Positions 1-64,000 of a DNA stretch of 64,000 nt are shown piece by piece (within the stretch, counting starts at the first letter, position 1; the number at the start of each line of letters is the position of its first letter). The position numbers and the translations under genes were made by a program. Under the pieces are notes generated by a model, which did no database searches, was not told where the DNA came from, and saw only the letters and a list, made by a program, of their open reading frames with translations. The DNA lies in contig NZ_LMJW01000001.1 in NCBI RefSeq assembly GCF_001429505.1, positions 994,606 to 1,058,605 on the forward strand. The letters are read 5' to 3'. Source of the DNA: Allobosea sp. Root483D1 (lineage in GTDB: Bacteria; Pseudomonadota; Alphaproteobacteria; Rhizobiales; Beijerinckiaceae).

Positions 1-75
1 CCCGATTGGCCCAATGGAGACGAGAAGCCTGGCCTGGGCGAACCTCAGGCCAGGCTCTGCTTCGTAACTTTCGGA

Positions 76-1062
76 TCAATCCAGCGAGATCGCCGCAGCC
101 TTCACGACCTCCGCCCATTTCGCCACTTCCTGCGTCTGCGCGGCCTTCACCGCCGCGGCATCGCCGCTGAGCGAACGCACGCCGATCGTCGCGAGCTTCT
201 CGCGCCCTTCCGTGCTTTCGACATAGGCGCGGGTGATCGCGGCGATGCGCGCGACGATCGGTTCGGGCAGGCCCTTCGGCCCGACCATCGCGAACCAGCC
301 CGTCGCGTTGACGCCCGGCAGGCCTGCCTCTGCCAGAGTCGGCACCTCCGGCAATTGCGGGGCGCGCTGGTCGCTGGTCACCGCCAGCGCACGGATGGCG
401 CCGCTTTTGACATGCGGGATATAGGCGGGGATGAAGTCGATGGCGACATTGACCGTTCCCGCCAGCAGATCGGTCGAGAGCGGGGCCGAGCCGCGATAGG
501 GCACATGCGTCATCTGGAAGCCGGCCTTGTGCTGGATCAGCTCGCCGGTGACATGGCCCATCAGCCCGAAACCGGGGCTGCCGAAGGTCAGCTTGCCCGG
601 ATTGGCCTTGCCGTAGGCAACGAGCTCGGCAAAGGACTTGACCGGCAGCGAGGGATGGACCGCGACGATGCCCTGGACGTCGCCAAGCAGCGCGACTGGC
701 GCGAAATCGGCAAGCGGGTCGAAGGCCAGCTTCTTGTAGAGCAGCTTGTTGGTCGCCAGTGGCCCGGAGGAAGAGAACAGCAGCGTATAGCCGTCCGCCG
801 CCGCCCGGACGACGCCGGTCGCCGCGATGTTGCCGCCGGCACCGGTCTTGTTCTCGACGACGAAGCCCTGACCGAGTTCGCTGCGCAGACGCTCCGCCAG
901 CAGGCGGGCGACGACATCGGTCGAGGCGCCCGCCGGGAACGGCACGACGATGGTGACCGGCCGGCTCGGCCAGGTATCGGCGAAAGCCCTCCCCTGGGCG
1001 GCCAGCGCGCCGGCGCCTGCGAGAGAGGCCATGAAGCCACGGCGTGAGATCGGCCGCATCAT
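76..1062 (-). CDS. Bug/TctC-family tripartite tricarboxylate transporter substrate-binding protein
   Basis: Periplasmic solute-binding protein of the TTT (Bug) family, 328 residues, which is the usual size. The N-terminus carries an SRRGFM twin-arginine-like motif, a hydrophobic stretch and an A-x-A site near residue 28. The mature part begins with the family pattern WPSRPVTIVVPFPAG, and further on shows GAGGNIAA and the family block TFGSPGFGLMGHVTGE. The frame stays open upstream to 1194, but the ATG at 1062 is preceded by GGAGG with 8 bases spacing, so it is chosen. No TctA/TctB membrane partners are in the window, as is common for orphan Bug proteins, so the ligand (a carboxylate by family) is unknown. 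It lies downstream of an IclR regulator on the same strand. Confidence 0.92.
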   Translation of the reverse strand: MMRPISRRGFMASLAGAGALAAQGRAFADTWPSRPVTIVVPFPAGASTDVVARLLAERLRSELGQGFVVENKTGAGGNIAATGVVRAAADGYTLLFSSSGPLATNKLLYKKLAFDPLADFAPVALLGDVQGIVAVHPSLPVKSFAELVAYGKANPGKLTFGSPGFGLMGHVTGELIQHKAGFQMTHVPYRGSAPLSTDLLAGTVNVAIDFIPAYIPHVKSGAIRALAVTSDQRAPQLPEVPTLAEAGLPGVNATGWFAMVGPKGLPEPIVARIAAITRAYVESTEGREKLATIGVRSLSGDAAAVKAAQTQEVAKWAEVVKAAAISLD

Positions 1063-1098
1063 TGAGGTTTCCTCCAGACAAAGTTGCTTTGAAGCTGT

Positions 1099-1108
1099 TG
1101 TCCGGACA
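1099..1108. promoter_or_regulatory. Candidate IclR operator palindrome
   Basis: The perfect 10-bp palindrome TGTCCGGACA lies in the 85-bp gap between the IclR-type regulator gene and the Bug-family binding-protein gene, about 37 bases upstream of the latter's start. IclR regulators bind short palindromes close to the genes they control, so this is a reasonable operator. A binding role is inferred only. Confidence 0.4.
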
Positions 1109-1147
1109 CTAGGCACGGGCCGCGCGCGTCCCTTTGGGAAAGCCCCG

Positions 1148-1951
1148 CTATTTCTCGCCTTGAAACGCAACGCCCATGGATTGCGAGAGCGCATCGAGCT
1201 GCGCCTCGATATTGGCGGCCGCCTTCTTCAGCGGATGGATGATCCTGGCCTTGTCGTCGGGATTGGGAACCGCGGCACGGAAGAAGGTGACGCCGAAGGT
1301 CGCGAGCACGCGCTCGCCGAGCTTGATCGGCACCGCGATCGTCGCGGAATTGCGCGGCTCGGCGGCAGGATCGCGCTCGGTGTAGCCGCGCCGGCGCGCC
1401 TGCTCGATCATGCGCTCGACATCCTCGTCGCTGAGGCTGCTGTTCTCCGGCTCGGCCGAGCTACGCATGGCGGCGCGCAGCACCTCTCGTTCCTCTTCGG
1501 GGCAGAAGGCGAGATAGGCGCGTCCGAGCGCCCGGCCGCCGAGATTCAGCCGATAGCCGAGGGTCGCATGAAAGGGCGAGATCGGGCTGTCGGGAATCGT
1601 CGAGAAGCGCACGACCACCGCGTCATAGTCGAGCAGGCAGACGGCGCAGGGCCATTTGATCTGGCGCGTCAAAGCGGTCGCCCAAGGCCGCGCCGCCTCG
1701 ATCACCATCGGCGCGCCATGGAAGCCCGAGCTCAGATGCGCGACCTGCGAGGTCACGAGATAGCCGCGCATGCGCTCGTCGCGCACGACATAGCCGGCCC
1801 CGATCAGGGTCTCGAGCAGCCGCACGATCGTCGGCTTCGGCAGGCCGGTGCGGCGATGCAACTCGCCGACGGTCGCGACGCTGCAGCGGTTGACCTCGGT
1901 CAGCAGCCGCAGCGCCTTGAGAACGGACTGGACAGGCGCAAAGGAGAACAC
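1148..1951 (-). CDS. IclR-family transcriptional regulator
   Basis: DNA-binding regulator of 267 residues with the family's two parts. The N-terminal winged helix (about residues 5-70) includes the recognition-helix region TGLPKPTIVRLLETL, and the C-terminal effector domain (about 85-260) includes GRALGRAYLAF and a late SATIAVPI strand. In IclR proteins the C-terminal domain binds a small carboxylate or aromatic metabolite. The gene directly precedes the Bug-family binding-protein gene on the same strand and probably controls it, perhaps also the fumarase-like and quinone oxidoreductase genes upstream. The effector cannot be read from sequence. The general layout resembles MhpR/PcaR-type activators, but I would not name it. 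Confidence 0.9.
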   Translation of the reverse strand: MFSFAPVQSVLKALRLLTEVNRCSVATVGELHRRTGLPKPTIVRLLETLIGAGYVVRDERMRGYLVTSQVAHLSSGFHGAPMVIEAARPWATALTRQIKWPCAVCLLDYDAVVVRFSTIPDSPISPFHATLGYRLNLGGRALGRAYLAFCPEEEREVLRAAMRSSAEPENSSLSDEDVERMIEQARRRGYTERDPAAEPRNSATIAVPIKLGERVLATFGVTFFRAAVPNPDDKARIIHPLKKAAANIEAQLDALSQSMGVAFQGEK

Positions 1952-2042
1952 GTTGCGGATCCGGCTAAGCGAGCACGAACCGCCTTTCTAGACCGGAATC
2001 TGCCGAGCAGGATGCTTTATTCGCGCCCGCCCTCCGCGAGCC

Positions 2043-3026
2043 TTATTCGGGCACGGTGAGGACGACCTTGCCGACCTGGTCGCCGGCATCCATCAGGGCG
2101 TGTGCATCCCGGACGTCGCGCCAGTCGAAGCTCGCACAGACATGGCTGCGGATCGCCCCGCTCGCCAGGAGCGGCCAGATCTGCGCCACCAGCTTGGCGG
2201 CGATCCGGCCCTTATAGGCAGCATCGCGCGGACGGAGCGTCGAGCCGGTCAGGGTGAGCCGGCGGCGGACGATGTTGCGGACATTGACCTCGGCGGTCTG
2301 GCCGAGATGGCTGGCGATCAGCACGACGCGGCCATCGGGGGCGAGCAGTTGCAGCTGCTTTTCCGTATAGGGACCGGCCTGCGCATCAAGCACGACGTCG
2401 ACCTTCTCCTTGCCGATCGCCGCCTCGATCTCCGCAACCCAGTCGGCGCGATAGTCGACGGCGAGATCGGCGCCGATCTCCAGGCAGACCGCGCGCTTCT
2501 CGGCGGTGCCGGCGGTCGCGATCACCCGGGCGCCGCGCAAATGTTTGGCGATCTGGATCGCGGCCATGCCGACACCGCTGGTTCCGCCCTGGACGAGCAA
2601 GGTCTCGCCGTCAGCCAGCCGGCCGAGCCAGACGACATTGTTCCAGGCGGTGAAGAACACCTCCGGCAGCGCCGCCGCCTCAGCGAAGGAGAAGCCTTCC
2701 GGCAAGGGCATGCATTGCAGGGCCGGCACGGCGCAGAATTCGGCATAGCCGCCGCCATTGGCGAGCGCGCAGACCGCATCGCCGACCTTCGGCCAGGCGA
2801 CCTCGGCGCCAACAGCCTCGACCACGCCGGAGACGTCGAGGCCGGGCAGATCGGTCGCGCCGGGCGGCGGTGGATAGAGGCCGCGCCGCTGCTGGATGTC
2901 GGGCCGGTTCACGCCCGCCGCCCGCACGCGGATCAGCACATCGCCGGCACCGAGCGTCGGCATCGGGCGGTCGCAGAAGGCGAGGACCTCGGGGCCGCCC
3001 GGCTTGGTGATCTCGATCGCTTGCAT
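2043..3026 (-). CDS. NAD(P)H:quinone oxidoreductase, zinc-independent MDR family
   Basis: Medium-chain dehydrogenase/reductase of 327 residues, quinone-oxidoreductase branch. It shows the GroES-like N-terminal half (VNRPDIQQRRGLYPPPPG, then LPGLDVSG) and a Rossmann half with VQGGTSGVGMAAIQIAK and a YRAD patch after the dinucleotide fold. The zinc-ligand cysteines and histidines of alcohol dehydrogenases are absent, so it is a zinc-free NADPH reductase. Its close subgroup is the PIG3/QOR type. The ATG at 3026 overlaps the upstream fumarase beta-subunit stop by one base (TGATG), so the two are translationally coupled, although the frame is open further upstream. The physiological substrate, an enone or quinone, is unknown. 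Confidence 0.88.
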   Translation of the reverse strand: MQAIEITKPGGPEVLAFCDRPMPTLGAGDVLIRVRAAGVNRPDIQQRRGLYPPPPGATDLPGLDVSGVVEAVGAEVAWPKVGDAVCALANGGGYAEFCAVPALQCMPLPEGFSFAEAAALPEVFFTAWNNVVWLGRLADGETLLVQGGTSGVGMAAIQIAKHLRGARVIATAGTAEKRAVCLEIGADLAVDYRADWVAEIEAAIGKEKVDVVLDAQAGPYTEKQLQLLAPDGRVVLIASHLGQTAEVNVRNIVRRRLTLTGSTLRPRDAAYKGRIAAKLVAQIWPLLASGAIRSHVCASFDWRDVRDAHALMDAGDQVGKVVLTVPE

Positions 3027-3661
3027 CAGTCGGTCTCGTTGTTCTCTGAGGGGCGGAGCGAGCGCATGATTTCCGGCATACGCTCGCGGGCCGAAGTCAT
3101 CAGGCGCTCGTAGATCGAGTTGCCATGGGCATCGATCGCGACGATCACCGGCCCGAAACCGCCGAGCTGGAGCCGGTTCAGGCGGAACTGCATGATCAGG
3201 TCGCGCCAGGCGCAATCGGTCACCGCCTCGACGCCCTCGCTCAACAGGGCAGAGGCGCCGCCGACGAAGGAGAAATAGACGCAGCCCACCTCGCGCATCG
3301 CGTCGACGCTGTCCTGCGAGAGCCCGCCCTTGCCGCCGGTCGCGGTCAGGCGCAGGCCCCGGATCAGCGTCGGCATCAGATGGTTGAAGCGGCTCGAGGT
3401 CGTCGGGTTGACGTAATGGACCGCGCCAGGTCGACCGTCGCTGTCCTCATAGCTCACGCCCATATGGAAGAAGGCGCCGTCGCGCAGGGACAGGGGCAGC
3501 TCGCGGCCGGCCTCGACCTCCGAAACCATGCGCTTCTGGGTGGGCATGCCGACGGTCGCGACTGCGTCGCCGTCGAGCAGCACGACATCGCCGACCTTGA
3601 GCGCGCGCGCCACCGCCGGCGTCAGCGGCAAGGTCAGGCGTATCGGGGACGGGCTCGTCAT
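3026..3661 (-). CDS. Class I fumarase/tartrate dehydratase family, beta subunit
   Basis: Protein of 211 residues corresponding to the C-terminal swivelling domain of iron-sulfur hydro-lyases (FumA C-terminal part, TtdB). Supporting segments are KVGDVVLLDGDAVATVG, GRPGAVHYVNPTTSSRFN and the glycine-rich TATGGKGGLS, followed by EVGCVYFSFVGG and GFGPVIVAIDAHGNSIYE. It starts inside the stop of the alpha subunit (ATGA overlap at 3658-3661), so the pair is made in equal amounts. The segment that reads GRDxxHxR in many members is GMPTQKRM here, so the usual histidine is Gln. The substrate, whether fumarate, tartrate or another 2-hydroxy or epoxy diacid, is not determined by sequence. Confidence 0.85.
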   Translation of the reverse strand: MTSPSPIRLTLPLTPAVARALKVGDVVLLDGDAVATVGMPTQKRMVSEVEAGRELPLSLRDGAFFHMGVSYEDSDGRPGAVHYVNPTTSSRFNHLMPTLIRGLRLTATGGKGGLSQDSVDAMREVGCVYFSFVGGASALLSEGVEAVTDCAWRDLIMQFRLNRLQLGGFGPVIVAIDAHGNSIYERLMTSARERMPEIMRSLRPSENNETD

Positions 3662-4527
3662 TCGATCCGCTCCACCACGCCGGAATTATAGATCCGGGCC
3701 CGCGTCCGCCGGTTGATCCAGCAATTGAACGAGACCGCGACCGGGGTGAAGCCATGGCCGGAGGCGTATTCGACATGGACGCCGAAGGTCGTGGTCGAGC
3801 CGCCGACGCCCATCGGGCCAAAGCCCATCTGGTTGACCGCGCGGGTCAGCCGCTCCTCCATCTCGGCGACCATCGGCTCGGGATTGCGCTCGCCGAACGG
3901 GCGCAGCGTCGCGTCCTTGGAGAGCTTGGCCGCATGGTCGAAGGTGCCGCCGATGCCGACGCCGATCACCACGGGCGGGCAATGCTGGCCGCCGGCCCGC
4001 AGCACGAGTTCGAGGATGCAGCGCTCGATCTCGTCGAGGCTCGGGCTGACCAATATCTCGACCGCCGCCCAGCGCCCGCCGCCGAGCGCCTTCGGGGCGC
4101 AGGTGATGTCGAGATAGTCGCCCTCGCCGACGAGGTCCCAGGAGACCAGCGGCATGTCCTTGCCGTGAAAGCTGCGCTCATTGGTCAGCGGGTTGGTGAC
4201 GAAACGCAGGAGCGGCGGCTGGATCGTCCGGGTGAGCTCGGCGAAGCCGTCGACGATCGCCTGGCGGATGTCGCCTTCCATGCGCACGCCGGAGCCGATC
4301 TTGATGCTGTAGCTCGGCACGCCGGCATCCGAGCACAGGAACTTGCCGGTGGTCTCGGCCCGCTCGGCGCTATCCAGCATGAAGGCGAGGGTCTGGCGCG
4401 CCTGCGGCTCGGTCTCGCTCGCCAGTGCCTTGCGGAACTCGGCCTTGGAGGATTCAGGGATACGGCGCAGCGACCAATCATAGAGATTGGCGGTGACCTC
4501 CTTGACCAGATCATAGGTGATTGCCAT
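3658..4527 (-). CDS. Class I fumarase/tartrate dehydratase family, alpha subunit (4Fe-4S)
   Basis: Iron-sulfur hydro-lyase alpha subunit of 289 residues. Three cysteines at the expected spacing for a site-differentiated [4Fe-4S] cluster are visible: C65 (KFLCSDAG), C183 (GGQHCPPVVIG) and C269 (FNCWINRR). The segment GIGGTFDHAAKLSK corresponds to the family's GIGG(x)ExA(x)LLAK block, with the usual M/E positions changed. The frame also allows a GTG at 4533, but the ATG at 4527 has a better placed GGACGG upstream. The enzyme would add or remove water across a carboxyl-activated C-C bond together with the beta subunit. It is transcribed away from the ammonia-lyase-like gene at 4692, which hints at a shared pathway. 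Confidence 0.87.
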   Translation of the reverse strand: MAITYDLVKEVTANLYDWSLRRIPESSKAEFRKALASETEPQARQTLAFMLDSAERAETTGKFLCSDAGVPSYSIKIGSGVRMEGDIRQAIVDGFAELTRTIQPPLLRFVTNPLTNERSFHGKDMPLVSWDLVGEGDYLDITCAPKALGGGRWAAVEILVSPSLDEIERCILELVLRAGGQHCPPVVIGVGIGGTFDHAAKLSKDATLRPFGERNPEPMVAEMEERLTRAVNQMGFGPMGVGGSTTTFGVHVEYASGHGFTPVAVSFNCWINRRTRARIYNSGVVERIE

Positions 4528-4691
4528 GCGCACCGTCCGTTCGATGGCGTGAAACTAGTCGAATGACAGAAGCCGGCTGGGCGCCCACGCTGCATTTCGC
4601 GAGGTGAAATCGAGACAGCGCCCCTCCTCGCCTCCCGGCTTCGCTTTATTGAGCGAGTCAGGAAGTGCGCCCGAGGACAGGACGAGCGATC
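4528..4691. promoter_or_regulatory. Divergent promoter region between the fumarase-like and ammonia-lyase-like genes
   Basis: This 164-bp gap separates two divergent starts and must hold both promoters. It contains the interrupted palindrome ATTTC-7 bases-GAAAT (4594-4598 and 4606-4610), a possible regulator site. No convincing -35/-10 pair could be fixed by eye. Confidence 0.4.
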
Positions 4692-6146
4692 ATGAGCCAT
4701 GTCGACATCTCCGGCTTCGATCTGACGATCGCCGAGATCGCCCGCGTCGCCAGGCAGAAGGCGCCAGTCGCCGTAACGCCGGAGGCGGTCGACCGGATGA
4801 AGTCGGCTCGCGCCATCGTCGACGACGCCGTGGCGCGCGGCGAGAAAGTCTACGGCGTCACCACCAGCGTCGGCGCCAAGACCGGCGTGCCGCTCGCTCC
4901 GGAGCGCATCGGCGAGTTCAACCGCCGCCTGCTGCTCACACACAATGTCGCGCACGGCCCCCTTGCCTCGCCCGAGGCCGTCAGGGCGATGATGGTGGTC
5001 CTGCTCAACTCGATGGCGAGCGGCCGCCTCGGCGTGCGTCCGCTGCTGGCCGAGCGGCTGGCCGATGCCCTCAACAGTGACCAGCAGATCGACGTGCATG
5101 TCTGGGGCTCGATGGGCCAGAGCGACATGGCCCCGATCACCGACCTCGCCCTCACACTCTATGGCGATCTCGAGCTGCAAGCCGGCGAGGCATTGGCGAT
5201 GCTGAACTCCAGCGCGCTTGCGCTCGGCATCGCGGCGCTCGCCATCGCCGATTTACAGCGCAGCCTCGACCTCTGGAGCCTGATCGCTGCGCTGAGCATG
5301 GAGGGCTTCGCCGCCAACCCGTCGATCGTCTCCGAGGCCGCCTTGCGCTCGCGCCCCTTTGCCGGGCTGGAGCGGCATGGTCGCCGGATCAGGCGCTATC
5401 TCGACGGCAGCTATATCCTGGCCAAGGGCGGGCCGCGCCACCTGCAGGACCCGCTGAGCTTCCGCTCGTTGCCCCTGTTGCACGGCACGGCCGCGGACAG
5501 CCTGGATTTCGCCTGGCGCCAGGTGGAGACCGAGTTCCGCTCGAGCCAGAACAACCCGATCGTCTCGCTGGAGGAGCGCTCGCTGGTTTCGGTCGCCAAT
5601 TTCGACACGGTCAGCCTGTCGATGGCGCTCGACATCGCCCGCCTCGCCTTCGCGCCGGTCGTCACCGGTTCAGCCGAGCGCGTCGCCAAGCAGGTCGATT
5701 CCTTCTGGTCGGGGCTGACTGTCGGGCTGATCGAGGAGGACGGTGTCGGCCTGCCCGGCTTCAATGGCCTCGCCCAATTTCACAAGGCGATCACCTCGGA
5801 GGCGCGGCTGGCCACCGCTCCGGTCGTTCAGGAGCTCGCCAGCTCCAGCCACTCCAACGGCAATCTCGACCGCGCCGGCATGGCGACCTTCGCCGCCCGC
5901 AAGACGATGGAAGTGGCGATCCTGTGCAAGTCGATCGCCGGGGTCGAGCTGATGGTCGCGGCCCAGGCGGTCGAAAGCCGCAAGGCGACGCCGCTCGGCG
6001 CGACGACCGGCAAGCTCTTCGCCCTGGTGCGCGAGGCGGTTCCGTTCGCCGCTGCCGGTGACCGGGTGCCGCATCTCGATCCGCTGCTGCGGCATGTCGA
6101 GGTGAAGCGTGGCGAGATCGACGCCCTAATCGGCGCCGGCGGCTGA
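4692..6146 (+). CDS. Histidine/phenylalanine ammonia-lyase superfamily protein lacking the MIO tripeptide
   Basis: Member of the aromatic amino acid lyase fold, 484 residues (classical HAL about 510). Family landmarks present are YGVTT (Y54, matching HAL Tyr53), LNSS (N172), Q252-D253-P254 with R258, and NF at 303-304. The region that should carry GSVGASGDLAP reads GSMGQSDMAP (139-148). Anchored on D145, the Ala-Ser-Gly that cyclises to the MIO cofactor is replaced by Gly-Gln-Ser. The HAL tyrosine 280 position is L255, the SQEDH glutamate region reads SSHSNG, and about 23 residues are missing between D145 and N172. MIO-dependent deamination is therefore unlikely; the protein may use another chemistry or be non-catalytic. 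The start at 4692 follows AGGACGAG. Confidence 0.85.
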   Translation: MSHVDISGFDLTIAEIARVARQKAPVAVTPEAVDRMKSARAIVDDAVARGEKVYGVTTSVGAKTGVPLAPERIGEFNRRLLLTHNVAHGPLASPEAVRAMMVVLLNSMASGRLGVRPLLAERLADALNSDQQIDVHVWGSMGQSDMAPITDLALTLYGDLELQAGEALAMLNSSALALGIAALAIADLQRSLDLWSLIAALSMEGFAANPSIVSEAALRSRPFAGLERHGRRIRRYLDGSYILAKGGPRHLQDPLSFRSLPLLHGTAADSLDFAWRQVETEFRSSQNNPIVSLEERSLVSVANFDTVSLSMALDIARLAFAPVVTGSAERVAKQVDSFWSGLTVGLIEEDGVGLPGFNGLAQFHKAITSEARLATAPVVQELASSSHSNGNLDRAGMATFAARKTMEVAILCKSIAGVELMVAAQAVESRKATPLGATTGKLFALVREAVPFAAAGDRVPHLDPLLRHVEVKRGEIDALIGAGG

Positions 6147-6150
6147 GCCT

Positions 6151-8634
6151 TCACGCCTTCGCAGCGTAGCCGGCACGGTCGAGCGCATTGACCGCACGGA
6201 CCTCGCCCGATGGGTCGTCGCTCGTACCCGGGCGTCGGTGCAGGCGGACCCGTCGCGACTCGCCCGGCGCGAGATGGAACCAGTTCCGTTCCGGCCGCCA
6301 GCCGGGATCGACGATCTCGACCGATTGCGCGAAGCGCTGGGTCGAGAGCACGAGCCAGCAATCGTCGCCCTCGCGCTCCAACTGCACCGACAGCTCGCAA
6401 TGATGGCGCTCATGACCGCGCCCGAGCGGGAAGTGGAAGGCCTCGGCCAGTACCGCGCCGCTCGCGGCATCGCGCAGCACGGCCGAGGTCACGTCATGAC
6501 CGGGCGGGCCGAAGCGATAGGCATAGGCAATGTCGAAGAAGCGGCCGATCAGATCGAAGGCCGAGAGCGTCGTCGCCGAGCGGGGTTCGAGCGCAAGCTC
6601 GCGCTTCGCCTGCACCACGACGACCTCGCCGGCGCGCCAGCAGGTCAGCTCCACCGTCGCGGCCAGCGGCTCCGGACGCTCGTTCAGGACATGCAAGGCG
6701 AGCCCATTGACGCCCTCGTCGGTAAGCGCGAGCTGGACCGGCCGGAAGGCGCGGGAGAGGCCATGCCAGGCCGATTTCGGCTCGCCATCGCTGGCGATCA
6801 CGCCCCAGCCGGCACCGGGCTGGAGGTCCTGCAGCAGCCAGACCAGCGCGCCTGATGTCGGCGAACCCGGCCGGCGCCATTCGGCGAAGGTTTCTTCCAT
6901 CACCTCGGCGACAACTGCACGCGACAGCGCGAAATAGCGCTCGGGGTCCTCGCGCCGCAAACGCGCCGGTTCGAGCCCATAGAGCCGTTCGAGATAGTGA
7001 TCGCGCACATCCTCGAAATCCCAGGATGCGCCGGCATCGCGCGGCACGCCGCGCTTCCAGTCGGGATGATGGGTGATCGCCGGCGGCTTGCCTGAGCGCA
7101 GCGAGACCTCCTCCGGCACATTGGCGAAGGCGAGGCTCTCGGCGGCGAAGCGGACATTGGCGCGGCGGGCATCGTCGAGGCCGCGCATATAGGCGCCGAC
7201 GCCGTAGTAATGCGTCACGCCCTTGTCGGCGACGAAAGGCAGCGGCCCGCCCGAAGGCGAATTCGGGACATAAGCGATGTCGGGCCGAAGGCGAGCGACC
7301 GCTTCCGGCAGTATCTCGTCGAAGACCGGGCCGGACCAGGCTTCGGGCGGCGCGCCCAGCATCGCCGACTGCTGGAAGACCTCGCTGCCGCCGCAGAGCA
7401 CGGCGAGAGAAGGCGAACCCTGCGTGCGGCCGAGCAGCGCCTCTGCCTCCGTCTTGATCGCCGCTCGGAAGCCGGCATCGCCCTGCGGATAGTCGAAATT
7501 GGCCAGCATCATCTCCTGCCAGACCATGATGCCGAGCTCGTCGCAGAGCGCGAAGAAGGCGTCGTCTTCATAGCTCATCACGCCGGGCAGGCGGATCATG
7601 TTCATGCCGGCCTCGCGCGCCAACTTGAGCCAGGGCTCGTAAGTCGCCCGCCCGCCAGCCAGTGTCGCGACGTCGGCATTGCTCCAGCAGGCGCCGCGGC
7701 AGAACACCGGCACGCCGTTGACGACGAGGCCGAAGCCTTCGCCATCTTCGCCGCGGTCGACCTCGAGCGAGCGGAAGCCGACGCGGCCGAGATCGATCGT
7801 CTCACCATCCAGTTCGAGTATCAGGTCATGCAGGGCCGGCTCGCCATGGGTATGGGGGAACCAGGGTACGATACCGGGCAGAGATAATGTGCCGGCTAAT
7901 TTCCCTTCGCCATTCACCTGCAAAGCCACTTCACCATCAGCGCAGCACATGATGGCGCTACCAGGCAGCGGCGCATCCGCAGCAAGCGCCAGGCTGAGCG
8001 CAACAGTGCCGCCCTGCCCGTCATAACTCGTGCGCAGGTCAACGGCTTCGATTCTCGCGGCCCCCGCCTCGCCCTCGATCCGCAGCACCGCACGATACGG
8101 TCCGGTCGGCAGGCCGGGCGGGCACCAGCCTGGCATCGAACCTAGCGCGCTGGTACGGAACCAGCGCAGGCCGTTCGGCTGGATCATCGCCGGTCGCCAG
8201 CGGGCCCGGCGCGGCGCGGCGGCGAGCTTCGGCGCCAGAGCGCGGAAGCACAGGGCGATCTCGGTCCCGGCCAGGCATCCGACCGTCAGCTCGACGGCCG
8301 CGAACATGGAGGCGCTGTCGGCCCGCTTGGTGCCGCCGATCCAGATTTCCGTGACGGTCGCCAGCCCTTCGAAACGCAGGCGACCGTTCAACGGCTCTGC
8401 CAGCCTCGCCCGATACCAATGATCCTGCTGGCCGATCGCATTGGCGCTGGCATCGTCGAGCCGCCCGAGGGACCGCAGAGTCCCGGCGACCGTGCCCGGC
8501 ACGGCGGCTTCCTGCCAGTCGCCGGCCTCCGGGAGATCGGCCGGCGTCGCCGCCGCGTCGGCCGGCGTCGCGAGCCAGGACCAGCCCATGAGCGGCTCCA
8601 CCCGCTCACCGGTGTGCGCGACGATGCGAGCCAT
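6151..8634 (-). CDS. Glycoside hydrolase family 2, beta-mannosidase-like
   Basis: Protein of 827 residues with the GH2 architecture: an N-terminal jelly roll (about 35-190, including HWYRARL), an immunoglobulin-like domain (about 195-290), a TIM barrel (about 290-640) and C-terminal beta domains. The barrel shows FCRGACW, GMNMIRLPG and VWQEMMLANF, which are typical of beta-mannosidases. The predicted acid/base is E418, in CGGSE where the family usually has GNNE, and the nucleophile is E499 (FAAESLAF, family SEFG). No signal peptide is seen, so it is probably cytoplasmic. It ends the carrier-protein operon, 3 bases after the DUF1839 gene. It may cleave a mannoside or act on the glycosidic product of that pathway. 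Confidence 0.85.
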   Translation of the reverse strand: MARIVAHTGERVEPLMGWSWLATPADAAATPADLPEAGDWQEAAVPGTVAGTLRSLGRLDDASANAIGQQDHWYRARLAEPLNGRLRFEGLATVTEIWIGGTKRADSASMFAAVELTVGCLAGTEIALCFRALAPKLAAAPRRARWRPAMIQPNGLRWFRTSALGSMPGWCPPGLPTGPYRAVLRIEGEAGAARIEAVDLRTSYDGQGGTVALSLALAADAPLPGSAIMCCADGEVALQVNGEGKLAGTLSLPGIVPWFPHTHGEPALHDLILELDGETIDLGRVGFRSLEVDRGEDGEGFGLVVNGVPVFCRGACWSNADVATLAGGRATYEPWLKLAREAGMNMIRLPGVMSYEDDAFFALCDELGIMVWQEMMLANFDYPQGDAGFRAAIKTEAEALLGRTQGSPSLAVLCGGSEVFQQSAMLGAPPEAWSGPVFDEILPEAVARLRPDIAYVPNSPSGGPLPFVADKGVTHYYGVGAYMRGLDDARRANVRFAAESLAFANVPEEVSLRSGKPPAITHHPDWKRGVPRDAGASWDFEDVRDHYLERLYGLEPARLRREDPERYFALSRAVVAEVMEETFAEWRRPGSPTSGALVWLLQDLQPGAGWGVIASDGEPKSAWHGLSRAFRPVQLALTDEGVNGLALHVLNERPEPLAATVELTCWRAGEVVVVQAKRELALEPRSATTLSAFDLIGRFFDIAYAYRFGPPGHDVTSAVLRDAASGAVLAEAFHFPLGRGHERHHCELSVQLEREGDDCWLVLSTQRFAQSVEIVDPGWRPERNWFHLAPGESRRVRLHRRPGTSDDPSGEVRAVNALDRAGYAAKA

Positions 8635-8637
8635 GGC

Positions 8638-9660
8638 TCAGCCGGGGAAGCGCTGCCCGAGCGCTTCGCTGAGTTTGGCATATTCGCCGACGAGGCCGGC
8701 GAGGGTTGCATCGAGGCGTTCGAAGCGCTTCTGCTTCATCGCCCTGGCGAGATGGAACTGCGCCACCTTGGCGCCCTCGGCGATGCGCAGCGCACCGTCG
8801 CGGGCCAAGTCCAACCCCTCGACGGTCTGGCCGAGCCAGCTCAGATGGCTGGCGAGCAGTTCGAAATTGGCGCCGAGCTGACGCAGCGTGTTGAAGGCGT
8901 AGTGATGGAAGGCCGTCCCCGGCCGCTCGGCCAGCGCCTCGGCCTGCGCGGTCGCGACAATGCGGAAGGCAGCGACCGGGTTATCCTGCGGCCGGCGCGC
9001 CACATGGCGGGCGAGCAGCTTCAGCGCGGTGGCGCGCAAGGCAGCCTTGTCCGGCCGGCGCTGCGGCAGACGCACCATCTCGGCATAAGGGAAGAGCGTG
9101 TCGTCGCGCATCTGCCCCGGCAGAAGCCGGAACAGCCCGTCGAAATCCTCGCCTTCGGCGCGGTGCAGCCCGTCATTGTGGAAATAGTCGAGCTCGCGGG
9201 CGACCCGGTCGAGCCGGTTCACCGCGATCGTCGTCTTGCCGTGGCTGTCGCGATAGGAGACGCCGCGGGTGTCGGGCATGTAGAAGGAATCGAGCTCGAG
9301 CAGGACGAGGCGGCCGAGCCCGATCTGCTGCTCGATATGGCCGATCAGATCGTCATAGAGCGCCAGCTCCGTCACCTTGAGGCCGTAGAGCGCTTCGAGA
9401 TCATCGAGCGGCGGCTTGAAGAAGGTGAACTGGTCGCCCTCGAAATCCTGCGTGATGGTGAAGCCGAATGCCGCCGCCGGCTCCAGCCTAAGCGCATGCA
9501 GGATCTCGATCCAGAGATCGGCATAGCAATTGGTCTGCGGCCAATGCCGCTCGCCGGCATGCATGGCATGCCTGTCATAGGCGAGCGGATCGACCGGCAG
9601 CAGCCGGCCCGCCATGACGGCGCGCGCGGCGATCTTGCGCTGGGCCGTCATGGCGCTCAC
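8638..9660 (-). CDS. DUF1839 family protein, possible aminoacyl transferase
   Basis: Protein of 340 residues of the DUF1839 family, recognised by [14 protein letters not shown] followed by [28 protein letters not shown] and the segment through [15 protein letters not shown] potential Cys-His-Asp/Asn set is visible: C45 in NCYADLW, H140 in YRDSHGKTT, and H161-N162-D163 in YFHNDG. This pattern recalls BtrH/papain-like acyltransferases that take an acyl group from a carrier protein, though the similarity is by eye only. The GTG at 9660 overlaps the ligase stop (GTGA); an ATG three codons in is the alternative. Given its constant partner, the amino acid:[carrier protein] ligase, a role in moving the aminoacyl group to an acceptor is the best guess. 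Confidence 0.82.
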
Positions 9661-10577
9661 GGCCAGAGCACGTTGCGGACCGCAGCCGGCCAGCGCGCGA
9701 CGTCGTAGCCATGGTGCTTGAACAGAGCGAGCGCGACCCGCTCCATGCCGAAGCCGACACAGGCCGTGTGGGCGGTCTCGCCGGCCGAGGTCTCGATGCC
9801 CCAGGTCGTGCCGAAATGGTCCTGATGGTAGTTGAAGGAGAGGCAGGCGGTCGGCTTCTCCTCGCTCTCGATCGGGATAAGCAGCTCGAACTTCAGGCGC
9901 TGGTCGCGCTGATTGTTGGCGAGCATGCGCCCGGCGCGGCCGAAGAACGGGTCATTGGCGACATCGAGATTCAGGGGCACGCCGAGCGAGGCCATCATCT
10001 CCTGGCCGCGCTCGAGCCAGAGTGCACGGAACTCCGTGACCTGCTCGGGCGTGCCGAAGCGGACATATTCGCGCATCCGGAAGAGCTGCATCCGAGCCGG
10101 GTCCTTCGAGGGCTCGTGCCGGAAGCAGTAGGATTGCAGGTCGAACAGTGCGCCGTCCGGCTCGAGCGGGCCGCGCTTGGCGACGACCGGGTAGAGCGGG
10201 TAGCAGGCGGCCGGGGTCAGCACGACCTCAGTCGAAACCTGTCCGTCGGTCCAGTCGACCCCATCAGCAACCTTGTGCAGCAATTCGGCATGGGCACGCT
10301 CGTCGCCCGCAAAGGAATGCACGGTGCCGGCAAGTTGCGGGAAGCTCTTGAGATAGCCGCTTTTCTCGAAATGCTTGCGGCTCATTGCCGGCGGAAAGCG
10401 TACGATCTCGGCGCCGTCCTTTCCGCCATGGCGGGTGATCAGCAGGTCGAACTGGGCGACGACCTCCTCGAACAGGCCGCTGCGGCCATAGAGCCCGTCG
10501 ACGCCGGTGTCGATCAGCAGGCCGTTATCGATCAGCTCCGCAAGGAAGCCCTGCGGCTGGGGGCAGTTCTGGCACAT
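9657..10577 (-). CDS. Amino acid:[carrier protein] ligase (truncated SerRS homologue)
   Basis: Class II aminoacyl-tRNA synthetase-like enzyme of 306 residues without the tRNA-binding arm of seryl-tRNA synthetase. Such enzymes, characterised in Bradyrhizobium and Agrobacterium, activate glycine or alanine with ATP and load it on the phosphopantetheine of a small carrier protein. Motif 2 is seen around [20 protein letters not shown] and motif 3 as [12 protein letters not shown]. The three zinc ligands expected from the Bradyrhizobium enzyme are present as C125 (TPAACYP), E170 (FRMRE) and C273 (HTACVGFG), at the same spacing. It sits 4 bases after the flavoprotein gene and shares an operon with a carrier protein, which supports the assignment strongly. 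Gly versus Ala cannot be decided. Confidence 0.93.
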
Positions 10578-10581
10578 GCGA

Positions 10582-11817
10582 TCACCGGGAAAGGCTGGGG
10601 TCGTGCTTGTACACGGCCAGCAGGTTGGAGGTGTTGCCGAGGATACGGTCGTTGTTGATCATGATCGGCGCCGAGAGCGCATCGCGCATCAGGCGCGCCA
10701 GGCTCGCCGGGCTGTCGTTGCGATAGCCCTGGATGCCGCAGATCAGGAAGGCCTGCATCACGATCTCGCCGACGCTCTGCGAGGCCACGACCTTGATGCT
10801 GTTCATCGCCACGACGAAGCCCATCGAGGAGAGCTCATCGGCATCGCCGCGGGCGCGCTCATAACGATCGAGCCCGGCGACGACCAGCGCCTTGAACTGC
10901 TGCAGGCGGGCAAGCAGCTCGGCGAGGCGCAGCGCGCTCGGCGGGGTCGAGCCCGGGCGCTTGCGCGCCTCGCTGCGCACGAAGCCCTCGGCGCGGGCGA
11001 CGGCCTCGGCCGCGATGCCGTACCAGACCGAAGCCCAGAGCAGATGCGCGTTGGGGAGCATCGACTGCGCCGCGATCTCGGCGAAGGATGTCGGGATGAC
11101 CTGCTCGGCCGGGGCGCGGCCGGCGAAGGTGAAATTGTCGGAGCAGGTGCCGCGCATGCCCATGGTGTCCCAGGCCGCGCTGCGCTCCAGTCGGTACTGA
11201 TCCTTGGTCAGGACCGACATCACCTGGTCGGAAGGCGGCGCCTCGGGGGTGCGCCGCGAGGTGATCAGGATAGCGTCGGCCTGCGCACCGTAGGAGATCA
11301 GGCAGCCTTCCTTGTCGAGCGTGAAGTCGTCGCCCTCGCGCACCACGCCGCAGATCGAAGAGCGCAGGTCACCGCCGACGCCGCCACCCTCGGTCGTGGC
11401 CGAGGCGAGCAGGAGCTGCTCGCGGGCGATGCGGGCCATGAAGGAGCCGTGCCAGGGATCATCACCGCAATGCACCACCAAGCTCGACACCTTGATCTGG
11501 TGCATCGCGTAGATCATGCCGGTCGAGCCGCAGGCCTGGGCCAACACGGCGCAAATCTCGGAGATCGTCGAGAGACTCGCCTGCTCGCCGCCATGCGCCG
11601 CCGGGATCATGATGCCGAGCAGGCGCTCCTGCTTCAGCGCCTCGAAAACCTCGTGCGGGAAACGCGACTTCGCGTCGACATCCGCTGCGTGCTCGGCCGC
11701 GATCTTGGCGATCTTGCGCGCCGCGGCGACCATCGCCTTCTGCGCCTCGGCGCTGGCGCCGAGCATCTCGGAGGTGAGCTGGTAGCCGGCTTCGGCGAGG
11801 CGGGCGAGCGTCGTCAT
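10582..11817 (-). CDS. Acyl-CoA dehydrogenase-like flavoprotein of the carrier-protein operon
   Basis: Acyl-CoA dehydrogenase superfamily protein of 411 residues: N-terminal helices (about 20-120), a beta domain ([14 protein letters not shown], then [13 protein letters not shown], typical of FAD and substrate loops) and C-terminal helices with the [10 protein letters not shown] segment. The position that holds the catalytic base in many members (the Glu of YEGT) reads [13 protein letters not shown], so that Glu is absent. Because its gene overlaps the carrier-protein stop by one base (TGATG), the substrate is probably an aminoacyl thioester on that carrier. Related flavoproteins oxidise prolyl-carrier proteins in pyrrole biosynthesis. 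The reaction here (for example oxidation of alanyl-S-carrier) is inference. Confidence 0.87.
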
Positions 11818-12062
11818 CAGACGTGCTCGCTCTGAATGGTGCGGATCGCGCTCTCGATCGCGGCGATCGAGGCGAAGTTGCGCCGGTTCATCATGTTGTC
11901 GGGGAATTCGACCTCGAAAGCCTCCTCGAGCGCCATCATCAGCTCGACCGTGCCGAAGGAGGTCAGGCCGGCATTGTAGAGATCGGCCTCGTCGGCGAGG
12001 GCGGCGACATCGACCGGCAGCTTGCCGGTGGTCTTGAGGATTTCGCGGATCCTGGTCTTCAT
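11817..12062 (-). CDS. Small acyl/aminoacyl carrier protein
   Basis: Acidic carrier protein of 81 residues with the phosphopantetheine attachment serine at S35 in AGLTSFGTVELM, where the common motif is DSL. The following helix reads ALEEAFEVEFPDNMM, a normal ACP recognition helix. It must be activated by a phosphopantetheinyl transferase encoded elsewhere. The ATG at 12062 has GGACGAG a few bases upstream; the frame extends further to 12155 but without a ribosome site and with residues atypical of the family. It is the first gene of the operon and the presumed partner of the amino acid:[carrier protein] ligase. Confidence 0.9.
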   Translation of the reverse strand: MKTRIREILKTTGKLPVDVAALADEADLYNAGLTSFGTVELMMALEEAFEVEFPDNMMNRRNFASIAAIESAIRTIQSEHV

Positions 12063-12419
12063 CTCTCGTCCTGCCCTGTATCGGATCACTGGTGCGGCGC
12101 TTCGCAACAGCCGTACCGTCACTGCCGGAAAGCCTTTTGTCGGCCAGCCAGACATTTCTTTTTCTTCCGAGAGCCTAGTCTCTAAGATTTAAGGCTGCCT
12201 TGCTTTCGCTGTCGAAAACCAGCCGCAATCGCCGTTGCGGCTGCCATTGCAACCTGTGGTAAACGGCGCCTTGCGGGGATGAGGATCACATGGGCCGGAT
12301 CACGTTTACGATGATCCGGGATTTCGCCAGCCGTCGCCTGCCGGTCGCCCGACTTGGCCGCTGCCTTGCTTTATCCGACGAGGATGCGCGGAAAACAGTA
12401 GCCGCGTCGGAGACAGATA
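12063..12419. promoter_or_regulatory. Divergent intergenic region between the carrier-protein operon and the polysaccharide locus
   Basis: A 357-bp stretch without a credible gene. It lies between the minus-strand carrier protein and the plus-strand acyltransferase and should contain both promoters. A locally AT-rich patch (about 12150-12195, with a run of T and TTTAAG) is the most promoter-like part. A 61-codon frame from 12290 runs into the acyltransferase in another frame and shows no family features, so it is not called. Confidence 0.45.
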
Positions 12420-13613
12420 ATGGCGACTTTCGGATCACGGCTCGCCGAGCACAAGGGCGTGGGTCCGGGCTTTGACGCAGTCCGCATCACGCTCGCGCTT
12501 TCGGTCCTGTTCATCCATGCCGGATTGCTGCGCCCGGCGACGCCGGAAGCGCTGCTCGCGCCGGTCGTTCCGTTCGCGCCGCTGCAGCAATGGGCCTTCG
12601 ATCTCGCCATCCTGCCGATGTTCTTCGCGCTCAGCGGCTTCCTCGTCGCCGGCAGCGCCGACAGGCTCTCCGTGGGTCAGTTCGTCGTCAACCGCGGCCT
12701 GCGCATCCTGCCGGCGCTCGCGGTCGAAATCACGCTGTCTGCGCTGATCCTCGGGCCGCTGCTGACTGCCTACGGCCTGCGGCAATACCTGTCCGACCCG
12801 CTCTTCGCCAGCTACTTCCTCAACATCCTCGGCAACATCCATTACGAACTGCCGGGGCTGTTCCTCGACAATCCGCAGCCGCGCATCGTCAACGGCTCGC
12901 TCTGGACGGTGCCTCACGAGATCGCCTGCTATGCTCTGCTGGTGCTCTGCATCACGACGGGCCTGTATCGACGTCGCAGGCTGATGCTGGCGCTCACGCT
13001 CGCCTTCTTCGGCGTGTCGATCGCGGTCTTCGTCTGTGCCAATTTGGGCCTGAGGCTGCCCTATCATGACACACTGACCTATCTCTTCGTCACACGCGGC
13101 GCGGCCCGGCTCGTCCCGCTCTTCCTGGCCGGGATCGTGTTCTACCAGTACCGCGACCGCATTCCCTATCGCTTCGACTACGCCGTGGCCTGCGTCCTGG
13201 CCTATATCGCGCTCGCCGCCTTCGGCTCGCCCGACTGGATAGCGAACCCGATCATCTCCTGCGTGACGGCGCCGATCTTCGCCTATGTCGTCACCTATGC
13301 CGGACTGTCGCCGAAGCTCGTCTTCCCGCTGCCTTCGCGCGGCGACTATTCCTACGGGCTCTACCTCTACGGCTACCCGCTGCAGCAGGCGATGATCCAG
13401 ACCATGCCCTGGATCGACAACCGCGCCATTTTCTTCGCCCTTTCGGTGGCGGCTGCCGGCACCATGGCGGTCTTCTCCTGGCACGTGATCGAAAAGCCCG
13501 TGCTGCGCCTGCGCCGCAACTTCTCCCTCACGGCCCGCATCCATGCCGGACCGGCGCCCGCAACGGCCAAACCCGTGCCCCAGCCGGATCAGCCGGTCGC
13601 AGCGGCGGAATAG
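12420..13613 (+). CDS. Acyltransferase family 3 membrane protein (OafA/ExoZ type)
   Basis: Integral membrane acyltransferase of 397 residues with about ten hydrophobic segments. The N-terminal part shows GFDAVRITLALSVLFIHAG, where R-H residues typical of the family lie near the first membrane helix, then FFALSGFLVAGS and SLWTVPHEIACY. The late block DYSYGLYLYGYPLQQ is a family signature. Such proteins add O-acetyl or succinyl groups to polysaccharide sugars on the membrane. GGAGA lies 8 bases before the ATG. It is the first plus-strand gene of the polysaccharide locus and its end overlaps the convergent polymerase gene by 25 bases. The acyl donor is not determined. Confidence 0.9.
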   Translation: MATFGSRLAEHKGVGPGFDAVRITLALSVLFIHAGLLRPATPEALLAPVVPFAPLQQWAFDLAILPMFFALSGFLVAGSADRLSVGQFVVNRGLRILPALAVEITLSALILGPLLTAYGLRQYLSDPLFASYFLNILGNIHYELPGLFLDNPQPRIVNGSLWTVPHEIACYALLVLCITTGLYRRRRLMLALTLAFFGVSIAVFVCANLGLRLPYHDTLTYLFVTRGAARLVPLFLAGIVFYQYRDRIPYRFDYAVACVLAYIALAAFGSPDWIANPIISCVTAPIFAYVVTYAGLSPKLVFPLPSRGDYSYGLYLYGYPLQQAMIQTMPWIDNRAIFFALSVAAAGTMAVFSWHVIEKPVLRLRRNFSLTARIHAGPAPATAKPVPQPDQPVAAAE

Positions 13614-14845
13614 GCCGGCGCTGCGACCTCCCGCGCAGCGCCCGTGGGCTCAACGCTCGCGGCACCATCGCTCGTTCCGGTCATGAACCAGAGCAAGGCG
13701 GCCGTCTTGATCGAATAGACGGAGTCGCTGACGATCATCAGCAGGCAGATATAGGTCGCGACGCAGACCTTGAAGCGCCAGGCCCGGGGCGAGCGCTCCG
13801 GCGCGAAGATGAACAGGCTCCAGAAGCCGATGACGCCGACCAGCCCGATCTGGTTCAGCGAATACGCATAGCCGGAATCCGACAGGAAGGGCTTGTCCGG
13901 CGACAGGCCGAAGACCGCGGCGGGCGAGAGCGAGGTGATCAGCCGCGCCGTCCAGAGCATGCGGCCGCCGAAATTGTTCTCCCATTTCACCTCGGCGCTG
14001 ACGAAGCCGTAGACGGCGAACCCGATCAGCAGGGTGAAGGGCGCGACCAGCCAGACGAAGCGCGGCGTGATCGGCGCCGCGAAGTAAGCGACCGTCGCGA
14101 CGATGCAGACATTGGCGCCGAAACGGGAGTCGCTGAGCACGATCGCCGCCAAGCCCGCCGCCATGGTCAGCCAGCGTTTCGCCATCGCCGGGCGGTTGAG
14201 CGCCCAGATATAGAGGATCGCGCCGAAATTGCCGGTCGAGACTGGCTCGAGAAAGACCGAGGAGGCACGGTGCGGTCCGAGGAAGGGCAGCAGGGTGCGC
14301 GCATCCGGACGCAGGCCGCTGGTGAAGAGCGTACCGGTCTGGCTGCTGATGTCGCTCGGCGCCACCGAGCCGCGCGCGACATAATATTTGATGACGTTGA
14401 AATAGGTCACATAGACGTCGAGGGCGACGAACTCGAACACGCCGACGACGACGACGATAATCCCGCAGAGCAGGGCGGCGCGATCGGCCACGCGCGGGTC
14501 GTTGCAGCTCTTGCCGAGCAGATAGAAGGCGACCGGGATCAGGAAGTCGCGTACCGCCTTGGGGTCGATCAGCGGACGCATCGCCATCAGCATGGCGGCG
14601 TAGGAGAGGAAGATCGCCAGCAGCAGATAGGGCGCGACGTTGCGGCCGAGGCCGAGATAGAGCGCGGTCGCGACCAGCACCACCTCGCAGCCCATCACCA
14701 TGGTGTCGTTGATGCCCATCACGTTGGTGTTGATGAAGCACAGCGCCATGTTGAAGGTGAGCGCGCCGATCAGCAGCGCGATCGGCAGGGTCGGCATCGG
14801 GCTGGGCGGGTCGATGCCACCGGCCATCGCCGCCTGCCCGCTCAC
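13589..14845 (-). CDS. Wzy/O-antigen-ligase-like polysaccharide polymerase
   Basis: Membrane protein of 418 residues with about ten to eleven transmembrane stretches and a large periplasmic loop after the middle (about residues 150-215), the layout of WaaL/Wzy/GumE-like proteins. It has no strong sequence motif; the assignment rests on topology, the loop containing GPHRASSVFLEPVSTGNF, and SDSRFGANV afterwards, which resembles the R-rich polymerase segments. The GTG start at 14845 overlaps the stop of the GumC-like gene (GTGA), so the two are co-translated, as expected for polymerase and copolymerase. Exact linkage and repeat unit are unknown. Confidence 0.75.
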   Translation of the reverse strand: MSGQAAMAGGIDPPSPMPTLPIALLIGALTFNMALCFINTNVMGINDTMVMGCEVVLVATALYLGLGRNVAPYLLLAIFLSYAAMLMAMRPLIDPKAVRDFLIPVAFYLLGKSCNDPRVADRAALLCGIIVVVVGVFEFVALDVYVTYFNVIKYYVARGSVAPSDISSQTGTLFTSGLRPDARTLLPFLGPHRASSVFLEPVSTGNFGAILYIWALNRPAMAKRWLTMAAGLAAIVLSDSRFGANVCIVATVAYFAAPITPRFVWLVAPFTLLIGFAVYGFVSAEVKWENNFGGRMLWTARLITSLSPAAVFGLSPDKPFLSDSGYAYSLNQIGLVGVIGFWSLFIFAPERSPRAWRFKVCVATYICLLMIVSDSVYSIKTAALLWFMTGTSDGAASVEPTGAAREVAAPAYSAAATG

Positions 14846-16908
14846 GCGGCGGCCTGCGCCGGGCGGCGCAGCCAGCGCGACGCCAGGCTGCGCGGACCGG
14901 CTCCCGCATCCTCGGGAACGACCAGGGCGACGATGTGCTCGCCGACCGGATCGATCGCCGCCGCCTGGTCGGCGAGGCTGCGCGGGGTTTCGCCGGTGAG
15001 AGAGGAAGCGAGCACGATCGCGTCCGGACGCGCACCCGCCTTGCCGTCGGAAGGAGAGGTGCGCCGCATGATGATGAAGTTGCGCCGCCGGCCGGGCCGG
15101 GCCGTGGCCGACGCCGGCGGCTCGATGCGGCGGATGTTCATGTCGCGGCCGGAGCCGTCCTGGCAGAGCAGCACGCTCTCGCCATGCGCCGCCAGGCTGT
15201 TGGCGAGATGCTCGGCGAGCGCCTTCTGCGTGGCGTCGTCGACCGAGCCGGCGATCATCACCGAAGCCGGCAGATGCTGGCCGAGCGTCTTCTGCAACAT
15301 GCGCGTCACCGGCATGAGCGCGTCCTCACGGCGGCCGGCGGCGGCGGGCAGCGACACCACGGTGCCGACGCCGATCGCCTGGCCGGCGGCCTCGGGCGTC
15401 AGCGGCTTCAGCCTTTCGGGCATGATCGGGGACGTGGGCAGCCATTCCAGCAGATAGGCGATGCCCAGCCCGGCGCAGGCGCCGAACATCAGGGCCGCGG
15501 CCAGCACCAGCAGAGCCGGCGGCTTGGTCGGCGTGGCCGGTGCCACCGCCTCGGAGAGCATGCGCGAATTATTGGTCTCGATCCGCTTCTGCTGCTCGAG
15601 TTCCTTGGCGCGTTGCAACGAGGCGCTGTAGACGACGCGGACCGCTTCGGCCTCGCTTTCGAGCTGGCGCAGCTTGATCTGGGCGCCGCCGCTGACCTCT
15701 TGCGACTTGGTCAGCTCAGTCGCCCGCTTCCTGAGATTGGCGAGATTGGCCTCGGCCTGGCGATAGCCTTCCTGCACCGTGGCACGCAGGCGGACCAGTT
15801 CACCGGCGAGAAGCCGGCGCGTCTCGGCGAGCTCGGCCCGGATCTCGATCAGGCGCGGGTGCTGCGGCGCGAGCGTCTGGGCAAGGCTCGCCGCCTCGCG
15901 CGCGCTCTGGGCATATTGTGCCCTGAGCGAGGTCACGACCGAGGAGGTGAGCGCCTCCGGCAGCGTGTCGGCAAGCGGATCCCGATTTTGATAGCGGCTG
16001 AGCTGGTCGCGCCGCGCCTGCTGGCGGGCGGACTCCGCTTCTGCCAGGCTGATCTGGCCGTAGAGGTCGCGCAATTGCTGCGAGATGATGAGGCCGCCCT
16101 CGCCGGTGCTGACGAGGCCGTGCTGGCTGCGGAAGCCCTGGACGGCGCGCTCCGCCGTATCGAGCTGCGTGCGCAGGCCGGAGATCTGGTCGATCAGCGT
16201 CACGTTGGCGCGCTCGACCACGGAGCGGCGTCCGTCATTGCCCTGGCGGAAATAGACCTGGGCGAGCGCATTGGCGATGTCGGCAGCCTTTTGCGCGTCC
16301 GGATGCGAGACGGTGATGCGGAAGACCAGCGAGTTGTCGACGCGCTGGATCACGATCGCCTTCTTCAGAGCGTCGACCGCCTGCGCCAGCCGCTGATCCG
16401 CGGTCGGTTGCACCAGCCGGCCGAGCAGACGCGAGACCAGCCCGGGAGGGCGGACGAAGGCGGAATCTTTCTCGAGGCCGAGCTCATCGATGACCTGACG
16501 CAGCACGCCGGTCGAGGTCATCACCAGTGCCTGGCTGTCGACATTGGCGAAGTCGATCGAGGCCGAGGTATCGGTACGGACGATGTCCTTGCCGACGACC
16601 TGCAGCGCCTGCGGATCGACGAGGAGCTCCGCCGTGGCCCGGTAGATCGCGGTCTGGACCGAAAGATAGGCGAGTGCCAGCAGCAGGCAGAGGGCTGCGC
16701 TCGCGATCACCAGCCAGCGGCGGCGGCGCAGCAGCTGGAGCAGTTCGGGCAGGCTGAAGGCAGCAGAGAGCCGGCCCGGCGCCGACGCGTCGTCTCTTCC
16801 ACCTGCCTCAAGCGCAGCCGGCACCGCAAATCTCCTCGACCCGTCCCGATACCGCGCACATCCGCGTCCGGATGCGTCGGCGGGCTCGGCTGGAATTCCA
16901 CTGCGCAT
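14842..16908 (-). CDS. GumC/Wzz-type polysaccharide copolymerase with degenerate BY-kinase-like C-terminus
   Basis: Chain-length determinant of 688 residues. The Wzz domain follows a first membrane helix (about 65-84); long coiled-coil segments fill about 240-440 (many Q/A/R/E heptads); the second helix is near 465-488 after PPALLVL, matching the proline-rich GNVR-type end. Behind it lies a cytoplasmic domain (about 545-665) that aligns in order with tyrosine autokinases. The P-loop region reads SVMIAGSVDDATQKALAEHL and lacks the GKS/T and Walker-A lysine, and no tyrosine cluster ends the protein. ATP use is therefore unlikely. The ATG at 16908 has only a close AGG, so the start is less certain. 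Confidence 0.88.
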   Translation of the reverse strand: MRSGIPAEPADASGRGCARYRDGSRRFAVPAALEAGGRDDASAPGRLSAAFSLPELLQLLRRRRWLVIASAALCLLLALAYLSVQTAIYRATAELLVDPQALQVVGKDIVRTDTSASIDFANVDSQALVMTSTGVLRQVIDELGLEKDSAFVRPPGLVSRLLGRLVQPTADQRLAQAVDALKKAIVIQRVDNSLVFRITVSHPDAQKAADIANALAQVYFRQGNDGRRSVVERANVTLIDQISGLRTQLDTAERAVQGFRSQHGLVSTGEGGLIISQQLRDLYGQISLAEAESARQQARRDQLSRYQNRDPLADTLPEALTSSVVTSLRAQYAQSAREAASLAQTLAPQHPRLIEIRAELAETRRLLAGELVRLRATVQEGYRQAEANLANLRKRATELTKSQEVSGGAQIKLRQLESEAEAVRVVYSASLQRAKELEQQKRIETNNSRMLSEAVAPATPTKPPALLVLAAALMFGACAGLGIAYLLEWLPTSPIMPERLKPLTPEAAGQAIGVGTVVSLPAAAGRREDALMPVTRMLQKTLGQHLPASVMIAGSVDDATQKALAEHLANSLAAHGESVLLCQDGSGRDMNIRRIEPPASATARPGRRRNFIIMRRTSPSDGKAGARPDAIVLASSLTGETPRSLADQAAAIDPVGEHIVALVVPEDAGAGPRSLASRWLRRPAQAAA

Positions 16909-17531
16909 CCTGTCGATGCGTAGTTAACATTTCGGTAACGGAATAATTACGATTTGTTTCAAGTATTCAATAATCAGCCTTTCCGAAAATTAACTAAATA
17001 GCCAAAGCACCGCGAAACAACATTCCGCTTCAGGGCAGCCGGTGATAGTTCAATATTTACGACAATTGGCGTGATCGGAACCGTTTTCCGTCGGCGCACC
17101 CGCCATCCAGGCGGTCTCGTTCATGCCTCGTTTACAACAGGAAGAAATCCCTCGGTCACGCCAACCTTTGCTTAGCTCGCACCGGGTATTCCTGCCCTTG
17201 GGACAGGCCGGCTCAGCAACCACGCCGTGACGAGGACAGGTCCAGACAGCATGCGTACCCTGATGGCCTGTGTAGCGTTCCCGCCCTTCATCGATGGCGG
17301 CGGGTCGATTTTCCGAGGCAATGCGACTTCATCGGTCCTGATGTGGGATCTTCCAGCGATGTACCGTTCAGTAGCTCCGAGACAGGGAAGGAAACCGCCA
17401 GACCGCCGGTTGCGGACTGCGGACGGCCATGCGAACCCGGCTCATGGAAACCTAAAGCTCACGTCCGGCAAACGGACGAGCCTTGCGGTGTCAGCCGTCA
17501 GCACCTGCACAGTTTCGGCGGCATAGCTGGA
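16909..17531. promoter_or_regulatory. AT-rich divergent regulatory region of the polysaccharide locus
   Basis: A 623-bp stretch without a convincing gene between the divergent GumC-like and GT2 genes. Positions 16921-17060 are clearly AT-rich compared with the surroundings and include the spaced inverted repeat TAGTTAA/TTAACTA (16921-16927 and 16990-16996). An open frame at 17227-17526 has no family features, and a longer frame in phase with the glycosyltransferase from 17343 does not resemble a transferase N-terminus. The region most likely holds two promoters and regulator sites plus a long leader for the plus-strand operon. Confidence 0.5.
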
Positions 17532-18419
17532 ATGGTTCCGCAGTCTTCAGAACTTCTGACGTCCCTGATCGTCGCCACGCTTGGTCGATCACGCGAGCTG
17601 GAAGGCTTGCTTCGTTCGCTCGCAGCGCAGAAACGGGGCGATTTCGAGATTATCGTCGTGGACCAGAACATCGACGATCGCCTCGCGCCGATCCTCGACG
17701 GCTGGGCCGATCGCCTGCGGATCAAGAGGGTGCGCGCGGAAAGCCGCGGTGTATGCCGCGCCCGCAACATCGGCGCCGCTCACGCGCGCGGACAATGGCT
17801 TCTCTTTCCGGACGATGATTGCTGGTATCCGCACGACTTCCTGTGCCGCCTTGACAAGCTGAGGTCGGAGCATCCCGTAGCCTTCTACAGCGGCCGCGCT
17901 GTCGACGCTCAGGGTCGTACGATCATGGGCGCTTTCGAGAGCAAGCCGGGACCCATCGGTCGGGACAGCGTCTGGACGACGCTGATCGAATGGATGATGG
18001 TCGTCCGCAGGGACGCTTTCGAGGCGGCCAGCGGCTTCGACGAGGCACTCGGCCCCGGCGCGGGCACGCCCTGGGGCGCCTACGAGGCTCAGGATCTGGC
18101 TCTCGGACTGCTCACGGCCGGATATGTGGGCTATTACGATCCCGACCTCACGGGGCATCATCCTGACGAACGCAGCGATCGCATCTCCGCGGCCGGCATT
18201 GCCAAGATCCGGACCTACAACGTCGGCATGGGCTATGTGATGCGCAAGCATGGCTACGGCTTTCTGGTTTATCTGCCGCGTCTGTTGCGCCCGCTGGCCG
18301 GAGTAGCCGTCTACACGTTGAGCGGCCGGCTGGAGATGGCGAGGCGTTCCTGGGGGATATTCTCCGGCCGCTGGTCCGGCTGGAGAGGCGCGCCGACGCC
18401 GGAGTCGAACAGGACATGA
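17532..18419 (+). CDS. Glycosyltransferase family 2
   Basis: GT-A fold transferase of 295 residues. The N-terminal nucleotide-sugar site shows SLIVATLGRSRELEGLLRSL, IIVVDQN and ARNIGAAHARG, followed by the DxD-type metal site FPDDDCWYP. The acceptor half contains VVRRDAFEAASGFDE, LGPGAGTPWGAYEAQDL (the ED-like acidic site being E-A-Q-D) and a C-terminal amphipathic helix for membrane association. It adds one sugar to the lipid-linked repeat unit at the inner membrane. The start at 17532 is chosen because homology begins right after it; its ribosome site is weak. It is followed by the flippase gene. Confidence 0.88.
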   Translation: MVPQSSELLTSLIVATLGRSRELEGLLRSLAAQKRGDFEIIVVDQNIDDRLAPILDGWADRLRIKRVRAESRGVCRARNIGAAHARGQWLLFPDDDCWYPHDFLCRLDKLRSEHPVAFYSGRAVDAQGRTIMGAFESKPGPIGRDSVWTTLIEWMMVVRRDAFEAASGFDEALGPGAGTPWGAYEAQDLALGLLTAGYVGYYDPDLTGHHPDERSDRISAAGIAKIRTYNVGMGYVMRKHGYGFLVYLPRLLRPLAGVAVYTLSGRLEMARRSWGIFSGRWSGWRGAPTPESNRT

Positions 18420-18498
18420 GGCCAGGTTTGTCGGCGATCGACGCGCCGCGCCGCGTTTGCGACACCATTGGCCGGATGCAAGGCAGGCCGGTGCTTCA

Positions 18499-20028
18499 AT
18501 GACCCGCAGCAGCATCATGTCGAACTCGATCATCAACGCAGCGGCCGGCTTGCTGTTGCTGGTGAGCGGATTCGGCTCTTCCGTCATCGTAGCGCGCCTG
18601 CTCGGACCAGAGGCGAACGGAACAATCGCCTTCGCATTGTGGCTCGCCACAACCGGCTCGCTGATCGCTGAGCTCGGCACCGGCGTCCTGCTCTTGCGTC
18701 TGCTGCCGCAGCTCAAGGCCCGGGACGTGGATGACGAGGGCCGGCGCGGCTTCGCCGCGTATCTCGCCCTGCCGGTCACGGTAGCCACGACCGTTCTGGT
18801 CGCGCTCTTCTGGGCGTTCTGCTGGTTCGGCGGCACCGATTGGATCGGTTCCACGCAAGCGGCTGTCACGCTCACGGGCCTGCTGCTGTTCGTCCAGTCG
18901 ATAGGCTCCTTCACTAAGAATTACCTCATTGGTGACCAGCGCCTGCGCCTATTTTTCCATTTCACCACCATCGTCTCCGCGCTCCAGATCAGCCTCGTAT
19001 TCACTGGGGCTTACCTCTACGGCGTGGAGGGCGCGCTCATAGGCTATATTGCCGGGCAATCGGTCTTCTTCCTCTACTCGATCCGGATTCTGCTGACCGC
19101 GCCGAACAATGCTGGCTACGCCGCACGCACCCTCGCGGGAACCTCGATGGTTCTGTTCTTCGAGTTCGTGCTCACCTCCGTGTTCCTGACCCGGCCGGAA
19201 CTGGGTTTCCTCCAGCATTTCCAAGGGGCACAGCAAGTCGGCTTCTATGCGGTGGCGTTGACGCTAACCAACCTTGCGCTGCAGCTGCCGGTGCAACTGA
19301 CCGGCAGCCTCATACCCTTCTATGTCGAGAGGCAGCACATCGGAGAGGAAGATGCTTCGTCGGAGATCTTCGCCGCAGTCATGCGGAATTTCTCCTACAT
19401 CACGTTTCCGCTCTGCTTTGGCCTTGCCGCTATCTCCACGCCGCTCGTCCTGTCTGTCTACGGCCCCGCCTTCGAACCCGCCGGCCTCATCGTGGCGATC
19501 ATGGCCGTCGGCGCCCCCGCGGCCGTCTTCATTCAACTCGTCACGCAATATCTCTACGCCATGGACCGGATGAAGTATCGCCTTGCCATCAGCGGCCTGG
19601 GGGCGATCCTGATGGTCTCGGGCTGCTTCATTGTCGTCCCACGATGGGGGGGCATTGGCGCGGCCGTTGTCCGGGATCTGGTGTTTCTGACCATGAGCGT
19701 GGCGCTGCTGTGGAGCATCAGGCTGCAGAGCGATTCGCGCGCACTGACGGTGGTGATCGTCAAAGTCGCCGCGGCCGGCGCGCTCTGCGGGCTTGCCGCA
19801 CTGGCCATGACGCAGATGCTGTCAGGGGCGAGCGGCGTGGTCGCCGGCATCGTTGCGGGCGCCGTCGTCTACGGCGTGATGCTGCGCCTGCTGGCAGCTG
19901 TGCCGAGCCAAGATGCGGAGGTGCTCGACGATCTGCTGGAGCGCCTGCCGCCCGAACGGGCACGGCTGCCCAAACTGTTCCTGGGCCTGATCGTGCCCGG
20001 TGCCACCGCTTCGGAAGCCGCAAAATGA
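18499..20028 (+). CDS. Wzx-like oligosaccharide flippase
   Basis: Polytopic membrane protein of 509 residues with about 12-14 transmembrane helices, MOP/MATE exporter superfamily. The N-terminal block AAAGLLLLVSGFGSSVIVARLLGPEANG is the typical RfbX/MurJ-like start (VARLLGPE-like motif), and the rest is hydrophobic with short loops. It would flip the undecaprenyl-linked repeat unit to the periplasm. The ATG at 18499 is preceded by AAGGCAGG. Its stop overlaps the next gene (ATGA, 20025-20028), so flippase and hydrolase are co-translated. Confidence 0.88.
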   Translation: MTRSSIMSNSIINAAAGLLLLVSGFGSSVIVARLLGPEANGTIAFALWLATTGSLIAELGTGVLLLRLLPQLKARDVDDEGRRGFAAYLALPVTVATTVLVALFWAFCWFGGTDWIGSTQAAVTLTGLLLFVQSIGSFTKNYLIGDQRLRLFFHFTTIVSALQISLVFTGAYLYGVEGALIGYIAGQSVFFLYSIRILLTAPNNAGYAARTLAGTSMVLFFEFVLTSVFLTRPELGFLQHFQGAQQVGFYAVALTLTNLALQLPVQLTGSLIPFYVERQHIGEEDASSEIFAAVMRNFSYITFPLCFGLAAISTPLVLSVYGPAFEPAGLIVAIMAVGAPAAVFIQLVTQYLYAMDRMKYRLAISGLGAILMVSGCFIVVPRWGGIGAAVVRDLVFLTMSVALLWSIRLQSDSRALTVVIVKVAAAGALCGLAALAMTQMLSGASGVVAGIVAGAVVYGVMLRLLAAVPSQDAEVLDDLLERLPPERARLPKLFLGLIVPGATASEAAK

Positions 20029-21857
20029 TGCCCCAACCTGCCTTCACATACGCCGAAGGGAGCACACCCTTGAGACAGAGGTCGGCTCAGGGTGCGCAGC
20101 ATCCAGCTTCTGGCGAAGCTGCCAGGGCCTGGCCTTTCGGCGAGCCCGTCACTTTCGCCGGCAGCATGGGCGTCTTCCATGCCGGCCGGGCCCCGGTCGC
20201 GGTGCTGATGCTCGGCGCCATCGGCTATGAGGAGTTCTGCCTGCGCGCGACCTGGCGCAGCCTGGCGCAGGCGCTGGCCGACAAGGGCATCGCTTGCCTG
20301 CGCTTCGACTATCCCGGCCAGGGCGACGCCCATGAAGCCGCCGACCCGCAGGGCCTGGACGACTGGTTCGGGACGGTCCGCGCCGCCGCCGACCTGCTGC
20401 GCCGCGCCAGCGGCTGCAAGCGCCTCGTCCTGCTCGGCCAAGGGCTCGGCGGGGCACTGGCGCTCAGGCTCGCCGAGGAACTCGCTCCGGTCACGGCAAC
20501 CGTGCTGCTGGCGCCGGTCGGCAACGGCAAGCGCTATCTGCGTGAGCTCTCGGCCTGGGCGCGCATCGTCTCGGACCGGATCGGCATGGGTACCGACCCC
20601 GACGACCATACGCGCTGCGCCGTGGCCGGCCTGCGCATCGCGCCTGGCTATCTGCCGGCGATCGCCGCGCTCGGAACGACGGCGCTCCAAAAGGCGCCGT
20701 CCGGGCAAGTCCTGCTGCTGTCTCGCCCCGGCCATGGCGGCGACGCGGCCCTGGCCGAGACGCTCACCGGTCTCGGCGCTGCCGTGACGCAGCGCGACTA
20801 TGAGGGCTACGAGACGCTGACCACCGATTCGACCACGGCCCGCCCGCCAAAGGCGACGATCGCCGGTATCGTCGACTGGATCGCCAAGCGAGCCCAGGCG
20901 GCGGGCTCCGCACCGGACAACGTCAGGACACCGCAGCCGCTCGCCCCGGCGGAAGGCCTGCTCGGCGACGGCTTCGTCGAGCGGCCGATCCGCTTCGGCC
21001 CGGAGGGGCGCCTCTTCGGCGTGCTCTGCGAGCCGCTCGGGCCGGCCGCGCGCGAGCCGATCATCTTCGTCAATGCTGGCCGCGACTACCATATCGGCTG
21101 GGCGCGGGTCAGCGTGAACCAGGCGCGCGCCTTCGCCGCGCGCGGCATCGCCTCGCTGCGCTTCGACGCCAGCAGCGTCGGCGACAGCGGGGTCGCTGCC
21201 GACGGCCCGGAGGAAATCCTCTACTCGCAGGCCCAGATCGACGATGTCCGCCTCGCCATCGACGCCATGCAGGCGCATGGCTTCGACGCGCCGGTCCTGA
21301 TCGGGCGCTGCAGCGGCGCCTATGCCGCCTTCCATGCCGCCGTGGTCGACGAGCGCATCCGCCGCCTCGTCATCGTCAACAATGAGCGCTTCGTCTGGGA
21401 TCCGGACGAGAGCGTCGAGGATGCGATCCGCTATGCCCATCGTAGCACCGGCGATCTCGGCGCGACGCTGGCCCGCAAGGACGGCTTGGGCCGCCTGCTC
21501 ACCGGCAAGCTGCGCGTCGGACCGGCGGGGCGCTATCTGATCTACCGCTACCGCAAGCGGCTCTCAGTCAAGCTCTCCCCAATGCTCGGGCGATTGACCA
21601 AGCATGGTCGGCTCCATCACCAGTGCCACCACCATTTCGCCACGCTCGCCGCACGCAAGGTCGAGTTGTCGTTGCTCTATGCCGACGGCGATGTCGGCAT
21701 AGCGGAGTTCCAGACCTATTTCGGCGAGGCCGGCAAGGGCCTCGCCGCGTACCCGAACGCCTCGCTGACCATGCTCGCCGACGCGGACCACAACTTCACG
21801 CATCTCGCTGCGGGACGTCGGCTGCTCGACGCGCTTATCCGGATCGTCGCGCCATGA
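20025..21857 (+). CDS. Tandem alpha/beta-hydrolase fusion of polysaccharide locus
   Basis: Protein of 610 residues made of two alpha/beta-hydrolase domains in tandem (about 40-290 and 320-605). Each has the LRFDYPGQGD- or LRFDASSVGDSG-type strand-turn and an elbow. The first elbow is GQGLGG, placing Gly (G140) where the nucleophile should be. The second is GRCSGA, placing Cys (C429) there, as in dienelactone hydrolases. C-terminal ADADHNFTH supplies a likely Asp and His for domain two. Single-domain relatives accompany EPS/exosortase-type loci. Domain one is probably non-catalytic; domain two may be a thiol esterase or acyl transferase acting on the polymer. It overlaps both neighbours by ATGA. 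Confidence 0.83.
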   Translation: MMPQPAFTYAEGSTPLRQRSAQGAQHPASGEAARAWPFGEPVTFAGSMGVFHAGRAPVAVLMLGAIGYEEFCLRATWRSLAQALADKGIACLRFDYPGQGDAHEAADPQGLDDWFGTVRAAADLLRRASGCKRLVLLGQGLGGALALRLAEELAPVTATVLLAPVGNGKRYLRELSAWARIVSDRIGMGTDPDDHTRCAVAGLRIAPGYLPAIAALGTTALQKAPSGQVLLLSRPGHGGDAALAETLTGLGAAVTQRDYEGYETLTTDSTTARPPKATIAGIVDWIAKRAQAAGSAPDNVRTPQPLAPAEGLLGDGFVERPIRFGPEGRLFGVLCEPLGPAAREPIIFVNAGRDYHIGWARVSVNQARAFAARGIASLRFDASSVGDSGVAADGPEEILYSQAQIDDVRLAIDAMQAHGFDAPVLIGRCSGAYAAFHAAVVDERIRRLVIVNNERFVWDPDESVEDAIRYAHRSTGDLGATLARKDGLGRLLTGKLRVGPAGRYLIYRYRKRLSVKLSPMLGRLTKHGRLHHQCHHHFATLAARKVELSLLYADGDVGIAEFQTYFGEAGKGLAAYPNASLTMLADADHNFTHLAAGRRLLDALIRIVAP

Positions 21858-22882
21858 GGGCGGCCGTGCTCGCTTTGGCGCTGGTCGCCGCCTTGCCGGC
21901 TCGGGCGGAGACCTGCCTGCGCGGCGTCAACCTCTCGGGCGCCGAGTTCGGCGATGCGCCCGGCAAGGTCGACACCGACTACACCTATCCGGGCGAGGCG
22001 GCGATCCAACGGCTCGGCAAGCTGGGCGCCAGCGCCATCCGCCTGCCCTTCCGCTGGGAGCGCATCCAGCCTGATCTCAAAGGCTCGCTCGACATCATGG
22101 AGCTGGCCTATCTCGATCAGACAGTCCGGCGGATCAACGAGGCAGGGCTTATCGCCATCATCGATCTGCACAATTACGGCTACTATGCCAAGAAGCAGCT
22201 CGGTTCGGCCGAGCTTCCGGCCGAAGCGCTCGCCGATGTCTGGAGCCGCCTCGCCACGCACTACCGCGATCGCCCCAAGCTCGTCTTCTCGCTGATGAAC
22301 GAGCCCCACGACATCCACAGCGCGAACTGGGCCAAGATCCAGAACGTCGCCATCGCCGCGATCCGCAAGACGGGCGCGAAGCAGCTCCTGCTCGTCACCG
22401 GCACGGCCTACGGCGGCGCCCATAGCTGGACCGCCGATCTGCCGGTCGGCAACAACGGCCGCGACCTTATCGGCGTCGTCGACCCGCTCGATCGCTACGC
22501 CTACGACTTCCATCAGTATCTCGACGCCGACTATTCCGGCCGGGCCCCGGAATGCTCGGCCGCCCCCGGCGCGCTCAAGGCGATCGACGACGTCACCGCC
22601 TGGCTCAAGGCCAATGGCCGCCGCGGCTTCCTCGGCGAGTTCGCCGCCTCGAACAAGCCGGAATGCCTGACCGCCCTCAGGCAGATGGCGGCAAAGGTCG
22701 ATGCCCACCCACAGCAATGGCTCGGCTGGGCCGCCTGGGGTGCCGGTCCCTGGTGGCCGGCGGACTATGTCTTCAACCTCGAGCCGACCAAGGCCGGCGA
22801 GCGCCCACAGATGAAGGTGCTGCTCGAGCGCTTGAAGACGAAGCGGCCGACCGCCATCTGCGGCCTGGAGGCCAAACCGTGA
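21854..22882 (+). CDS. Secreted GH5-family endoglycanase
   Basis: Cellulase-type glycoside hydrolase of 342 residues with an 18-residue signal peptide (hydrophobic run ending ARA before E19). The TIM barrel shows ASAIRLPFRWERIQP, AIIDLHNYG, the acid/base E150 in SLMNEPHD and the nucleophile E262 in FLGEFAAS; aromatic residues near 281-297 (WLGWAAWG) line the cleft. The family hydrolyses beta-1,4-linked glycans. Within a polysaccharide export locus such an enzyme usually trims the polymer or clears misplaced chains in the periplasm. It overlaps the stop of the hydrolase fusion (ATGA) and the GTG of the following transferase (GTGA). Confidence 0.9.
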   Translation: MRAAVLALALVAALPARAETCLRGVNLSGAEFGDAPGKVDTDYTYPGEAAIQRLGKLGASAIRLPFRWERIQPDLKGSLDIMELAYLDQTVRRINEAGLIAIIDLHNYGYYAKKQLGSAELPAEALADVWSRLATHYRDRPKLVFSLMNEPHDIHSANWAKIQNVAIAAIRKTGAKQLLLVTGTAYGGAHSWTADLPVGNNGRDLIGVVDPLDRYAYDFHQYLDADYSGRAPECSAAPGALKAIDDVTAWLKANGRRGFLGEFAASNKPECLTALRQMAAKVDAHPQQWLGWAAWGAGPWWPADYVFNLEPTKAGERPQMKVLLERLKTKRPTAICGLEAKP

Positions 22883-24030
22883 CCGCCCCGTTCTCCCATC
22901 GCGCCGCGCCCGCTCTGCCGGCCGGCACGCGCATCGTCCATGTCGTGCGCCAGTTCCTGCCCAATCGCGGCGGGCTGGAAGACGTCGTCGCCAATCTCTG
23001 CCGCGCGCAGCTGGCGCTCGGCCTCAAGCCCTCCGTGGTGACGCTCGATCGCCTGTTCTCGCGGCCAGCGCTCGTCCTGCCGGCAAGCGAGGTGATCGAC
23101 GGCATTCCGGTTACCCGCATCCCGTTCCGTGGCTCGACGCGCTATCCGCTCGCGCCCGAGGTCTTCGCCCATCTGCGCGGCGCCGATCTCGTCCATGTCC
23201 ATGCGATCGACTTTTTCTTCGATGCGCTCGCGCTCGGCTGGCTGCTGCATCGCAAGCCGCTCGTCGCCACCACCCATGGCGGCTTCTTCCACACCGCTGA
23301 TTTCGCCGGCCTGAAGAAGCTCTGGTTCAACGGCCCGACCCGGCTATCGGCACAGGTCTATCGCGGCATCGCCGGCTGCAGCACGAACGATGCCCGCATG
23401 TTCGAGCGGCTCGCGCCCGGCAAGGTCCGGGTGATCGAAAACGGCGTCGACCTCGACAAATTCGCTGGCGCCTCCAGCCTCGAGCCGCAGCGCCGCCTGG
23501 TCAGCATCGGCCGCTTCTCCAAGAACAAGCGCCCGGATCGGCTGATCGCGATGATGGCGGTGCTGGCGCAGCGTGAACCCAGCTGGCATCTCGACATGCT
23601 CGGCGTCGCCTCCGACTGGACAGAAGAGGCCCTGCGGAATGCGATCGCCAGCGCCGGCATGGAGCGGAATGTGACGCTGCATCTCGGCCTGGGCGATGCC
23701 GCGGCGAGGCAGGTGATGAGCCGTGCCTCGCTCTTCGTCTCGGCCTCCGAATTCGAGGGCTTCGGGCTCGCATTGGTCGAGGCGATGAGCGCCGGCCTCG
23801 TGCCGATCGTCCAGCCCAATGCCGCCTTCGCGAGCCTGGCCGGCAAGTTCCCGGTCATCCGCACGGTCGACTTCGCCGATCAGGAAGAAGCCGCTTCGGC
23901 CGTCGAGCAGGCTCATGCCGACCTCGTCCATTTCCCCGGCAACACGCGCCCGCGCCTTTCGGATCTCGCATCCTATTCCTGGAACGAGGTCACCCGCCGC
24001 TATCTCGAATTCTACGCCGCGGCGCTCTGA
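22879..24030 (+). CDS. Glycosyltransferase family 4 (GT-B)
   Basis: Retaining glycosyltransferase of 383 residues. The N-terminal Rossmann half shows IVHVVRQFLPNRGGLEDVVANLC, the standard glycine-rich acceptor loop. The C-terminal donor half shows VSIGRFSKNKRPDRLI and the E-x7-E segment SEFEGFGLALVEAMSAG. The start is a GTG at 22879 that shares bases with the preceding stop; the frame is open upstream but does not resemble the family there. It is the last gene of the polysaccharide operon, followed by a hairpin terminator. The sugar donor is unknown. Confidence 0.9.
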   Translation: MTAPFSHRAAPALPAGTRIVHVVRQFLPNRGGLEDVVANLCRAQLALGLKPSVVTLDRLFSRPALVLPASEVIDGIPVTRIPFRGSTRYPLAPEVFAHLRGADLVHVHAIDFFFDALALGWLLHRKPLVATTHGGFFHTADFAGLKKLWFNGPTRLSAQVYRGIAGCSTNDARMFERLAPGKVRVIENGVDLDKFAGASSLEPQRRLVSIGRFSKNKRPDRLIAMMAVLAQREPSWHLDMLGVASDWTEEALRNAIASAGMERNVTLHLGLGDAAARQVMSRASLFVSASEFEGFGLALVEAMSAGLVPIVQPNAAFASLAGKFPVIRTVDFADQEEAASAVEQAHADLVHFPGNTRPRLSDLASYSWNEVTRRYLEFYAAAL

Positions 24031-24049
24031 CCCCACCACAATCGCCCTC

Positions 24050-24081
24050 CGCCGGCGCAAGGAATCCCTTGCGTGCCGGCG
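24050..24081 (+). terminator. Hairpin terminator after the polysaccharide operon
   Basis: Strong GC-rich stem: CGCCGGC plus GCAAGG on the left (24050-24062) pairs with CCTTGC and GCCGGCG on the right (24067-24081) around a loop of four bases, with a two-base bulge. It starts 20 bases after the GT4 stop. The following bases (GCTTCTGCCTTTGT) contain only a weak T tract. Confidence 0.6.
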
Positions 24082-24156
24082 GCTTCTGCCTTTGTAATAG
24101 TGGATACACTCATACAGAATAGCTGACCGAGTGCAGACGGCTTGCGAGGGAACGGG

Positions 24157-24864
24157 ATGAGCTTCGCCTCCAAGGGCATGGCCGCGACGGCGCAGGACGA
24201 GGCCTATCGCGCCATCCTGCAGGACATCCGCAGCGGGCGTTATCAACCCGGCGAGCGCTTGATCCCGGAGACGATCGCGCGCGAGCTCGCCATGAGCCGC
24301 ATGCCGGTGCGCGAGGCTTTCCAGCGCCTCGCCAATGAAGGGCTCGTCCTCATTCGCCCCAATCGCGGCTGCGTCGTCTCGGGCCTGACCATCGAGGAGA
24401 TCTATGAGCTGTTCGAGATCCGCTCCGTGCTCGAAGGGCTCGCCGTGCGTCTCGCCATGCCGCGTTTCGATGCCGCGGCGCTGGCCGAGCTCGACGACCA
24501 TCTCGTCCGCATGCACCGCGCCGGCGCGGCCGGCGGCGCCGACTGGCTCGGCAAGCACCAGGAATTCCACGCCTATATCTGTGGGCTGAGCGGGCGACCC
24601 AAGCTGATCGCCCGGATCGCCGCGCTGCACATCGCGGTCGAGCCCTATATGCGCGTCTGGCTCCATCATGTCGCCCAGCCTGCCCATGCGACCGAGCGCC
24701 AGGACGAGGTCGTCGAGGCGATCCGGACCGGCGATGCCGAGCACGCCGAGGCGGTGATGCGCGACCATGTCCTGCGCACCGCACCGCGCCTCGCCGAGTT
24801 CCTGCGCAGCCGCGGCCAGGCAGCCGGCGCTCTATCGACCCTGCCGGCCAGCGCCCAGATCTGA
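24157..24864 (+). CDS. GntR-family regulator, FadR (FCD) subfamily
   Basis: Regulator of 235 residues: winged helix (about 15-80) with ARELAMSRMPVREAFQRLANEGLVLIRPNRGCVV, then an all-helical FCD domain (about 90-220) with EIRSVLEGLAVRLA, HQEFHAYICGLSG and the late ERQDEVVEAIRTGDAEHAE, whose Asp/His positions bind a metal and an organic acid in relatives. The ATG at 24157 follows GAGGGAAC. It precedes, on the same strand, a solute-binding protein, a gamma-glutamyltransferase and a dehydratase, and probably controls them in response to a carboxylate or amino acid derivative. The 126-bp upstream gap holds ATACAC/ATACAG repeats that may be its own site. Confidence 0.92.
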   Translation: MSFASKGMAATAQDEAYRAILQDIRSGRYQPGERLIPETIARELAMSRMPVREAFQRLANEGLVLIRPNRGCVVSGLTIEEIYELFEIRSVLEGLAVRLAMPRFDAAALAELDDHLVRMHRAGAAGGADWLGKHQEFHAYICGLSGRPKLIARIAALHIAVEPYMRVWLHHVAQPAHATERQDEVVEAIRTGDAEHAEAVMRDHVLRTAPRLAEFLRSRGQAAGALSTLPASAQI

Positions 24865-24944
24865 GCCGAACGATTGAGCGGCTCGCTAGAAGCCGCACTC
24901 CCGAGGACGCCCGAGGGTCAGCCAAAACAACGAGGGGATCAACG

Positions 24945-26528
24945 ATGGATCGACGCCAGTTCCTGAAAGCTTCGGCGGCAGCTGCCTTCCTGCCGGCTGC
25001 GCCGCATATCGCTACGGCGCAGGATGCCAAGACCCTGCGCTTCGTGCCCTATTCGGACGTCGCGATCATCGATCCGATCTGGACCAACGGCTATTCGACC
25101 CGCACCCATGCGCTGCTCGTCTGGGACACGCTCTATGGGCTCGACGACCAGTTTCAGCCGCAGCCGCAAATGGTAGAGGGCCATGTCGTCGAGGATGACG
25201 GCAAGCGCTGGACGTTGACGCTGCGGCCCGGCCTCGTCTTCCATGACGGCAGCAAGGTGCTGGCCCGCGACGCCGTCGCCTCGATCCGGCGCTGGGGCGT
25301 TCGCGACACCTTCGGCCAAGCCCTGATGGCCGCGACCGACGAGCTTTCGGCGCCCGACGACCGCACAATCATCTTTCGATTGAAGACACCCTTCCCGCAT
25401 CTGCCGGCAGCGCTTGCCCGCCCAAGCGCGCTCGTCGCCGCGATCATGCCGGAGCGCCTCGCCCAGACCGATCCGTTCAAGCAGATCCCCGAGGCGATCG
25501 GCAGCGGTCCGTATCGCTATGTCACCGCCGACCGCATTGCCGGCGCCCGCCATGTCTATGCAAGGCACGAGGCTTACGTCCCGCGTCCGGGCGGCACGCC
25601 GAGCTTCACCGCCGGGCCGCGGACGCCCTATCTCGACCACATCGAGTTCACCGTGATGCCGGATGCCGCGACCGCGGTCTCGGCGCTGCAGACCGGCGCG
25701 GTCGACTGGGTCGAGCAGCCGATCATCGATTTGCTGCCGCTGCTGCGGAAGGACTCGAACATCGTCGTCGAGGTCAAGGATCGCAGCGGCATGGCCGGGC
25801 AGCTCCGCCTCAACCATCTGCAGCCGCCCTTCAACAACCCGGCGATCCGCCGCGTCATCCTCAAGGCGATCGACCAGGAGGATTGCATGAACGCGGTCTG
25901 CGGCGGCGATCCGCAGGTCGAGCGCGGCAGCATGGGCTTTTTCGGCAATTCTCCCCTGGCCTCGGACGCCTCGGCCGAACTGCGCAAATCGCCCAAGGAC
26001 ATCGCCAGGCTGAAGCAGGAGCTCGAAGCCGCCGGCTACAAGGGCGAGCGCATCGTCTTCCTCTCCGGCCAGGACGTGCCGCGCATCGCGCTGGTCTGCG
26101 AGGTCGCGGCAGACGCGCTGCGCAAGATTAGCTGCAATGTCGATTTCGTCGCTGCCGACTGGGGCACGGTGCTGCAACGTATCAGCAGCCGCCAGCCGGT
26201 CGAGCAAGGCGGCTGGAGCTGCTATGTCAGCTACTGGTCCGGCATCGATCTCGGTTCGCCGGCGACCAACTCGCCTTTGCGCGGCAATGGCGCCAAGGGC
26301 AGCCCGGGCTGGCCCGACAGCCCGCAGATCGAGGCGCTGCGCGCCCGCTTCCTCGCCGCCGCCGATCCCGCCGCGCAGAAGGCGATCGCCCGCGAGATCG
26401 AGCAGCAGGCGATGCAGGACGTGCCCTATGTTCCGGCCGGCCAGTATTTACAGCCGGTCGCGTACCGCAAGAACCTGACGGGCATGCTGAACGGCGTCCC
26501 GGTCTTCACCAATCTGCGCAAGGGCTGA
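24945..26528 (+). CDS. ABC transporter solute-binding protein, family 5 (Opp/Dpp type)
   Basis: Periplasmic dipeptide/oligopeptide-type binding protein of 527 residues. The signal is twin-arginine-like (DRRQFLKASAAAA, cleavage near ATAQ at 23-26). The body contains the family features LVWDTLYGLDDQF, the block WTLTLRPGLVFHDGSKV, IGSGPYRY and the C-terminal VPYVPAGQYLQP. No permease or ATPase follows on this strand; the nearest set is the minus-strand operon at 29996-36585. The next gene is a gamma-glutamyltransferase, so a gamma-glutamyl compound or a small peptide is a plausible ligand. Confidence 0.92.
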   Translation: MDRRQFLKASAAAAFLPAAPHIATAQDAKTLRFVPYSDVAIIDPIWTNGYSTRTHALLVWDTLYGLDDQFQPQPQMVEGHVVEDDGKRWTLTLRPGLVFHDGSKVLARDAVASIRRWGVRDTFGQALMAATDELSAPDDRTIIFRLKTPFPHLPAALARPSALVAAIMPERLAQTDPFKQIPEAIGSGPYRYVTADRIAGARHVYARHEAYVPRPGGTPSFTAGPRTPYLDHIEFTVMPDAATAVSALQTGAVDWVEQPIIDLLPLLRKDSNIVVEVKDRSGMAGQLRLNHLQPPFNNPAIRRVILKAIDQEDCMNAVCGGDPQVERGSMGFFGNSPLASDASAELRKSPKDIARLKQELEAAGYKGERIVFLSGQDVPRIALVCEVAADALRKISCNVDFVAADWGTVLQRISSRQPVEQGGWSCYVSYWSGIDLGSPATNSPLRGNGAKGSPGWPDSPQIEALRARFLAAADPAAQKAIAREIEQQAMQDVPYVPAGQYLQPVAYRKNLTGMLNGVPVFTNLRKG

Positions 26529-26596
26529 ACGCTCTTCGCCTCCTTCCCCGATGGCCGGCGACGAGCGCCGGCCAGGTTTCCACGAAAGCCTCTTCC

Positions 26597-28192
26597 ATGC
26601 GTGATCTAGAGCTTCCCGGCCGCTCCCTCGCCATCAGCCGCAATGCGATGGCGGCGACCTCGCATCCCGCCTCGACGCTGGCCGCGCTCGAGATCATGAA
26701 GGCCGGCGGCACTGCGATCGACGCCGCCATCGCCGCCTGCGCCGTACAATGCGTCGTCGAGGCCGGCTCGACCGGGGTCGGCGGCGACTGCTTCGTGCTC
26801 TATTCGCCGGGCGGCTCGACCGATGTCGTCGCCTATAACGGCTCCGGCCGTACGCCCGCCGCCGCGACGCTGGATTGGTACGCGAAGGCCGGCATCGCCA
26901 CGCTGGAACGGCATTCGCCGCATGTCGTCACCGTGCCCGGCGCGATCGACGCCTGGACACGGCTCAACAAGGACCACGGCCGCCTGCCGCTCGCGGAAGT
27001 GCTCGCGCCCGCGATCGCCTATGCCCGCGACGGCTATGCCCTGACGCCGCGCGTGGCCTACGATCTCGCCGCCCAGCACGAAACCCTGATCAAGGATGCC
27101 AACGCCACCACGACCTTCCTGGTCGACGGCAAGGCCCCGCCGGCCGGTATCGTCCAGCGTCAGCCGGCTTTGGCCGAGACGCTCGAAGCAATCGGCCGCG
27201 AAGGCCGCGACGCCTTCTATCGCGGCGAGATCGCCCGAGAGATGGTCGACTATCTCAAGGCCGCCGGCGGCCTGCACACAGCTGACGATTTCGCCGCGGC
27301 CGAAGGCGAATACGTCACGCCGGTCAGCGCCACCTTCCGTGGCCGCACCGTCTATGAGTGCCCGCCGAACGGCCAGGGCGTCATCGCGCTGCTGATCATG
27401 AAGATCCTCGAGCGCTTCCAGCCCAAGGGCGGCCCGCTTGCCGTCGAGAACCTCCACATCGAGCTGGAGGCAACCCGACTCGCCTATGCCGCGCGCGACC
27501 GCTTCCTCGGCGACCCCGCCACGGCCGATGTTCCAGTGGAGCATCTGTTCTCCGACAAGCTCGCCGACGAACTCGCCGGGATGATCGATCCGCAGCGTGC
27601 GCTCGACCCGCTGCCGGTCATCCCTGGCGGCGCCGAACACAAGGACACGGTCTACATCAGCGTCGTCGACAAAGACCGCAACGCCGTCTCCTTCATCAAC
27701 TCGATCTTCTCGCCCTATGGCAGCGGGCTGATGACCAAGAAGGCCGGCGTGCTCTTCCACAATCGCGGCCAGAGCTTCGTGCTGCAGCAGGGCCACCCGA
27801 ACGCGATCGCGCCACGCAAACGGCCGATGCATACGATCATCCCCGGCATGCTCGCCGAGAACGGCCGCGTCGTCATGCCTTTCGGCGTGATGGGCGGCCA
27901 CTACCAGGCGATGGGCCACGCCCATTTCCTGGCCAAGCTGTTCGACCACGGCCTCGATCTGCAGGAGGCGATCGACCTGCCCCGCCTCTTCCCGCTGCCG
28001 GGCACGAACACGGTCGAGACGGAAAAGCGCCTGCGCGAGAGCGTCGGCGCGGCACTCACGGCGCGTGGCTTCGACGTGCAGCCGCCGAAATCGCCGATGG
28101 GCGGCGCCCAGGCGATCTGGATCGACTGGGAGAAGGGCACGCTGACCGGCGGCTCCGACCCGCGCAAGGATGGCTGCGCCCTCGGCTATTGA
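26597..28192 (+). CDS. Gamma-glutamyltransferase family Ntn hydrolase
   Basis: Protein of 531 residues homologous to gamma-glutamyltranspeptidase, made as a precursor that cuts itself before a threonine. The catalytic threonine is T351 in EHKDTVYISVVDKDRNAVSFIN (family TTHYSVVD). Other landmarks are the N-terminal GGTAIDAAIA, STGVGGDCF and the C-terminal PMHTIIPGM and FGVMGGHYQAMGH. No signal peptide is evident, so it is probably cytoplasmic and acts on imported compounds. The residues around the gamma-glutamyl-binding Arg and the lid loop differ from classical Ggt, so its substrate may be another amide. It lies between the binding protein and a dehydratase. Confidence 0.88.
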   Translation: MRDLELPGRSLAISRNAMAATSHPASTLAALEIMKAGGTAIDAAIAACAVQCVVEAGSTGVGGDCFVLYSPGGSTDVVAYNGSGRTPAAATLDWYAKAGIATLERHSPHVVTVPGAIDAWTRLNKDHGRLPLAEVLAPAIAYARDGYALTPRVAYDLAAQHETLIKDANATTTFLVDGKAPPAGIVQRQPALAETLEAIGREGRDAFYRGEIAREMVDYLKAAGGLHTADDFAAAEGEYVTPVSATFRGRTVYECPPNGQGVIALLIMKILERFQPKGGPLAVENLHIELEATRLAYAARDRFLGDPATADVPVEHLFSDKLADELAGMIDPQRALDPLPVIPGGAEHKDTVYISVVDKDRNAVSFINSIFSPYGSGLMTKKAGVLFHNRGQSFVLQQGHPNAIAPRKRPMHTIIPGMLAENGRVVMPFGVMGGHYQAMGHAHFLAKLFDHGLDLQEAIDLPRLFPLPGTNTVETEKRLRESVGAALTARGFDVQPPKSPMGGAQAIWIDWEKGTLTGGSDPRKDGCALGY

Positions 28193-28285
28193 GCAGCGCG
28201 CGAGGCCGCCCTGCATGGGGCGGCCTCGACAGCGCCGGCGATCCCGGCAAGCTTCTCCTCAGAACAAATCCAGGGAGAAGCGGGC

Positions 28286-29989
28286 ATGGCGGACGACAAG
28301 CCCAAGGGTCGCGGCATTGCCGGCGGGCTGACCAATTACGGCGACCCGGAATTCGCCGCTTATCTGCGCCGCTCCTTCGCCCGCTCGATGGGCTATTCCG
28401 ACGAGGCGCTGGCGCGGCCGATCGTCGGCATCGCCAACACCTATAGCGGCTTCAACAACTGCCACCGCCACTTCCCCGAGTTGCTGGAGGCGGTGAAGCG
28501 CGGCGTGCTGATGGCCGGCGGGCTGCCGGTCGAATTCCCGACGATCTCGCTCGGCGAGGTCTTCCTCAATCCGACCAGCCTGAAATTCCGTAACCTGATG
28601 GCGATGGGCACCGAGGAGATGATCCGGGCCCAGCCGATCGACGCCGTCGTGCTGATGGGCGGCTGCGACAAGACCGTGCCGGCGCAGTTGATGGCGGCGC
28701 TCTCGGCCAATGTCCCGGCCGTCGAGCTCGTCGGCGGGCCGATGTCGACCGGCCGCCACAAGGGCGAGCGCCTCGGCGCCTGCACCGATTGCCGGCGCTT
28801 CTGGGCCCGCTTCCGCGCCGGCGATGTCGACCAGGAAGAGATCGACGTGGTCGAGGGCCGGCTCGCCACCACCGCCGGTACCTGCGCGGTGATGGGCACG
28901 GCCTCGACCATGGCCTGCATCGCCGAGACGCTGGGGCTCGCTTTGCCGCGCTCGGCTGCGATCCCCGCCGTCCACGCCGACCGGCTGCGCTGCGCCGAGG
29001 CAAGCGGCAAGCGCGCGGTCGAGCTGATCGGTACGCAAACCCTGCTGCCGCGCCAGATCGTCACCGAAAAAGCGGTCGAAAACGCCTGGCGCGTGCTGCT
29101 GGCGATCTCCGGCTCGACCAATGCCGTGGTCCACCTGACCGCAATCGCCCGCCGCGCCGGCATCAAGGTCAATCTCAATCGTCTCAACCAGCTCTCCGAC
29201 GAGACGCCGGTGCTGGTGAACCTGAAGCCTGTCGGCGACAACTACATGGAGGATTTCTTCGCTGGTGGCGGCGTGCCGGCCGTGCTGCGGGAGCTGCGCG
29301 ACCTGCTCCATCTCGACTGCATGACCGTGACCGGCAAGACGCTGGGTGAATTGATCGATGAACCCCTGCTCGACCAGCTCGACCGCACGATCATCCACTC
29401 GCGTGAAGACCCGGTCGATCCCGATGGCGGGCTCGTCGCGGTGTTCGGCTCGCTCGCTCCGCGCGGCGCCATCGTCAAGCGCGCCGCGGCCGAGAAGCGC
29501 CTGCTTGAGCATGAGGGCAGAGCCGTCGTCTTCTCGTCATTGGAAGACCTCGCCGCCCGCATCGACGACCCCGATCTCGACGTCACGGCCGACGACATCC
29601 TCGTCCTGCAGAATGCCGGCCCGAAGAGCGCCGCAGCCATGCCGGAAGCCGGCTATCTGCCGATCCCGCGCAAGCTCGCGGCCAAGGGCGTCAAGGACAT
29701 GGTCCGCATTTCCGACGCCCGCATGTCCGGCACCGCCTATGGCGCGATCGTGCTGCATGTCGCGCCGGAGGCGGCGGTCGGCGGTCCGCTTGCTTTGGTC
29801 CGTAATGGCGATCGCATCCGGCTCAGCGTGCGTGAGCGGCGGCTCGATCTGCTGGTCGACGAGGCCGAGCTTACGGCGCGCCGGGCAGCGCTGCCGCAGC
29901 CGGTCGCGAAGGCACGTCGCGGCTATGACCGGCTCTATGACGAGCACGTGCTCCAGGCCGACGAAGGCGTCGATTTCGACTTCTGCTGA
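28286..29989 (+). CDS. IlvD/Edd-family dehydratase, sugar-acid type
   Basis: Iron-sulfur dehydratase of 567 residues. Three cysteines, C59 (FNNCHRH), C127 (GGCDKT) and C200 (TAGTCAVMGT), match the pattern of the [2Fe-2S] L-arabinonate/pentonate dehydratase branch, and K129 lies in the CDK motif. Late blocks KGVKDMVRISDARMSGTAYG, where the serine acts as base in relatives, and GDRIRLSV complete the fold. The reaction would be dehydration of a 2,3-dihydroxy acid to a 2-keto-3-deoxy acid. Aldonate rather than valine/isoleucine precursor is favoured by the motifs, not proven. The start lies in AGGGAGAA context (28273-28280). It ends 6 bases before the convergent OppF-type gene. Confidence 0.9.
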   Translation: MADDKPKGRGIAGGLTNYGDPEFAAYLRRSFARSMGYSDEALARPIVGIANTYSGFNNCHRHFPELLEAVKRGVLMAGGLPVEFPTISLGEVFLNPTSLKFRNLMAMGTEEMIRAQPIDAVVLMGGCDKTVPAQLMAALSANVPAVELVGGPMSTGRHKGERLGACTDCRRFWARFRAGDVDQEEIDVVEGRLATTAGTCAVMGTASTMACIAETLGLALPRSAAIPAVHADRLRCAEASGKRAVELIGTQTLLPRQIVTEKAVENAWRVLLAISGSTNAVVHLTAIARRAGIKVNLNRLNQLSDETPVLVNLKPVGDNYMEDFFAGGGVPAVLRELRDLLHLDCMTVTGKTLGELIDEPLLDQLDRTIIHSREDPVDPDGGLVAVFGSLAPRGAIVKRAAAEKRLLEHEGRAVVFSSLEDLAARIDDPDLDVTADDILVLQNAGPKSAAAMPEAGYLPIPRKLAAKGVKDMVRISDARMSGTAYGAIVLHVAPEAAVGGPLALVRNGDRIRLSVRERRLDLLVDEAELTARRAALPQPVAKARRGYDRLYDEHVLQADEGVDFDFC

Positions 29990-29995
29990 CCAGCC

Positions 29996-30964
29996 TCAAG
30001 CGAGGTGGCAGGCGATCTCCAGCTCACCCTCGCGGCGCAGCGCCGGTGCCTCGACTCGGCAGCGCTCGACCGCCTGCACGCAGCGCGGATGGAAGGCGCA
30101 GCCCGGCGGCGGCGCGATCGGGCTCGGCACCTCGCCCGACATCGGCCGGCGCTCGCGGTTCGGCTTTTCAACGTCGGGAATCGTGTCGAGCAGCAGCCGC
30201 GTATAGGGATGGCGCGGCCGGGCGAAGACCTCTTCCGCCGGCCCGCTCTCGACGAAACGACCGAGATACATGATCGCGAGATGGTCGGACATGTGCCGGA
30301 CCACCGAGAGATTGTGGCTGATGAAGAGATAGGTCAGCCCGAACTCCTTCTGCAGCCGCACCATCAGGTTGAGGATCTGCGCCTGGACGGAGACGTCGAG
30401 CGCCGAGGTCGGCTCATCGCAGACCAGGAAATCCGCTTCGGTCGCCAGCGCGCGCGCGATCGAGATGCGCTGGCGCTGACCGCCCGAGAACTCGTGCGGG
30501 AAGCGGCTCGCATCCGTGCGCGACAGGCCGACGATCTCCAGGAGATCGCCGACGCGGGCAGCCGTCTCGCCTTCGTCCTTGCGCAGCTTCAATTCGCGGA
30601 TCGGCTCGGCGATGACGTCGCCGACGCGCCAGCGCGGGTTGAGCGAGGCGTAAGGGTCCTGGAAGATCATCTGCACGCGCGGCGGCCCGACCGAGCCGTC
30701 GGAGCGCTTGACGTCCTTGAAATCCAGCATGCCCTGCGTCGGCCTTTGCAAGCCGACGACCATGCGCGCCAGCGTCGACTTCCCGCAGCCGGATTCGCCG
30801 ACGATGCTGAAGGTCGTGCCACGCGCGACGCTGAACGAGACGTTCTCGACCGCGCGCAGCACGCGGCGCGGCTCATGCGAGAACAGGCGCGACAGGGCCG
30901 GCGCCGAGACGTCGAAGCGGCAGGAGGCGGCGGAGACCTCGAGGATGGTGTTCTGCTCAGCCAT
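29996..30964 (-). CDS. Peptide-type ABC transporter ATPase (OppF/DppF)
   Basis: ATP-binding subunit of 322 residues. Walker A is GESGCGKST, the Q-loop is IFQDPYASLNP, the signature is FSGGQRQRISIARAL, Walker B is FLVCDEPTSALDVS, and the switch histidine is in FISHNLSV. The C-terminal oligopeptide extension carries the four-cysteine iron-sulfur-like pattern (GCAFHPRC, then ERC and IACH). The ATG at 30964 overlaps the OppD-type gene by 8 bases. It is the last gene of the importer operon. Confidence 0.93.
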   Translation of the reverse strand: MAEQNTILEVSAASCRFDVSAPALSRLFSHEPRRVLRAVENVSFSVARGTTFSIVGESGCGKSTLARMVVGLQRPTQGMLDFKDVKRSDGSVGPPRVQMIFQDPYASLNPRWRVGDVIAEPIRELKLRKDEGETAARVGDLLEIVGLSRTDASRFPHEFSGGQRQRISIARALATEADFLVCDEPTSALDVSVQAQILNLMVRLQKEFGLTYLFISHNLSVVRHMSDHLAIMYLGRFVESGPAEEVFARPRHPYTRLLLDTIPDVEKPNRERRPMSGEVPSPIAPPPGCAFHPRCVQAVERCRVEAPALRREGELEIACHLA

Positions 30965-31940
30965 GGGCCGCCTCCTGAAGCGGGAAATGGCAGGCGGCGG
31001 CATGGCCTGAGACCGGCAGCCTAGGCCTGTGCTCGCGGCAGAAATCGGTGGCGAAGCCGCAGCGCGGGTTGAAGGCGCAGCCGGCGGGAATCGCATTCAG
31101 CCGCGGCATCGAGCCGTCGATCTGGCTGAGCTGCGCATTGCGGCGATGCACGCTCGGGATCGAGGCCATCAAACCGGCGGTGTAGGGATGGCGCGGCCGG
31201 CGCGTCACCTCCTCGACCGGGCCGATCTCGACGATGCGCCCGGCATACATCACCGCGACCCGGTCGGCCGTCTCGGCGATCACGCCCATATCGTGGGTCA
31301 CCAGCATGATCGCGGTGCCGTGCTCGCGGCAGAGCCGCTTCAAGAGGGTGGTGATCTGCGCCTGGATGGATACGTCGAGCGCTGTCGTCGGCTCGTCGGC
31401 GATGATCAGGATCGGCTCGGCGCAGAGCGCGAGCGCGATGACGACGCGCTGGCGCATGCCGCCGGAGAACTGGTGCGGGTAATGGTCGATCCGCGTTTCG
31501 GCGGCGGGGATGCCGACCTCCTTGAGCAGATCGAGCGCGCGCTTGCGCGCCTCCGCCTTGCCGACCGGCAGATGCGTGGTGATCGTCTCGATGAGTTGCT
31601 CGCCGACGGTCAGCAGCGGATGCAGCGAGGTCAGCGGATCCTGGAAGATCGCGCCGATCCGGCGGCCGCGCAGCTTGCGCATCGCCTCGGCCGGCAGGTT
31701 GTCGATGCGTTGGCCGGACAGCTTGATCTCGCCACCGGCCAGACGTCCCGGCGGGTCGAGCAGGCCGATCACCGCCGTGCCGGTCAGCGACTTGCCGGCG
31801 CCGGACTCGCCGACGACGCCGAGGATTTCGCCCGGCGCGATCTCGAAGGAGACGCCGTCGAGCGCCGTCAGCGGGCCGCGCCGCCCGTCGAAGACGATGC
31901 GCAGGTCGTGGACCGAGAGCAGCGCTGGCTGGGCATTCAC
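30957..31940 (-). CDS. Peptide-type ABC transporter ATPase (OppD/DppD)
   Basis: ATP-binding subunit of 327 residues with Walker A GESGAGKSL, Q-loop IFQDPLTSLHP, signature FSGGMRQRVVIALAL, Walker B LIIADEPTTALDVS and switch THDMGV. The C-terminus has the OppD-type cysteine pattern (GCAFNPRC, FCRE, AACHF). The GTG start shares bases with the amidohydrolase stop (GTGA). It forms the ATPase pair with the following gene and energises the permeases encoded at 34668-36585. Confidence 0.93.
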   Translation of the reverse strand: MNAQPALLSVHDLRIVFDGRRGPLTALDGVSFEIAPGEILGVVGESGAGKSLTGTAVIGLLDPPGRLAGGEIKLSGQRIDNLPAEAMRKLRGRRIGAIFQDPLTSLHPLLTVGEQLIETITTHLPVGKAEARKRALDLLKEVGIPAAETRIDHYPHQFSGGMRQRVVIALALCAEPILIIADEPTTALDVSIQAQITTLLKRLCREHGTAIMLVTHDMGVIAETADRVAVMYAGRIVEIGPVEEVTRRPRHPYTAGLMASIPSVHRRNAQLSQIDGSMPRLNAIPAGCAFNPRCGFATDFCREHRPRLPVSGHAAACHFPLQEAAHG

Positions 31941-33442
31941 GCGGCGTCCTCCCTGCGTTCGACCACGTAGCTCGACGAGAAGATCTCGCTCATCGGCGGG
32001 TTTCCGAAGGTGCGCTGCGGATAGCGCGCCATCACGTCATCGAACTGCTTTTGCGCACGGGCATTGTCGGCGGCCTCATCGATGCCGGGGATGACGCGGT
32101 CCTGCATGACGAAGCGCCCGTCGATGATCACCGTCGAGACGTCGCGGCCATGGCCGGTGAGCAACATGGTCTGGATCGGGTCGATCACCTGGCCGCTATG
32201 GGGCCGGTCGAGCGCGAAGACGGTGATGTCGGCGCGCGCACCCGGCTGCAGCCGGCCGAGATCGGGCCGGCCGAGCGCATCGGCTCCGCCGACGGTGGCG
32301 GCATCGTAATAGTCCTCGCTGCGCACGGCCGTCGCGCTGCCAGCCATGGTCCGCGCCAGGATCATGCCGACCTGCAGGTTCATGATCATGTCGGGCGGGC
32401 TGGTGTCGGTGCCCATGCCGATCTTGAGGCCCAAGGCGCGATAGCGGCCGAAATGGTCGATGGCGTTGCCGTGCCGGCCGGAGACCAGCGGGCAATGCAC
32501 GATCGCAGCGCCAGCATCGCGGATGATCTCGAGGTCGTGGCCGGGGCGTTCGACAAGGCGGCTGCCGGAGACGACCGTGCCATGCGGCAGGAGGCAGCGC
32601 TCGCCCAGGAAACCGAGGCTTGCCAGCCATTCCGGCGGGCTCATGCCATGCTGCGCGAGGACGAGGTCGTATTCGATCTTCGACTGGCAGCAATGCAGGC
32701 GGACCGGCACGTCGAGATCGCGCCCGGCCGCCGCCGTGCGGCGCAAAAGCTCGGCAGTCGAGGTCTCGATCCTGTCCGGCGCCAGCATGGTGCGGATCAA
32801 CCCGCCGGCCACGCCTTCATGACGCTTACAGAAGTCGATCGCGCCATCGAGTTCGGCGAGGCCGCGCTCCTCGTCATAATAGGTGACGATGCGCCCATCG
32901 GCCTCGACCAGCTGGTTGCCGGTGCGATAGCCGGGGCCGAGATAGGCGCGCAGGCCCAAGGTCGCGGCAGCCTCGGCCGCATCCTCGAACTCCTCGACGG
33001 TCTCGCCCCAGGCGCGGTAGAACAGCGAGGCGATCGGCAGCGCCGTGGTGATGCCGTTGCGGATCAGCGTGGCGAAGGCGTGCTTCTTCTGGAAGGCCAG
33101 TTCCTCGCGCGAATACATCTCGTAGGGGCCGGCTTCGAGATAGCTGCGCGGCCAGACCCGGCCCTTCTTCCAGGCCGGCTGGTTGTCATAGGCGAGGATG
33201 GTGGTGTCGAGATCGGAGAGCGCGTCAAGATCGACGAAGCCGGGCCCGATCACGGCGTTGCCGTAGTCGATCCGCCTGGCGACCTCGCCGGGGAAGCGAT
33301 GGCCGGTGAAGACGACCTCACCATCCTCGAAGACGATCTCGCCGTTCTCATAGAGGCGATGCCGTCCTTGCGCGTGGCCGACGAGCCAGCGCGCGGTCAG
33401 CAGGATGCGTCCTTCGGGGCGCTTGGCGGCTTGCAGGGTCAC
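31937..33442 (-). CDS. Amidohydrolase-superfamily protein with altered first metal motif
   Basis: Protein of 501 residues related to Atz/Trz and guanine/cytosine deaminase-type amidohydrolases. Expected barrel ligands are visible as H250 (VRLHCCQS), H287 (LLPHGTVV) and D346 (GMGTDTSP). The strand-1 HxH motif, usual in GLVNTHxH, reads GFVDLDA, giving D71 and D73 instead of two histidines. This suggests a changed metal site or loss of activity. The C-terminal part (ADITVFALD, then VIIDGRFVMQD) is normal for the small beta domain. The GTG start overlaps the preceding gene. It is encoded within a peptide-type importer operon, next to a second, intact amidohydrolase, so the pair may act on the same imported amide or heterocycle. 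Confidence 0.85.
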   Translation of the reverse strand: MTLQAAKRPEGRILLTARWLVGHAQGRHRLYENGEIVFEDGEVVFTGHRFPGEVARRIDYGNAVIGPGFVDLDALSDLDTTILAYDNQPAWKKGRVWPRSYLEAGPYEMYSREELAFQKKHAFATLIRNGITTALPIASLFYRAWGETVEEFEDAAEAAATLGLRAYLGPGYRTGNQLVEADGRIVTYYDEERGLAELDGAIDFCKRHEGVAGGLIRTMLAPDRIETSTAELLRRTAAAGRDLDVPVRLHCCQSKIEYDLVLAQHGMSPPEWLASLGFLGERCLLPHGTVVSGSRLVERPGHDLEIIRDAGAAIVHCPLVSGRHGNAIDHFGRYRALGLKIGMGTDTSPPDMIMNLQVGMILARTMAGSATAVRSEDYYDAATVGGADALGRPDLGRLQPGARADITVFALDRPHSGQVIDPIQTMLLTGHGRDVSTVIIDGRFVMQDRVIPGIDEAADNARAQKQFDDVMARYPQRTFGNPPMSEIFSSSYVVERREDAA

Positions 33443-34638
33443 GGCGCGGTCCTGATCGAGACGCCGTCGCGGGCGACGATCTTGCCGCGCTTGATCACGC
33501 GGCGCTGCGGCGGACGGTTCGCGACGGCCTCGGCGATCGACTCGGTCGGCAGCAGGACGAGATCAGCGACGCAGCCGACGTCGAGCCCGTAGCCCTCGAT
33601 CTCCATCACCTTGGCGCCTTCTGTCGTGCAGACATCGAGCGCCAGCCTGACCTCGTCGTCGCGGCGGAAATTATTGCGCAGGCCAACGAACATCGCCCGC
33701 TCCAGCATGTCGGCGTTGCCATAGGGGCTCCAGGTGTCGCGGATGCCGTCGGACCCGGAGCAGACGCGCACGCCGGCCTGCAGCAGCTTCTTCACCGGCG
33801 GAGCCGGGCGGCTCGCCGGCGCCGTCGTCATGATCGCGATGTCGAATTCGGCGAGTTGGTCGATCAGCGGGTCGATCAAGGCGGGATCGGGGGTGCCGAG
33901 GCAGAAGGCGTGACTGACCGTGACCTTGCCTGCCATGCCGAGCGCACGAGTGCGCTCGATGATCAGGTCCAGCGAGAAGGCGCCGACCTCGCCCGGCTCG
34001 TGCAGATGGATGTCGAGCGGCTTGCCATAGCGCTGGCAGAGCGCGAAGACGGCATCGAGATGGCCCTTCGGGTCGCGGTCGATCGTGCAGGGATCGAGCC
34101 CGCCGACGATCTCGCAGCCGGCCTTCATCGCCTGGTCCATCAGCTCGAGCGTGCCCGGCCGGCGCAGCAGGCCCGATTGCGGGAAGGCGACGAGTTCGAT
34201 GTCGACGATGTCGCGATAGGCATCGCGCGTCTTCATCACGCCCTCGACGCCCCACATGCCGTGCTCGGTGTCGACATCGACATGGCTGCGGATATGGGTC
34301 GTGCCCTTGAGCGAGGAGAGGATGCTCTGGCGGGCGGACTGGCGCGCGGGATCGATGTCGAGCCGCTTCTTGTTCATCCGCTCATTGTCGATCTTGTCGA
34401 GCAGCCTGGGGCCGACCTCGTTGGTGTACCAGGGCAGGCCGAGCAGGCTCTTGTCGAGATGGGTATGGGCCTCGACCAGGCCGGGGATGACGATCTCGCC
34501 TTTGCCGTCCTCGACCGCGATGCCGGCGGGTGCGGCAAGACTCGCGCCGACCTGCGTGATCTTGCCGTTCTCGATCAGGAGGTCGACGGCCTTGCCGGCA
34601 TAGGGGCGGACATTGCGGAGCAGCAGGGAGGCGGTCAT
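33439..34638 (-). CDS. Cytosine deaminase-like amidohydrolase
   Basis: Metal-dependent hydrolase of 399 residues, CodA/N-isopropylammelide-type subgroup. Ligands are H58 and H60 in VEAHTHLDKS, then the HLHEPG and SHAFCLG histidines and the GSDGIRD aspartate, all in order; DK of HTHLDKS is a subgroup hallmark. The protein probably hydrolyses a ring amide or deaminates a pyrimidine-like compound. The ATG at 34638 has AAGAGGAT upstream; the frame continues to 35373 but only as antisense-like sequence overlapping the permease. It lies between the permease genes and the second amidohydrolase of the importer operon. Confidence 0.88.
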   Translation of the reverse strand: MTASLLLRNVRPYAGKAVDLLIENGKITQVGASLAAPAGIAVEDGKGEIVIPGLVEAHTHLDKSLLGLPWYTNEVGPRLLDKIDNERMNKKRLDIDPARQSARQSILSSLKGTTHIRSHVDVDTEHGMWGVEGVMKTRDAYRDIVDIELVAFPQSGLLRRPGTLELMDQAMKAGCEIVGGLDPCTIDRDPKGHLDAVFALCQRYGKPLDIHLHEPGEVGAFSLDLIIERTRALGMAGKVTVSHAFCLGTPDPALIDPLIDQLAEFDIAIMTTAPASRPAPPVKKLLQAGVRVCSGSDGIRDTWSPYGNADMLERAMFVGLRNNFRRDDEVRLALDVCTTEGAKVMEIEGYGLDVGCVADLVLLPTESIAEAVANRPPQRRVIKRGKIVARDGVSIRTAP

Positions 34639-34667
34639 CGCAGGCGTATCCTCTTGGTTTCTTGTCG

Positions 34668-35603
34668 TCAGCGCAGCTTCGGGTTCAGCGCGTCGCGCAA
34701 CCAGTCGCCGAGCAGATTGACCGAGAGCACGATCAAACCGAGCTGCAGCGAGGGGAAGACGACGAGCCACCAGGAGCCGGAGAACAGGTACTGGTTGCCG
34801 ATCCGGATCAGCGTGCCGAGCGAAGGCTGGGTGATCGGCATGCCGACGCCGAGGAAGGACAGGGTCGCTTCCGAGAGGATGGCGAGGCCGAGATTGAGGG
34901 TGGCCGCGACCATCACCGGCGTCAGCGTGTTCGGCAGGATGTGCCGGCCCATGATCCGGCTGGCGGGGACCTTGATGATGCGTGCCGCCAGCACATACTC
35001 CTTGCGCCGCTCGACCATGGTCGAGGCGCGCACCGTCCGGGCGTATTGCACCCAGTTGGTCAATGCGATCGAGACGACGAGCACCGCCGCGGCGAAGGGA
35101 TCGCGCAGACTGGGCGGCAGCAATTCGCGGAAGATCGCCGAGACCAGGATCGCCATCAGCAGCGTCGGGATCGACAGCACGGTATCGCCGAGCCGCATCA
35201 GGAGGTTGTCGATCCGACCCCCATAGAAGCCGGCGGTCAGGCCGATCGAGACGCCGATCACCATCGAGACCATGACGGCCGAGAAGCCGATGATCAGCGA
35301 GACCCGCGTGCCATAGAGGATGGCGGAGAAGACGTCGCGCCCTTGCGGATCGGTGCCGAGCAGGAAGGGCCATTCGCCGTCCCCCGACCAGATCGGCGGG
35401 ATCTCGGCCTTGTCGATGAATATCTGGGCGAGATCGTGCGGGTTCTGCGGCGCGATCAGCGGGCAGAACAGCGCGGTCAGGATCAGGATCGCCAGCACCA
35501 GCGCCGAGAGCCAGGCCGCCGGCGTGCGCCGGAAGCTCCAGCCGACATCGCTGTCGAGGAAGCGGCGCAGGCGGCCGGGCTTGGCGGCGACTTCAGCGGG
35601 CAT
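34668..35603 (-). CDS. Peptide-type ABC permease (DppC/OppC)
   Basis: Membrane permease of 311 residues with about six transmembrane helices. It shows the DppC N-terminal segment FLLGTDPQGRDVFSAILYGTRVS and the EAA-type loop EYVLAARIIKVPASRIMGRHILPN, which contacts the ATPases. The ATG at 35603 has AGGAGG 6 bases upstream and overlaps the DppB-type gene by 11 bases. It forms a heterodimer with that protein. Confidence 0.92.
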   Translation of the reverse strand: MPAEVAAKPGRLRRFLDSDVGWSFRRTPAAWLSALVLAILILTALFCPLIAPQNPHDLAQIFIDKAEIPPIWSGDGEWPFLLGTDPQGRDVFSAILYGTRVSLIIGFSAVMVSMVIGVSIGLTAGFYGGRIDNLLMRLGDTVLSIPTLLMAILVSAIFRELLPPSLRDPFAAAVLVVSIALTNWVQYARTVRASTMVERRKEYVLAARIIKVPASRIMGRHILPNTLTPVMVAATLNLGLAILSEATLSFLGVGMPITQPSLGTLIRIGNQYLFSGSWWLVVFPSLQLGLIVLSVNLLGDWLRDALNPKLR

Positions 35604-36585
35604 TGGCGCCTCCTGTAAGCGCATCCTCGCGCAGGCGCGGATCGACCCAGGCGTAGGTCAGGTCGACCAGCGTATTGAGCGAGACGAAGATGAAGGAGAC
35701 GACGATCAGGTAGGCCGCCATCACCGGGATATCGACGAAGGTGACGGCCTGGACGAAGAGCATGCCCATGCCCGGCCACTGGAACACCGTCTCGGTCACC
35801 AGTGCGAAGGCGATCAGATTGCCGATCTGCAGGCCGGTCACGGTGATCACCGGCATCAGGCAGTTGCGCAGCGCGTGGCGGAAATGAACGGTGCGCGACG
35901 GCAGGCCGCGCGCCTTGGCGAAGCGGATGAAATCGGTCCGCATCGTCTCCAGCATCTCGGCGCGCACCAGGCGCATCACCAGCGTGATCTGGAACAGCGA
36001 GAGCGTGATGCCGGGCAGGATCAGCGCCTTGCGGCCGGACGAGGTGAGCAATCCGGTACTCCACCAGCCGAGCTGCACGACCTCGCCGCGGCCGAAGGCC
36101 GGCAGCCATTGCAGGTTCACGGAGAAGACCAGGATGAACAGGATGCCGAGCGCGAAGCTCGGCAGGGAGACGCCGAGCACCGAGACGAATTGCAACGCCT
36201 TGGCGAGGAGACTGTCTCGCTTGATCGCGGTGTAGACCCCGAGCGGGATGCCGATCGCCAGCGACAGGAAGGTCGCGACCAGCACCAGCTCGAAGGTCGC
36301 CGGGAAGCGCTCGGCGATCAGCGTGAATACCTCCTGCTGATTGCGATAGGAGATGCCGAAATCGCCGCGCACGGCGTTGCCGACGAAGGTCGCGAACTGC
36401 AGCACGAAGCCCTTGTCGAGCCCGAGCCTGGTGCGCAGTTCGTCGCGCTGCGTCTGGCTCGCCTGCTCGTTCAGCATCAATTCGACGGGGTCGCCGACGA
36501 AGCGGAAGGTCAGGAAGGCGAGGAACGCCACCGCCAGCATGACGCCGGCGGCATTGACGAAGCGCTTGAAGAGGAAGGCCGGCAT
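35593..36585 (-). CDS. Peptide-type ABC permease (DppB/OppB)
   Basis: Membrane permease of 330 residues with the DppB hallmarks: a first helix then FRFVGDPVELML, the block RTRLGLDKGFVLQFATFVG before GDFGISYRNQ, and the EAA loop DFIRFAKARGLPSRTVHFRHALRN. About six helices are visible. It pairs with the DppC-type protein encoded just downstream. The binding-protein gene lies upstream, separated by 145 bp containing two hairpins. Confidence 0.92.
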   Translation of the reverse strand: MPAFLFKRFVNAAGVMLAVAFLAFLTFRFVGDPVELMLNEQASQTQRDELRTRLGLDKGFVLQFATFVGNAVRGDFGISYRNQQEVFTLIAERFPATFELVLVATFLSLAIGIPLGVYTAIKRDSLLAKALQFVSVLGVSLPSFALGILFILVFSVNLQWLPAFGRGEVVQLGWWSTGLLTSSGRKALILPGITLSLFQITLVMRLVRAEMLETMRTDFIRFAKARGLPSRTVHFRHALRNCLMPVITVTGLQIGNLIAFALVTETVFQWPGMGMLFVQAVTFVDIPVMAAYLIVVSFIFVSLNTLVDLTYAWVDPRLREDALTGGANAR

Positions 36586-36623
36586 GGAATGACTACTCCA
36601 GCTCTCGGATGAACCCCGCCGTC

Positions 36624-36718
36624 ATGCTCGGGCTTGACCCGAGCATCTCAGGACCAGGGGGCGGCATTGCCTTCTCGTCACGAAATTCTCGGGTCTGCGC
36701 TTCGCTTCGCCCGAGAAT
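36624..36718. repeat. Pair of palindromic intergenic hairpins (REP-like)
   Basis: Two perfect 9-bp stems lie between the binding-protein and permease genes: ATGCTCGGG/CCCGAGCAT (36624-36632 and 36638-36646, 5-base loop) and ATTCTCGGG/CCCGAGAAT (36685-36693 and 36710-36718). The stems are related in sequence, which is typical of dispersed palindromic repeats in Hyphomicrobiales. In this place they may also stabilise the upstream binding-protein message or reduce read-through to the permease. Confidence 0.6.
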
Positions 36719-36730
36719 GACGGCTCGCCT

Positions 36731-38299
36731 TCACTTCATCTTGGTCAGCCACAGGCGCGGCTTGTTATCCGAAGCCTGCACGGTGGAGGCGACCGTGCTG
36801 CGCATCGCCCAGGCCATCGGCTGCTGGTGCAGCGGGATGAAGAGCTGCTCGGCCTTGGCGATCTTCAACGCCTCCTTCATCAGCTCGATGCGCTTTGGCG
36901 TATCGAGCTCGACGCCGGCCTTGTCGACCAGCGCGTCGATGCGCGGATCGCCCCAATTGCCCCAGTTGAACACGCCGCCCGTGCCGCTCTTCGAGCGCAG
37001 CACCTGCACCAGTAGCGAATAGGCGTCGATCATCGGCTCGTTGGCCCAGCCGAAGGAGATCACGTCGAAATCGCCCTTGACCCGCTTCGGCGTCTGCTGG
37101 CTGCGCGGGGCGAGGCTGAGGTTCGGCTTCAGGCCGGCGCGCGACCACATCGCCGCCACCGCCTGGCAGAACTCCTCCTCGTTGACGAGCGAGTCGCTCT
37201 GGCAGTTCATCAGGAAGGAGAAGCCGTTCGGATAGCCGGCATCGGCGAGCAGCTTCTTGGCGCCGGCGAGATCGAAGGGCAGGCGCTCGTCCTGTGACGG
37301 CTCGTAGCCGGGGATCGCCGGAGCGACGAGCGCGCCGGTGTTGCGCGAGAGGCCGCGCATCGCCCGCTTCTGCACCGCGTCGATGTCGATGGCGCGGTAG
37401 AGCGCCTCGCGCACCTTGATGTCCTTGAAGGGGTTCTTCTCCTTGACGTCGCTCTCGACGAGCTTGTCGGTCAGGTTGAAGGCGAAGAAGACCGAGCGCA
37501 GTTCGTTGGTCTGCAGCACCTTGACCTCGCTCGAGGCCGAGAGGCGCGGCAGGTCCTGCAGCGGCGCGACATTGGTGTAGTCGATCTCGCCGGAAAGCAG
37601 CGCCGCGACGCGGGTCGAGGACGAGGTGATCGGCGTGAATTCGATCACGTCGATATTGTGCTGCGGCTTGTCCCACCAGTCCGGATTTTTGGCGAAGACC
37701 GTCTTGGAGTCGGCGCGGCGGCTCTCGACCTTGAACGGGCCGGTACCGTTGGCATTGTCGGTGGCGTAGCCCTTCACGCCCTTGCCGGAATCGGTGGGGA
37801 GCAGCGAGTTGTTCGCCTCCATCCACTCCTTGTCGAAGATGAAGATGTTGGTGAGGTCGTTGAGCAGCAGCGGATAAGGACCGTTGACCTCGAGCTCGAC
37901 CGTGTAATCGTCGATCTTCTTCGAGCTCTTATAGGCCGGCAGATTGCCCTTGAGCGGCGAGGTGTCGTGGGTGACGCGCGCCAGCGAGGCGATCACGTCA
38001 TCGGCGGTAAACGGGTTGCCATTGTGGAACTTGACGCCTTGGCGCAGCTTGAAGCGCCAGGTCGTCGGTGTCACCGTCTCCCAGGATTCCGCCAGAGCCG
38101 GCTCGATCTTGAGGTCGCCGGTATAGCGCACCAGCCCTTCATAGACATGGTTCAGCACCGCGAGCGTGAAAGTCTCGCCATAGGAATAGGGGTCGAGCGA
38201 GGCGATCTCGCGCGACGCGCCCCATTTCAGCGTCTTGGCTTCGACCGCGCCGTTGAGCGCGAATGCGGCAACCGCCGCCAGCAGCCAGGCCTTCTTCAT
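36731..38299 (-). CDS. ABC transporter solute-binding protein, family 5
   Basis: Periplasmic binding protein of 522 residues with a Sec signal (KKAWLLAAVAAFALNGAVEAK, cleavage near residue 21). Features of the Opp/Dpp group are LNHVYEGLVRYTGD, the block WRFKLRQGVKFHNGNPF, NGTGPFKV and the C-terminal LFIPLHQQPMAWAMR. It is the first gene of the importer operon 29996-38299 and would deliver substrate to its permeases. Given the two amidohydrolases in the operon, the ligand is more likely a small amide or heterocycle than a long peptide, but this is inference. Confidence 0.93.
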   Translation of the reverse strand: MKKAWLLAAVAAFALNGAVEAKTLKWGASREIASLDPYSYGETFTLAVLNHVYEGLVRYTGDLKIEPALAESWETVTPTTWRFKLRQGVKFHNGNPFTADDVIASLARVTHDTSPLKGNLPAYKSSKKIDDYTVELEVNGPYPLLLNDLTNIFIFDKEWMEANNSLLPTDSGKGVKGYATDNANGTGPFKVESRRADSKTVFAKNPDWWDKPQHNIDVIEFTPITSSSTRVAALLSGEIDYTNVAPLQDLPRLSASSEVKVLQTNELRSVFFAFNLTDKLVESDVKEKNPFKDIKVREALYRAIDIDAVQKRAMRGLSRNTGALVAPAIPGYEPSQDERLPFDLAGAKKLLADAGYPNGFSFLMNCQSDSLVNEEEFCQAVAAMWSRAGLKPNLSLAPRSQQTPKRVKGDFDVISFGWANEPMIDAYSLLVQVLRSKSGTGGVFNWGNWGDPRIDALVDKAGVELDTPKRIELMKEALKIAKAEQLFIPLHQQPMAWAMRSTVASTVQASDNKPRLWLTKMK

Positions 38300-38424
38300 C
38301 GGTCTCTCCCCTTTTCGTTGCTCGCCGGCCCGCTTTGCGCACCGGGGAATGCCGTTCCGTTGCCACCTCTGTGATCATCGTGGCGCTTTGCGCGCCATCT
38401 CGTGTGCGATCGTTGAGCAAACTT

Positions 38425-38453
38425 GCATACGATAGAAGAACCGTATTGTATGC
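38425..38453. promoter_or_regulatory. Candidate GntR operator in the divergent importer promoter
   Basis: Near-perfect inverted repeat GCATACGATA (38425-38434) and TATTGTATGC (38444-38453), one mismatch, 9-base spacer, centred in the 184-bp gap between the importer operon and the divergent FadR-type regulator. The size and symmetry fit GntR/FCD operators. The half-site also recurs directly (TTGCATACGAT and TTGTATGCGAT). Binding is not shown. Confidence 0.5.
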
Positions 38454-38483
38454 GATTATTGAAGACAAGCGGAAACTCGATTC

Positions 38484-39245
38484 ATGCCGCACCCTGCCCG
38501 CCCGCTCGCAGCGAACAAGCCCCGCCCCAATGGCAAGTCGGCCGAGGCCGGCACGCCCGTGCCGCGTGCACAGGCGGTCTACAAGGCGCTGCGGCGCGCC
38601 ATCATCGAGCAGGCATTGAAGCCGGGCATGAAACTCCCTGAGGATTCGATCGGCGAGCAGCTCGGCGTCAGCCGCACTCTGGTGCGCGAGGCCTTCGGGC
38701 GGCTCGCCGTCGAAGGGTTGGTCGAGCTCAAACCCAATCGCGGCGCCAATGTCGCCTACCCGACACTCGAAGAAGCGCGCGACGTCTTCGAGGTCCGTCG
38801 CGGGCTGGAGCGGCTCGTCGCCGAAAATCTCGCCGGCCGGCTGACCCCGGCACAATCGGCCGAGCTCGAGGCCCATGTGCGGCTGGAAGAGAAGGCGCAC
38901 GAGCAGGATGGGCCGGAATCGATCCGACTCTCCGGCGAGTTCCACATCAAGCTCGCCGAGATGACCGGCAATGCCCTGTTGCTGCGCTATGTCCAGGAAG
39001 CCTCGTCGCGCTGTTCGCTGATCCTCGCCATCTATGGCCGCCCGCATTCCTCCGAATGCGCCGTCTCCGAGCATCGCCAGTTGATCGAAGCCCTGCATGC
39101 CGGCGACGCCGCCCGCGCCGCGGCCTTGATGGATCACCACCTGCAATCCGTCGTCACCCGCGCCTTGCTGGCGCCGCGCGGTGAACGCGACATCCGCGAC
39201 GTGCTCGCACCCTATGCCTTGAGTGAAGGATTGACCCCATCGTGA
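38484..39245 (+). CDS. GntR-family regulator, FadR (FCD) subfamily
   Basis: Regulator of 253 residues. The winged helix spans about 28-95, with EQLGVSRTLVREAFGRLAVEGLVELKPNRGANV, and the FCD domain follows (EVRRGLERLVAENL, GEFHIKLAEMTGN, SEHRQLIEALHAGDA) with the usual Asp/His metal positions. It is transcribed divergently from the importer operon starting at 38299, with a candidate operator in the gap, so it probably controls that operon and itself. Its stop overlaps the next gene's GTG (GTGA), so it is coupled to the flavin-reductase-domain protein. Confidence 0.92.
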   Translation: MPHPARPLAANKPRPNGKSAEAGTPVPRAQAVYKALRRAIIEQALKPGMKLPEDSIGEQLGVSRTLVREAFGRLAVEGLVELKPNRGANVAYPTLEEARDVFEVRRGLERLVAENLAGRLTPAQSAELEAHVRLEEKAHEQDGPESIRLSGEFHIKLAEMTGNALLLRYVQEASSRCSLILAIYGRPHSSECAVSEHRQLIEALHAGDAARAAALMDHHLQSVVTRALLAPRGERDIRDVLAPYALSEGLTPS

Positions 39246-39946
39246 CCCAGACGCTGACGCAGGACCGGCCGGCCACCGCCGAGATCGTCACCTTCGACTT
39301 CGCCGCCTTGACGCCGCGCGAGCGCTACAAGCTGCTGATCGGCGCCGTAGTGCCGCGCCCGATCGCGCTGGTGACCACGATCGACGCCAACGGCGTCGTC
39401 AACGCCGCGCCCTTCTCGTTCTTCAACTGCCTCTCGGCCGATCCGGCGATCCTGGCACTCGGCGTCGAGTACCGGCAGACCGGCGGGCAGAAAGACACCG
39501 GTCGCAATGTCCGCGAGACCCTCGCCTTCACCGTCAACATCGTCTCCGACGCGCTGCTCGACGGCATGAACGCCTGTGCCGTGCCGTTCGAGCCGGGCAC
39601 GGATGAGCTCGCCGAGGCCGGCCTTTCCGCCATGCCCGGCGTCAAGGTGCCCTGCCCCTGGATCGGCCAGGCGCCGGCTGCCTTCGAATGCCGCCACCAC
39701 ACCACGCTCGGCATCGGCAATTCGCGCGAGATCATCCTGGGCGAGGTCGTCTACGCTCATTTCCGCGCCGATACGGTCGACACGATCAAGCACTATGTCG
39801 ATCCGGTCGCGCTCGACGCGATCGGCCGCATGGGCGGGCATGGCTACGCCACGACGCGCGACTATTTCGACCTGCCGACCATGTCCGTCGCCGACTGGCG
39901 CGGCGATCGCTCCAAAGCGCGGCGCACGCGGCCAGGCCAGCGCTGA
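39242..39946 (+). CDS. Flavin reductase-like (FMN-binding split-barrel) protein
   Basis: Protein of 234 residues of the flavin-reductase-domain/DIM6-type split barrel. Supporting segments are IGAVVPRPIALVTTIDANGVVNAAPFSFFN, which forms the FMN site, followed by KDTGRNVRETLAFTVNIV and the C-terminal LGEVVYAHF. These proteins bind FMN and either reduce it for a monooxygenase or serve as sensors or small oxidoreductases. No monooxygenase partner is encoded next to it, so its role is open. The start is a GTG sharing bases with the regulator stop. It is followed after 90 bases by an aminopeptidase gene. Confidence 0.87.
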   Translation: MTQTLTQDRPATAEIVTFDFAALTPRERYKLLIGAVVPRPIALVTTIDANGVVNAAPFSFFNCLSADPAILALGVEYRQTGGQKDTGRNVRETLAFTVNIVSDALLDGMNACAVPFEPGTDELAEAGLSAMPGVKVPCPWIGQAPAAFECRHHTTLGIGNSREIILGEVVYAHFRADTVDTIKHYVDPVALDAIGRMGGHGYATTRDYFDLPTMSVADWRGDRSKARRTRPGQR

Positions 39947-40036
39947 GAGAATACGCCGCCCGCACCGAAACGGTTGACCCGCGCCAGAATTCCGCCAGCA
40001 ATGCGGCCTCGTAAAATCAATCCGACGAGGCCCCCG

Positions 40037-41281
40037 ATGAACAAGCACGTCTCCGGCATCGATGCCGCCAAGCTCGATAATCTGGCTGAGGTCGCGATCA
40101 GGGTCGGCCTCAACCTCCAGCCGGGCCAGGACCTCTTCCTGACCGCGCCCGTCGCGGCGCTGCCGCTGGTTCGGCGTATCGCCGAGCACGCCTACAAGGC
40201 CGGCGCCGGCCTCGTCACCCCGATCCTCTCGGACGAGGCGCTGACGCTGGCGCGCTACCGCTTCGGCCAGGATCAAAGCTTCGACCGCGCCCCGTCCTGG
40301 CTCTATGAGGGTGTCGGCAAGGCCTTCGCGGCCAATACCGCTCGACTCGCCATCGTCGGCGACAACCCGATGCTGCTCGCCGAGCAGGATCCGGCCAAGG
40401 TCGCCCGCGCCAACAAGGCGAACTCGATCGCCTACCAGCCGGCGCTGGAGAAGATCGCCAATTTCGACATCAACTGGAACATCGTCGCCTATCCCGGCGC
40501 GGCCTGGGCGAGCCAAGTCTTCCCGGGTGATGCCGAGGAGGTCGCGGTCACTCGGCTGGCCGAGGCGATCTTCGCGGCATCGCGCGTCGACCGCGATGAT
40601 CCGATCGCGGCCTGGGCGGAGCACAACGCCGCTTTGGCGCTGCGGACCAAATGGCTGAACGGCCAGCGCTTTTCCGCGCTGCATTTCACCGGGCCTGGCA
40701 CCGATCTCACCATCGGCCTCGCCGACGGACATGAATGGGAAGGTGGTGCCTCGACCGCCAAGAACGGCGTCACCTGCAACGCCAACATCCCGACCGAGGA
40801 GGTCTTTACCACCCCGCATGCCCGCCGCGTCGACGGCCATGTCGCCTCGACCAAGCCGCTCTCCTACCAGGGCACGCTGATCGACAACATCCAGGTCCGC
40901 TTCGAGGCCGGGGCGATCGTCGAGGCCAAGGCGAGCCGCGGTGAAGAGGTGCTGAACAAGGTGCTCGACACAGACGCGGGCGCGCGCCGGCTCGGCGAGG
41001 TCGCGCTGGTACCGCACTCCTCGCCGATCTCGCAGAGCGGCATCCTGTTCTACAACACGCTCTTCGACGAGAACGCCTCCTGCCACATCGCGCTCGGCCA
41101 GTGCTATTCGAAGTGCTTCATCGATGGCACCAAGCTGACGCCGGAGCAGATCGCGGCGCAGGGCGGCAACCGCAGCCTGATCCATATCGACTGGATGATC
41201 GGCTCCGGCGAGGTCGACATCGACGGTGTGAACGCTGATGGCAGCCGCGTTGCGGTCTTCCGGAAGGGCGAGTGGGCCTGA
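40037..41281 (+). CDS. M29-family aminopeptidase (AmpS/PepS type)
   Basis: Metallo-aminopeptidase of 414 residues. The C-terminal catalytic half shows the metal-binding residues in order: NIPTEEVFTTPH, GEVALVP, the SGILFYNTLFDENASCHIALGQ block with Glu and His ligands, and IHIDWMIGS. These proteins remove N-terminal residues from short peptides in the cytoplasm with two cobalt or zinc ions. The ATG at 40037 is preceded by GACGAGG. The gene ends one base before the convergent aminotransferase. A role in degrading peptides brought in by the neighbouring importers fits well. Confidence 0.92.
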   Translation: MNKHVSGIDAAKLDNLAEVAIRVGLNLQPGQDLFLTAPVAALPLVRRIAEHAYKAGAGLVTPILSDEALTLARYRFGQDQSFDRAPSWLYEGVGKAFAANTARLAIVGDNPMLLAEQDPAKVARANKANSIAYQPALEKIANFDINWNIVAYPGAAWASQVFPGDAEEVAVTRLAEAIFAASRVDRDDPIAAWAEHNAALALRTKWLNGQRFSALHFTGPGTDLTIGLADGHEWEGGASTAKNGVTCNANIPTEEVFTTPHARRVDGHVASTKPLSYQGTLIDNIQVRFEAGAIVEAKASRGEEVLNKVLDTDAGARRLGEVALVPHSSPISQSGILFYNTLFDENASCHIALGQCYSKCFIDGTKLTPEQIAAQGGNRSLIHIDWMIGSGEVDIDGVNADGSRVAVFRKGEWA

Positions 41282-41282
41282 G

Positions 41283-42623
41283 CTAGTCGATCCGCCCCAG
41301 CGCCTGTTCGATCGCGGCGAAGATCGTCTCGATCTCGGCGGGCGCGATCACCAGTGGCGGCGACAGCACCAGCGTGTCGCCGGCATTGCGGATCAGCACG
41401 CCGGCATCGAGGCAGAGCCTGTTGGCCTCTCCGCCCCGGGCGCCATCCGCGCCCGGGCGCGGCGCAAGATCGATCGCGCAGAGCAGGCCCGCGGTGCGGA
41501 TGTCGACGACATGGGCCGAGCCCTTCAGCCGGTGCGCCCGCTCCTCCCAGAGCGGCAACACCCTAGCGAGCCCACCCAGAATATCCTGCTCTGCGAAGAC
41601 ATCGAGCGTCGCGAGACCGGCGGCACAGGCGAGCGGATGGGCCGAATAGGTATAGCCGTGCAGGAGCTCGATCGCCTCGGGCGGGCCGGCCATGAAGGCG
41701 TCGTAGACATGGCCGGCAACGAGCACGCCGCCCATCGGCACCGCGCCATTGGTCATGCCCTTGGCGCAGCTCATCAGGTCCGGCCTGACGCCATAGGCCT
41801 GCGCCGCGAAGGGCGCGCCGAGCCGGCCGAAGCCGGTAATGACCTCGTCGAAGATCAGCAGGATGCCGTGCCGGTCGCAGATCGCGCGCAGGCGTTCGAG
41901 ATATCCGAGCGGCGGCGGATAGACACCGCCGGAGCCGGTCACCGGCTCGACGATGACAGCGGCGACCGTCGCCGGATCGTGGATCTGAAGAAGCGTCTCC
42001 AGCGCCTCGGCAGCGGCGAGCCCGCCTTCCGGCCTGCCGCGCGAGAAGGCCATGCTGGCGCGGTCATAGGGCAGCGGCAGATGCGCGACATCGGGCAAGA
42101 GCGGCCCGAAGGCGGCCTTGTGCCGGCCGATGCCGGAGACCGAGAGCCCGCCCCAGCCCATGCCGTGATAGCCCTTGGCCCGGCCGATCAGCTTGGTGCG
42201 CCCCACCTGGCCGCGGGCGTGGTGATAGGCGCGCGCGATCTTGAGCGCCGTATCGACCGCTTCCGAGCCGGAATTGACGAAGAAGACATGGTCGATGCCT
42301 TCAGGCGCGACGTCGCAGAGCCGCGCCGCATAGGCCTCCGCATCGGGGTGGCTCATCTTGAAGGAGGAGACGAAATCGAGCCGGCCGGCGGCTTCGCGGA
42401 TCGCTTCGGTGATCCTGGTCTGACCATGCCCGGCATTGACGCACCAGAGCCCGGCCATGCCGTCGAGCACGCGTCGCCCGTCTGGCGTGACGTAGTGCAT
42501 GCCCTCGGCGCGCTCGAACAGCAGTGGCGCCTGCCGGAAGGCGCGCATCGGCGTGAACGGCATCCAGAAGGCGTCGGGCGCGTTGTCGCGACGGGTTTCA
42601 GGGGCAAGTGCGTGCGCGGTCAT
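41283..42623 (-). CDS. Class III aminotransferase (omega-amino acid:pyruvate type)
   Basis: PLP enzyme of 446 residues. The PLP-binding lysine is K288 in SCAKGMTNG, the ring-nitrogen aspartate is D259 in IFDEVITGFGRLG, and phosphate/ring contacts are in NSGSEAVDTALKIAR and GYHGMG. The block HGYTYSAHPLACAAGL is typical of beta-alanine/omega-amino acid:pyruvate aminotransferases. It would move an amino group from a terminal amine or beta-amino acid to pyruvate. An inverted repeat in front of its start (42655-42678) suggests control by the GntR regulator encoded just upstream. Confidence 0.92.
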   Translation of the reverse strand: MTAHALAPETRRDNAPDAFWMPFTPMRAFRQAPLLFERAEGMHYVTPDGRRVLDGMAGLWCVNAGHGQTRITEAIREAAGRLDFVSSFKMSHPDAEAYAARLCDVAPEGIDHVFFVNSGSEAVDTALKIARAYHHARGQVGRTKLIGRAKGYHGMGWGGLSVSGIGRHKAAFGPLLPDVAHLPLPYDRASMAFSRGRPEGGLAAAEALETLLQIHDPATVAAVIVEPVTGSGGVYPPPLGYLERLRAICDRHGILLIFDEVITGFGRLGAPFAAQAYGVRPDLMSCAKGMTNGAVPMGGVLVAGHVYDAFMAGPPEAIELLHGYTYSAHPLACAAGLATLDVFAEQDILGGLARVLPLWEERAHRLKGSAHVVDIRTAGLLCAIDLAPRPGADGARGGEANRLCLDAGVLIRNAGDTLVLSPPLVIAPAEIETIFAAIEQALGRID

Positions 42624-42654
42624 CGGCGGATCCTCGCTGTCGATCGCCGCATAG

Positions 42655-42678
42655 TGTCTTTCTTAAATTCAAAAGACA
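42655..42678. promoter_or_regulatory. Candidate GntR operator upstream of the aminotransferase
   Basis: Perfect inverted repeat TGTCTTT (42655-42661) and AAAGACA (42672-42678) with a 10-base AT-rich centre, in the 77-bp gap before the aminotransferase. The same half-site ATTGTCTT (minus strand 42680-42673) recurs at 43596-43603 in front of the regulator gene itself, supporting a common binding protein. Confidence 0.5.
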
Positions 42679-42700
42679 ATAGCGAGAACGTCGAGCAACC

Positions 42701-43582
42701 TCAATCCAACCCATCCGGGCGACGCAATTGCATGGCGCGCTGGAGATGGCTGCGCATCAGGGCGCTGGCGAGCTGATAATCGCCAGCCTCGATCGTGGCG
42801 AGCATCTGCAAATGCTCGCGACTGTTCACCACGACGCGCTCATAGCCATAGGTCCAGTCGTAATTGGAGAGCCTGCGCATCTGGTTCTGCCGGCGCACCG
42901 CCGAATGCATGAAACGGTTGCCTGAGGCCGCCGCCAATCCCTCATGGAAATCGGCATTCATCTCGTAGAAGCCGATCGCCGAACTTTCCCTCCAGGGCTG
43001 CGACAGGGCCTGCTCGTGTCGGGAACGCATCTCGTCGATCCAGACCTGCTCGAGCGAAAAGGCGGGTTCCAAGAAGACCATCGGCTCGATCAGCAGGCGG
43101 AAGCGATAGCGCTCGTCGTGGGCAGACTGGTCGCGCGGCTCGTGCAGGAAGCGCCAGCCATAGCCACGCTTGCGCTCGACCATGTCGAGATCGGCGAGCC
43201 GCGCCATCAAGCGTTGTACCTCGGGCCGGCCAAGCTCGTAGCGCCGCATCAGTTCGAGCTCGGAGATCTCGTCGGGCAGGCGCCCGCCATGCCGGTCCTG
43301 CGCCACCTTGACCATGGCGAGTTCGACCGCATCGGCGTTCGCACTGTGACCCGCGGACGCCTCGGGCGCGCTCAGGAGCTCGACGCCCTTGTTCGGATGC
43401 CGGCGCACCAGCCCCTGCCGGGCGAGATGGTCGATCGCAGCGCGCACCGGCGTGCGCGAGACGTTGAGGCGGCGTGCCGCGTTGTTCTCGTTGAGCCAGG
43501 CGCCGGCCTCCAGGCCATCCTCCCGGACCATGCGGAGAAGGCGTTCGGCGATCTCCTGCTGCAGCCGTGTCGGAGATGTCAT
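42701..43582 (-). CDS. GntR-family regulator with a second winged-helix-like segment
   Basis: Regulator of 293 residues, longer than usual. The N-terminal winged helix (about 5-70) shows ARRLNVSRTPVRAAIDHLARQGLVRRHPNKGVEL. A second segment (about 104-147: LPDEISELELMRRYELGRPEVQRLMARL, then a wing-like KRGYGWRFL) looks like another winged helix, and a helical FCD-like effector domain follows (MNADFHEGLAAASGN). The start lies 83 bases from the divergent C45 acyltransferase, and a half-site ATTGTCTT is in that gap. It probably regulates both the aminotransferase on its 3-prime side and the divergent C45/solute-binding genes. Confidence 0.87.
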   Translation of the reverse strand: MTSPTRLQQEIAERLLRMVREDGLEAGAWLNENNAARRLNVSRTPVRAAIDHLARQGLVRRHPNKGVELLSAPEASAGHSANADAVELAMVKVAQDRHGGRLPDEISELELMRRYELGRPEVQRLMARLADLDMVERKRGYGWRFLHEPRDQSAHDERYRFRLLIEPMVFLEPAFSLEQVWIDEMRSRHEQALSQPWRESSAIGFYEMNADFHEGLAAASGNRFMHSAVRRQNQMRRLSNYDWTYGYERVVVNSREHLQMLATIEAGDYQLASALMRSHLQRAMQLRRPDGLD

Positions 43583-43595
43583 CGAAAGGCTCTTG

Positions 43596-43603
43596 ATTGT
43601 CTT
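43596..43603. promoter_or_regulatory. Repeated half-site ATTGTCTT in a divergent promoter
   Basis: The octamer ATTGTCTT, identical to one arm of the inverted repeat before the aminotransferase, lies in the 83-bp divergent gap between the GntR regulator and the C45 acyltransferase. No matching second arm is obvious. It is a candidate half-operator. Confidence 0.35.
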
Positions 43604-43665
43604 AGTTTGAAATGAAATACATTATGGATCGAGATAGCGCCAGCGCGAACCGCGGAGATCCGGTC

Positions 43666-44808
43666 ATGGTCGAGCCCTTTCCCTTCGTCGATGTCTCGGG
43701 CACGCCCTATGAACGCGGCCGCCAGCATGGTGCGGCGGCCCCCAAGCGCGTCAAGCGTTCGATCGAACTCTATGGCGGTCAGCTCGGCGAGCTCGGCTAT
43801 GACGCTGCCGCCAAGTCGCGCCTGATCGGCGAATTCGCCCGCGAGATCGAGGCCTTCGGCAAGCATTATGTCGAGGAGATGCGCGGCATCGCCGACGGTG
43901 CGGGCGTCACGCTCGAAGACGTCATCATGATCAATGCCCGCACCGAGGTGATCGCCAAGGCCAAACTGGAGAAGAACAAGCCGGTCGGGGCGGAGGAAGA
44001 GCTCGACGACGGCTGCACCGGCGCGATCATCCTGCCCGAGCGCAGCGCCTCGGGCGAACTGATCCACGGCCAGAACTGGGACTGGAAGGCCGAATGCGCC
44101 GAGACAGCAATCGTGCTGCGCGTGCGCCGCGATGACGGCCCCGATTTCCTGACCTTCGTCGAGGCCGGCGGCCTCGCGCGCTGCGGCATGAACGCGGCCG
44201 GCATCTCGATCACCGCCAACTACCTCGAAAGCGAGCGCGACTTCACGCAAGCCGGCGTGCCACTGGCACTGATCCGCCGCAAGGTGCTGGAGCAGCAGCA
44301 TTTCGCCTACGCGATCAAGGCGGTGGCAACCACGCCCAAGGCCTGCTCCAACAACATGATGCTCTCGACCGTCGCCGGTTTCGGCATCGACTTCGAGTGT
44401 GCGCCCGACGCCGCCTTCCCGCTCTATCCCGAGGACGGGCTGATCGTTCACGCCAATCACTGGGTCGGCCAGGTCGCGCTGACCAAGATCACCGATACCG
44501 GCACCCCGCGTGTGCCCGAGAGCTTCTACCGCGACTGGCGCGTCAAGAAGCTGCTCAACGAGGCCGGCCGTAAGCTCACGGTCGACGATCTGAAAGAAGC
44601 CTTCTTCGACGATTTCCTCACCCCGCATTCGGTCTGCCGCCCGCCGCGCCTGAACGACACCGGCAATCTCTCGGCCACCGTCTCGATGGTGATCATGCAG
44701 CCGGCCAAGGGCACGATGGAGGTCGCGCCGCTGCCGGCCCTCAACCGCATCTTCACCCGCTACAGCCTCACCGATGAACCAATGACGCTCGCACAGGCCG
44801 CCGAATAA
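43666..44808 (+). CDS. C45-family Ntn acyltransferase/hydrolase (penicillin acyltransferase-like)
   Basis: Ntn-hydrolase of 380 residues similar to isopenicillin-N acyltransferase and acyl-CoA:6-APA acyltransferase. Maturation would expose the nucleophile C117 in EELDDGCTGAII. The segment HGQNWDWKAECAETAIVLR behind it and GGLARCGMNAAGISITAN are family features. Such enzymes cleave or transfer N-acyl groups on amino acids and peptides. The ATG at 43666 has GGAGA 7 bases upstream and is preferred to one at 43612, which has no ribosome site. The next gene, 45 bases on, encodes a peptide-type binding protein, so the enzyme probably deacylates or processes the imported compound. Confidence 0.88.
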   Translation: MVEPFPFVDVSGTPYERGRQHGAAAPKRVKRSIELYGGQLGELGYDAAAKSRLIGEFAREIEAFGKHYVEEMRGIADGAGVTLEDVIMINARTEVIAKAKLEKNKPVGAEEELDDGCTGAIILPERSASGELIHGQNWDWKAECAETAIVLRVRRDDGPDFLTFVEAGGLARCGMNAAGISITANYLESERDFTQAGVPLALIRRKVLEQQHFAYAIKAVATTPKACSNNMMLSTVAGFGIDFECAPDAAFPLYPEDGLIVHANHWVGQVALTKITDTGTPRVPESFYRDWRVKKLLNEAGRKLTVDDLKEAFFDDFLTPHSVCRPPRLNDTGNLSATVSMVIMQPAKGTMEVAPLPALNRIFTRYSLTDEPMTLAQAAE

Positions 44809-44853
44809 GGCGGCGACGACGCGTCCAGATCATAAAACAAGGGGAACCCGCCG

Positions 44854-46413
44854 ATGCATAGCCGACGCCGCCTTTCCCTCGCTTTCGCGACGCTCGGCGT
44901 TGCGGCCGCAGTCGCCTTGCCCGCCGCGGCCGCGACACTGCGCGTCCACCTCAACGCCGACATCCGCAGCATCAATCCCGGCGTCAACCGCGACGACAAC
45001 ACCGACTCGGTCGTCCTCCACATCGTCGAGGGCCTCGTCGCCTATGGCGAGGATTCCGAGGTCAAGCCGTTGCTGGCCGAGAAGGTCGAGCTTTCGCCGG
45101 ACGGGTTGAGCTACCGCTTCACCCTGCGCAAGGGCGTCAAGTTCCACAACGGCGCCGAACTGACCTCGAACGACGTGGTCTGGAGCTGGAACCGTTACAT
45201 GGATCCGAAGACCGACTGGCGCTGCCTGTCGGAATTCGACGGCCGCGGTCGCGCCAAGGTCGAGGCGGTCACGGCGCCCGATCCGGCGACCGTGGTCTTC
45301 AAGCTCGACAAGCCGAGCTCGCTCTTCCTCGCCAACATCGCCCGCACCGACTGCGCGATGACCGCGATACTCCACAAGGACTCGCTCAAGGCCGACGGCT
45401 CCTTCGACAAGCCTGTTGGCACCGGCCCCTACAAGCTCGGCGAGTGGAAGCGCGGCGAATATATCCGCCTCAGCCGCAACGAGGCCTATGCCAGCCTGCC
45501 GGGCGCGCCGGACGGCTATACCGGCGGCAAGCGCCCGCTCGTCGACGAAGTCCGCTTCATGGTCATTCCCGACGGGGCGACCGCCAAGGCGGCCCTGCTG
45601 CGCGGCGACATCGACATCGTCCCCGACGTCGCCAATGCCGAGGTCAAGGAGCTCAAGAAGGACCCGCGCGTCGAGCTCTCGATCACGACCAATATGGGCC
45701 TGGTCGGCATCCTCCTGCAGACCCGTGATCCCCTGCTCGGCAACGTCAAGCTGCGCCAGGCGATCGCCGCGGCACTCGACACTGAGGAACTGGTCGCCCA
45801 GGTCACCGACGGGCTCGGCAAGCGCAACAATTCGATCGTGCCGTCGCTGTCGTCCTATTACGACGCGGCCCAGGCCAAGGGCTATAAGCACGACCTCGCC
45901 GCCGCCAAGAAACTGCTCCAGGAAGCCGGCTACAAGGGCGAACCCTTGGTGATGCTCGCCAACAAGCGCTACCCGCAGAGCTTCGATGCCGCCGTGGTCT
46001 CGCAGCAGATGCTGCAGGCTGCCGGCATCAACGTCCAGATCGAGGTGCTCGAATGGGCGACGCAGCTCGACCGCTACTCCAAGGGCAACTACCAGCTCCA
46101 GGCCTTCCCCTATTCGGCAAGGCTCGACCCCGCCCTCTCCTTTGAATCGGTGACCGGCCCGAAGGCGACCCAGCCGCGCAAGGTCTGGGATAATCCCGAG
46201 GCACAGGCCCTGCTCGACAAGTCGATGGTCGTCTCGGACAAGGCCGAGCGCCAGAAGCTGTTCGACGAGTTGCACCAGCGCTTTATCGCCGAGGTGCCGA
46301 TGGTGATGCTCTATAACGGCATCGACGCCGGCGCCTATGGCAAGCGGATCAAGGGCTACAAGTCCTCGATCCTGTCGAAGCCGCGGCTCTGGGAAGTCAC
46401 CGTCGCGGATTAA
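44854..46413 (+). CDS. ABC solute-binding protein, family 5, paralogue 1 of 3
   Basis: Periplasmic binding protein of 519 residues with a Sec signal (hydrophobic 8-24, cleavage after LPAAAA). The mature start reads LRVHLNADIRSINPGVNRDDNTD, a block shared with the paralogues at 48279 and 49887. The three proteins also share the cysteines in DWRC and TDCAM, possibly a disulfide. Other features are LRKGVKFHNGAEL and VGTGPYKLGEWKRGEY. The nearest permeases are at 51474-53233. It is separated from them by a convergent GntR gene and an alpha/beta hydrolase gene, so it may form its own unit with the C45 acyltransferase. Confidence 0.92.
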   Translation: MHSRRRLSLAFATLGVAAAVALPAAAATLRVHLNADIRSINPGVNRDDNTDSVVLHIVEGLVAYGEDSEVKPLLAEKVELSPDGLSYRFTLRKGVKFHNGAELTSNDVVWSWNRYMDPKTDWRCLSEFDGRGRAKVEAVTAPDPATVVFKLDKPSSLFLANIARTDCAMTAILHKDSLKADGSFDKPVGTGPYKLGEWKRGEYIRLSRNEAYASLPGAPDGYTGGKRPLVDEVRFMVIPDGATAKAALLRGDIDIVPDVANAEVKELKKDPRVELSITTNMGLVGILLQTRDPLLGNVKLRQAIAAALDTEELVAQVTDGLGKRNNSIVPSLSSYYDAAQAKGYKHDLAAAKKLLQEAGYKGEPLVMLANKRYPQSFDAAVVSQQMLQAAGINVQIEVLEWATQLDRYSKGNYQLQAFPYSARLDPALSFESVTGPKATQPRKVWDNPEAQALLDKSMVVSDKAERQKLFDELHQRFIAEVPMVMLYNGIDAGAYGKRIKGYKSSILSKPRLWEVTVAD

Positions 46414-46555
46414 GAACTCGTCTCGAAACTCGCTCCGGCGCGCCAGATGGCGGTATTTTCGAGAACCGGAGCGCAGCGGACATTGGTCCGTGAGCACCGG
46501 AAGCGCAGAAAATGCCGTTAGATGGCCGCCGGAGTAGAGTTTCGAGGCGAGTTCT
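46413..46555. repeat. 143-bp inverted-repeat element between convergent genes
   Basis: Terminal arms AGAACTCGTCTCGAAACTC (46413-46431) and its near-perfect reverse complement (46537-46555, one mismatch) enclose a second imperfect stem (CTCCGGCG to TTTTC against GAAAA to CGCCGGAG) and a central CGGAC/GTCCG hairpin, so the entire stretch can fold as one long hairpin. It fills the gap between two convergent genes: the left end contacts the TAA of the binding protein and the right arm contains part of the TAG stop of the GntR gene. It could be a MITE-like insertion or a dispersed palindrome now working as a bidirectional terminator. Confidence 0.7.
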
Positions 46556-47201
46556 AGGCCGCGCCGTTGACCTCGATGAGGTCCTTGATGATGTGGTGGC
46601 TGGTGAGCTCGGCCAGACGCTCGCCGTCCCCGGCCCGGATCGCTGCGACCATCGCATGATGGTCGGCGTCGCTGGCGAGCAGGGCCTGATGCGAGGCCCA
46701 GACCGTCACCGCCGAGCCGCGCGAGCGGTCGCGCAGGCTCCAGATCGTTTCCGCCAGCACCGGATTGCCGCAATGGGCATAGATCAGGCTATGGAAGGCG
46801 CGGTTGATCTCGCTCTGCTGCGGACGCGTCCCGCTCCGCACCGCCTCGCTGAACTCATGGGCGATCGCATCGAGCCTGGCGATCACCTCATCGTCCATCC
46901 TGCCGATCGCGAGGCGGGATGCGGCACTCTCGAGGATGATGCGGGTGTCGCGGATCGCGCGATAGGTGGCGATATCGATCTCGGCCACCCGATAGCCGCG
47001 ATTGGGCACATGCTCGATCGTCTTGCGCACCGCGAGTTCGTCGAGCGCGGCGCGGACGTCGAAGCGCGTCGCCTGGAAGGCCTCTTCGAGATCGATCTGC
47101 CGCAGCCACTCGCCCGGCCGATAGGCGCGGCCATGGATCGCCCGGGCGATCTCGTTGGCGAGTTCGCCCTTGGCGCGCTGGGTCTTGGGACGAGTGGCCA
47201 T
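46554..47201 (-). CDS. GntR-family regulator, FadR (FCD) subfamily
   Basis: Regulator of 215 residues: winged helix (about 12-75) in which the recognition region is atypical (DLEEAFQATRFDVRAALDELAVRKTIEHVPNRGYRV), followed by an FCD domain (IRDTRIILESAASRLAI, INRAFHSLIYAHCGN, DADHHAMVAAIRAGDGERL) with usual His/Asp positions. It diverges from the alpha/beta hydrolase and the binding-protein/permease operon at 47354, with a palindrome in the gap, and probably controls that operon. Its TAG stop falls in the right arm of the inverted-repeat element, so its C-terminal end may have been set by insertion of that element. Confidence 0.88.
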   Translation of the reverse strand: MATRPKTQRAKGELANEIARAIHGRAYRPGEWLRQIDLEEAFQATRFDVRAALDELAVRKTIEHVPNRGYRVAEIDIATYRAIRDTRIILESAASRLAIGRMDDEVIARLDAIAHEFSEAVRSGTRPQQSEINRAFHSLIYAHCGNPVLAETIWSLRDRSRGSAVTVWASHQALLASDADHHAMVAAIRAGDGERLAELTSHHIIKDLIEVNGAA

Positions 47202-47316
47202 AGCGGGTCTCTAGAGCATTTCACCGGCGCTTGTGAACTGGTTCGCCAGCATCGCGCACAGCCGGCACAACATCTGTCGAATCCGGCTTGCGGCATGGAG
47301 CGTATCATGCAACAAA

Positions 47317-47328
47317 ATTGGCGCCAAT
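47317..47328. promoter_or_regulatory. Candidate operator palindrome upstream of the hydrolase/importer operon
   Basis: Perfect 12-bp palindrome ATTGGCGCCAAT in the 152-bp divergent gap between the GntR gene and the alpha/beta hydrolase gene, about 26 bases before the ATG. A further ACCAAT follows at 47335-47340, making a partial second site. Position over the start region suggests repression by the divergent GntR protein. Confidence 0.45.
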
Positions 47329-47353
47329 CTTATAACCAATCAGGAGACGCCGC

Positions 47354-48238
47354 ATGACTGCTCCCGTCGCAAGCCAGGCCAAGCAGGACGATGCGGCAGC
47401 GATCGCCCGCGCGCTCTACGATCTCGGCCCGACCCCGGTCACCGCCTGCAAGGCCGATCCGCGCTTCAGCTATTGCCTCTATGTGCCGAAAACCCTCGGC
47501 AAGGGCGGCCAGGCGCCCGAGCTCGTCGTCGCCATGCACGGCACCGGCCGTGGCTTCACCGGTTATCGCGACGCCTTCGAGGCCTTCGGCCGCTGGAACA
47601 ACTGCATCATCCTCGCCCCGCTCTTCCCGATCGGCGTGATGGGCGACGGGAATCGCAACGGCTTCAAATACATGCGCGAGGGTGAGGTCCGCTACGATCA
47701 CATCCTGCTCGCCATGGTCGAGGAAGTCGCCCAGCATTACGGCCTGCGCTTCGACCGCTTCGCCTTGTTCGGCTATTCCGGCGGCGGCCACTTCACCCAT
47801 CGCTTCCTGATGCTGCAGCCGAAGAAGCTCTGGGCCGCCTCGATCGGCGCGCCGGGCTCGGTGACGCTGCTCGACCCGACCCGCGACTGGTGGGTCGGCA
47901 GCCGCAACATGGCCGAGCTCTTCGGCACCGCCCCCGATATCGAGGCGATGCGCCAGGTCCCGGTCCAGATGATCGTCGGCGCCGCCGATCTCGAGACTTG
48001 GGAGATCACCCACCAGCCCGGCAACGCCAGCTGGATGCCGGACGCCAACCATGCCGGAGCGAACCGCCCGGAGCGGCTGGCTACCCTGCGCCGGAATTTC
48101 GAGGAGCACGGCATCACGGTGCGCTTCGACCTGGTGCCGAACATGCCGCATGACGGGCTGAAAGCCATCCCGCGGGTGGAGGATTTCTTCGCGGACATGC
48201 TCGCCAAGCGCCGATCGGGCGCGGCCAAGGCGGCCTGA
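47354..48238 (+). CDS. Alpha/beta hydrolase, esterase/PHB-depolymerase-like
   Basis: Cytoplasmic hydrolase of 294 residues without a signal peptide. Supporting segments are ELVVAMHGTGRG, with the oxyanion-loop HG, the nucleophile elbow FGYSGGGHFTHRF, and C-terminal PNMPHDG with the catalytic histidine; VGAADLET probably supplies the acid. It resembles the poly(3-hydroxybutyrate) depolymerase/feruloyl-esterase-like group, but the substrate is unknown. It is the first gene of an operon with two binding proteins, two permeases and a fused ATPase, so it likely cleaves an ester or amide in what these import. Ribosome site AGGAGACGCCGC precedes the ATG. Confidence 0.88.
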   Translation: MTAPVASQAKQDDAAAIARALYDLGPTPVTACKADPRFSYCLYVPKTLGKGGQAPELVVAMHGTGRGFTGYRDAFEAFGRWNNCIILAPLFPIGVMGDGNRNGFKYMREGEVRYDHILLAMVEEVAQHYGLRFDRFALFGYSGGGHFTHRFLMLQPKKLWAASIGAPGSVTLLDPTRDWWVGSRNMAELFGTAPDIEAMRQVPVQMIVGAADLETWEITHQPGNASWMPDANHAGANRPERLATLRRNFEEHGITVRFDLVPNMPHDGLKAIPRVEDFFADMLAKRRSGAAKAA

Positions 48239-48278
48239 GCCGGCCCGGACCGAACTGCGAACAGCGAGGGGAACGACA

Positions 48279-49823
48279 ATGAACCGCCGGCTCATCTTCG
48301 CCTTCGCCCTGCTCGCTCTTGCGAGCCCCGCTGCGGCGCAGACGATCAACGTCGCGCTCAACGCCGACATCCGTTCGACCAATCCCGGCGTCAATCGCGA
48401 CGACAATACCGATGCCGTCGTCCTGCACATGGTCGAGGGGCTGGTCGGCTATCGCGAGAACGGCGCGGTCGCGCCGCTGCTGGCGGAGAAGATCGCCGTC
48501 TCCGCGGACGGGCTGACCTACACGTTCAGCCTGCGCAAGGGCGTCAAGTTCCACAACGGCGCCGAGATGACCTCGGCCGACGTCATGTGGAACTGGACCC
48601 GCTACATGGAACCCAAGACCGACTGGCGCTGCCGGTCGGAGTTCGACGGCCGCATCGGCATGAAGGTGACCGCCGTCTCGGCGCCCGATCCCGCGACCTT
48701 CGTGATGACGCTGGAGAAGCCGAGCGCGCTCTTCCTCGACACCATGGCGCGGACCGACTGCGCCATGGTCGCCATCATCCACAAGGATTCGCTGAAGCCC
48801 GACGGCTCATTCGACAAGCCGATCGGAACCGGCCCCTTCATGCTCGGCGACTGGCGCCGCGGCGAGTTCGTCTCGCTGAAGCGTTTCGATGCTTATGTCT
48901 CGCCTGCGGGCGACAAGCGCGACGGCTATGTCGGCCGCAAGCGCGCTCTGGTGCCGGAGGTCAAGTTCCTCGCCATCGCAGACGGCGCGACCGTCAAGGC
49001 CGGCCTGATCTCGGGCGCGCTGCATGTCGCGGACATTCCCGATGCCGACATGCCGGAGATGAGGAAGGTCCCGACCCTGCAGGTGCTGAGCGCCCCCAGC
49101 GCGACCAAGCACGCGCTGCTCCTCCAGAGCCGCGATCCGCTGCTCAGCGATGTCAGGATGCGCCAAGCGATCGCGGCGGCGCTCGATCTCGACGAAATCG
49201 TCGCCCAGGCCTCGAACGAGCTCGGCAGCACCAACAACTCCGCGGTCTATGTCAGCTCGCCCTATTACAGCGAGGTCCAGCGCCAGCGTTACAATCACGA
49301 TCCGGCCCGGGTGAAGAAACTGCTCGCCGAGGTCGGCTACAAGGGCCAGACCATCAAGCTGATCGCCAACAAGCGCGCGAGCGTGCCGAGCTTCCCGGTC
49401 GCGGTCGTGGCGCAGGCGATGCTCCAGGCCGCCGGCATCAACAGCGAGATCGAAGTGCTGGAATGGGCGACGCAGCTCGACCGCTACAGCAAGGGCAACT
49501 ACCAGATGATGTCCTTCAGCTATTCCGCGCGCCTCGATCCGGCGCAGAGCTACAACCAGTTCAGCGGCCCCAAGGACACCTACCCGTCCAAGGCCTGGGA
49601 CAGCCGCCGCGCCGACGAGCTGATCGAGAAGGCGACCATCACCGCCGACGAGGGCGAGCGCCAGAAGCTGTTCGACGAGTTGCACAAGCTGATGCTCGCC
49701 GATGCGCCGCTGATCTTCCTCTACAATCAGGTCGACACGTCCGCCGTCTCCAAGCGGCTGAGCGGCTTCGCGCCCTGGGTTGCCGGGAAGCCGCGGCTCT
49801 GGGAGGTCGGCTTCGCCAATTGA
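48279..49823 (+). CDS. ABC solute-binding protein, family 5, paralogue 2 of 3
   Basis: Periplasmic binding protein of 514 residues with a short Sec signal (cleavage after AAAQ-type site near residue 21). It is clearly paralogous to the proteins at 44854 and 49887, sharing NADIRSTNPGVNRDDNTDA, LRKGVKFHNGAEM, ARTDCAM and the C-terminal ATQLDRYSKGNYQ. Differences gather in the middle (residues about 200-260), where the ligand pocket is built. It belongs to the operon with the permeases at 51474-53233. The ligand is likely a peptide-like compound related to those of the paralogues. Confidence 0.92.
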   Translation: MNRRLIFAFALLALASPAAAQTINVALNADIRSTNPGVNRDDNTDAVVLHMVEGLVGYRENGAVAPLLAEKIAVSADGLTYTFSLRKGVKFHNGAEMTSADVMWNWTRYMEPKTDWRCRSEFDGRIGMKVTAVSAPDPATFVMTLEKPSALFLDTMARTDCAMVAIIHKDSLKPDGSFDKPIGTGPFMLGDWRRGEFVSLKRFDAYVSPAGDKRDGYVGRKRALVPEVKFLAIADGATVKAGLISGALHVADIPDADMPEMRKVPTLQVLSAPSATKHALLLQSRDPLLSDVRMRQAIAAALDLDEIVAQASNELGSTNNSAVYVSSPYYSEVQRQRYNHDPARVKKLLAEVGYKGQTIKLIANKRASVPSFPVAVVAQAMLQAAGINSEIEVLEWATQLDRYSKGNYQMMSFSYSARLDPAQSYNQFSGPKDTYPSKAWDSRRADELIEKATITADEGERQKLFDELHKLMLADAPLIFLYNQVDTSAVSKRLSGFAPWVAGKPRLWEVGFAN

Positions 49824-49886
49824 ACCGTCGCGCACGCGACGGCCTGACGATCACAACGACAAACGAAAAAACGACAGGGGACCGAG

Positions 49887-51437
49887 ATGAAGTATCTTTT
49901 TGCGCCGGCCGCCGCCCTCATCGCCACCGCCGCCTTCGCCGCGCCGGCGATGGCCCAATCGATCACGGTGGCCGTCGCCGCCGACATCCGCAGTAACAAT
50001 CCCGGCGTCAATCGCGACGACAACACCGATGATTTCGCGCTGCAATTGGTCGAGGGCCTCGTCGGCTACAATGAGGGCGGCGTCGCGACGCCGCTGCTCG
50101 CCGAGAAGGTCGATCTCTCCGCCGACGGCAAGACCTACACCTTCACGCTGCGCCAGGGCGTCAAGTTCCACAACGGCGCCGAGCTCTCCTCGGCCGACGT
50201 GCTGTGGAACTGGACCCGCTACATGGACGCAAAGACCGACTGGCGCTGCACCTCGGAATTCGACGGTCGCTCCGGCCTCAAGGTCGAGTCCGTGACGGCG
50301 CCGGACGCGCGCACCGTGGTGATGCAGATCGACAAGCCGAACGCGTTGTTCCTCGATACGCTCGCCCGCACCGACTGCGCCATGACCGCGATCCTGCACA
50401 AGGATTCGGTCAAGGCCGACGGGTCCTGGGACAAGCCGATCGGCACCGGCCCCTACAAGTTCGGCGAGTGGAAGCGCGGCGAGTATTTCACCATGACCGC
50501 CTTCGAGGGCTACAAGTCGCCATCGGGCAGTCAGCGCGACGGCTATGTCGGCTCGAAGCGGCCGCTGCTCAAGGAGGTCAAGTTCCTGATCGTCAAGGAT
50601 CCGGCGACGGTAAAGGCCGGGCTGGTTTCGGGCGCGCTCGACATGGCTGACATCCTGCCCAGTGACGCTGTCGAGTTGCGGAAAAACCCCAAGCTCGCCG
50701 TCGCGGTTGAGCCGAACGCCGTCCGCCACGTCTTCCTGATCCAGACCAAGGACGCGGTGATGGGCAACCAGAAGGTCCGCCAGGCGATCGCCGCCTCGCT
50801 CGACATGGATGAGATCGTCGCATCGTTCTACAACGACCTCGGGAAGCCCAACACCTCGCCGATCTATTCCGGTTCGAGCTATTTCGGCGAGGTCGAGAAG
50901 AAGGGCCACGCCTTCGACCCGGCCCGCGCCAAGAAGCTGCTGCAGGAGGCCGGCTACAAGGGCGAGAAGATCGTGATCCTCGCCAATAAGCGCCCGGTGG
51001 TGCCGAGCTTCCCGGCTGCGGTGGTGGCGCAGCAGATGCTGCAGGCCGTCGGCGTCAACGCCGAGATCGAGGTGCTCGACTGGGCGACCCAGCTCGACCG
51101 CTTCAACAAGGGCAACTACCAGATGCAGTCCTTCTCCTTCTCGGCCCGCTTCGACCCTGCGATCGCCTTCGAGCAGTTCTCGGGACCGAAGGACAAGCAG
51201 CCGCGCAAGACCTGGGACAACCCGGAAGCGCAGAAGCAGATCGACAAGCTCTATGTGACCTCCGACCGGGCCGAACGCCAGAAGATCGTCGACGAGCTGC
51301 ACAAGCGCGTCATCGACGAAGTCCCGATGATCTTTGCCTTCAACGGCCTCGACATCATCGCGCATGCCAAGCGCGTCCAGGGCTTCAAGCCGTGGCAGTC
51401 GAAGCTGCGCATGTGGGAAGTCACGCTGGCGAACTGA
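49887..51437 (+). CDS. ABC solute-binding protein, family 5, paralogue 3 of 3
   Basis: Periplasmic binding protein of 516 residues with a Sec signal (KYLFAPAAALIATAAFAAPAMA, cleavage before Q). It shares ADIRSNNPGVNRDDNTD, LRQGVKFHNGAEL, DWRC and TDCAM with the other two paralogues. It is adjacent to the permease genes, 37 bases upstream of the DppB-type start, so it is the most likely dedicated partner. AGGGGACC precedes the ATG. As with the paralogues, a di- or oligopeptide-like ligand is inferred from the family only. Confidence 0.92.
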   Translation: MKYLFAPAAALIATAAFAAPAMAQSITVAVAADIRSNNPGVNRDDNTDDFALQLVEGLVGYNEGGVATPLLAEKVDLSADGKTYTFTLRQGVKFHNGAELSSADVLWNWTRYMDAKTDWRCTSEFDGRSGLKVESVTAPDARTVVMQIDKPNALFLDTLARTDCAMTAILHKDSVKADGSWDKPIGTGPYKFGEWKRGEYFTMTAFEGYKSPSGSQRDGYVGSKRPLLKEVKFLIVKDPATVKAGLVSGALDMADILPSDAVELRKNPKLAVAVEPNAVRHVFLIQTKDAVMGNQKVRQAIAASLDMDEIVASFYNDLGKPNTSPIYSGSSYFGEVEKKGHAFDPARAKKLLQEAGYKGEKIVILANKRPVVPSFPAAVVAQQMLQAVGVNAEIEVLDWATQLDRFNKGNYQMQSFSFSARFDPAIAFEQFSGPKDKQPRKTWDNPEAQKQIDKLYVTSDRAERQKIVDELHKRVIDEVPMIFAFNGLDIIAHAKRVQGFKPWQSKLRMWEVTLAN

Positions 51438-51473
51438 TCCCACCCGTATCGTCCGCACACCGGGAGGAAGCCG

Positions 51474-52418
51474 ATGCTGCGCTTTGCGCTGACGCGCATT
51501 CTGATGTCCGTGCCGACATTGCTGATCGTGTCGGTCGCGGTCTTCGGGTTGATCCGGCTGATTCCGGGCGATCCGGCCTCACTGATGCTCGGGGACCTCG
51601 CGACACCGGCCTCGATCGCCGACCTGCAGGCAAGGCTCGGCCTCGACCAGAGCGTGCCGGTCCAGTTCGGCATCTGGTTCGGCAACCTGCTCAAGGGCGA
51701 TCTCGGCCAGTCGATCAACTCGCAACAGGCGGTGCTGCCGCTGATCCTGCAGCGCTTCTGGATCTCGGCCCAGATCGTGCTGGTCGCGGTCGCCCTCGCG
51801 AGCCTCGTTGCGGTGCCGGCCGGCGTCCTCGCCGCGTGGAAGCAGGACACCTCGCTCGATCTCTCGCTGGTCGCCGTCGCGACGCTGCTCCTGTCGATCC
51901 CGACCTTCTGGCTCGGCCTGCTGCTGCTGCTCTTCTTCGGACTCAAGCTCGAATGGTTGCCGGTCGTCGGCTATGTCTCGATCGCCGAGAACCCGTTGGC
52001 CGGCATCCTCTATCTGATCATGCCGATCATGACGCTGTTCCTGCACGAGATCGGCGTGATCCTGCGCATGGCGCGCGCCTCGACATTGGAGGTGCTCCGG
52101 CTCGACTACATCACCCATGCCCGCGCCAAGGGCCTGACCGAGAGCGCGGTGCTCTGGAACCACGCCTTCAAGAACGCCTTCGGGCCGACATGGACACTGA
52201 TCGGCCTCGTCCTCGGCAACCTGCTGGGAGGCATCGCCGTGGTCGAGACGGTCTTCACCATCCCCGGCCTCGGCCGGCTCCTGGTCGATTCGATCTTCGC
52301 CCGCGACTATCCGGTGATCCAGGGCTGCATGCTCTTCGTCGCCTTCACCTATGTGCTGGTCAATCTCGTGATCGACCTCTGCTATCCGATCTTCGACCCG
52401 AGGGTGACGGCGCAATGA
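51474..52418 (+). CDS. Peptide-type ABC permease (DppB/OppB)
   Basis: Membrane permease of 314 residues with about six helices. DppB hallmarks are FGLIRLIPGDPASLML, the block LQARLGLDQSVPVQFGIWFGNLLKGDLGQSI and the EAA loop DYITHARAKGLTESAVLWNHAFKN. GGGAGGAAG lies before the ATG. It overlaps the DppC-type gene by ATGA and pairs with it. Confidence 0.93.
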   Translation: MLRFALTRILMSVPTLLIVSVAVFGLIRLIPGDPASLMLGDLATPASIADLQARLGLDQSVPVQFGIWFGNLLKGDLGQSINSQQAVLPLILQRFWISAQIVLVAVALASLVAVPAGVLAAWKQDTSLDLSLVAVATLLLSIPTFWLGLLLLLFFGLKLEWLPVVGYVSIAENPLAGILYLIMPIMTLFLHEIGVILRMARASTLEVLRLDYITHARAKGLTESAVLWNHAFKNAFGPTWTLIGLVLGNLLGGIAVVETVFTIPGLGRLLVDSIFARDYPVIQGCMLFVAFTYVLVNLVIDLCYPIFDPRVTAQ

Positions 52419-53233
52419 AGCTCCCCGCTCCCAACGCCCTGGTCGGCGGCACGCTGATCGGCTTCCTCGCCATCATCGCTTCGGTCAGCGCGCTCTGGAC
52501 GCCCTATGACCCCTTGCGGCTCTCCTTCCGCGCCAAGCTTGCCGCACCTTCGGCGATGCACTGGCTCGGCACCGACGAGTTCGGTCGCGATGTGCTCTCG
52601 CGCCTGATGGCGGGCGCCGCGACATCGGTCTGGATCAGCCTGCTGACGGTCACGCTCGCCGTCTCGCTCGGCACGGTGATCGGCCTGTTCTCGGGCTACG
52701 TCCGCGGCTGGGTCGACCGCACCATCATGGCCTTCAACGACGCGCTGCTCGCCTTCCCCGGCATCCTCCTGGCACTCGGCCTGCTCGCGGTGGTCGGCGC
52801 CAACAAATACGGCATCATCCTGGCGCTCGGCATCGCCTATGCGCCCTCGGTCGCCCGGATCGTGCGTGGTACCGTGCTCTCGCTGCGCGAGCGCGAGTTC
52901 ATCTCGGCCTCGCGGGTGATGGGCAACTCCGAAGCCTTCACCATGCTGCGCCACATCCTGCCGAACTGCATCGCGCCGCTGACCGTATTGGCGACCTCGA
53001 TGTTCGGCTGGGTGCTGCTGGCCGAGAGCTCGCTCTCCTTCCTCGGCCTCGGCGTGCCGCCGCCGGCGCCGACCTGGGGCAACATGCTGGCAGGCTCGCG
53101 GCCCTATATCGGCCAGGCCGTCTGGCTCGGCGTCTTCCCGGGCCTCTGCATCTCGCTGACGCTGCTCGGCATCAACCTGCTCGGCGACGCGCTGCGCGAC
53201 AAGCTCGACCCGCGGATGAGGGGTGCGCGATGA
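52415..53233 (+). CDS. Peptide-type ABC permease (DppC/OppC)
   Basis: Membrane permease of 272 residues, slightly short but complete. It shows HWLGTDEFGRDVLSRLMAG, the segment VDRTIMAFNDALLAFPGILLAL and the EAA loop EFISASRVMGNSEAFTMLRHILPN, and ends in the usual GDALRDKLDPRMRG. The start at 52415 lies in the stop of the preceding permease (ATGA), and the next gene begins in its own stop (ATGA). Confidence 0.93.
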   Translation: MKLPAPNALVGGTLIGFLAIIASVSALWTPYDPLRLSFRAKLAAPSAMHWLGTDEFGRDVLSRLMAGAATSVWISLLTVTLAVSLGTVIGLFSGYVRGWVDRTIMAFNDALLAFPGILLALGLLAVVGANKYGIILALGIAYAPSVARIVRGTVLSLREREFISASRVMGNSEAFTMLRHILPNCIAPLTVLATSMFGWVLLAESSLSFLGLGVPPPAPTWGNMLAGSRPYIGQAVWLGVFPGLCISLTLLGINLLGDALRDKLDPRMRGAR

Positions 53234-54876
53234 CCTCCACCAGACCCTTGCTCGAGGTCGACGGCCTCACGCTCAGGATCGGCGCGAGCGGCCGCACCGT
53301 CGTCAACAATGTCAGCTTCTCGGTCTCGCCTGGCGAGATCGTCGGCATCGTCGGCGAATCCGGCTCGGGCAAGACGCTCGCCGCTCGCGCCGTGATGGGC
53401 TTCATCCCGCCGGCGGTGCGCCTGATCTCGGGCTCGATCCGCTTCGACGGCGAGGAGGTCACGACCATGGCGCCAAAGCGCCTGCGCTCCATTCGCGGCG
53501 CCAAGGTCGGCATGGTCTTCCAGGAGCCGATGACCTCGCTCAACCCGTCCATGCTGATCGGGCGGCAGCTGGAGGAAGGGCTGGCGCTACATCGCAAGCT
53601 CGACGCCAACGGCCGGCGCGAACTCATCCTCGACATGCTGCGGCGCGTCGGCATCCGCGATCCCGAAGGCGCCTTCAACGCCTATCCGCACCAGTATTCC
53701 GGCGGCATGCGCCAGCGCATCATGCTGGCCTCGGTGATGCTGCTGAAGCCGGCGCTGCTGCTCGCCGACGAGCCAACGACCGCGCTCGATGCCGTCGTCC
53801 AGCGCGACGTGATGGAGCTGATGGTCGACCTGACCAAGGAGAACGGCACCGCCGTGCTCTTGATCTCGCACGATCTCGGCATGGTCGCGCGCTATTGCAG
53901 CCGCATCGTCGTGATGTGCCAGGGCGATGTCGTCGAGCACGGCAACAGCGAGGATATCCTCGCCCGGCCGCAGCACCCCTATACCCGCAAGCTCCTCGCC
54001 GCGATGCCGCATCGCGAGCCGGCGCGCGAGGTGCCGGAGGCCGGGACACCCCTGGTCGCGGTCAACGACCTCGTCGTCGACTATGGCGGCCGCCAGGGCT
54101 TCTTCCGCAAGGAACAGCCCAAGCGGGCGCTGCATGGCATCAGCCTCTCGGTGAAGCCCGGCGAGGTCGTCTCGGTGGTCGGCGGCTCGGGCTCGGGCAA
54201 GACCACCCTCGGCCATGCCATTGCCGGGCTGATCAAGCCGAGCGAGGGCGCGATCCTGTTCAACGGCAAGCCGATCGCCAAGAACGAGACGGCCTATTGG
54301 GACTATCGGCTGAACTGCCAGATGGTCTTCCAGGATCCCTATTCCTCGCTCGACCCGCGCATGACCATCGGCGAGCTCGTCGGCGAACCCTTGCGGCTGG
54401 TGAAGGGCATGAGCGCCGCCGACAGGAAAGCGCGGCTCGCCGAAGTTCTGGGCGAGGTCGGGCTCGGCGACGGCTTCGCCGAGCGCTATCCGCACGAACT
54501 CTCCGGTGGCCAGCGCCAGCGCGTCGCCATCGCCCGCGCCATCATCCGCCGGCCGAGCTTCGTCATCGCCGACGAGCCGGTCTCGGCGCTCGACGTCACC
54601 GTGCGCGCCCAAGTGCTGGAGCTCTTCGCCGAACTGCAGCGCAAGCACGGCTTCTCCTGCCTGTTCATCAGCCATGATCTTGGCGTGGTCGAGCAGGTCT
54701 CCGACCGCGTCATCGTCATGCATGAGGGCCGCATCGTCGAGGAAGGCACGCGCGACCAGATCTTCGACGCGCCGCAGCACGACTACACCCGCAAGCTGCT
54801 CTCAGCGGTTCCCGGGCTGGAGAGCATGGCGGATGGCGGTGTCAGGCTGTTCTGGCGGCTGGGCGAGCCGGCGTGA
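53230..54876 (+). CDS. Fused dipeptide ABC ATPase (DppD-DppF in one chain)
   Basis: ATPase of 548 residues with two nucleotide-binding domains in one chain. Domain 1 (about 5-265) has GESGSGKTL, FSGG-like YSGGMRQRIMLASVM and LLADEPTTALDAV; domain 2 (about 275-540) has GGSGSGKTT, LSGGQRQRVAIARAI and VIADEPVSALDVT. The cysteine-rich C-terminal extensions of separate OppD/OppF proteins are missing, as in other fused types. It energises the two permeases encoded upstream with 4-base overlap. Domain order matches YejF/GsiA-like fusions. Confidence 0.93.
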   Translation: MTSTRPLLEVDGLTLRIGASGRTVVNNVSFSVSPGEIVGIVGESGSGKTLAARAVMGFIPPAVRLISGSIRFDGEEVTTMAPKRLRSIRGAKVGMVFQEPMTSLNPSMLIGRQLEEGLALHRKLDANGRRELILDMLRRVGIRDPEGAFNAYPHQYSGGMRQRIMLASVMLLKPALLLADEPTTALDAVVQRDVMELMVDLTKENGTAVLLISHDLGMVARYCSRIVVMCQGDVVEHGNSEDILARPQHPYTRKLLAAMPHREPAREVPEAGTPLVAVNDLVVDYGGRQGFFRKEQPKRALHGISLSVKPGEVVSVVGGSGSGKTTLGHAIAGLIKPSEGAILFNGKPIAKNETAYWDYRLNCQMVFQDPYSSLDPRMTIGELVGEPLRLVKGMSAADRKARLAEVLGEVGLGDGFAERYPHELSGGQRQRVAIARAIIRRPSFVIADEPVSALDVTVRAQVLELFAELQRKHGFSCLFISHDLGVVEQVSDRVIVMHEGRIVEEGTRDQIFDAPQHDYTRKLLSAVPGLESMADGGVRLFWRLGEPA

Positions 54877-54884
54877 TGAAGGGC

Positions 54885-55030
54885 GCGGGGAACCCTTCTC
54901 CCGTGTGGGAGAAGGGCAGGGATGAGGGTCTGCCCTCACCGCAGAAGGCGCAACGGCGCCGTAGCACCCAAGCAATCAGCGGCGGTCCCTCACCCCTGCC
55001 CCTCTCCCATCCGGGAGAGGGGTTCCCCGC
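54885..55030. repeat. Nested double-hairpin intergenic repeat (BIME-like)
   Basis: Two perfect 10-bp stems, CCCTTCTCCC/GGGAGAAGGG (54893-54902 and 54907-54916) and CCCCTCTCCC/GGGAGAGGGG (54999-55008 and 55013-55022), are arranged head to head, and the outer flanks GCGGGGAACC and GGTTCCCCGC are also inverted. This is a mosaic palindromic repeat of a kind common in Hyphomicrobiales genomes. It lies between the fused ATPase gene and the gamma-glutamyltransferase gene and could end or stabilise the importer message. Confidence 0.65.
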
Positions 55031-55081
55031 GGCCTACGCCCGACCGACAACATGCTCCAATGAGGGGCGAAAGGCTGCACC

Positions 55082-56695
55082 ATGAAGAACGGAATGATCG
55101 TCGCCCCACAGCCGGAAGCGGTGGAAGCAGGCGCGGCCGTGCTGGAGCGCGGCGGCAATGCGATCGATGCGGCGATCGCCTGCGCCTTCATGCAGGGCGT
55201 GGTCGATCCGCTGATGTCAGGGATCGGCGGCTTCGGTTCGATGCAGCTCTACATGCCCGGCAAGGGCGTGCACGAGATCGTCGAGTTCTACGCTCGCGCC
55301 TCCTATTCTGCGAAGCCGGACATGTGGCTCGACAAATTGCGCGGCCAATCGCGCGACGGCTTCGCCTTCCTGCTCGAGGGCGGCATCAACGAGTTCGGCC
55401 ATCTCGCCGTCTGCACGCCTGGCAGCGTCAAGGGCTACGACTACGTATTGTCGCGCTTCGGCACCATGGACTGGGCCGACGTCATGGCGCCGGCGATCAG
55501 GCAAGCACGCGAGGGCGTGCTGGTGCGTCCGCACATGCACTGGTTCTGGTCGCAGGATCAGAGCGGCTCGGGTCAGGTCAACACATCGGACAAGCTGCGC
55601 TACAGCGAGACCGGCAAGCAGCTCTATTTCCGCCCCGACGGCAGCGCGAAGCGCCCGGGCGATGTCATCGTCAATTCCGACATGGCCAACACGCTGGAGC
55701 GGCTGGCCAAGGGCGGCGCCGACCTGTTCTACCATGGCGAGCTCGCCGAGGAGATCGCCGCCGACTTCGCAGGGCATGGCGGGCTGATCTCGCGGGAGGA
55801 CCTCGCCCGCTACGAGCTCTCCGTCGCCGAGCCGATCTGGGGCTCCTATCGCGGCCATCGCATCTCGACCTCGCCGCCGCCAGCGAGCGGCATGTCGATG
55901 CTCCAAATCCTCAATATGCTGGAGCCCTTCGACCTCGCCGCGCTCGGCCATGGCGGCGCCGAGCATGTCCGCCTGCTCGCCGAGGCGATGAAGCGCATGA
56001 CCATCGACAAGGACCAGTTCATGGGCGACCCGGCCTATGTCGATGTCCCCGTCGAGCGCCTGATCTCGAAGGAACATGCTGCCGAGCAGGCTGACAGCAT
56101 CCGCCGCGGCGAGCGCGCCGACGTCAAGCGGCTGGAGCGCTCATCGTCGCGCGAGACCACTCATGTCACGGTGGTCGACCGCCACGGCAACGCGGTCGCG
56201 CTGACCCATACGCTCGGCAGCCCGTCCGGCGCGATCACCGAGGGCCTCGGCTTCATCTACAATGGCACGATGAGCCGCTTCGACCCGCGCCCCGGCCGCG
56301 CCGGGTCGATCGCGCCCGGCAAGCGCCGTTCATCGTCGGCCGCACCGACGATCGTCTTCAAGGACGACAAGCCCTTCATCGTCATGGGCGCGCCCGGCGG
56401 CAGCTATATCGCTCCGGCGATGGCGCAGGGCATCATGAACGTCATCGATTTCGAGATGTCGATGCTGGAGGCGGTGACAGCGCCGCGCGTCATGGGCGTC
56501 TCGAATTCCATCGACATCAGCAACCGCATCCGCCGCAGCGTCGAGGCGCAGCTCAAGTCCGCCGGCTACGACGTCAAGCGCTCGGCCCAGAGCTATCCCT
56601 TCGCCGCCCTGCATGGCGTCAGAATCGAGGACGGGCTCGCGACCGGCGGCGCCGACCCGCAGCGCGACGGCATGGCGATCTCGGTGCCGGCGTAA
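55082..56695 (+). CDS. Gamma-glutamyltransferase family Ntn hydrolase
   Basis: Protein of 537 residues of the gamma-glutamyltranspeptidase family. The self-cleavage and catalytic threonine is T359 in SRETTHVTVVDRHGNAVALT, a standard TTH motif. N-terminal GGNAIDAAIACAFMQGVVDPLMSGIGGFGSM and C-terminal RSSSAAPTIVF and GAPGGSYIAPAMAQ complete the pattern. No signal peptide is visible. It is distinct in sequence from the homologue at 26597. It follows the importer genes after a repeat element and would open gamma-glutamyl or related amide bonds of imported compounds in the cytoplasm; cephalosporin-acylase-like activity is possible within the family. Confidence 0.9.
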   Translation: MKNGMIVAPQPEAVEAGAAVLERGGNAIDAAIACAFMQGVVDPLMSGIGGFGSMQLYMPGKGVHEIVEFYARASYSAKPDMWLDKLRGQSRDGFAFLLEGGINEFGHLAVCTPGSVKGYDYVLSRFGTMDWADVMAPAIRQAREGVLVRPHMHWFWSQDQSGSGQVNTSDKLRYSETGKQLYFRPDGSAKRPGDVIVNSDMANTLERLAKGGADLFYHGELAEEIAADFAGHGGLISREDLARYELSVAEPIWGSYRGHRISTSPPPASGMSMLQILNMLEPFDLAALGHGGAEHVRLLAEAMKRMTIDKDQFMGDPAYVDVPVERLISKEHAAEQADSIRRGERADVKRLERSSSRETTHVTVVDRHGNAVALTHTLGSPSGAITEGLGFIYNGTMSRFDPRPGRAGSIAPGKRRSSSAAPTIVFKDDKPFIVMGAPGGSYIAPAMAQGIMNVIDFEMSMLEAVTAPRVMGVSNSIDISNRIRRSVEAQLKSAGYDVKRSAQSYPFAALHGVRIEDGLATGGADPQRDGMAISVPA

Positions 56696-56701
56696 CTCCG
56701 C

Positions 56702-58644
<1,943 letters not shown>

Positions 58645-58646
58645 CC

Positions 58647-59663
58647 ATGGCCCGCATGACCATGATCGAGGCGATCCGCTCGGCCCTCGACGTCTCGATG
58701 GGCCGCGACGACAACGTCGTCGTCTATGGCGAGGATGTCGGCTATTTCGGCGGCGTCTTCCGCTGCACCCACGGCCTCCAACAGAAATACGGCGTCAACC
58801 GCTGCTTCGACGCGCCGATCAGCGAGCTCGGCATCGTCGGCACCGCGATCGGCATGGCGGCCTATGGCCTTCGCCCTTGCGTCGAGATCCAGTTCGCCGA
58901 CTACATGTACCCGGCCTATGACCAGATCGTCTCGGAGGCGGCGCGCCTGCGTTACCGCTCGGCCGGCGACTTCACCTGCCCGATGGTGATCCGCATGCCG
59001 ACCGGCGGCGGCATCTTCGGCGGCCAGACCCACAGCCAGAGCCCGGAAGCCCTGTTCACCCATGTCTCCGGGCTGAAGACGGTGGTGCCGTCCAATCCGC
59101 GCGATGCCAAGGGCCTGCTGATCGCGGCGATCGAGGATCCCGATCCGGTGATCTTCCTCGAGCCGAAGCGGCTCTACAATGGCCCGTTCGACGGCCATCA
59201 CGACCGCCCGGTCACGCCCTGGTCGAAGCACGAGCTCGGCGAGGTCGAGGAAGGCCACTACTCCATCCCGCTCGGCAAGGCGGCGATCCGCCGCGAAGGC
59301 CAGGCCGTCACCATCGTCACCTACGGCACCATGGTCCATGTCGCGCAGGTAGCCACCGAGGAGACCGGCATCGACGCCGAGATCATCGACCTGCGCACTT
59401 TGCTGCCGCTCGATCTCGACGCGATCGTCGCCTCGGTCTCCAAGACCGGCCGCTGCATCGTCCTGCACGAGGCGACGCTGACCTCCGGCTTCGGCGCGGA
59501 GCTGGCCGCTCTGGTGCAGCAGCACTGCTTCTACCATCTGGAGGCGCCGATCATGCGCGTCACCGGCTGGGACACGCCTTATCCGCACGCCCAGGAATGG
59601 GACTACTTCCCCGGCCCCGCCCGTCTCGGGCGCGCGCTGCGCGATATCATGGAGGCACGCTGA
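58647..59663 (+). CDS. bkdA2: Branched-chain 2-oxoacid dehydrogenase E1 beta subunit
   Basis: E1 beta subunit of 338 residues. Typical segments are [54 protein letters not shown] and [17 protein letters not shown]. It provides the pyrimidine-side residues of the thiamine site. Two bases separate its start from the E1 alpha stop, and its own stop overlaps the E2 start by one base (TGATG). Confidence 0.94.
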
Positions 59664-60973
59664 TGGCCGAGCGCATCATCAAGCTGCCCGATGTCGGCGA
59701 AGGCATCGCCGAGGCCGAGCTGGTCGAGTGGCACGTCAAGGTCGGCGACATCGTCCGCGAGGACGATCTCATCGCCGCGGTGATGACGGACAAGGCGACT
59801 GTCGAGATCCCCTCGCCGGTCGAGGGCGAGGTCACCTGGGTCGGTGCCGAGATCGGCGACACCGTCGCGATCGGCTCGGCGCTGGTGAAGCTCAAGGTCG
59901 CCGGTGGAGCCACGGCCGAGGAACCGGCCGAAGCCGAAGCGCCCGCCGGGCTGCCACAGGAAAAGCCCGTTGCTGCGGTGCCCGCCACGGCGGCAGCGGC
60001 TCCCGAGCCTGCCCCAAAGCAGCTGCCGACGCCGAAGCCCGCTCTGGCTCCGGCCCGCCCGGCACCTGTCGCCACCACGCCCGCGCCGCGCCGCCCGGTC
60101 GGCGAGAAGCCGCTGGCGTCCCCCGCCGTCAGGCTGAAGGCGCGCGAGGCCGGTATCGACCTGCGCCAGGTCCAGGGCTCCGGCCCGGCTGGCCGCGTCA
60201 GCCACGAGGATATCGACGCCTTCATCCAGCGCGGCCCGGAGGCCCCGGTCACGGGCCGGCTCGCACCGAAGACGGCGGTGACCGACGTCAAGGTCGTCGG
60301 CCTGCGCCGTCGCATCGCCGAAAAGATGGCGCTGTCGAAGTCGCGCATCCCGCACATCACCATCGTCGAGGAGGTCGACGTCTCGGCACTGGAAGATCTG
60401 CGCGCGGCGCTCAACAAGAAGCCGACGGCCGAGCGGCCGAAGCTGACGCTGCTGCCCTTCCTGATGCGGGCCATGGTCAAGGCACTGGGCGAGCAACCCG
60501 GCCTCAATGCAATCTATGACGACGAGGCCGGCATCGTGCACCAGCATGCCGGCATTCATATCGGCATCGCGACGCAGGCGCCCTCCGGCCTGATGGTGCC
60601 GGTGGTCAAGCATGCCGAGGCGCGCGACCTCTGGGGCTGCGCCATCGAGCTCTCCCGCCTGGCCGAGCGTGCCCGCGACGGCAGCGCGACCCGCGACGAG
60701 CTCACCGGCTCGACCATCACCATCACCTCGCTCGGTGCGCTCGGCGGCATCGCCACCACCCCGGTGATCAACCATCCCGAGGTCGCGATCGTCGGCGTCA
60801 ACAAGATGATGATCCGCCCGGTCTGGGACGGCACGACCTTCGTGCCGCGCAAGATGATGAACCTCTCTTCCAGCTTCGACCACCGCGTCATCGACGGCTG
60901 GGACGCGGCGGTCTTCGTGCAGCGGCTGAAAGAGCTGCTCGAGACGCCCGCGACGCTGTTCGTGGATATGTGA
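59663..60973 (+). CDS. bkdB: Branched-chain 2-oxoacid dehydrogenase E2 (dihydrolipoyl acyltransferase)
   Basis: E2 core of 436 residues with one N-terminal lipoyl domain (lipoyl lysine K44 in TDKATVE), a long Ala/Pro-rich linker (about 85-145), a peripheral subunit-binding domain (about 150-190, [20 protein letters not shown]) and the catalytic acyltransferase domain. The active-site motif is [13 protein letters not shown] with H407 and D411. It takes the acyl group from E1 via lipoate and gives it to CoA. Confidence 0.94.
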
Positions 60974-60989
60974 GCGGCGGGAGAAAACC

Positions 60990-62387
60990 ATGACCGAGAT
61001 CACCTGCAAGCTGCTCGTCATCGGTGCCGGTCCCGGCGGCTATGTCTGCGCCATCCGCGCCGGCCAGCTCGGCATCGACACCGTCATCGTCGAGAGCGGC
61101 AAGCTAGGGGGCAGCTGCCTCAATGTCGGCTGCATCCCCTCCAAGGCGATGATCCATGTCGCCGAGGAGTTCGAGAAAGCCGCTCACGCCGCCGCCGGCA
61201 AGACGCCCTTCGGCCTGACCGCCGCCGAGCCCAAGCTCGACCTGAAGCAGGCCGTTGCCTGGAAGGACGGCATCGTCCAGCGCCTCAACAACGGCGTCGC
61301 CGGCCTCCTGCGCAAGGCCAAGGTCAAGATCGTTCACGGCCAGGCCCGCTTCCGCGACGGCAAGACCGTCGCCGTCGAGACCGAGACCGGTCCGAAGGTG
61401 ATCACGGCCGAGACGATCGTGATCGCGACCGGCTCTCATCCGGTCGAGCTGCCCTTCCTGCATTTCGGCGGCAACGTCATCTCCTCGACCGGCGCACTCG
61501 CGCTGACCGAATTGCCGAAGCGCCTCGTCGTGGTCGGCGGCGGCTATATCGGGCTCGAGCTCGGCACCGCCTTCGCCAAGCTCGGCAGCAAAGTCACCGT
61601 GGTCGAGGCGCAGGAGAAGATCCTGCCGCTCTACGATGCCGAACTGACCACCCCCGTCGCCAAGAGCCTGTCGGCGCTCGGCGTCGAAGTACTGCTCGGC
61701 GCCAGGGCGCTCGGCCCGACCGCCAAGGGCGACGGCCTGCGCATCGAGACGGCCGACGGCAAGGAACAGGAGCTGCCGGCCGACAAGATCCTGGTCACGG
61801 TCGGCCGTGCGCCTGCGACGAGCAAGCTTGGCCTCGACGAGCTCGTGCTCGACATGGACGGCCGCTTCATCCGGATCGGCGAGCGCTGCGAGACCTCGAT
61901 GCGCGGCATCTACGCCATCGGCGATGTCACCGGCGAGCCGATGCTGGCCCATCGCGCCATGGCGCAGGGCGAGATGGTCGCCGAGATCGTCGCCGGCGAG
62001 CCACGCCTCTGGGACAAGGCCGGCATCGCGGCGATCTGCTTCACCGATCCCGAGATCGTCTCTGTCGGCCTCTCGCCCGCGGAAGCCAAGACTGCCGGCT
62101 TCGAGACCAAGACCGGCCAGTTCCCCTTCCAGGCCAACGGGCGCGCCATGACCCGCCATGGTGAGACCGGCTTCGTGCGCGTCGTCGCCCGCGCCGACAA
62201 CCATCTCGTCCTCGGCATCCAGGCCGTCGGGCAAGGCGTGTCGGAGCTCTCCGCCGCCTTCGGCCTCGCCATCGAGATGGGGGCAAGGCTGGAAGACATC
62301 GCTGGCACGATCCACGCCCATCCAACATTGGGCGAAGGCTTCCAGGAATCGGCGCTGAAAGCGCTCGGCCACGCCTTGCACATCTGA
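60990..62387 (+). CDS. lpdA: Dihydrolipoamide dehydrogenase (E3)
   Basis: FAD disulfide reductase of 465 residues. FAD site [18 protein letters not shown], redox disulfide C43/C48 in [16 protein letters not shown] site [12 protein letters not shown] and the second FAD contact [14 protein letters not shown] are present. The C-terminal active-site region reads [12 protein letters not shown], with the usual HPTxxE His-Glu pair. It reoxidises the lipoyl arms of E2. A Bkd-dedicated E3 (LpdV type) is expected from operon position; it may also serve other complexes. Confidence 0.94.
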
Positions 62388-62498
62388 GGCGAACGCAGGC
62401 CCGGACTCAACCCGGCGAGGGTTGACGCGGGGGCAGAGGCCGCTTCGACTGGCAGGACGGGCCGCAACGGCTCGCACTGACTGCCGGAGCCTTCTGCC

Positions 62499-63992
62499 GT
62501 GACCGAACCCTGCGATCTCAATGCCGTCACCGCCCGCCGCCTGATCGGCGAGAAGAAGCTCTCGGCCACCGAGCTGCTCGAAAGCTGCCTCGCCCAGATC
62601 GACGCGGTCGACCCTGCCGTCAACGCCATGGTCGCGCGCGACGACGAGCGAGCGCGAGCGACGGCGAAGGCCGCCGACGCTGCTACCATGCGCGGCGACG
62701 AGCTGCCGGCGCTGCACGGCCTGCCGATCGGCATCAAGGATCTCGAGGACGTCGCGGGCCTGCGCACCACCTATGGCAGCCCGCTCTTTGCCGAGCATGT
62801 GCCGACAAAGGACCAGGGCATCGTCGCCTCCGTGCGGAAGGCCGGCGCCGTCATCGTCGGCAAGACCAACACCCCTGAATGGGGCGCCGGCGCCAACACC
62901 CGTAACGCCGTCTACGGCGTCACCGGCAACCCGTTCGATCCCTCGCGCTCGGCCGCCGGCTCCTCCGGCGGCTCCGGCGTCGCGCTCGCGACCAATATGG
63001 TGCCAATCGCCACCGGCTCGGACACCGGCGGCTCGCTGCGCAATCCCGCAGCTTTCAACGGCATCGTCGGCTTCCGGCCGTCGCCGGGGCTGGTGCCGAG
63101 CGACAAGCGCGCTCTCGGCTGGAATCCGCTCTCCGTGCTCGGTCCGATGGCGCGCACGGTGCCCGATCTCTGCCTGTTGCTCTCGACCATGGTCAGTGAC
63201 GACGGGGTCGACCCGCTGGCGACGACGATCCACGGCAAGCAGGTCCGGCGCGCGGAGGACTTCGCCCGGCCGGATCACTGCGATCTCGCTTCGCTCAAGG
63301 TGGCGCTCACTCCGGATTTCGGCTTTGCGCCGACCGAGAAGCACATCCGCGAGGTCTTCACCGACAAGATCGGCCGCTTCACTAAGGTCTTCGCCAGCGC
63401 CGATGAAGCCACTCCCGATTGCAGCGGGACCGATGAGAGCTTCGAGGTCCTGCGCGCCGTCAACTTCCTCGCCGGGCAATATGAACGCGTCCGCGACACG
63501 CCCGATAAGGTCGGCCCCAATGTCCGCGCCAATGTCGAGGAGGGCCTGCGCTATGGCGCGCTCGACATCACCCGGGCGCTGAAGCAGCAGACGGTGCTCT
63601 ACCATGAGTGGCAGCGCTTCTTCGAGCGCTACGACGTCATCCTCTCGCCGGCGATGACACTCTCGCCGCGACCCTGGTCGGAGCTCTATCCGGCCGAGAT
63701 CGATGGCAAGCCGACGCGGACCTATTTCCATTGGCTCGCCATGGCTTATGCGGTGACGATCGTCGGCCATCCCGCGATCTCGCTGCCGGTCGGGCTCGAC
63801 CGCAACGGCATGCCATTCGGCCTGCAGATCGTCGGCCCGCGCGGCGGCGACGCCAAGGTGCTTGCGGTCGCGGCGGCGCTCGAGTCACTCTTGGCGGGCG
63901 ATCCGCTGACGGCGCGCCCCGTGCCCGACATCGCCAGGCTGAAGGCCGCGCCGAGACTCGCGGACAGCCCGAATTTCCTTGGCTTCGACTAG
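62499..63992 (+). CDS. Amidase-signature family amidase
   Basis: Amidase of 497 residues with the Ser-cisSer-Lys triad: K80 in LPIGIKDLEDV, S155 in RSAAGSSGGSG and the nucleophile S179 in GSDTGGSLRNPAA. The C-terminal part shows FHWLAMAYAVTIVGHPAISLPVG, normal for the family. It hydrolyses a carboxylic amide to acid and ammonia in the cytoplasm; the natural substrate is unknown. The start is a GTG at 62499 (CGGAGC upstream). It follows the bkd operon after 111 bases and may be a separate unit. Confidence 0.92.
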   Translation: MTEPCDLNAVTARRLIGEKKLSATELLESCLAQIDAVDPAVNAMVARDDERARATAKAADAATMRGDELPALHGLPIGIKDLEDVAGLRTTYGSPLFAEHVPTKDQGIVASVRKAGAVIVGKTNTPEWGAGANTRNAVYGVTGNPFDPSRSAAGSSGGSGVALATNMVPIATGSDTGGSLRNPAAFNGIVGFRPSPGLVPSDKRALGWNPLSVLGPMARTVPDLCLLLSTMVSDDGVDPLATTIHGKQVRRAEDFARPDHCDLASLKVALTPDFGFAPTEKHIREVFTDKIGRFTKVFASADEATPDCSGTDESFEVLRAVNFLAGQYERVRDTPDKVGPNVRANVEEGLRYGALDITRALKQQTVLYHEWQRFFERYDVILSPAMTLSPRPWSELYPAEIDGKPTRTYFHWLAMAYAVTIVGHPAISLPVGLDRNGMPFGLQIVGPRGGDAKVLAVAAALESLLAGDPLTARPVPDIARLKAAPRLADSPNFLGFD

Positions 63993-64000
63993 CCGAAGCA

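Follow-up and report, generated by a model that had tools for sequence, protein, structure and literature searches.

Background

MIO is the textbook answer to the expulsion of ammonia from aromatic amino acids, and it forms from an Ala-Ser-Gly (A-S-G) triad in the ammonia-lyases and aminomutases (HAL, PAL, TAL and TAM) of the PF00221 (Lyase_aromatic) fold. In histidine ammonia-lyase (HAL, encoded by hutH), Glu414 faces the imidazole of the substrate. A lyase of the same fold that does without MIO is also known: ergothionase (ergothioneine trimethylamine-lyase) is reported to lack it (PMC13405746). Ergothionase is the only MIO-lacking relative named among the open-access matches listed, none of which deals with the subfamily described below; in the accessible part of PMC9002059 the term 'Ala-Ser-Gly' has no occurrence and 'lack' is used in other senses.

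We hereby describe a PF00221 homologue without the MIO triad, encoded in a stretch of 64,000 nucleotides of Allobosea sp. Root483D1 (the window), and compare it with ergothionase, with the MIO enzymes and with other MIO-free members of the family. The coordinates of the gene, of its diagnostic segments and of its neighbours are collected in Table 1.

Table 1. Features of the lyase locus, in positions of the window
Feature	Position	Strand	Basis
TctC-type periplasmic binding protein, tripartite tricarboxylate transporter	76..1194	-	PF03401, E 8.4e-64
IclR-type regulator	1148..1951	-	NF007342, 276 bits, cut-off 251
PIG3-family quinone oxidoreductase-like protein (QOR)	2043..3032	-	TIGR02824, 415.5 bits, cut-off 296.8
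Class I fumarase-like beta subunit (FumB-like)	3026..3661	-	PF05683, E 6.3e-20
Class I fumarase/tartrate-dehydratase-like alpha subunit (FumA-like), divergent from lyase	3658..4533	-	PF05681, E 6.6e-63
Candidate operator ATTTC-N7-GAAAT in the divergent intergenic region	4594..4610	.	conservation, inferred
PF00221 lyase homologue without MIO triad, 484 aa	4692..6146	+	ORF, PF00221 match, solved-structure comparison
Codons of G142-Q143-S144-D145, at the A-S-G site of MIO enzymes	5115..5126	+	sequence, alignment
D159-L160, site of the missing 23-residue hairpin of HAL/PAL and ergothionase	5166..5171	+	alignments
R249-x-x-Q252-D253-P-L255-S-F-R258, Leu at the Tyr280 site	5436..5465	+	alignment
E381 to R394 segment, two-residue insertion, Leu392 at the HAL Glu414 site	5832..5873	+	alignment

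Results

An active site without the MIO triad

The reading frame of the lyase homologue holds zero internal stops, and its 484-residue product matches PF00221 with an E-value of 2.5e-92 (310.5 bits, cut-off 27.3); the match splits into two stretches and the loop region lies outside both. A preliminary description had assigned the protein to the HAL/PAL fold by its conserved residues, and the alignment agrees: HAL positions Tyr53, His83, Asn195, Gln277, Arg283 and Phe329 are kept as Y54, H84, N172, Q252, R258 and F304, and D253 is also in place beside Q252. HAL numbering is used as the reference, the positions on the 484-residue protein being placed by alignment. The same description read Gly142-Gln143-Ser144 before D145 in place of A-S-G. 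This reading holds and can be refined, as the loop GSMG-Q-S-D is one residue shorter than the GS.G-A-S-G-D of HAL/PAL and contains no A-S-G. MIO cannot form here from the usual triad.

The protein has one A-S-G elsewhere, A109-S110-G111 (NSMASGRLG), which might have been the second intact triad that the preliminary description had left to be looked for. In the structure model it occupies the end of helix 94-109 and the following turn, before the MIO loop, and it is missing in six of the 22 family sequences introduced below (L032-L035, L038 and L044); because it lies outside the MIO loop and is absent from these members, it was not taken as an MIO site.

Two further substitutions that had been proposed, the loss of the catalytic tyrosine and of the glutamate region, were both recovered by alignment: the HAL Tyr280 site is Leu255 and the HAL Glu414 site is Leu392. 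The span from D145 to N172 measures 28 residues, compared with 51 in the HAL of the same genome (hand count on the alignment), so that the suggested deletion of about 23 residues behind the MIO loop is real. In the structure model of the protein the pLDDT falls below 50 at residues 56-64, 140-144, 342-357 and 384-391, all at active-site loops.

A conserved and selected subfamily

A homology scan of genome contigs returned 21 loci, 20 of which have a near-full-length gene; these 20 genes, the window gene and a gene from a Pseudorhodobacter plasmid make up a family set of 22 sequences (21 in the family alignment, from which L022 was left out; the copy L045 is truncated at the end of its contig). 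The other family sequences belong to several genera and are 54-92% identical to the window protein. GS[MIT]G[QE]SD with the same spacing, followed by QDPL, is found in 22/22 near-full-length members, the loop residue before S-D being Q in 19 and E in 3. Leu255 is likewise present in all 22, and Y54, N172, Q252, R258 and F304 are invariant. The Glu414 site is Leu (19 members) or Met (3 members) in the family, whereas it is Glu in all the 56 other rows of a 78-row alignment, in which L020 was dropped as the same gene as L004. In that alignment, 39 invariant family residues, including H88, W138, H364, K365, H387 and R394, occur in at most 10% of the other rows. The subfamily is also marked by a two-residue insertion before the Glu414 region and by the missing hairpin, which is shortened in L093 and L102 too and absent from L155.

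The ratio dN/dS is 0.119-0.178 for five pairs that include the window gene and 0.134 and 0.089 for two other pairs; over these seven pairs (0.089-0.178) the gene is under purifying selection. A sequencing error, which the preliminary description had considered, is excluded because the 22 near-full-length members all carry the loop with the same spacing. Its view that the changes are coordinated and do not reflect decay is upheld by the loop and Leu255 common to the 22 members and by the dN/dS values, and the homologue alignment that it had proposed as a check leads to the same point: short loop and Leu255 are conserved in a clade of near-full-length frames. The sequences thus delineate a distinct MIO-free subfamily, conserved in long open frames and with coordinated changes.

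The gene is accessory, since an intact copy exists in only 2/10 listed genomes of the genus (the own genome counted) and that of a further one, G052, is a remnant, recognisable over residues 294-484 (L024 8553-9125) and in a weak 58-residue piece. Homologues of FumAB, QOR, IclR and TctC were not found in the 16-kb stretch around this remnant. The window copy is without sign of decay.

Comparison with ergothionase and with HAL

The closest solved relative is the ergothionase of Treponema denticola (PDB 6s7j/6s7q), with a phmmer E-value of 4e-40; it is also first in the profile search (6.3e-63, the next match being a HAL at 4.5e-53) and in Foldseek (4.6e-22). The structural alignment by VIA-align gives it a Z of 36.0 (rmsd 2.9, 452 aligned), a narrow lead, as HAL and tyrosine aminomutase are tied with it within about 1-2 Z units: Thermoplasma acidophilum HAL (7tqr) reaches 35.5, tyrosine aminomutase 35.4 and Pseudomonas putida HAL (1b8f) 34.4. 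Fumarase and aspartase folds match at Z 12-14.

Ergothionase resembles the window protein in several respects: it has the PF00221 fold and no A-S-G triad, its loop (SSIGEGD) is likewise short by one residue, Leu occupies the Tyr280 site within QDPLSFR, and the arginine R249 and an acidic residue at 305 are present. The two proteins differ in that they are only 23% identical in the structural alignment, that ergothionase keeps the post-loop hairpin and Glu414, both lost in the window protein, and that it has Ser at the site of N172. Moreover, the five ergothionase-like rows of our unrooted tree, of which only that of T. denticola is a characterised ergothionase, group together at 100/100 without the subfamily.

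HAL shares with the window protein the fold and the positions Y53, H83, N195, Q277, R283 and F329, but the window protein is devoid of the MIO triad and of the hairpin and has Leu for both Tyr280 and Glu414. The HutH models score it at 226-246 bits, against cut-offs of 524-539. Neither A-S-G in the MIO loop nor Tyr280, the marks of the MIO ammonia-lyases and aminomutases, is present in any of the 22 members.

The cofactor-free side of PF00221

An unrooted tree was built on 63 rows with the loop columns removed (16 near-duplicates were dropped and L153-L155 are not part of it). The 13 sampled family rows form a 100/100 group, which joins L093/L102 at 99/95 and not the ergothionase-like rows. 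A branch with 100/100 support has 18 MIO rows and five 'GS[VA]GY' rows on one side and, on the other, the rows with a loop one residue short (13 of the subfamily, 5 ergothionase-like and 22 others). The 'GS[VA]GY' group, nested among MIO enzymes, has lost A-S-G and Tyr280 separately. Its loop occurs without A-S-G in L080 (Rhizobium johnstonii pRL11, 5977-7464), in a gene annotated hutH, and also in L081, L013, L105, L110, L149 and L152; L149 sits between ProX-type transport genes and urocanase.

In the 78-row alignment, none of the 55 MIO-free rows has Tyr at the Tyr280 site, and 21/23 MIO rows have it, the two exceptions being the rows that have A-C-G in place of A-S-G. R249 occurs in all 22 subfamily members, in the five ergothionase-like rows and, among the 23 other rows with a short loop, in a fraction of 0.96; it is absent from all 23 MIO rows and so marks the MIO-free members.

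The other MIO-free groups (for example L004, L014-L019, L021, L083-L093, L153 and L154), of which to our knowledge no member is characterised, are like the subfamily in having a loop one residue short and Tyr280 replaced, L153 and L154 included. At the Tyr280 site the 23 other short-loop rows have Leu (15), Ile (6), Val (1) or Phe (1). They differ from the subfamily by an Arg at the His83 site (20/23) and by keeping Glu414 (23/23), and most of these groups keep the hairpin.

Of 57 genomes from the window's class that were searched for PF00221, 23 gave matches. Among 37 genes sampled (at most 8 candidates scored per genome, the own genome counted, and one gene, L151, broken by a stop), 28 have A-S-G; of the nine that lack it, two are from the window's own genome. 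These nine genes, together with the loss of Tyr280 in 55/55 MIO-free rows, correct the impression of a singular oddity conveyed by the preliminary description. Ergothionase is a precedent for PF00221 lyases without MIO, and the subfamily is a separate, uncharacterised branch. A very divergent PF00221 protein was also encountered in L155 (7594-9153, genome G205); its loop is 'GQGGA-GE', it reads QAPVSYR and lacks the hairpin, and it is possibly another separate MIO-free group; a non-reversible-model tree of 60 rows, rough and unsupported, places it on the MIO side and L153/L154 beside the root.

Gene neighbourhood

Besides the neighbours of Table 1, the same contig carries HpaI-type aldolase, cupin-like and DUF6282 homologues at a distance of 2.3-5.0 kb ahead of window base 1. 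The label 'cupin-like' was given by eye, two of its members being without a Pfam or NCBIfam match, as were those of CoA-transferase III, PcaI/J and PotABC-like proteins. The neighbourhood was compared in 23 loci from 21 genomes, with L030/L044 and L035/L045 as pairs and flanks of different length; the window's genes upstream of base 1 fall outside the counted stretch. Genes on the loci were called by a codon-usage script, except in L022, for which mechanical ORFs were taken because the script had missed genes.

The regulator near the lyase is of IclR type in 16/23 loci and of GntR type in five, with neither in two (Advenella). A FumA-like gene lies about 0.2 kb from the lyase in 9/23 loci and 9-10 kb away in two more; a cupin-like gene is present in 13/23 and an HpaI-type aldolase in 10/23. 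The loci of Bosea group B differ, with genes for two enoyl-CoA hydratases and an amidohydrolase and one that by eye is CoA-transferase-III-like. Two Bosea genomes (L030/L044 and L035/L045) have two subfamily copies each in different contexts, one with IclR and FumAB-like genes, the other with GntR and, in L044, enoyl-CoA hydratases.

Plasmid stretches of Paracoccus, Roseomonas, Leisingera, Microvirga and Parasedimentitalea contain a similar cassette but no visible lyase. The Parasedimentitalea stretch includes fumarate-hydratase and flavin-reductase genes, and in a Rhodococcus cupin-like and aldolase genes come after a ring-cleavage set. Because the cassette also occurs in stretches without the lyase, the tie between the two may be loose. 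Its gene content and these lyase-less and ring-cleavage contexts give the cassette the look of a lower pathway for carboxylic acids, and the lyase probably feeds into it; the pathway is not named by the solved structures related to the neighbouring hydratase, aldolase and amidohydrolase.

The IclR-type protein of the window is the probable regulator of the cassette. In the candidate operator, TTTC and TGAAA are invariant in 8/8 intergenic regions aligned from the Bosea-like group A. A repeat finder listed no repeat for the window, the 5-bp arms of the candidate being shorter than its seed of 6, and a scan for promoters and terminators returned 0 of either. On the other side of the lyase, seryl-tRNA-synthetase-like, small carrier, acyl-CoA dehydrogenase and DUF1839-like proteins are encoded in a row at 8638-12155 (minus strand), presumably an amino acid:carrier-protein ligase cluster, as it resembles one by eye; it is adjoined by a gene for a GH2-like protein (6151-8634; PF22666 just above cut-off).

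Quaternary-amine genes near MIO-free lyases

Six types of marker (DMGDH-like, SoxB, GbcA-like, OpuAC/ProX-like, urocanase-like and HutI-like) were sought in the flanks of the 22 relatives, the window not included, and found in none, which weakens a trimethylamine reading for the subfamily. In the loci of other MIO-free groups, OsmF/OpuAC, DMGDH-like, SoxB (703 bits, cut-off 529), GbcA-like and thiourocanate hydratase genes do occur. An enrichment of such quaternary-amine genes, seen there by eye, was not significant when counted: betaine and N-demethylation markers are present in 8/24 of these loci and in 3/20 MIO control loci (Fisher p 0.29), where five of the eight (L162, L163, L171, L174 and L114) had supplied the queries, which favours the MIO-free side, and the three control matches are weak (25-35% identity). 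A quaternary-amine context for the other MIO-free groups is thus at most suggestive.

The genome of the window carries a second MIO-free PF00221 gene (L114 9168-10706, on C11; loop GSIGAG-D), adjoining a glycine-betaine-monooxygenase-like (GbcA-like) Rieske oxygenase (423 bits, cut-off 670). In L170 (5018-9441, genome G597) a MIO-free lyase with the loop GSIGCA-D lies near a thiourocanate hydratase gene (1006 bits, cut-off 930); although not one of the five ergothionase-like tree rows, it is a good candidate for an ergothionase. A presumed Rieske oxygenase at L157:6187-7455 turned out to be a branched-chain aminotransferase. Directly upstream of a Paraburkholderia copy of the subfamily, an MHS transporter scores higher with TcuC (334 bits, cut-off 445) than with ProP (268 bits, cut-off 544).

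Discussion

The fold family, the loss of the MIO triad and of Tyr280, the purifying selection, the conservation and the neighbourhood are observed, and on their basis the protein is probably a functional lyase that has the HAL/PAL fold and does without MIO, cofactor-free in the manner of ergothionase and belonging to a separate subfamily, and that acts on a non-imidazole carboxylate with a leaving group better than ammonia. The preliminary description had offered either a MIO-free lyase with another activation mode or a binding protein. The former fits best because ergothionase, the nearest solved relative, is a lyase reported without MIO; nothing positive was found for the latter.

That the protein is catalytic, that it eliminates, which group leaves and that the reaction opens the pathway are our proposal. 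Y54, N172, Q252 and R258 most likely bind an alpha-substituted carboxylate, from which acid/base catalysis would expel the leaving group to give an alpha,beta-unsaturated acid. By precedent, the leaving group could be a tertiary amine such as trimethylamine. The unsaturated acid would then enter the catabolic cassette, under the IclR- or GntR-type regulator, where it could be acted on by a class-I-fumarase-like hydratase or else by enoyl-CoA hydratases accompanied by a CoA-transferase-like protein, and amidohydrolase-type hydrolases and the HpaI-type aldolase may carry out further steps. An imidazole substrate is unlikely for the subfamily because Glu414, whose role in HAL is given above, is lost.

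This last point bears on whether the protein is itself an ergothionase, or a trimethylamine lyase of hercynine (histidine betaine), with a substrate of the same class as that of its closest characterised relative, which we regard as very unlikely. Ergothionase is indeed the best solved match, and HAL His83 is kept as H84, as in the five ergothionase-like rows; moreover L102, which groups with the family, adjoins urocanase-like and imidazolonepropionase-like genes, and the GntR protein encoded next to the group-B copies of Bosea has some likeness to HutC, at 78.5 bits against a cut-off of 220. However, Glu414 is lost in 22/22 members and kept in 5/5 ergothionase-like rows, the N172 site is Ser in all five, these rows make a 100/100 clade of their own, and no urocanase-type gene is present in the 22 family loci, although a thiourocanate hydratase gene (1006 bits, cut-off 930) lies near another MIO-free lyase, L153.

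A different chemistry, in which a MIO-free lyase or hydro-lyase would release water, ammonia or an amine from a di- or tricarboxylate, is unlikely. The chemistry would be that of aspartase and fumarase, in which the proton is made acidic by a beta-carboxylate. The TctC-type binding proteins of the group-A and Advenella loci, the Paraburkholderia transporter nearer to TcuC than to ProP (both below cut-off), the class-I-fumarase-like genes divergent from the lyase in 9/23 loci and the structural matches to fumarase and aspartase folds are consistent with it; on the other hand, the transporters vary by lineage, PotABC-like or amino-acid-type ABC systems taking their place elsewhere (by eye), and fumarate-hydratase genes also occur in the cassette without the lyase. 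It is doubtful, and clearly less probable still, that the protein is a catalytically dead binding or regulatory protein: MIO, Tyr280, Glu414 and the hairpin are gone, but the other active-site positions are invariant, the 39 residues that are rare in the other rows are invariant too, and a characterised enzyme without MIO and Tyr280 exists. Decay or a sequencing artefact is hardly credible. The gene seems dispensable in G052, where only a partial copy is recognisable, yet the 22 open, near-full-length members share the loop and evolve at a dN/dS of 0.09-0.18 in seven pairs.

The conserved subfamily retains the fold and much the greater part of the active site, whereas MIO and Tyr280 have been dropped together, which points to an elimination reaction not yet assigned. 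The name 'histidine ammonia-lyase', when given by family membership, needs a check of the loop, since 9/37 sampled genes are without A-S-G. As a tentative extension, somewhat unlikely on present evidence, PF00221 could have a broad and mostly unrecognised cofactor-free side, with the subfamily among its most reduced branches and carrying out a new C-N (or C-O) elimination. If the MIO enzymes nest inside this cofactor-free diversity, as they may in a tree that is unrooted, MIO could have been acquired late by an ancestral lyase that had no cofactor, and would then not be the starting state. The subfamily offers candidates for new substrates, and gain versus loss of MIO becomes a question for a rooted phylogeny.
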